This document shows, piece by piece, positions 1 to 20,648 of a stretch of DNA of 20,648 bases (positions are counted from its first letter, which is position 1; every line of letters starts with the position of its first letter). Position numbers and translations under genes: made by a program. Under the pieces are notes generated by a model. That model searched no databases, was not told the DNA's origin, and worked only from the letters and a program-made list of their open reading frames with translations. The DNA lies in assembly GCF_902364025.1 (NCBI RefSeq), contig NZ_CABJCG010000040.1, positions 1 through 20,648 of the forward strand, written 5' to 3'. The DNA comes from Enterocloster lavalensis (GTDB lineage Bacteria > Bacillota > Clostridia > Lachnospirales > Lachnospiraceae).

Positions 1-85
1 TTTAGAATTTTCAGGGTTTTACATACTGTTCAATCTTTGATTTTCAAGGTTCTGTCTGACATTCGCGCCAGGCGCTTATGTCGAA

Positions 86-174
86 CGCAGAAGGAGGGAT
101 TTGAACCCTCGCGCCGCTACTAACGACCTACTCCCTTTCCAGGGGAGCCCCTTCAGCCACTTGGGTACTTCTGC
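86..174 (-). tRNA. tRNA-Ser (anticodon GGA)
   Basis: Read on the minus strand, the acceptor arm GCAGAAG (174-168) pairs with CTTCTGC (93-87), followed by discriminator G at 86. The anticodon loop CTGGAAA is closed by a CTCCC/GGGAG-type stem and gives GGA, reading UCC/UCU serine codons. A long variable arm (class II) and the GGTTCAAAT T-loop fit tRNA-Ser. No CCA is encoded, so CCA must be added after 3' trimming, which fits the RNase Z gene nearby. It lies 55 nt downstream of the other tRNA-Ser and probably shares its promoter. Confidence 0.96.
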
Positions 175-229
175 TTGGCTAAATCTTTGTTGCTCTATAT
201 TATTAACTCGGGCGATGAAACCTTGCCAG

Positions 230-315
230 CGGAGAGAGTGGGATTCGAACCCACGCGCCCTTGCGGACAAACGGTTTTCAAGACCGCCTCGTTATGACCA
301 CTTCGATATCTCTCC
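230..315 (-). tRNA. tRNA-Ser (anticodon TGA)
   Basis: On the minus strand the acceptor GGAGAGA (315-309) pairs with TCTCTCC (237-231) and is followed by discriminator G. The anticodon loop CTTGAAA gives TGA (UCA and wobble UCN). It has a long class II variable arm and GGTTCGAAT in the T-loop. CCA is not encoded. It is the first gene after the promoter at 356-384 and is followed by tRNA-Ser(GGA). Confidence 0.96.
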
Positions 316-355
316 ATGTGCTGTTCGTTGTTTGCTCTCGTGAACCAGCTCGTCT

Positions 356-384
356 ATAATACAAAATATTTCATTATTTGTCAA
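356..384 (-). promoter_or_regulatory. Sigma-A-type promoter of the tRNA-Ser pair
   Basis: On the minus strand there is TTGACA (384-379), a 17-nt AT-rich spacer and TATTAT (361-356), followed about 40 nt later by the first tRNA. The -35 box is a perfect consensus match and the -10 box has one mismatch. This is the strength expected of a stable-RNA promoter. Transcript start was inferred, not seen. Confidence 0.88.
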
Positions 385-410
385 GCACTTTATAAAACTT
401 TTTTTAATTT

Positions 411-451
411 TTTTCAAAAACCTTGTTTTTCCCTTATTTAACGGGAAAAAC
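411..451 (-). terminator. Likely terminator after ispD
   Basis: Seven nt after the ispD stop, on the minus strand, a perfect 9-bp inverted repeat GTTTTTCCC / GGGAAAAAC (451-443 and 433-425) has a 9-nt loop, followed after AAGG by TTTTTG. The stem is AT-rich on one side, so strength is uncertain, but position and T-run fit the end of rnz-tsaD-ispD before the tRNA promoter. Confidence 0.6.
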
Positions 452-457
452 CGTGGC

Positions 458-1195
458 TCAGAACCGGCCCGTTCTCTGCTGTTTCGCAAAAACTTCCGCG
501 ATGTCCAGGTCCTCCGGCGTGGTGATTTTGATGTTCTCGTAGCTGCCCTCCACCATATGGACCCGCACGCCCATCTGCCGCTCCACCACCATGGCGTCGT
601 CGGTAATCCGGCTGCAGTCCTCCATCAGCTGGCGTCTCATCGCTTCCCGGATCAGCTCCAGCTCAAAAACCTGGGGCGTCTGGGCCATCCACACCAGACG
701 GCGGTCCGGGCTGGACACTATGTCCCCGTCCGCGTCCGTCACCTTGATCGTGTCCTTCACCGGCATCCCTACCACACATGCTTTCCATTTTTGTACCGCT
801 TTATACGCCCGCCCGATTATTTCCGGAGTGACAAAGGGGCGCGCGCCGTCGTGAATAAACACGTACTGTCTGTCAGGAGCAGGGGCGATGGCCTTCAGGG
901 CGTTCCAGACGCTCTCGTAGCGCTCCCGGCCGCCCTCCGCATACACCGAAACCTTGCGGATTCCGTAAGGCTCCACAATCTCCGTTCTGCAGTATTCCAT
1001 GTGATCCCGGTCCGTCACCAGCACGATGCCATCGATTGCGGGGGACTGCTGGAACGCCTCCAGCGCATAGGCCAGCACCGGCTTCCCGCCGATCTCCAGG
1101 TACTGCTTGGCCTGGCTTATCCCCATACGGGTTCCTCTGCCCGCTGCCAGCACCACCGCGGTGCAAACCGCATTCTTAGCCTCCGCTCCCATCAT
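458..1195 (-). CDS. ispD: 2-C-methyl-D-erythritol 4-phosphate cytidylyltransferase
   Basis: IspD transfers CMP from CTP to methylerythritol phosphate, the third step of the non-mevalonate isoprenoid pathway, in the cytosol. The 245-residue protein has the family's N-terminal nucleotide-binding loop AAGRGTRMG (residues 17-25), HDGARPF (115-121), the MAQTPQVF stretch (170-177), ITDDA (197-201) and the closing NIKITTPEDL (221-230). Length is normal (about 230-240). There are two consecutive ATG codons at the start (1195 and 1192), either of which may be used. The start overlaps the tsaD stop as TAATG, which points to translational coupling. IspD makes isoprenoid precursors for undecaprenyl lipids and for prenylated tRNA. 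Confidence 0.95.
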   Translation of the reverse strand: MMGAEAKNAVCTAVVLAAGRGTRMGISQAKQYLEIGGKPVLAYALEAFQQSPAIDGIVLVTDRDHMEYCRTEIVEPYGIRKVSVYAEGGRERYESVWNALKAIAPAPDRQYVFIHDGARPFVTPEIIGRAYKAVQKWKACVVGMPVKDTIKVTDADGDIVSSPDRRLVWMAQTPQVFELELIREAMRRQLMEDCSRITDDAMVVERQMGVRVHMVEGSYENIKITTPEDLDIAEVFAKQQRTGRF

Positions 1196-2217
1196 TACCG
1201 CTCCCCCAGCTTTAAGTTCGGCACTGCATTCAGATCCCAGCCCGCAATATTTCCATTGCAGTATTCATAGTAGGCGGCCGCTCCGATCATGGCCGCGTTG
1301 TCCGTGCACAGAACAGGGGACGGATAACAGCACCGGATCCCCGCCTTGTTGCAGGCCTGCTCCATGGCTGCGCGCAGCGCCGTGTTGGACGCCACCCCGC
1401 CCGCGATGGCCACCTGCCCGTAGCCGTACTCCTTCGCCGCCATCACAGTGCGGCTCACCAGGGAGTCCACCACCGAATTCTGGAAGGATGCCACCAAATC
1501 CGGCACATGGATCTCCTCGCCGGTCATTTTCGCGTGGTTGATGTGGTTGAGAACCGCGGACTTTAAGCCGCTGAAGCTGAAGTCGTAGGGCGAGCCGTCC
1601 ACCTTGCCCCGGGGAAACTCGATGGCGTGGGGGTTCCCCTCCCGGGCCGTCCTGTCCACCTTGGGGCCGCCGGGGTATCCCAGCCCCACCGCACGGGCCA
1701 CCTTGTCAAATGCCTCCCCTGCGGCATCGTCCCTGGTGCGCCCCAGAATCTCAAACTTGCCGTAATCCTTCACGATCACCAGATGCGTGTGGCCGCCGGA
1801 CACAATCAGACACACAAACGGCGGCTCCAGGTCCGGATGCTCGATGAAATTGGCCGAAACATGGCCTTCAATATGATGCACGCCGATCAGCGGCTTCTTC
1901 GCCGCGTAAGCCAGGGCCTTGGCCTCCGCCACGCCCACCAAAAGAGCGCCCACTAACCCGGGCCCGTAGGTGACGCCCACCGCCGTGATCTCCGGAAGCC
2001 CCACACCGGCCTCCGCCAGCGCGCGCCTTATCACGTAATTAACCGCCTTGATGTGCTCTCTGGACGCGATCTCCGGTACCACCCCGCCGTAAATCGTGTG
2101 GGTGCTGATCTGTGAGGAAATCACGTTGGACAGCACGGTCCGCCCGTTTTTCACCACAGCTGCGGCCGTCTCGTCGCAGGAGCTCTCAATCGCCAGTATT
2201 AAAACATCTTCGTTCAT
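1195..2217 (-). CDS. tsaD: tRNA N6-adenosine threonylcarbamoyltransferase TsaD
   Basis: TsaD transfers the threonylcarbamoyl group to A37 of ANN-decoding tRNAs, working with TsaB and TsaE. From the chosen start the protein is 340 residues, the usual family length. Visible signatures are IESSCDET (10-17), the metal-binding HIEGH (115-119), SGGHTH and [10 protein letters not shown]. The open frame extends to 2265, but that would overlap the rnz stop at 2252. I chose ATG 2217 because GGAG stands about 9 nt upstream and the conserved LAIESSCDE block then begins at the normal distance. An ATG at 2232 is a weaker alternative. Its partners tsaB and tsaE are about 4 kb upstream on the same strand. 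Confidence 0.95.
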
Positions 2218-2251
2218 TTCCCTAATCTCCATCTGCCCGCAGGCCTTTGAT

Positions 2252-3163
2252 CTAATCTTCCGCAAATCCCAGTTCCACCGTCCAGCCGTCCTTTGCGGCC
2301 TTTGCCCGTGGGAAAATCTGGCGTACCTCGTTCATATACTCCTCGGGCCTGGTCAGAGAGGGGCTGTAATGGGTCAGCCACATTTCCGCGGGCTGGGCCT
2401 TTTTGGCCAGCTCCGCCGCTTCGTAAAAGGTCATGTGCTTGTACTCCCGGGCCTTGGCGGCCTTCTCCTTCTCGCCGTACATACCTTCGCAGATGAACAG
2501 GTCCGCCCCTTCGGCGTACTCCGCGATCACGGGCACCGGGCGGGTGTCCGTGCAGTAGACCACCTTAAGTCCCTTCCGGTCCGGCCCCAGCACCAGATCC
2601 GGCGTCAGCAGGCGTCCCTCGTGCTCGATCTCCTCGCCCTTCTGCAGACGGCTCCAGAACTTCTGGGGAATCTCCTGCTCCCGGGCCTTGTCCACGTCGA
2701 AACGGCCGGTTCGGAGGATGGAGACAGCGTAACCGTAACAGATCACGTTGTGGTTCACCCGGTAGGCGTCGATCACATAGGGGCCCAGCTGCAGCCGCTC
2801 CCGGTTCTCCGCCAGCTCGATAAAGCGCAGCTCAAAAGGCAGCTCCGGGGCGATGGTGCGCAGAGCTCCCACCACCCGCTCCAGCCCCTTGGGGCCTACA
2901 AGCGTCAGCGGCTCGGTCCGCTCAGCGTTTCCCATGGTCAACAGCAGCCCCGGAAGGCCGCTGATGTGGTCCGCATGGTAATGGGTAAAGCAGATCACGT
3001 CGATGGGTTTGGGGCTCCAGCCCTTCTCCTTAAGCGCAATCTGCGTGCCCTCGCCGCAGTCGATTAGCAGGTTGCTGCCGCCGCACCGGGCCATCATGGA
3101 TGTGAGCCAGCGGTAGGGCAGCGGCATCATCCCGCCTGTTCCCAATAAACATATATCCAGCAT
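2252..3163 (-). CDS. rnz: Ribonuclease Z (tRNA 3' endonuclease)
   Basis: A metallo-beta-lactamase-fold endoribonuclease that trims the 3' trailer of tRNA precursors lacking CCA. The 303-residue protein starts [10 protein letters not shown] and carries the zinc motif HYHADH (61-66) followed by [12 protein letters not shown], the usual RNase Z context. Downstream are the FICEGMYG block, [11 protein letters not shown] and a late LTHYSPS histidine. Length fits the short bacterial form. ATG 3163 has GAGG about 8 nt upstream. It starts the rnz-tsaD-ispD group. Its role fits the two CCA-less serine tRNA genes in this window. The upstream 152-bp structured element lies in or next to its leader. Confidence 0.93.
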
Positions 3164-3190
3164 AGGTTTGTCCTCATTCTCTATATATTC

Positions 3191-3342
3191 GTAACAGTTC
3201 AGACGGCGGGAAAATTGGCGCGGGAAGCCGCGTCAAGCTTGCTTGTAGGCGGATTTTCGTGCCAATTTTTACATCGGATGGATATCCGATGCTTCTTGAC
3301 CGATCTTTTCCGGTCAAGAAGATGAGCCATCTGAACCGTTAC
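3191..3342. repeat. 152-bp self-complementary cloverleaf-like element
   Basis: The ends form a 16-bp inverted repeat, GTAACAGTTCAGACGG (3191-3206) against CCATCTGAACCGTTAC (3327-3342), matching at 14 of 16 positions. Inside are three further inverted repeats side by side: AAAATTGGC/GCCAATTTT (3211-3219/3261-3269), CATCGGAT/ATCCGATG (3272-3279/3284-3291) and CTTCTTGACCG/CGGTCAAGAAG (3292-3302/3311-3321). Together these make a closing stem with three arms. Read as minus-strand RNA, both mismatches in the outer stem become G-U wobbles. AT-rich flanks (TATATA on both sides) could be target-site remnants. It could be a MITE/REP-like mobile repeat or a structured RNA. Copy number could not be checked. 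Confidence 0.72.
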
Positions 3343-3397
3343 ATATATTATTCCTTGCTGAATCATAACACAACTGGACGGAAATAATCAAGTGGGC

Positions 3398-3421
3398 GCC
3401 GGGAAATGTTGCGTTCCCGGC
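3398..3421 (-). terminator. Hairpin just after the VWA lipoprotein gene
   Basis: A perfect 8-bp inverted repeat GCCGGGAA / TTCCCGGC with an 8-nt loop begins 23 nt beyond the lipoprotein stop on the minus strand. No clear T-run follows on that strand, so it is at best a weak or factor-assisted terminator, or an mRNA 3'-end stabiliser. Confidence 0.35.
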
Positions 3422-3444
3422 AAAACTTTCCCGCAGGCAGGCCC

Positions 3445-5115
3445 TCACATCGCAGCCAGCCGCTTCACCAGATAGAGAAATTCTTCCTTGTACGGGTCGC
3501 CGTGAAGGCCGTCCACCCGCTCCAGCTCGGCCGCGATGGCCTTGTAGCTGGAGCCGCCCGCGTACTCGGAGTCCCGCAGCAGCATACCGGTCTGGGCCAC
3601 GCAGGAGGCGAAGCGCATGTCCGGCGGCAGTTCCCGGCAGACCGCGCTGTCGTCCACCGGATACTCCAGCAGGCGGCTCTGATCCCCGTCCGGCTCTTTG
3701 TAGCGCACTTTGAGCGTCAGCCACTCGGAGTCCGCGCCCGGTGCGGGGGCCCCTTCCGCCGGTTTCGCCTCTGCCCCGCCGTTCTCACCGTTTCCGGCCG
3801 CTGAGGCATTTCCCGCGCCGTATTTGAGCTCCACCTCTCCCAAATCCTCGTCCGATCCGGCCGGCACCAGCTCGTAGAGCGCGGTCACCCGGTGGCCCGC
3901 ACCGATCTCGCCGCCGTCCTTGGCGTCGTCGTCAAAATCCCTGGCTTCCATCAGGCGGTTCTCGTAGCCGATCAGCCGGTAGCCCTTGACCTTAGCCGGA
4001 TTAAACTCCACCTGGAGCTTGACGTCCTTGGCCACGGTAAACAGCGTGCCGCCCAGTTCCTCCACCAGCACCCGTTTCGCTTCCATCAGACTGTCCACAT
4101 AAGCGTACTGGCCGTTTCCGTTGTCCGCCAGCGCTTCCATCTTGTTGTCCTTGATATTTCCCGTGCCAAAGCCCATGACGGACAGGAACACGCCGCTTTC
4201 CTTTTTCTTCTGGATCAGGCGGGTCAAGTCCCCCTCGCTGGTGAGACCCAGGTTTAAATCGCCGTCCGTGGCCAGAATCACCCGGTTGTTGCCGTCCTTC
4301 TGAAAATGCTCCTCAGCCAGCCGGTAAGCCGTCTCAATGCCCTTGGAGCCGTCCGTACTGCCCCCTGCGGTCAGATTCTCAATGGCGGTCATGATTGCGG
4401 CTTTCTCTTCGCCTGAGACGCCGTCCAACACCACCGTGTCGCTGGAGGCGTAGGTGACGATGGACACCGTGTCCTCAGGCCGCAGATTCTCCGTCAGCAG
4501 CAGAAACGCCCGTTTCACCAGCCCCAATTTGTCCGCGGACTCCATGGAGCCGGACACGTCGATCAGAAATACCAGATTGGACGGCTTCTGGTCCTCCAGA
4601 TCCGGCTTCTCCGCCTGCAGGCCGATCTGTAACAGCTTATGGTTCTCATTCCAGGGACAGTCCCCGATATAGGTGGTCACGGAAAACGGCTCGCCCTCCG
4701 TCGGTTCCGGATAATCGTATGTAAAATAGTTGAGCATCTCCTCGATGCGCACCGCGTCCGCGGGCACCTCGTTTCCCTCCAGGATTTTGCGCCGGATATT
4801 GGCGTAGGAGGCCGTGTCCACATCCGCCGCAAAGGTGGACAGCGGAGCGTTTGCCACCGCCAGGAACGCGTTTTCAGCGATGTAATTGTACTCCTCCGTG
4901 TTGTGGCTTAAAGGGGGTCCCTCTGCCTCCATAACCGCGCCGTCCCACTGGCTCTGCGCCGCCATGGTCTCGCTGGCGTAGGAACCGGCCTCCACCTTTA
5001 CCGCCGCCTCTGTGGCCGAAGCCGTCTTGCTGCTTCCGGCTCCGCAGCCGCTCAAAAGCCCGGCAAGCAGCGCGCACATCAGCAGCCCGATTGTCAGTTG
5101 TTTTCCTCTCTTCAT
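3445..5115 (-). CDS. YfbK-type von Willebrand factor A domain lipoprotein
   Basis: A predicted surface-anchored 556-residue protein. It begins MKRGKQ with a hydrophobic segment and lipobox LLSGC, so Cys24 should be lipidated. After a Ser/Thr/Ala-rich linker there is the VWA-N region (NTEEYNYIAENAF to DVDTASYANIRR, about 72-110), then the VWA domain (about 180-350) with an intact metal-ion site: DVSGS (186-190), GGST (251-254) and TDGD (283-286). The last third resembles the YfbK C-terminal domain, broken by a Gly/Ala/Glu/Pro-rich low-complexity insert. Function in the family is not well defined; metal-dependent protein binding at the cell surface is likely. The frame extends to 5289, but the signal peptide and GGAGG upstream fix the start at 5115. 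Confidence 0.9.
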   Translation of the reverse strand: MKRGKQLTIGLLMCALLAGLLSGCGAGSSKTASATEAAVKVEAGSYASETMAAQSQWDGAVMEAEGPPLSHNTEEYNYIAENAFLAVANAPLSTFAADVDTASYANIRRKILEGNEVPADAVRIEEMLNYFTYDYPEPTEGEPFSVTTYIGDCPWNENHKLLQIGLQAEKPDLEDQKPSNLVFLIDVSGSMESADKLGLVKRAFLLLTENLRPEDTVSIVTYASSDTVVLDGVSGEEKAAIMTAIENLTAGGSTDGSKGIETAYRLAEEHFQKDGNNRVILATDGDLNLGLTSEGDLTRLIQKKKESGVFLSVMGFGTGNIKDNKMEALADNGNGQYAYVDSLMEAKRVLVEELGGTLFTVAKDVKLQVEFNPAKVKGYRLIGYENRLMEARDFDDDAKDGGEIGAGHRVTALYELVPAGSDEDLGEVELKYGAGNASAAGNGENGGAEAKPAEGAPAPGADSEWLTLKVRYKEPDGDQSRLLEYPVDDSAVCRELPPDMRFASCVAQTGMLLRDSEYAGGSSYKAIAAELERVDGLHGDPYKEEFLYLVKRLAAM

Positions 5116-5239
5116 AATACAATTCCTCCCTTTTTCGCTGGAGCGTCCACCCGCCTGTCGCGGATGTAAAATGTCGCCGGACCGCCGGATCGGACAACCT
5201 CTCGGCTGCGCCGACGGTCCATTGCATGCAAATGAAAAC

Positions 5240-5280
5240 GCCCGGTCTATGTGTAATTCAACATTACCATAGATCCGGGC
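5240..5280 (-). terminator. Hairpin downstream of the CxxC gene
   Basis: On the minus strand a GC-rich arm GCCCGG-A-TCTATG pairs with CATAGACCGGGC (5280-5268 with 5251-5240), with one bulged base and a 16-nt loop, followed by GTTTTC. It lies 57 nt past the stop of the small CxxC gene. It overlaps the predicted promoter of the lipoprotein gene, so upstream transcripts would end here while new ones start. Confidence 0.5.
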
Positions 5281-5289
5281 ACGGCTCAA
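5261..5289 (-). promoter_or_regulatory. Candidate promoter of the VWA lipoprotein gene
   Basis: Minus strand: TTGAGC (5289-5284), a 17-nt spacer, then TAATGT (5266-5261). Both boxes are imperfect, as expected for an activated promoter. The predicted leader of roughly 140 nt contains a GC-rich inverted repeat (GGACCG / CGGTCC near 5217 and 5181) before GGAGG and the ATG at 5115. Confidence 0.5.
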
Positions 5290-5293
5290 TACC

Positions 5294-5330
5294 GTTAAGA
5301 AAAGCCTTAAACAACCTTAATCCTTCTTAA
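5294..5330 (-). promoter_or_regulatory. Direct repeats TTAAG at 10-bp spacing (possible response-regulator site)
   Basis: On the plus strand CTTAA occurs at 5306-5310, 5316-5320 and 5326-5330, each separated by exactly 5 bp. A further TTAA-containing box (GTTAAG) lies at 5294-5299. The array ends 4 bp upstream of the predicted -35 of the lipoprotein promoter. OmpR/PhoB-family regulators bind direct repeats with about one helical turn of spacing, so this looks like an activator site; which regulator is unknown. Confidence 0.5.
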
Positions 5331-5336
5331 TATTTC

Positions 5337-5579
5337 CTACAGAAATTCTACCTGTTCGTCCACATCCACCGCGATTTTAAACTGGTTCGTCAGTTCATCG
5401 TAGCAGCTCTCGCACAAGTCAAAATGGTGGATTTCCCCGTCCTTCTCGGAGAAAAAATCCCAGGCGTGGTCAACGCAGATGCAGCCCTCGCGCAAGATAC
5501 CCTGATCCACAATCAATTTCTTTCCGCAGCAGTTGCAGATTACTGTGTCCAGCTGCCCGTTCCTATTGTACTTTCTCAT
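5337..5579 (-). CDS. Small CxxC-pair (zinc-ribbon-like) protein, function unknown
   Basis: An 80-residue acidic protein with two cysteine pairs, CNCC at 15-18 and CESC at 56-59, plus a lone Cys33 and His residues at 38 and 51-52. The two CxxC pairs about 40 residues apart suggest a structural zinc site. No signal peptide or membrane segment is present. A Shine-Dalgarno-like AGGTGAGGG precedes ATG 5579. It stands alone between two terminator-like hairpins, so it is probably monocistronic. I do not recognise a named family. Confidence 0.8.
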   Translation of the reverse strand: MRKYNRNGQLDTVICNCCGKKLIVDQGILREGCICVDHAWDFFSEKDGEIHHFDLCESCYDELTNQFKIAVDVDEQVEFL

Positions 5580-5684
5580 GGATTACCCTCACCTTTCTCA
5601 ATCCTCCATCCATCCGCTCTCCCCTTTCCGCAGATCCGTAAGGGCCGGCCGTTTTCCCGCCGGTTAAGCGGGGAGGCCTGTATC

Positions 5685-5717
5685 ACTAAAAATAGAGAGG
5701 AATGTCTGATTCCTCTC
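5685..5717 (-). terminator. Rho-independent terminator after rimI
   Basis: On the minus strand a perfect 9-bp stem GAGAGGAAT / ATTCCTCTC (5717-5709 with 5703-5695) has a 5-nt loop and is followed by TATTTTTAG. It lies 43 nt past the rimI stop and closes the tex-tsaE-tsaB-rimI group. Confidence 0.88.
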
Positions 5718-5759
5718 CATTATATACGCAAAACCTGTCGAATTTAAGTGGAAATTGTT

Positions 5760-6218
5760 TCAAATCCTGCGGTTCCACATGATGATGGCATCCTCCGCAG
5801 GGTTGCGGTAATAGTCCCGGCGGACCGCCTCCTGCCGGAAACCATAGGATTCATAGAGCTTTCGGGCGCTTACGTTGCTCTCGCGCACCTCCAAAGCCAC
5901 CTCCCGGGCCCCCTTCATTCTGGCAACCGCTGCCATGGACTCCATTAATTTCCTGGCGATCCCCTGCCTGCGGAAGGCCGGATCCACCGCGATGCGCTGG
6001 ATTTCCCCTTCGTCCGCCAGGGTGCGCAGTACGCAGTAGCCAAGCACGGCCCCCAGCTCCTCGTAGACCAGATAGGAATCCAGCCGGTTGTCCAGGCCGG
6101 ATCTCAGCAGGTTTTCCGACCAGCTCTCCGAAAAGCACGTCTGCTCCAGCCGCGCCACGCTCTCCAAATCTTCCGCCCGCATGGGCCGCACTGCACCGGT
6201 CCGTTCCATTTTCGCCAT
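5760..6218 (-). CDS. rimI: Ribosomal protein bS18-alanine N-acetyltransferase
   Basis: A GNAT-fold enzyme; the family member RimI acetylates the N-terminal alanine of ribosomal protein S18. The 152-residue product shows the early RAEDLESVARLEQTCF segment, beta-strand IQRIAVDP, the acetyl-CoA loop RRQGIARKL (about 83-91) and NVSARKLYESYGF, all typical. The neighbour tsaB supports the assignment, since tsaB-rimI is a common pair. Two starts are possible: ATG 6218, or ATG 6209, which sits 9 nt after AAGGA and may be preferred (149 residues). The gap from the tsaB stop is 14 nt. Confidence 0.92.
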   Translation of the reverse strand: MAKMERTGAVRPMRAEDLESVARLEQTCFSESWSENLLRSGLDNRLDSYLVYEELGAVLGYCVLRTLADEGEIQRIAVDPAFRRQGIARKLMESMAAVARMKGAREVALEVRESNVSARKLYESYGFRQEAVRRDYYRNPAEDAIIMWNRRI

Positions 6219-6232
6219 TCCTTTCCCGCTCC

Positions 6233-6988
6233 CTACCGGTCCCCGGCCAGCCGCGCCGCGGCTCCCTCGGGGCTGATTCTGGCTTCCCGCTCCCGCTCCG
6301 CCTGGGGCTTTCTCAGGTAATCCGGGGTAAACTCGTCCGAGGACACCACATAGGCCCCGTCGTACCCGCCCGCCGTTTCCGTCATGACCAACATGCCAAG
6401 CGCCGCCACGCAGGCGCCTCTCTGGCGGTTCATCTGGGCGGGCGCGAACCGGAAGGGCACTGTGAGCAGCTCCTCAAACAGCTCCCGGTACACCGGAACC
6501 CCGTCCCCCAGGAAGATCACCGGCAGGCCCAGGCCGTTCAGCTCTGCGGCCAGCTCGCCCGCATCCATTGCGCACTGTTTTTTGATCACCTGGATGCCGT
6601 TTTCCATCCGGTACAGGCCGGTGTACACCTGCCGCCGTTTGGCGTCCATGATGGGGCAGACAAGACCGGCCGCGCCCCACAGGTTCCAGGCCATGGCGTC
6701 CACCGTGGGCACATGGATCAGCGGCTTGTCAAGCGCCAGACCCAGCCCCTTGGCGGTGGCGGCTCCGATGCGCAGCCCGGTAAAGGAGCCGGGACCTCCG
6801 GCCACGGCGATGGCGTCCACCGTGTCCATTTCCAGACCCAGCATGTTCATGATCTCATCCAGCATGGGCAGCAGCGTCTGCGAGTGGGTCTTTTTGAAGT
6901 CCACCGTGTACTCCGCCGTCAATATATCGTCCGTCACCAGGGCCACGCTGGCCACCAGGGACGAACTCTCGATTCCCAGTATTCTCAT
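6233..6988 (-). CDS. tsaB: tRNA threonylcarbamoyladenosine biosynthesis protein TsaB
   Basis: TsaB is the non-catalytic ASKHA-fold partner that binds TsaD and TsaE in t6A37 synthesis. The 251-residue protein begins RILGIESSS and has KTHSQTLLPML and the signature GGPGSFTGLRIG (64-75), followed by AKGLGLALDKPLI. The metal-binding histidines of TsaD are absent, as expected. Length is slightly above the usual 220-235; the final Arg/Glu/Ala-rich tail makes the difference. The start overlaps the tsaE stop (ATGA), with GGAGGG inside the tsaE end. Confidence 0.94.
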   Translation of the reverse strand: MRILGIESSSLVASVALVTDDILTAEYTVDFKKTHSQTLLPMLDEIMNMLGLEMDTVDAIAVAGGPGSFTGLRIGAATAKGLGLALDKPLIHVPTVDAMAWNLWGAAGLVCPIMDAKRRQVYTGLYRMENGIQVIKKQCAMDAGELAAELNGLGLPVIFLGDGVPVYRELFEELLTVPFRFAPAQMNRQRGACVAALGMLVMTETAGGYDGAYVVSSDEFTPDYLRKPQAEREREARISPEGAAARLAGDR

Positions 6989-7413
6989 TCCAGTCCCTCC
7001 ACCCGGATCCGGCGGAAGTCAAAGCCCCGCTCCAGATCCTTTTCAATGGTCACATGCACCGCGCGTTCCGGCAGAAGCTCCTCAATCAGTTCCGACCACT
7101 CGATCAGGCTGACCCCGCTCCCGTAAAAGCAGTCCTCATAGCCGATCTCGTCCATCTCGCTGATATCGCCGATTCGGTACACGTCAAAATGGTACAGCGG
7201 CAGCCGCCCTTCCTCGTACTGCTGCACAATGGTGAAGGTGGGGCTGTTCACCGGCCCCGTAATCCCAAGGCCCCGGGCAAATCCCTGGGTGAACACGGTT
7301 TTGCCCACGCCCAGGTCCCCGTCCAGGCAGTAGACCTGGCCGGGTTTCGCCTCCGCTCCCAGCCTTTTCCCCAGCTCAAAGGTCTCCTGGGGCGTATTCG
7401 ACTCATATACCAT
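6985..7413 (-). CDS. tsaE: tRNA threonylcarbamoyladenosine biosynthesis ATPase TsaE
   Basis: A small P-loop ATPase that drives the TsaBD complex through its t6A cycle. The 142-residue protein has Walker A GDLGVGKT (32-39), the SPTF block (57-60) and the conserved LYHFDVYR (73-80), then a SLIEWSE motif. The start overlaps the tex stop as TAATG and the end overlaps the tsaB start as ATGA, so tex-tsaE-tsaB are probably translated in a coupled way. Confidence 0.95.
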   Translation of the reverse strand: MVYESNTPQETFELGKRLGAEAKPGQVYCLDGDLGVGKTVFTQGFARGLGITGPVNSPTFTIVQQYEEGRLPLYHFDVYRIGDISEMDEIGYEDCFYGSGVSLIEWSELIEELLPERAVHVTIEKDLERGFDFRRIRVEGLE

Positions 7414-9560
7414 TATTTCAGCCCTTTCATTGTCAGGGAGATCCGGTTCTTGGCCAGATCCACGCCCAGCACCTTCACATCCACCACGTCGCCCACGCTG
7501 ACGGCCTCCAGGGGGTGCTTGATGTAGCGGTCCGTCATCTGGGAAATGTGTACCAGACCGTCCTGGTGCACGCCGATGTCCACAAAGGCGCCGAAGTCGA
7601 TGACGTTGCGCACTGTGCCCTTGAGCACCATTCCCGGCTTTAAGTCCTTCATATCCATAACGTCGGTCCTCAGGATCGGCCTTGGCATCTCATCCCTGGG
7701 GTCCCGGGCCGGCTTCTCCAACTCGCTCACAATGTCCCGGAGGGTGATCTCGCCAACGCCCAGCTCTGCGGCCATTTTGCGGTAATCCCGCACCTTGCCG
7801 CGGATCCCGGAAAGTCCCCCGGCCTTCAGCTCCTCCGGCTTGTAGCCCAGCTTCTCCAAAAGCGCGCCCGCAGCCTTGTAGCTCTCCGGGTGCACGCTGG
7901 TGGCGTCCAGGGGGTTCTCCCCGCCCAGAATGCGCATAAAGCCCGCGCACTGCTCAAAGGCCTTGGGGCCCAGCTTTGCCACCTTAAGCAGCTGCCTGCG
8001 GTTGGAAAACGCTCCGTTCTCCTCCCGGTAGGCCACGATGTTCTTTGCCAGGGCCTTGCTGATGCCGGAAATGTACTCAAGCAAAGAGGCGGAGGCCGTG
8101 TTTAAGTCCACGCCCACCTTGTTCACGCAGTCCTCCACCACGCCTCCCAGAGCCTCGCCCAGGCGCTTCTGGTTCATATCGTGCTGGTACTGGCCCACGC
8201 CGATGGACTTGGGGTCGATCTTCACCAGCTCGGACAGCGGGTCCTGCAGCCTTCTGGCAATGGACACGGCGCTCCTCTGCCCCACGTCGAACTGCGGGAA
8301 CTCCTCGGTGGCCAGCTTGCTGGCCGAGTACACGGATGCCCCCGCCTCGTTGACGATCACATACTGCACCTGCTCCTTGATCTCCTTCAGCAGGTCCACG
8401 ATGATCTGCTCGGATTCCCGGGACGCCGTGCCGTTGCCCACAGAGATCAGGGAAACGTTGTATTTCCTGATCAGGTTCTTTAAAATCTTCTTGGACTCCT
8501 CCACCCGGTTCTGGGGCGCGGTTGGGTAGATCACCACGGTGTCCAGCACCTTGCCCGTGCCGTCCACCACAGCCAGCTTACAGCCGGTGCGGAACGCCGG
8601 ATCCCACCCCAGCACCACGCGGCCCACAATGGGGGGCTGCATGAGCAGCTGCTCTAAATTCTTGCCGAACACCTTGATGGCGCCCTCCTCGGCCTTCTCC
8701 GTCAGCTCGTTGCGCACCTCGCGCTCAATGGAGGGGGCGATCAGACGCTCATAGCTGTCCTGCACCACCGCTTTCAGCGCGGGCGTGGTGTAGGGGTTTT
8801 CCCGCACGATCACCTGTTTTTCCAGGTAGCGCAGGATCGTTTCCTCCGGGGCCGTCACCTTCACCACCAGCGCCTTCTCATTCTCGCCGCGGTTTAAGGC
8901 CAATACCCGGTGGCCCGCCGCCTTCCGGATGGGCTCCTCGTAGTTGTAGTAGGTCTCATAGACCGTCTGGGCTTTCTCATCCTTGGCCGTGGACTGGAGC
9001 ATTCCCTCCCGCATGGTGGCGCTGCGGATGTAGGTGCGGTACTGGGCGTTGTCGGACACCCGCTCCGCCAGAATATCCCTGGCGCCGCTTATGGCCTCCT
9101 CCGCCGTCTCCACGCCCTTTTCCTGGGAAATGTACGGGGCCGCCGCCTTTTCAAGGGGCTCCTTCGCCATCTGCATGAGAATCAGGTCCGCCAGCGGCTC
9201 CAACCCTTTCTCTTTTGCGATGGTGGCTCTGGTGCGGCGTTTGGGCTTATAGGGGCGGTACAGATCTTCCACCGCCACCAGGGTGGCCGCCGCGCGGATC
9301 TGCTGTTCCAGCTCCGGGGTCAGTTTTTCCTGGTCGCGGATGGAGGCGATCACCTGCTCCTTGCGGTCCTCCAGGTTGCGCAGATAGCGCAGGCGCTCGT
9401 CCAGATCGCGCAGCACCTCGTCGTTTAGGGAGCCTGTCATCTCCTTGCGGTAACGGGCGATAAAGGGGATGGTGTTTCCCTCGTCAATTAATTTTACAGT
9501 CGCTTCCACCTGGCCGCGGCCGATTTTCAGTTCTTCTGCCAGTGTCTTAATAATATCCAT
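7413..9560 (-). CDS. tex: Tex-family RNA-binding transcription accessory protein
   Basis: Tex is a cytosolic nucleic-acid-binding protein, a bacterial relative of Spt6, linked to transcription and RNA fate. The 715-residue product has the N-terminal Tex region (GNTIPFIARYRKEMTGSLND), the YqgF-like RNase H-fold core (VVLGWDPAFRTGCKLAVVDG, about 313-332), a helix-hairpin-helix region (LNTASASLLEYISGISKALA, about 490-510) and a C-terminal S1 domain (about 640-712, GTVRNVIDFGAFVDIGVHQD). Length and domain order match the family. A clean sigma-A-type promoter lies 48 nt upstream. It leads the group that continues into tsaE, tsaB and rimI. Confidence 0.95.
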   Translation of the reverse strand: MDIIKTLAEELKIGRGQVEATVKLIDEGNTIPFIARYRKEMTGSLNDEVLRDLDERLRYLRNLEDRKEQVIASIRDQEKLTPELEQQIRAAATLVAVEDLYRPYKPKRRTRATIAKEKGLEPLADLILMQMAKEPLEKAAAPYISQEKGVETAEEAISGARDILAERVSDNAQYRTYIRSATMREGMLQSTAKDEKAQTVYETYYNYEEPIRKAAGHRVLALNRGENEKALVVKVTAPEETILRYLEKQVIVRENPYTTPALKAVVQDSYERLIAPSIEREVRNELTEKAEEGAIKVFGKNLEQLLMQPPIVGRVVLGWDPAFRTGCKLAVVDGTGKVLDTVVIYPTAPQNRVEESKKILKNLIRKYNVSLISVGNGTASRESEQIIVDLLKEIKEQVQYVIVNEAGASVYSASKLATEEFPQFDVGQRSAVSIARRLQDPLSELVKIDPKSIGVGQYQHDMNQKRLGEALGGVVEDCVNKVGVDLNTASASLLEYISGISKALAKNIVAYREENGAFSNRRQLLKVAKLGPKAFEQCAGFMRILGGENPLDATSVHPESYKAAGALLEKLGYKPEELKAGGLSGIRGKVRDYRKMAAELGVGEITLRDIVSELEKPARDPRDEMPRPILRTDVMDMKDLKPGMVLKGTVRNVIDFGAFVDIGVHQDGLVHISQMTDRYIKHPLEAVSVGDVVDVKVLGVDLAKNRISLTMKGLK

Positions 9561-9607
9561 TTGCTCTTCCTCTTATTGATACGGCTTCTGTCAAACTCAC
9601 AGCTCCA

Positions 9608-9636
9608 AATATATCCTGAATTCCCCTGTTTGTCAA
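9608..9636 (-). promoter_or_regulatory. Promoter of tex-tsaE-tsaB-rimI
   Basis: On the minus strand TTGACA (9636-9631), a 17-nt spacer and TATATT (9613-9608) lie just upstream of tex. The -35 is a perfect match and the -10 has one mismatch. A Shine-Dalgarno AGAGGAAGAG follows before ATG 9560. Confidence 0.85.
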
Positions 9637-9710
9637 CATTCTTGCGGTCCGCTCCGCCCCGGAAACGGGCCTGGCCGGGTTTTCCCTTGATATTCCCTTC
9701 GTTCCCCGTC

Positions 9711-9739
9711 TGGACAGCCTGCAATTTTCGTGATAGAAT
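9711..9739 (+). promoter_or_regulatory. Promoter of the DUF4190-like membrane protein gene
   Basis: TGGACA (9711-9716), a 17-nt spacer and TAGAAT (9734-9739) on the plus strand, divergent from the tex promoter 75 bp away. Each box has one mismatch to consensus. Confidence 0.78.
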
Positions 9740-9794
9740 AGCCAGGATAGCATTTTTACCGTTCAATCACCAGGAAAGGCAACCAGCATACATT

Positions 9795-10229
9795 ATGAAT
9801 GAAAAACCGGATCTTCAGAATAAATATATCGCTTCCGACCAGAAACAGCCGAAAAACTCCCAGCCCGGCGATTCCTCCGAGCGCCTTGCCATCTGCTCCA
9901 TGGTGGCCGGCATCGTGGGCGTGCTCTGCGCCTGCTGCTGTTTCCCCAGCGGTCTGATCTGCGGCGCCATCGGCATCGTCATGGCCATCATGTCCCGGAA
10001 CGCGGACATCCGCCCCAAGAAATCCTTCTGCACCCACGCCGTCATCGGCCTGGTGCTCTGCGCGGTGGCCGTGGCTCTGACCTTCTTTGTCTGCTACGCC
10101 ATGATCGCATACTACAGCGCCATCCGCGAGCCGGAGAAATGGCCCTATCTCAGCGAGATGATCAAACAGTTCAAGCAGGTGTTCGAGCAGGTTTACGGCG
10201 TGCCTATGGATTCCCTGCCGATGCCCTAA
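9795..10229 (+). CDS. DUF4190-like small membrane protein
   Basis: A 144-residue protein with a polar N-terminal tail (about 33 residues), two hydrophobic stretches (about 34-66, including CACCCFPSG, and about 78-108) and a charged C-terminal tail. The layout SERLAICSMVAGIVGVL, then GLICGAIGIVMAIMSR, fits DUF4190-type proteins, which have no assigned reaction. ATG 9795 is chosen because the conserved hydrophobic part follows; AGGAAAGG is about 15 nt upstream, farther than usual. It is the only plus-strand host gene outside the phage region. It converges on the DUF2752 gene with 11 bp between stops. Both families commonly occur as small unknown membrane proteins. Confidence 0.72.
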   Translation: MNEKPDLQNKYIASDQKQPKNSQPGDSSERLAICSMVAGIVGVLCACCCFPSGLICGAIGIVMAIMSRNADIRPKKSFCTHAVIGLVLCAVAVALTFFVCYAMIAYYSAIREPEKWPYLSEMIKQFKQVFEQVYGVPMDSLPMP

Positions 10230-10240
10230 GGGGTGCCGGA

Positions 10241-10621
10241 CTAGGTTGTCCAGTACGGCCACGGCGGTATCAGGTCAACGCCCTGAAACACCAGCATATA
10301 ATTTTTAAATATCCAGTTGGCCAGGATGATCCCCACCCCGATATAGACAAAGCCAAGCACATGCCCCAGAAACCATCTGGGGTTTTTTGTTGCCCTGGCG
10401 ATCCCGAAGCTCACCGCCTCGGCCAGAATCACCGCCGCCATGTAGAGCACCAGCGGATGATACTGGAAGCTCATGGCCAGGTCGCCCCTGAAAAGCGCCC
10501 GGACCGCCCGGGTCCCGCCGCAGCCGGGGCAGTAAAGTCCCGTCATAAGATGGAACAGGCAGGGAAACCCCTGCCCTGCCATAAATTCAACAAATCGTAT
10601 GATCGTTTTCAATTCGCTCAC
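10241..10621 (-). CDS. DUF2752 family membrane protein
   Basis: A 126-residue protein whose early LYCPGCGGTRAVRALFRGD segment (about 29-47) is the hallmark of DUF2752, followed by hydrophobic segments (about 54-75 and 84-105). Function is unknown; the conserved CPxCG pair suggests metal binding or redox at the membrane face. It starts with GTG at 10621, with GGAG just upstream, and lies 18 nt after the hom stop, so it is likely co-transcribed with hom. Confidence 0.85.
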   Translation of the reverse strand: MSELKTIIRFVEFMAGQGFPCLFHLMTGLYCPGCGGTRAVRALFRGDLAMSFQYHPLVLYMAAVILAEAVSFGIARATKNPRWFLGHVLGFVYIGVGIILANWIFKNYMLVFQGVDLIPPWPYWTT

Positions 10622-10639
10622 TCCACTCCGGACGCAATT

Positions 10640-11881
10640 TTAGACCATAGCCCGGATCGTCTGCTTGACGCCGTACTCCGAGCGCTCGGCCTCTGCCGCG
10701 TTGTAGCCGGAAACCGCGGCTTTCATTTCGCCCTCGGTCATCTCCCGGGTGAGCACGGCAAATTCGTCCATTCCGTAGAGCTCCACCACCTCCACCGGTC
10801 CAAAGGCGGCGCGCACGTCCTGCTCCTTGTTGCGGTAGGTGCCCGCCATACGGATAAAATACCGGAAAGAAACCCGGTCCATGGGCTCCACGGCCTGGCG
10901 CTCAGACGTCCAGCCCAGGCGGACATTACGCTTCATGTTCTGAGCCGCCTCGATGATGTCCGCGATCACCGCGCTGGCGGTGGGCAGCTTGCCTGCGCCG
11001 CTGCCGTAGAACATGGACGTTCCCAGCATATTACCGCGCACCATGATGCCGTTGTAAACATCGCTAACCGCGTACAGCGGATGGTCCTTGCCGATCATCA
11101 CCGGGGCCACAAAGGCGCTGACCTGGCCGCCGCTTATACGGCTGGTTCCGAACAGCTTCACCGAGGTTCCCATTTTCTCCGCGTATTTAAAGTCCACGTC
11201 CGTGATCTTCGTGATCCCTTCCGTGTAGATATCCTCGAAATTCACCTCCCGGCCCGTAGCCATGGCGGTGAGAATGGCGATCTTGCGGCAGGTGTCGTGT
11301 CCCTCCACGTCCGCCTCCGGGTTGCGCTCCGCATAGCCCAGGTTCTGGGCCTCCTTCAGCGCGCCCTCAAAGGAAGCTCCTTCCTTATCCATCTTGGTCA
11401 GAATAAAGTTGGTGGTGCCGTTTAAAATGCCGGTGATCTCCTCGATGCGCTCGCCCATCAGGCAGCGGTACAGGGGCCGGATGATGGGGATGCCGCCGCC
11501 TACGCTGGCCTCAAAAAAGAAATTCACGTTTTTATCCCGGGCGATCTGCAACAGCTCGGTGCCGTAGGCCGCCACCAGCGCCTTGTTGGAGGTGATTACA
11601 TGCTTGCCGGCCTCCAGGCAGGCCTTCACGAAGGGGTAGGCCGGATTCAGGCCGCCCATGGTCTCCACCACAATCTCCACTTCCCCGTCCTGCTCGATCA
11701 CCTTAAAATCGTGGACAATCTTGTCCGCCACCGGGCTGTCCGGAAAATCCCGCAGATCCAGGACGTACTTTAATTCCACATCCTGCCCCGCCTGCCCGGC
11801 GATCACATCCCGGTTCTGATCCAATATCTCCGCTACGCCGGAACCGATGGTCCCGTATCCCATTACCGCTACTTTTATCAT
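10640..11881 (-). CDS. hom: Homoserine dehydrogenase
   Basis: Reduces aspartate semialdehyde to homoserine, the branch point to threonine and methionine. The 413-residue protein starts IKVAVMGYGTIGSG, a Rossmann NAD(P)-binding loop (GYGTIGSG 8-15), then VVETMGG, VITSNKALVA, GGGIPIIRPL, ILNGTTNFIL and the catalytic-domain EADVEGHDTCRKIAIL. A C-terminal ACT domain follows (about 330-400). The frame extends to 11953, but ATG 11881 has GGGAG at a good distance and matches family starts. A GGGCAG/CTGCCC hairpin at 11911-11925 lies in its leader. The ACT-domain regulator precedes it. Confidence 0.95.
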   Translation of the reverse strand: MIKVAVMGYGTIGSGVAEILDQNRDVIAGQAGQDVELKYVLDLRDFPDSPVADKIVHDFKVIEQDGEVEIVVETMGGLNPAYPFVKACLEAGKHVITSNKALVAAYGTELLQIARDKNVNFFFEASVGGGIPIIRPLYRCLMGERIEEITGILNGTTNFILTKMDKEGASFEGALKEAQNLGYAERNPEADVEGHDTCRKIAILTAMATGREVNFEDIYTEGITKITDVDFKYAEKMGTSVKLFGTSRISGGQVSAFVAPVMIGKDHPLYAVSDVYNGIMVRGNMLGTSMFYGSGAGKLPTASAVIADIIEAAQNMKRNVRLGWTSERQAVEPMDRVSFRYFIRMAGTYRNKEQDVRAAFGPVEVVELYGMDEFAVLTREMTEGEMKAAVSGYNAAEAERSEYGVKQTIRAMV

Positions 11882-11975
11882 GTCCACACACTCCCTGTCA
11901 TTGATTGAATGGGCAGTCCCTGCCCGTCCCGCCGCCCTTTGCGGCAAAATCATACCGGCCCCGAAAGGCCGTCTC

Positions 11976-12419
11976 TCACTCCCTGGCCAGTATCTTCACA
12001 TAGTGGATGCCGTCCAGCTCCTCCAGCTCCTCCACCATGCTGGACACATTCCCCGTGTTCTCCCGCACCTCCACGCTGAGGGTCAGCGTGGCCACGCCGT
12101 TGACCGGGATACTCTGGTGGATGGTCAGAATATTGGCCTTGTAGACCGCCACCACGTGCAGCAGGTCGCTGAGCAGCCCCTGCTCGTCATCCATCTGGAC
12201 CACCAGAGTGATCGTCTTTCCCTTGGTGTTGTCGTAGAACGGGAAAATGTCGTCCTTGTACTTATAAAACGAGCTGCGGCTGATGCCCACCTTGTCGGTG
12301 GCCTCCTGCACTGTGATCGCGCGCTCCGATTCCAGCAGCTTTTTGGCCTCAACCACCTTTAAAAGCACTTCCGGCACCGCCTTCTGTTTTACTACAAAGT
12401 ATTTACTCTTGTCCTCCAT
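11976..12419 (-). CDS. ACT-domain protein, PheB/UPF0735-like
   Basis: A 147-residue protein with an N-terminal helix-turn-helix-like part (AITVQEATDKVGISRSSFYK, about 34-53) and a C-terminal ACT domain (about 68-145; TLVVQMDDEQGLLSDLLHVV). This matches the PheB/UPF0735 family often found beside hom and suspected to sense amino acids. The spacing to hom is 94 nt. ATG 12419 has AAAGGA upstream and a promoter lies about 100 bp back. The exact ligand cannot be read from the sequence. Confidence 0.88.
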   Translation of the reverse strand: MEDKSKYFVVKQKAVPEVLLKVVEAKKLLESERAITVQEATDKVGISRSSFYKYKDDIFPFYDNTKGKTITLVVQMDDEQGLLSDLLHVVAVYKANILTIHQSIPVNGVATLTLSVEVRENTGNVSSMVEELEELDGIHYVKILARE

Positions 12420-12512
12420 ATACGTCCTTTCACGAAATCTGATCTCCGGCGGCCTGTGAACCGCCCCCGTCCATATGTCCGTATTAGAAATACATCTGTA
12501 CTCATGTGGAAG

Positions 12513-12541
12513 ATGTTAGCACATTTCCCATGAAAATGCAA
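12513..12541 (-). promoter_or_regulatory. Promoter of the ACT protein-hom-DUF2752 group
   Basis: Minus strand TTGCAT (12541-12536), a 17-nt spacer and TAACAT (12518-12513), about 95 nt upstream of the ACT-protein start. The stretch 12420-12641 between this gene and the prfB terminator otherwise shows no gene; an ATGAAAA/TTTTCAT inverted repeat near 12530-12553 overlaps the -35. Confidence 0.62.
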
Positions 12542-12635
12542 CTGATTTTTCATTTTTATGGGCGTGTACGCGCAAAAACGCAAGCCCGGGAAACGGCGCG
12601 GACACCAATGTTCTCCCCAGGCGGCCCTTCCATTC

Positions 12636-12680
12636 AAAATACCGCGGCCCCGTCCCCCAAAAGGGGGCCGGATGCCGCGG
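12636..12680 (-). terminator. Terminator after prfB
   Basis: On the minus strand CCGCGG...CCCCC, loop TTTT, GGGGG...CCGCGG (12680-12642) makes a long GC-rich stem with an interior mismatched part, followed by TATTTTG. It starts 35 nt past the prfB stop. Confidence 0.85.
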
Positions 12681-12715
12681 CAAACGGTTTATCTTGCGTA
12701 TTGAAGTCGCGCTTG

Positions 12716-13853
12716 TCAGTCGTCAACCGACGCGTTCTTGTTAGGGCAGCCCAGGCTCATCCAGCGCAGGTAGGCGCTGATGAAGGAATCGATGCTGCCG
12801 TCCAGCACCGCGTCCACATTGCCACTCTCCTCACCGGTCCGGTGGTCCTTGACCATGGTGTAGGGCTGAAGCACGTAGGAACGGATCTGGTTACCCCAGC
12901 CGATGTCCTTCACCTCGCCGCGGATGCCCGCGGCCTTGGCCGCGCTCTCCTGCTGCTTGAGCATGTACAGCTTGGCCTTCAACATCTGCATGGCCTTATC
13001 CTTGTTCTGGAACTGGGACCGCTCGTTCTGGCAGGTCACCACGATGCCGGTGGGCATGTGGGTGATGCGGATGGCCGAGGAAGTCTTGTTGATATGCTGG
13101 CCGCCCGCGCCGCTGGAACGGTAGGTGTCCACGCGGATATCGTCCGCATTGACCTCCACGTCCAGGTCTGCCTCGATGTCGGGCATCACGTCGCAGGACA
13201 CAAAGGAAGTCTGGCGCTTGCCCGCCGCGTTGAAGGGCGAGATGCGCACCAGGCGGTGCACGCCGTGCTCGGAGCGCAGATAGCCGTAGGCATTTTCCCC
13301 GTTCACCTGGATGGTGACGGACTTGATGCCCGCCTCATCGCCGTCTAAGAAGTCCAGCACCTCGTACTTGAAGCCCTTGCGCTCCGCCCAGCGGCAGTAC
13401 ATACGGTAGAGCATGCTGCACCAGTCGCAGGACTCCGTGCCGCCCGCGCCCGCGTTCAGGCGCAGAATGGCGTTGTTCTTGTCGTACTCGCCGGACAGGA
13501 GCAGCTTTAAGCGCATGTCCTCCAGCGTTTTGATAAAATGATCCAGCATCTCCTGGATATCCGGGATCACGGAAGCGTCGTTCTCCTCGTAGCCCATCTG
13601 GATCATCACCTGGATATCGTCGTACTCCTGTTCCAGCTCCCGGTAAGTCTCCACGTCGTCCTTTAAGTTCTTGGCCTCGCGGACCATACGCGTGGATTTC
13701 TCGGGGTCGTCCCAAAAGCCCGGCTCCTCCATGGATTTGTCTAATTCAGCGATTCGTCTGACCTTGTTGTCCAGGTCAAAGTGAATCCCTCACTTCCACT
13801 AATGGTTTGTCATACGTTGACAACGTATACTTAAAATTATCTAACTCAACCAC
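12716..13853 (-). CDS. prfB: Peptide chain release factor 2 (with programmed +1 frameshift)
   Basis: RF2 ends translation at UGA and UAA. The product is about 378 residues in two frames. Frame 0 begins at GTG 13853 (5 nt after AGGTG) and runs 25 codons to CTT at 13779. TGA then follows. Skipping one T continues at GAC 13777-13775 into DLDNKVRRIAELDKS and the long frame. The body holds the codon-recognition SPF (VRISPFN), and the catalytic GGQ motif in SSGAGGQHINKT. The ATG at 13732 is only an internal Met and would lose 40 residues. An in-frame ATG at 13871 is a less likely start. prfB lies 115 nt after secA, a common Firmicutes order. Confidence 0.95.
13775..13791 (-). other. RF2 programmed +1 frameshift site
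   Basis: On the minus strand the region reads AGGGATTCACTTTGACC. It contains the slip codon CTT, in-frame stop TGA and following C, which is the RF2 autoregulatory site: low RF2 slows decoding at UGA and favours slipping. The internal Shine-Dalgarno-like AGGG is 5 nt before CTT, shorter and farther away than the AGGGGG with 3-nt spacing in E. coli. Confidence 0.93.
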
Positions 13854-13911
13854 AGCTTCACCTTCTTTCATAAAATTTAATTTGTGGGGCCGTTTTGGGC
13901 CGCCTTATTTT

Positions 13912-13947
13912 AAAAGGCCGGTAAATGCCAATGCATACCGGCCTTTT
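13912..13947 (-). terminator. Terminator or attenuating hairpin between secA and prfB
   Basis: A perfect 12-bp inverted repeat AAAAGGCCGGTA / TACCGGCCTTTT with a 12-nt loop lies 21 nt past the secA stop. It has a T-run on both strands (TTTTAAAAT on the minus strand). No clear promoter was seen between it and prfB, so prfB may depend on read-through from secA. Confidence 0.8.
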
Positions 13948-13968
13948 CTATCTGGAAAAAATTCCCTT

Positions 13969-16539
<2,571 letters not shown>

Positions 16540-16694
16540 GGTATACTCTCCTAACTTCTTCCTTATATAAAATACATTTCCAACCGGCGCATCCACACTG
16601 CTTCTTAATAATTTCTAGTATTTGTCATCTCAGTCCCGCTTATTCCTTGGTTTTACATGGATACAGCTGCTGCGCCTACGATACAATCTTACTT

Positions 16695-16723
16695 ATTGTA
16701 GCACTAAGCCGGAATTTATTCAA
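16695..16723 (-). promoter_or_regulatory. secA promoter
   Basis: Minus strand TTGAAT (16723-16718), 17-nt spacer, TACAAT (16700-16695). One -10 mismatch. The leader is about 155 nt and contains no evident ORF or strong hairpin. Confidence 0.8.
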
Positions 16724-16985
16724 CAAGTTAATACAAAATTAACATTTTGGTCATAAAAACAACGTAGTTACGGTACTTACAGGGTTTGCTTGTGACTTTA
16801 TTGTGTCTAATAGAATGGAAGAAAGTAGTATATATAGGAAGGAAATAGCAATAAGCAAACATCACAAAGTGAAAAACTGCCCACTACTATGAGAGGAATT
16901 ATACCCCCTCTCTCGTTAGATAATATAACTGGCCCCAACCGCAAACGGGGGTGCAATCTCAATCTTTGGCGGAGCACGTCCCGGG
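16724..16985. other. Gene-free AT-rich junction between secA promoter and phage region
   Basis: No gene with a convincing start or family match is visible. The plus strand at 16740-16900 is AT-rich, unlike the GC-rich host genes. Small inverted repeats occur: GAGAGG/CCTCTC around 16891-16912 (with TATAAT on the minus strand inside it) and CCCGGG with CCCCGGG at about 16980-16996. This is the most likely place for one phage attachment site, but no core repeat can be recognised from one end alone. Confidence 0.45.
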
Positions 16986-17177
16986 TCATCCCCGGGCGCC
17001 GCCCTTCTCATGCTCATTGATCAGTTTCTTCCACAGCCGTTCAAACCCTGCCGGGTCCGGCTGCGGGCCGCCTTCTGCTTTGGACTCTGCCTCGGCGGCT
17101 TTGAATTGCCGTAGCAGGTCATCGTCCGAATTGCGGTATAGGCGCTGTAACAGGTCATCAATCCAATGTTTTTTCAT
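16986..17177 (-). CDS. 63-residue protein of unknown function, divergent from XRE repressor
   Basis: A small soluble charged protein: MKKHWIDDLLQRLYRNSDDD, then an Ala/Glu/Lys-rich helix (KAAEAESKAEG), a Gly/Pro turn and FERLWKKLINEHEKGG. It has no cysteine, signal or membrane segment. The frame extends up to 17261, but ATG 17177 is fixed by a perfect GGAGGGG 6 nt upstream. It is controlled by the symmetric promoter/operator region and faces away from the XRE gene. Two helical parts linked by a Pro-rich turn suggest a protein-binding role, such as repressor partner, anti-repressor or anti-sigma-like factor, but this is inference. Confidence 0.75.
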   Translation of the reverse strand: MKKHWIDDLLQRLYRNSDDDLLRQFKAAEAESKAEGGPQPDPAGFERLWKKLINEHEKGGARG

Positions 17178-17201
17178 TACTATCCCCTCCTGAATAAATA
17201 A

Positions 17202-17216
17202 TTCGCTATTACGAAA
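17202..17216. promoter_or_regulatory. Left operator of the XRE switch
   Basis: TTCGCTATTACGAAA is an imperfect palindrome with TTCG/CGAA arms. It matches the reverse complement of the right operator at 14 of 15 positions. It sits just downstream of the -10 of the 63-residue gene, so binding would block that promoter. Confidence 0.75.
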
Positions 17217-17217
17217 C

Positions 17218-17246
17218 ATTATATTATCTATGCACTGTAGAATCAA
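17218..17246 (-). promoter_or_regulatory. Promoter of the 63-residue gene
   Basis: Minus strand TTGATT (17246-17241), 17-nt spacer, TATAAT (17223-17218). The -10 is a perfect match. The -35 abuts the -10 of the opposing XRE promoter. Confidence 0.78.
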
Positions 17247-17252
17247 GATAAT
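17224..17252 (+). promoter_or_regulatory. Promoter of the XRE gene
   Basis: Plus strand TTATCT (17224-17229), 17-nt spacer, GATAAT (17247-17252). The -35 is weak (3 of 6). It overlaps the opposing promoter almost completely, so two RNA polymerases should not bind together. Confidence 0.6.
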
Positions 17253-17253
17253 A

Positions 17254-17269
17254 TTTCGCAATAGCGAAA
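17254..17269. promoter_or_regulatory. Right operator of the XRE switch
   Basis: TTTCGCAATAGCGAAA has perfect 6-bp arms (TTTCGC/GCGAAA) around AATA. It follows the -10 of the XRE promoter, so repressor binding here would allow XRE self-repression. Confidence 0.8.
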
Positions 17270-17287
17270 GTTCAGGAGGGGAAAGCC

Positions 17288-17524
17288 ATGCAGAAATTGC
17301 GCCCAGACATGGATATAGGACAGAATATACAGACCCTACGCCGAAATGCTAAGCTCACGCAAGATATGGTCATTGCCCGAATGGGAGCTATGGGAATTGA
17401 TCTTTCAAAGAGCACATACGCAAAGCTTGAAACAAACCGCATGAATATCAAAGTCAGCGAACTAGTTGCGATGAAGAAGATTTTCAACTGCTCCTTTGAA
17501 GATTTCTTTTCAGGGCTGGAATAA
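17288..17524 (+). CDS. XRE-family helix-turn-helix repressor
   Basis: A 78-residue, single-domain DNA-binding protein. IGQNIQTLRRNAKLTQDMVI (about 11-30) starts the Xre/Cro fold, with the helix-turn-helix through LTQDMVIARMGAMGIDLSKSTYAKLE and the usual closing helices with MKKIFNCSFEDFF. Start ATG 17288 has GGAGGGG 6 nt upstream. No oligomerisation or peptidase domain is attached. It probably binds the two flanking operators. It converges on the endolysin gene. Confidence 0.92.
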   Translation: MQKLRPDMDIGQNIQTLRRNAKLTQDMVIARMGAMGIDLSKSTYAKLETNRMNIKVSELVAMKKIFNCSFEDFFSGLE

Positions 17525-17529
17525 TCAGA

Positions 17530-17556
17530 CGGGCCACCGGTATAGCCGGAAGCCCG
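17530..17556. terminator. Short hairpin between convergent XRE and endolysin genes
   Basis: CGGGC / GCCCG arms enclose an inner CCGG-TATAG-CCGG. The loop region is only 45 bp between the two stops. On the plus strand CTATTATTATG follows, without a strong T-run, so termination strength is uncertain. Confidence 0.4.
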
Positions 17557-17569
17557 CTATTATTATGTC

Positions 17570-18415
17570 CTACCCCATCACGTACTGGTGCTGGTCGAAG
17601 TCATACTGACCCACTATCTGTAGTGCGCCGCGGCCATCAGTAACCATACACTGACCCTCGTGGATCCCTGGCTCCGGACAGAGGAGGAATGCGTCTCCCG
17701 CCGAATCCACCTGATAGCCGGTCAGCATGTAGCCCTCGGCGTCGAACAGATACCAGCCGGATGTTCCACCGGTGCGCTCTGTGAGCCAGTACCAGCCGTT
17801 GCAGGCATATGTGCCGTCAGAATACTGATACCACCAGCGGCGGCCGTCTGCGGCCCGCTGGAAGCCCTCAGTGTATGTAACAGCAGTCTCGGCGCTGGCC
17901 CCATCATCCAGGTTGATGGCGGTGTGGTGTCCCTCGTACAGCAAGACGTCCCCGGCCTGCAGGTACTTGTCGCTGGCCAGGTACTTGCTGGCTGTCAGCA
18001 CCTCAAAACCGGCTGTCTTCAGCGCTGCCCGCAGATTGCCGGTGTAGCAGTAGATACTGACGCCCTGCAGCTTGGTATTGCCCGTCAGATACCCGACCGC
18101 CTTAACGATAGCCGCCACGCCGGCGCTGCAGTCAGACTCACAGGGGGCCGTGATCTTGGCCGGATCATAGCCAGCCTCCTGCAGGCGCTGCCAAAAGCTG
18201 TACCTGTCTCCCTGATCGTAGCCGATCATATCGTTGCCCGCTGCCGCCCTGGCTAGCTCAGCGATCTTTTGGCGCACCTTGGTATCCGGGTGCCTCAGCA
18301 CATAGTTCCACGGCCTGTTGTACCACGGGATCGCAGCCCACTCATGGCTGGTCTGATCCCCTGCCTGGCCGCCGGTATACTTGCCACGCTCGTCGTGGCC
18401 GCAATTACTGATCAT
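17570..18415 (-). CDS. Phage endolysin (cysteine peptidase/amidase-like with cell-wall-binding tail)
   Basis: A 281-residue lytic enzyme without a signal peptide, to be released by the holin. It starts MISNCGHDERGKYTGGQAGD, which resembles phage NlpC/P60-type hydrolases of Clostridia. The likely nucleophile is Cys96 in ESDCSAGV and the likely base is His163 or His164 in GDVLLYEGHHTAINL. The C-terminal third (about 185-281) is rich in Trp, Tyr and Gly (WWYQYSDGTY, GWYWL, GWYLF, DAEGYMLTGY) like choline- or cell-wall-binding repeats. GGAGG precedes ATG 18415. No search could be run to fix the exact catalytic family. Confidence 0.86.
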   Translation of the reverse strand: MISNCGHDERGKYTGGQAGDQTSHEWAAIPWYNRPWNYVLRHPDTKVRQKIAELARAAAGNDMIGYDQGDRYSFWQRLQEAGYDPAKITAPCESDCSAGVAAIVKAVGYLTGNTKLQGVSIYCYTGNLRAALKTAGFEVLTASKYLASDKYLQAGDVLLYEGHHTAINLDDGASAETAVTYTEGFQRAADGRRWWYQYSDGTYACNGWYWLTERTGGTSGWYLFDAEGYMLTGYQVDSAGDAFLLCPEPGIHEGQCMVTDGRGALQIVGQYDFDQHQYVMG

Positions 18416-18430
18416 AGGTTACCTCCAATC

Positions 18431-18459
18431 AAAATAAGGCCCCGGGATCCCCCAGGGCC
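18431..18459 (-). terminator. Terminator-like hairpin upstream of the endolysin
   Basis: On the minus strand GGCCC...GGGCC arms (18459-18455 and 18442-18438), with an inner GGG/CCC pair and one mismatch, are followed by TTATTTTG. It lies between the 85-residue gene and the endolysin, so it could lower endolysin expression relative to upstream phage genes. Confidence 0.6.
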
Positions 18460-18463
18460 AAAA

Positions 18464-18496
18464 GTTGTGACGTCACAACCGTTGCGATATCGCAAC
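18464..18496. repeat. Two adjacent perfect 16-bp palindromes
   Basis: GTTGTGACGTCACAAC (18464-18479) and GTTGCGATATCGCAAC (18481-18496) are each perfect and are separated by one base. They share GTTG/CAAC ends and differ in the centre (GACGTC versus GATATC). They lie in the short gap between the 85-residue gene and the endolysin gene. On the minus strand the first is followed by TTTT. Confidence 0.9.
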
Positions 18497-18499
18497 AGC

Positions 18500-18757
18500 C
18501 TATTTCACGCCGGGCCCATGGTCCGGATCCTGGTCGCTGTTGTGATGCGGCCGGGGCTTCACCGGCGGCATGACCGGCTTGTCCGTGCTGCCGTCATTGG
18601 GGTTCGGATCGTGGGCGCGGGAGTCCTCCTGGCCGGTGGCTGGACCGTAGGGGGTAGTGTGGCCGCAGTATGTAGCCGGTCCCTTCCCGCCGGGATGGCC
18701 GTTGATGTGGTCGTTGAGCTCCTCTGGTGTCATGTTGTTGGTGTTGATTTCGGGCAT
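18500..18757 (-). CDS. Pro/His-rich small phage protein, unknown
   Basis: An 85-residue hydrophilic protein, rich in Pro, His, Asp, Asn and Gly, with a run such as PPVKPRPHHNSDQDPDHGPG at the C-terminus. No membrane segment or cysteine pair. It starts at ATG 18757 with AGGAAGG upstream and follows the holin by 17 nt. It looks largely disordered. A lysis-module accessory is possible from position alone. Confidence 0.6.
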   Translation of the reverse strand: MPEINTNNMTPEELNDHINGHPGGKGPATYCGHTTPYGPATGQEDSRAHDPNPNDGSTDKPVMPPVKPRPHHNSDQDPDHGPGVK

Positions 18758-18774
18758 AATTTTACCTTCCTTTC

Positions 18775-19227
18775 CTAATTCGTCTTTTCAGTTTCTGCAT
18801 TTATAAGTTTCTGTGTTACGGCCAGGCCCTTGATGAGGAACTCCGGCACATTGTAACCACACTCCACCAGATTCTCCAAAACACTGCGGATCTCGTTCAC
18901 CAGCAGACACGCCAGCGTAAACCACCCAAACAGCAATAGAAAATCCAGATTGATTCCCAGGATATCATGTCCCAGGCTGATAAACATTTTCGGCATCAAA
19001 AAAGCTATCAGAATGATGATCCAGTAGCCCATCTTTTTCAGTATGCCTTTCAACCCCGTCTTGCTCGATTCCTTCCCCAACTTTCTGGCCTTATACCAGC
19101 CCGTGAGCCAGTCCAAGGCATTGGAGAGCAGGTAGCCTGCAAAAATATACCAATAGGGTCCCAGGATTGCCACCAGGACCGTCACAATGGCACCGTACGC
19201 CGCGTTGCATTTGTCCAAAAATTTCAT
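18775..19227 (-). CDS. Phage holin (holin family 4/toxin-secretion type)
   Basis: A 150-residue integral membrane protein with hydrophobic segments at about 10-38, 66-86 and 92-113, and charged loops (TGWYKARKLGKESSKTGLKGILKKMG). The motif ALDWLTGWYKA and later VNEIRSVLENL are typical of the Cph1/TcdE-like holin group. It would form pores that release the endolysin. It sits 22 nt after the tail protein gene and before the endolysin. Confidence 0.87.
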   Translation of the reverse strand: MKFLDKCNAAYGAIVTVLVAILGPYWYIFAGYLLSNALDWLTGWYKARKLGKESSKTGLKGILKKMGYWIIILIAFLMPKMFISLGHDILGINLDFLLLFGWFTLACLLVNEIRSVLENLVECGYNVPEFLIKGLAVTQKLINAETEKTN

Positions 19228-19249
19228 TTCTTTTTACCTCGCCTTTTCT

Positions 19250-20500
19250 TTAATATAATTTCAACAGTACAATTCCGGATCCCCCAATCCCTTCCGCTGT
19301 ACTGTAGTATCCGGCCCCACCGGCCCCACCTCCAGTATTGGTTGTGCCATTTCTTTGATAGGTAGCTCCGGATATTCCACTTCCGCCAGTTCCGCCTCCT
19401 CCGGCTCCCCCGGCTCCTCCGGCATAGTAACGCAATTCACTGCCTCCACCTCCTCCTCCAGCATACAATGTCCCAGTTGAGATTCCCCATGCTCTGGTCG
19501 TCGTTCCCTGCCCTTTTGCGGTATAATTAGTATTCAGCGGGTACCCGTCGCCTCCGTCACTTCCTCCTGGATATCCCTCCAGATGATCCGCCTTGTCAGT
19601 ATATGGGCCAAATTGCCCGCCCCCGGAACCACCAGCATTGCCGGTATCGTATGAATTTTTACCATATGATCCGCCGTCGGCCGAGCACAAAACAGCACCA
19701 CTCATTGTAACACTTGTAGCTCCGCCATTTGCGTTATTGACTCCGCCGGCACCTATGGTCATATTAAGCACTTGCCCTGAGGACACGGCGATAGATTTTA
19801 CTGTTTTGGTGTACCCGCCAGATCCCCCATAACTGCCCCCATGATTATATGTATTTACGGCCCCACCGCCGCCGCCAACTGCGAACAAATCGGCCTTGGT
19901 ATATCCTGCCGGAATCGTATAAGATCCTGATGCGGTGAAGGTCTTATTGAGCACTGCTGAGGTAGTCACGGTCGCATTGATCACCGCGCCGGTCATTTCC
20001 CCGGCACTGCATGTCACATACGGGTAGATACTCAGATAATACTTCGTACTTAATGCTGGAAGGTCCAGGTAAGCTTGTGACTGCCCTTCCGATACTGTAT
20101 TATTCCCGGCCCCCTTATAGATCTGGGTTCCGCCGGTCTTACCAGGATTTCCGCTCGTGCTATAGCGGATATACACCCCGCTATAAGGTTTTCCGCTCGC
20201 CGTCTTGGGATTCTGCCATTTTACCAATACGCGCCGCCCGGAATACGGCGCGCAGCTAAAAGACAGTAGACTATTGACCGTCATTGTCCCCGTTTGTTTG
20301 TCTTTGGGGTCCGTTGCATAAAATGTTTCCCCAGCCAGTACATGTGCCGCCTGGGCGTTCCCGGTCAGCTCTAATGTTCCAGGGAGCGGATCATCCTGGC
20401 CCTGTAAGTATGCTGTTTTTCCTTTGATTAAATCGCTCTGGGTTGCGGTAACATCTTCAAGAGATATGCCCCCCCCCCCCACTATTATCATTTTACCCAT
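19250..20500 (-). CDS. Glycine-rich phage tail fibre/adhesin-like protein
   Basis: About 416 residues. The N-terminal part (to about 75) has two copies of a tail-protein repeat (DLIKGKTAYL and AAHVLAGETFYATD, each ending in GT-L or GTM). Next comes a beta-rich, fibronectin-like part (about 76-185), then from about 190 a glycine-rich part with poly-Gly blocks (VGGGGGAV, GGGGGGS, GGAGGAGGGGTGGSG) separated by polar or aromatic segments, as in polyglycine-helix adhesins. The last residues are VLLKLY. GTG 20506 and ATG 20491 are other starts; ATG 20500 has GGAGG 8 nt upstream. The coding strand has a run of 12 G at codons 7-11. Confidence 0.8.
   Translation of the reverse strand: MGKMIIVGGGGISLEDVTATQSDLIKGKTAYLQGQDDPLPGTLELTGNAQAAHVLAGETFYATDPKDKQTGTMTVNSLLSFSCAPYSGRRVLVKWQNPKTASGKPYSGVYIRYSTSGNPGKTGGTQIYKGAGNNTVSEGQSQAYLDLPALSTKYYLSIYPYVTCSAGEMTGAVINATVTTSAVLNKTFTASGSYTIPAGYTKADLFAVGGGGGAVNTYNHGGSYGGSGGYTKTVKSIAVSSGQVLNMTIGAGGVNNANGGATSVTMSGAVLCSADGGSYGKNSYDTGNAGGSGGGQFGPYTDKADHLEGYPGGSDGGDGYPLNTNYTAKGQGTTTRAWGISTGTLYAGGGGGGSELRYYAGGAGGAGGGGTGGSGISGATYQRNGTTNTGGGAGGAGYYSTAEGIGGSGIVLLKLY
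20469..20480 (-). repeat. Poly-G tract (12 G on the coding strand)
   Basis: Twelve consecutive C on the plus strand, so G12 in the coding sense of the tail gene, spanning GTG-GGG-GGG-GGG-GGC within the first 12 codons. Twelve bases is in frame with the full protein. Such tracts commonly slip, and slippage here would truncate the product. Confidence 0.95.
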
Positions 20501-20648
20501 CAACACATCCTCCCTTTAATTCTGCCAGCACTTCCGCCTGCTCCTTTTCGGTCAGTTTGACGTAGTCCTTCACTGCTTCTGCCGGATCCTCCCCGTTCTG
20601 TTTGCGGATCCGCAGCGCCCGGATGATGATGTTCCTCTGGATCTTACT
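20493..20648 (-). CDS. Partial phage gene, C-terminal end only
   Basis: The 3' end of a minus-strand frame entering from beyond 20648. The visible 51 residues (SKIQRNIIIRALRIRKQNGE, then DPAEAVKDYVKLTEKEQAEVLAELKGGCVDG in part) are charged and helical. The TAA lies at 20495-20493 and overlaps the tail gene start by 8 nt, so the two are probably translated in a coupled way. No family was recognised. Confidence 0.8.
   Translation of the reverse strand, partial: SKIQRNIIIRALRIRKQNGEDPAEAVKDYVKLTEKEQAEVLAELKGGCVDG

Follow-up and report, generated by a model that had tools for sequence, protein, structure and literature searches.

Two short genes that face away from each other at the edge of a prophage raise a simple question: what does the DNA between them control, and by what means? 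In the window, the whole 20,648-nt stretch of Enterocloster lavalensis DNA that was analysed, a 110-nt region parts the divergent genes for a 78-aa XRE protein and a 63-aa partner and holds two near-identical operators (table 1). Both starts lie in an identical sequence, TTCAGGAGGGGA (17194-17183 on the minus strand, 17271-17282 on the plus strand), and within it each gene has the GGAGGGG and 6-nt spacer that the earlier note had described for this divergent pair.

Table 1. Coordinates of the control region and its surroundings in the window.
Feature	Position	Strand	Basis or remark
host DNA (secA side)/prophage junction	16753..16754	.	99% identity of 16300-16753 to G001
63-aa partner gene	16986..17177	-	ATG at 17177; ORF list
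ribosome-binding site AGGAGGGG of 63-aa gene	17184..17191	-	sequence
left operator TTCGCTATTACGAA	17202..17215	.	centre 17208.5; degenerate-site count, palindrome offset in relatives
partner promoter -10 TATAAT	17218..17223	-	sequence, promoter scan, relatives
XRE promoter -10 TAGAAT (putative)	17238..17243	+	suggested by TAnAAT of relatives; no clear -35
partner promoter -35 TTGATT	17241..17246	-	shares 17241-17243 with XRE -10
GATAAT, XRE -10 of the earlier note (with TTATCT at 17224-17229)	17247..17252	+	not the conserved element in relatives
right operator TTCGCAATAGCGAA	17255..17268	.	centre 17261.5, 53 bp from left centre
ribosome-binding site AGGAGGGG of XRE gene	17274..17281	+	sequence
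78-aa XRE (Cro/C1-type HTH) gene	17288..17524	+	Pfam HTH_3
prophage endolysin (ELLD domain)	17570..18415	-	Pfam PF25309, 246.7 bits

The two operators, TTTCGTAATAGCGAA (17216-17202 on the minus strand) and TTTCGCAATAGCGAA (17254-17268 on the plus strand), agree at 14 of 15 positions and belong to a longer inverted repeat, 17202-17225/17245-17268, that is 88% complementary. The near-identical palindromes of the earlier note hold up against chance: with the degenerate site TTCGYWATWRCGAA and at most one mismatch, the window contains two sites, compared with a mean of 0.01 in 100 shuffles. The same search returned no further site in the 20.6 kb. A promoter scan of 16600-18500 with a cut-off of 9/12 found five sites where 1.8 are expected. 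The best is the near-consensus leftward TTGATT-17-TATAAT (17246-17218; 10/12), and the stronger promoter thus serves the 63-aa gene, as had been proposed. The rightward promoter proposed with it, TTATCT-17-GATAAT, exists in the sequence but falls below the cut-off, and relatives do not conserve its -10. GATAAT is replaced here by TAGAAT, since TAnAAT is found in 34/34 regions of relatives that hold the shared promoter. The overlap of the two promoters is confirmed, but its form is corrected: the XRE -10 shares three bases with the partner -35. With transcript starts assumed six bases after each -10, the left operator is centred at about +3 of the partner start and about -41.5 of the XRE start. 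The right operator is centred at about +12 of the XRE start, and the 53-bp spacing corresponds to about five helical turns.

This arrangement recurs beside related XRE genes. Relatives occur in 25/145 genomes in a search with a single query (E 1e-6) and in 63/397 Lachnospiraceae genomes with alignment A2 (E 1e-12). The comparison used 60 regions picked among the stronger matches of both searches, together with L014 and the window. For the promoter count, XRE hits scoring below 70 were excluded (75 to 67), followed by regions at least 85% alike (67 to 56). Written on the XRE strand, the leftward promoter TTGATT-17-TATAAT becomes ATTATA-17-AATCAA. Of the 56 non-redundant XRE upstream regions, 27 match it exactly and 34 with at most one mismatch; the other 22 do not fit (seven with two mismatches, 15 with more). 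Upstream of other ORFs at the same loci, the promoter has this direction in 0/442 regions and faces the ORF in seven, a set that possibly includes divergent partner genes. TAn precedes AATCAA in every one of the 34 regions with the shared promoter, although TA played no part in their selection, so that the plus strand reads TAnAATCAA; the background is 57 of 353 ATTATA-17-AATCAA sites in 31 genomes (summed by hand, XRE sites included). On the simplest reading, TAnAAT would be the XRE -10, with AAT common to the partner -35. In the same 34 regions, the strongest palindrome is centred 9.5 bases before ATTATA, with 6.35 of nine positions paired against a background of 2.6. The second, right-hand site is less regular in position across relatives, and the best nearby mean is 3.7. 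The layout for mutual exclusion suggested in the earlier note is supported and sharpened by these comparisons: the promoters overlap, and 34/56 XRE upstream regions keep the arrangement.

The motif itself is not diagnostic. ATTATA-N14-TAnAATCAA occurs in 134/200 genomes, with only a few known XRE sites among the places listed; it therefore marks ordinary promoters too and is informative only beside an XRE gene. A scan of viral contigs with a longer form of the motif matched two, one of which is the contig of L014. The other, L256, was rejected as a chance match with no XRE at the site. The layout is also found in L165, L166 and L172, which belong to further families of the order, and, by eye, on a Clostridioides plasmid. 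On that plasmid (NZ_CP067354.1; L255 4379-5219), paired TTGTAATTCTACAATTACAA-like sites accompany each of two XRE genes, the second of which is divergent from the gene for a 69-aa hypothetical protein.

The 78-aa protein belongs to the XRE/Cro-C1-type HTH regulators (Pfam HTH_3, 28.4 bits, cut-off 23), and its model has an HTH fold (pLDDT 90, pTM 0.78). The model is closest to the controller proteins C.AhdI and C.BclI (TM 0.72-0.84, E about 0.01); C.AhdI is the best Foldseek match (TM 0.72/0.84, E 0.007), and sequence identity among the top structural matches is 14-20%. A sensor domain would not fit into a protein of this length; any signal would therefore have to come via the XRE level or a partner. 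Recognition helix and operator vary together. Among 37 aligned regions, the helix KSTYAKLETNR occurs with TTC..CGAAAC in 11/11 and Y(S/A)Q(I/M)ExGT with an ATTGCA half-site in 11/11, counts that come from regions kin by descent rather than from independent events; the smaller helix groups each have their own sites. L151, L164, L170 and L171 were left out of this set, and of the grouping of partners, by hand as not convincingly aligned; L171, with one mismatch, is counted among the 34 promoter-bearing regions. Since helix and operator sequence vary in step, binding of XRE to both sites is very probable.

The 63-residue frame is a real and conserved gene, as the earlier note had assumed: 27 homologues were found among 5.77 billion proteins, and comparison with the copy in L001 (G001) gives dN 0.17 and dS 1.25 (dN/dS about 0.14). 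P0003 and P0006, two homologues whose predicted N-termini are longer, have frames that run through the same operator region, which indicates that the operator travels with the gene in other contigs. The view that the partner is not Cro-like also stands. The protein has no HTH match in Pfam, PHROGs or NCBIfam at E 0.1, and its model consists of three helices (pLDDT 82.5, pTM 0.41) with no fold match at E up to 0.001. A profile search for solved relatives gave nothing better than E 0.21. Annotated phages and plasmids hold no match to the protein, nor do phages to the DNA of the pair, and a scan of genome contigs with the 63-aa alignment found three loci, all in [Clostridium] asparagiforme DSM 15981. 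Kinship is found in longer proteins. Profile comparison by hhalign shows the 63-aa protein to be homologous to the N-terminal domain found in DUF4367 membrane proteins (probability 98.3, E 1e-14, 54 columns), and 7/13 of the matches in one search are N-termini of open frames of 264-296 aa with one hydrophobic segment (checked in L019). Residues 1-125 of the G001 protein match 65 proteins, many of which bear DUF4367.

Searched jointly, as the earlier note had proposed, the neighbourhoods of the two proteins show that the pairing recurs but is not obligatory: 4/10 free-standing partner-domain genes (window, L015, L016, L017, the L018 fragment, L023, L027, L061, L154 and L250) diverge from an XRE of this family and the others lack one, a proportion that is not an unbiased rate because the window was given and L154 was found via its XRE. 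In G001, one copy lies directly downstream of a different small HTH gene (L015 10224-10687) and another is a fragment (L018 7888-8013). The distant free-standing copies in L006 and L011 have CGTACAATGGC in common shortly upstream, perhaps a shared promoter without XRE.

We consider it rather probable that the region is a compact, autoregulated CI-like switch with two promoters, in which the partner is on by default and is an accessory gene. The steps predicted from the DNA are as follows. (i) XRE, presumably as a dimer, would bind both operators, as the covariation suggests. (ii) On the left operator it would cover the start of the strong leftward promoter and turn the 63-aa gene off. (iii) XRE probably activates itself: its own promoter lacks a good -35, and the left operator is also centred at about -41.5 of the XRE start, a position from which CI-type proteins contact RNA polymerase. 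(iv) On the right operator XRE would limit its own transcription. (v) The bases common to the XRE -10 and the partner -35 would leave room for one polymerase at a time. (vi) Without XRE, for example on entry into a naive cell, the partner would be on first. (vii) The partner, apparently a soluble free-standing copy of the cytoplasmic N-terminal domain of DUF4367 membrane proteins, would probably bind another protein: XRE, another regulator or the ECF sigma factor encoded beside the DUF4367 gene.

Several known systems share parts of this design. In the PRM/PR region of lambda CI/Cro, one operator both sits near -42 of the promoter for the regulator and covers the start of the opposing one. The left operator occupies the same position here, at about -41.5 and over the partner start, whereas the partner is not a DNA-binding protein and the promoters overlap more closely. 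The C proteins of restriction-modification systems are small, autoregulate and use two sites. XRE resembles C.AhdI and C.BclI in size and fold, but identity is 14-20% in the top structural matches, the two operators flank the divergent promoters with 53 bp between their centres, and no restriction or methylase genes are apparent beside the pair (window ORFs by eye and a domain search of six proteins). By analogy, the nearest worked example would be plasmid pLS20. Its Pr and Pc promoters overlap divergently, strong for the target and weak for the regulator, the regulator start lying 6 bp upstream of the other -35 (PMC4207663). RcoLS20 represses the target, a conjugation operon, and activates then represses itself, with distant operators bridged by a tetramer through looping (PMC4207663). 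The present region is similar in that the regulator -10 overlaps the target -35 (17238-17243 and 17241-17246), as in 34/34 regions of relatives with the shared promoter. It differs in that both sites lie within 70 bp, XRE has 78 residues, its function is predicted, and the search of the 20.6-kb window returned the two sites alone, with no second distant operator for a DNA loop.

The 63-aa protein may be a phage-borne soluble anti-sigma-type domain, able to bind a host ECF sigma factor or to compete with the membrane regulator of that factor; through it the prophage would mute or trigger a host envelope response. We regard this as conceivable yet unlikely. In its favour, besides the domain homology, a DUF4367-type gene occurs together with murG and an ECF-type sigma gene in 7/7 loci, and the nearest genome, G001, has this locus. 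The 276-aa protein has one hydrophobic segment after the domain, whereas the 63-aa protein has the N-terminal domain without membrane segment or DUF4367 part. The anti-sigma role of the DUF4367-type membrane proteins is, however, suggested by neighbourhood and by weak matches, those to DUF4367 and to the NCBI anti-sigma model lying below curated cut-offs; there is no fold match, and murG, on the other strand, separates the sigma gene from the DUF4367 gene. The conserved chromosomal block (L019 2210-5368, L020-L022 and L024-L026) comprises the ECF sigma gene and the gene for the DUF4367-type membrane protein, with murG transcribed in the opposite direction; an exported-looking ORF comes next.

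A second alternative, which we judge doubtful, is an induction module of the TF-smORF type (Silpe et al. 2023), in which XRE would turn on the small protein and the latter would inactivate the prophage CI, leading to lysis without DNA damage. The parts are the same, an XRE-type factor and a counter-oriented small ORF in a prophage, and that paper compares its factors with C.AhdI, C.BclI and C.Esp1396I (PMC10432266), which are also the best structural matches of the present protein. On the IMG/VR contig L061, a partner-domain gene diverges from a family XRE and adjoins an apparent endolysin; by eye, this pair lacks the same double operator. The published factors activate the small gene and the small protein acts on CI (PMC10432266), but the left operator here lies on the partner start point and suits repression. 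The partner domain is moreover common to chromosomal membrane proteins, whereas the smORFs are described there as without homologues (PMC10432266), and the phage CI gene lies beyond the window.

The position of the pair in the prophage bears on the likeness to a lysis/lysogeny switch drawn in the earlier note. Window 16300-16753 is 99% identical to G001, which continues through the secA-hpf spacer without a prophage. The prophage junction thus lies in that spacer; the opposite end is beyond the window, as is the prophage part with the integrase and a classical repressor. Rightward of the pair, a Pfam search identifies the ELLD endolysin, a holin and a glycine-rich protein. With lysis genes on the right and the host junction on the left, the pair lies between the lysis genes and host DNA. 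This is a usual place for accessory genes. An XRE of the same family occurs within 1.5-1.8 kb downstream in 0/20 endolysin relatives examined (20 of 21 loci; L242 ends too soon), and a free-standing partner-domain gene lies downstream of the endolysin in two of the 20, both in G016. One G016 locus (L023 2986-4712) is a prophage lysis end with its free-standing partner-domain gene directly before an ORF with an odd start, which we take to be cotJC-like and perhaps a prophage integration site in a spore-coat gene. In G015 (L017/L163) an XRE/partner pair has cotJ-like genes on one side and an ABC transporter set on the other, a neighbourhood that resembles G016 by eye. A lysogeny decision of this prophage in which XRE plays the part of CI and the 63-aa protein replaces Cro is very improbable. 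Divergent pairs of CI/Cro type occur commonly in C. clostridioforme prophages (PMC11318856), and overlapping exclusive promoters would suit such a role. Against it stand the location at the lysis/junction end, a partner without HTH, the 0/20 endolysin relatives and the same control region joined to many unrelated partners outside phages. A toxin-antitoxin or defence pair, with a toxic 63-aa protein regulated by XRE, would fit a small divergent XRE pair on mobile DNA but is likewise most unlikely, as the 63-aa protein has no PADLOC match at E 1, XRE reaches only E 0.0096, and partner-domain genes occur without XRE.

The favoured reading, an autoregulated switch for an accessory gene, can be set beside the variety of its partners. 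A divergent ORF of at least 35 aa is present in 35/37 anchored regions. By single-linkage BLAST these partners fall into 18 groups, of which eight contain at least two sequences; some of the singletons are preceded by long leaders and are perhaps not genuine partners. The 63-aa family comprises the window, L154 and L163; other groups are DUF6809 (L131, L142 and L165) and a family of about 130 aa in seven regions. The closest XRE relatives (L114, L155, L118 and L121) lie by eye near apparent methylases, Vsr/restriction enzymes or ParM-like genes, which suggests mobile elements; others have chromosomal settings, also by eye. A literature search, mostly without subscription journals, found no paper on DUF6809 or DUF4367 and no description of this module.

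A wider proposal, speculative as a whole and improbable in its full extent, is that of a portable cassette. A short XRE and two operators round overlapping promoters, in which the nine-base element TAnAATCAA would be the -10 of one and the -35 of the other, would be joined to many unrelated small partners across Clostridia. Here it would drive a soluble copy of a host anti-sigma-type domain, through which the phage would interfere with a host sigma-factor pathway. If the switch reading is right, Lachnospiraceae repeatedly use a very small, self-contained device whose output genes are interchangeable and whose operator specificity can be read from the recognition helix. A large set of small genes without annotation, DUF6809 and the 63-aa family among them, would then form a testable class, predicted to be on by default and with a known regulator. 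For one of these partners, kinship to a putative anti-sigma N-terminal domain would supply a concrete hypothesis.
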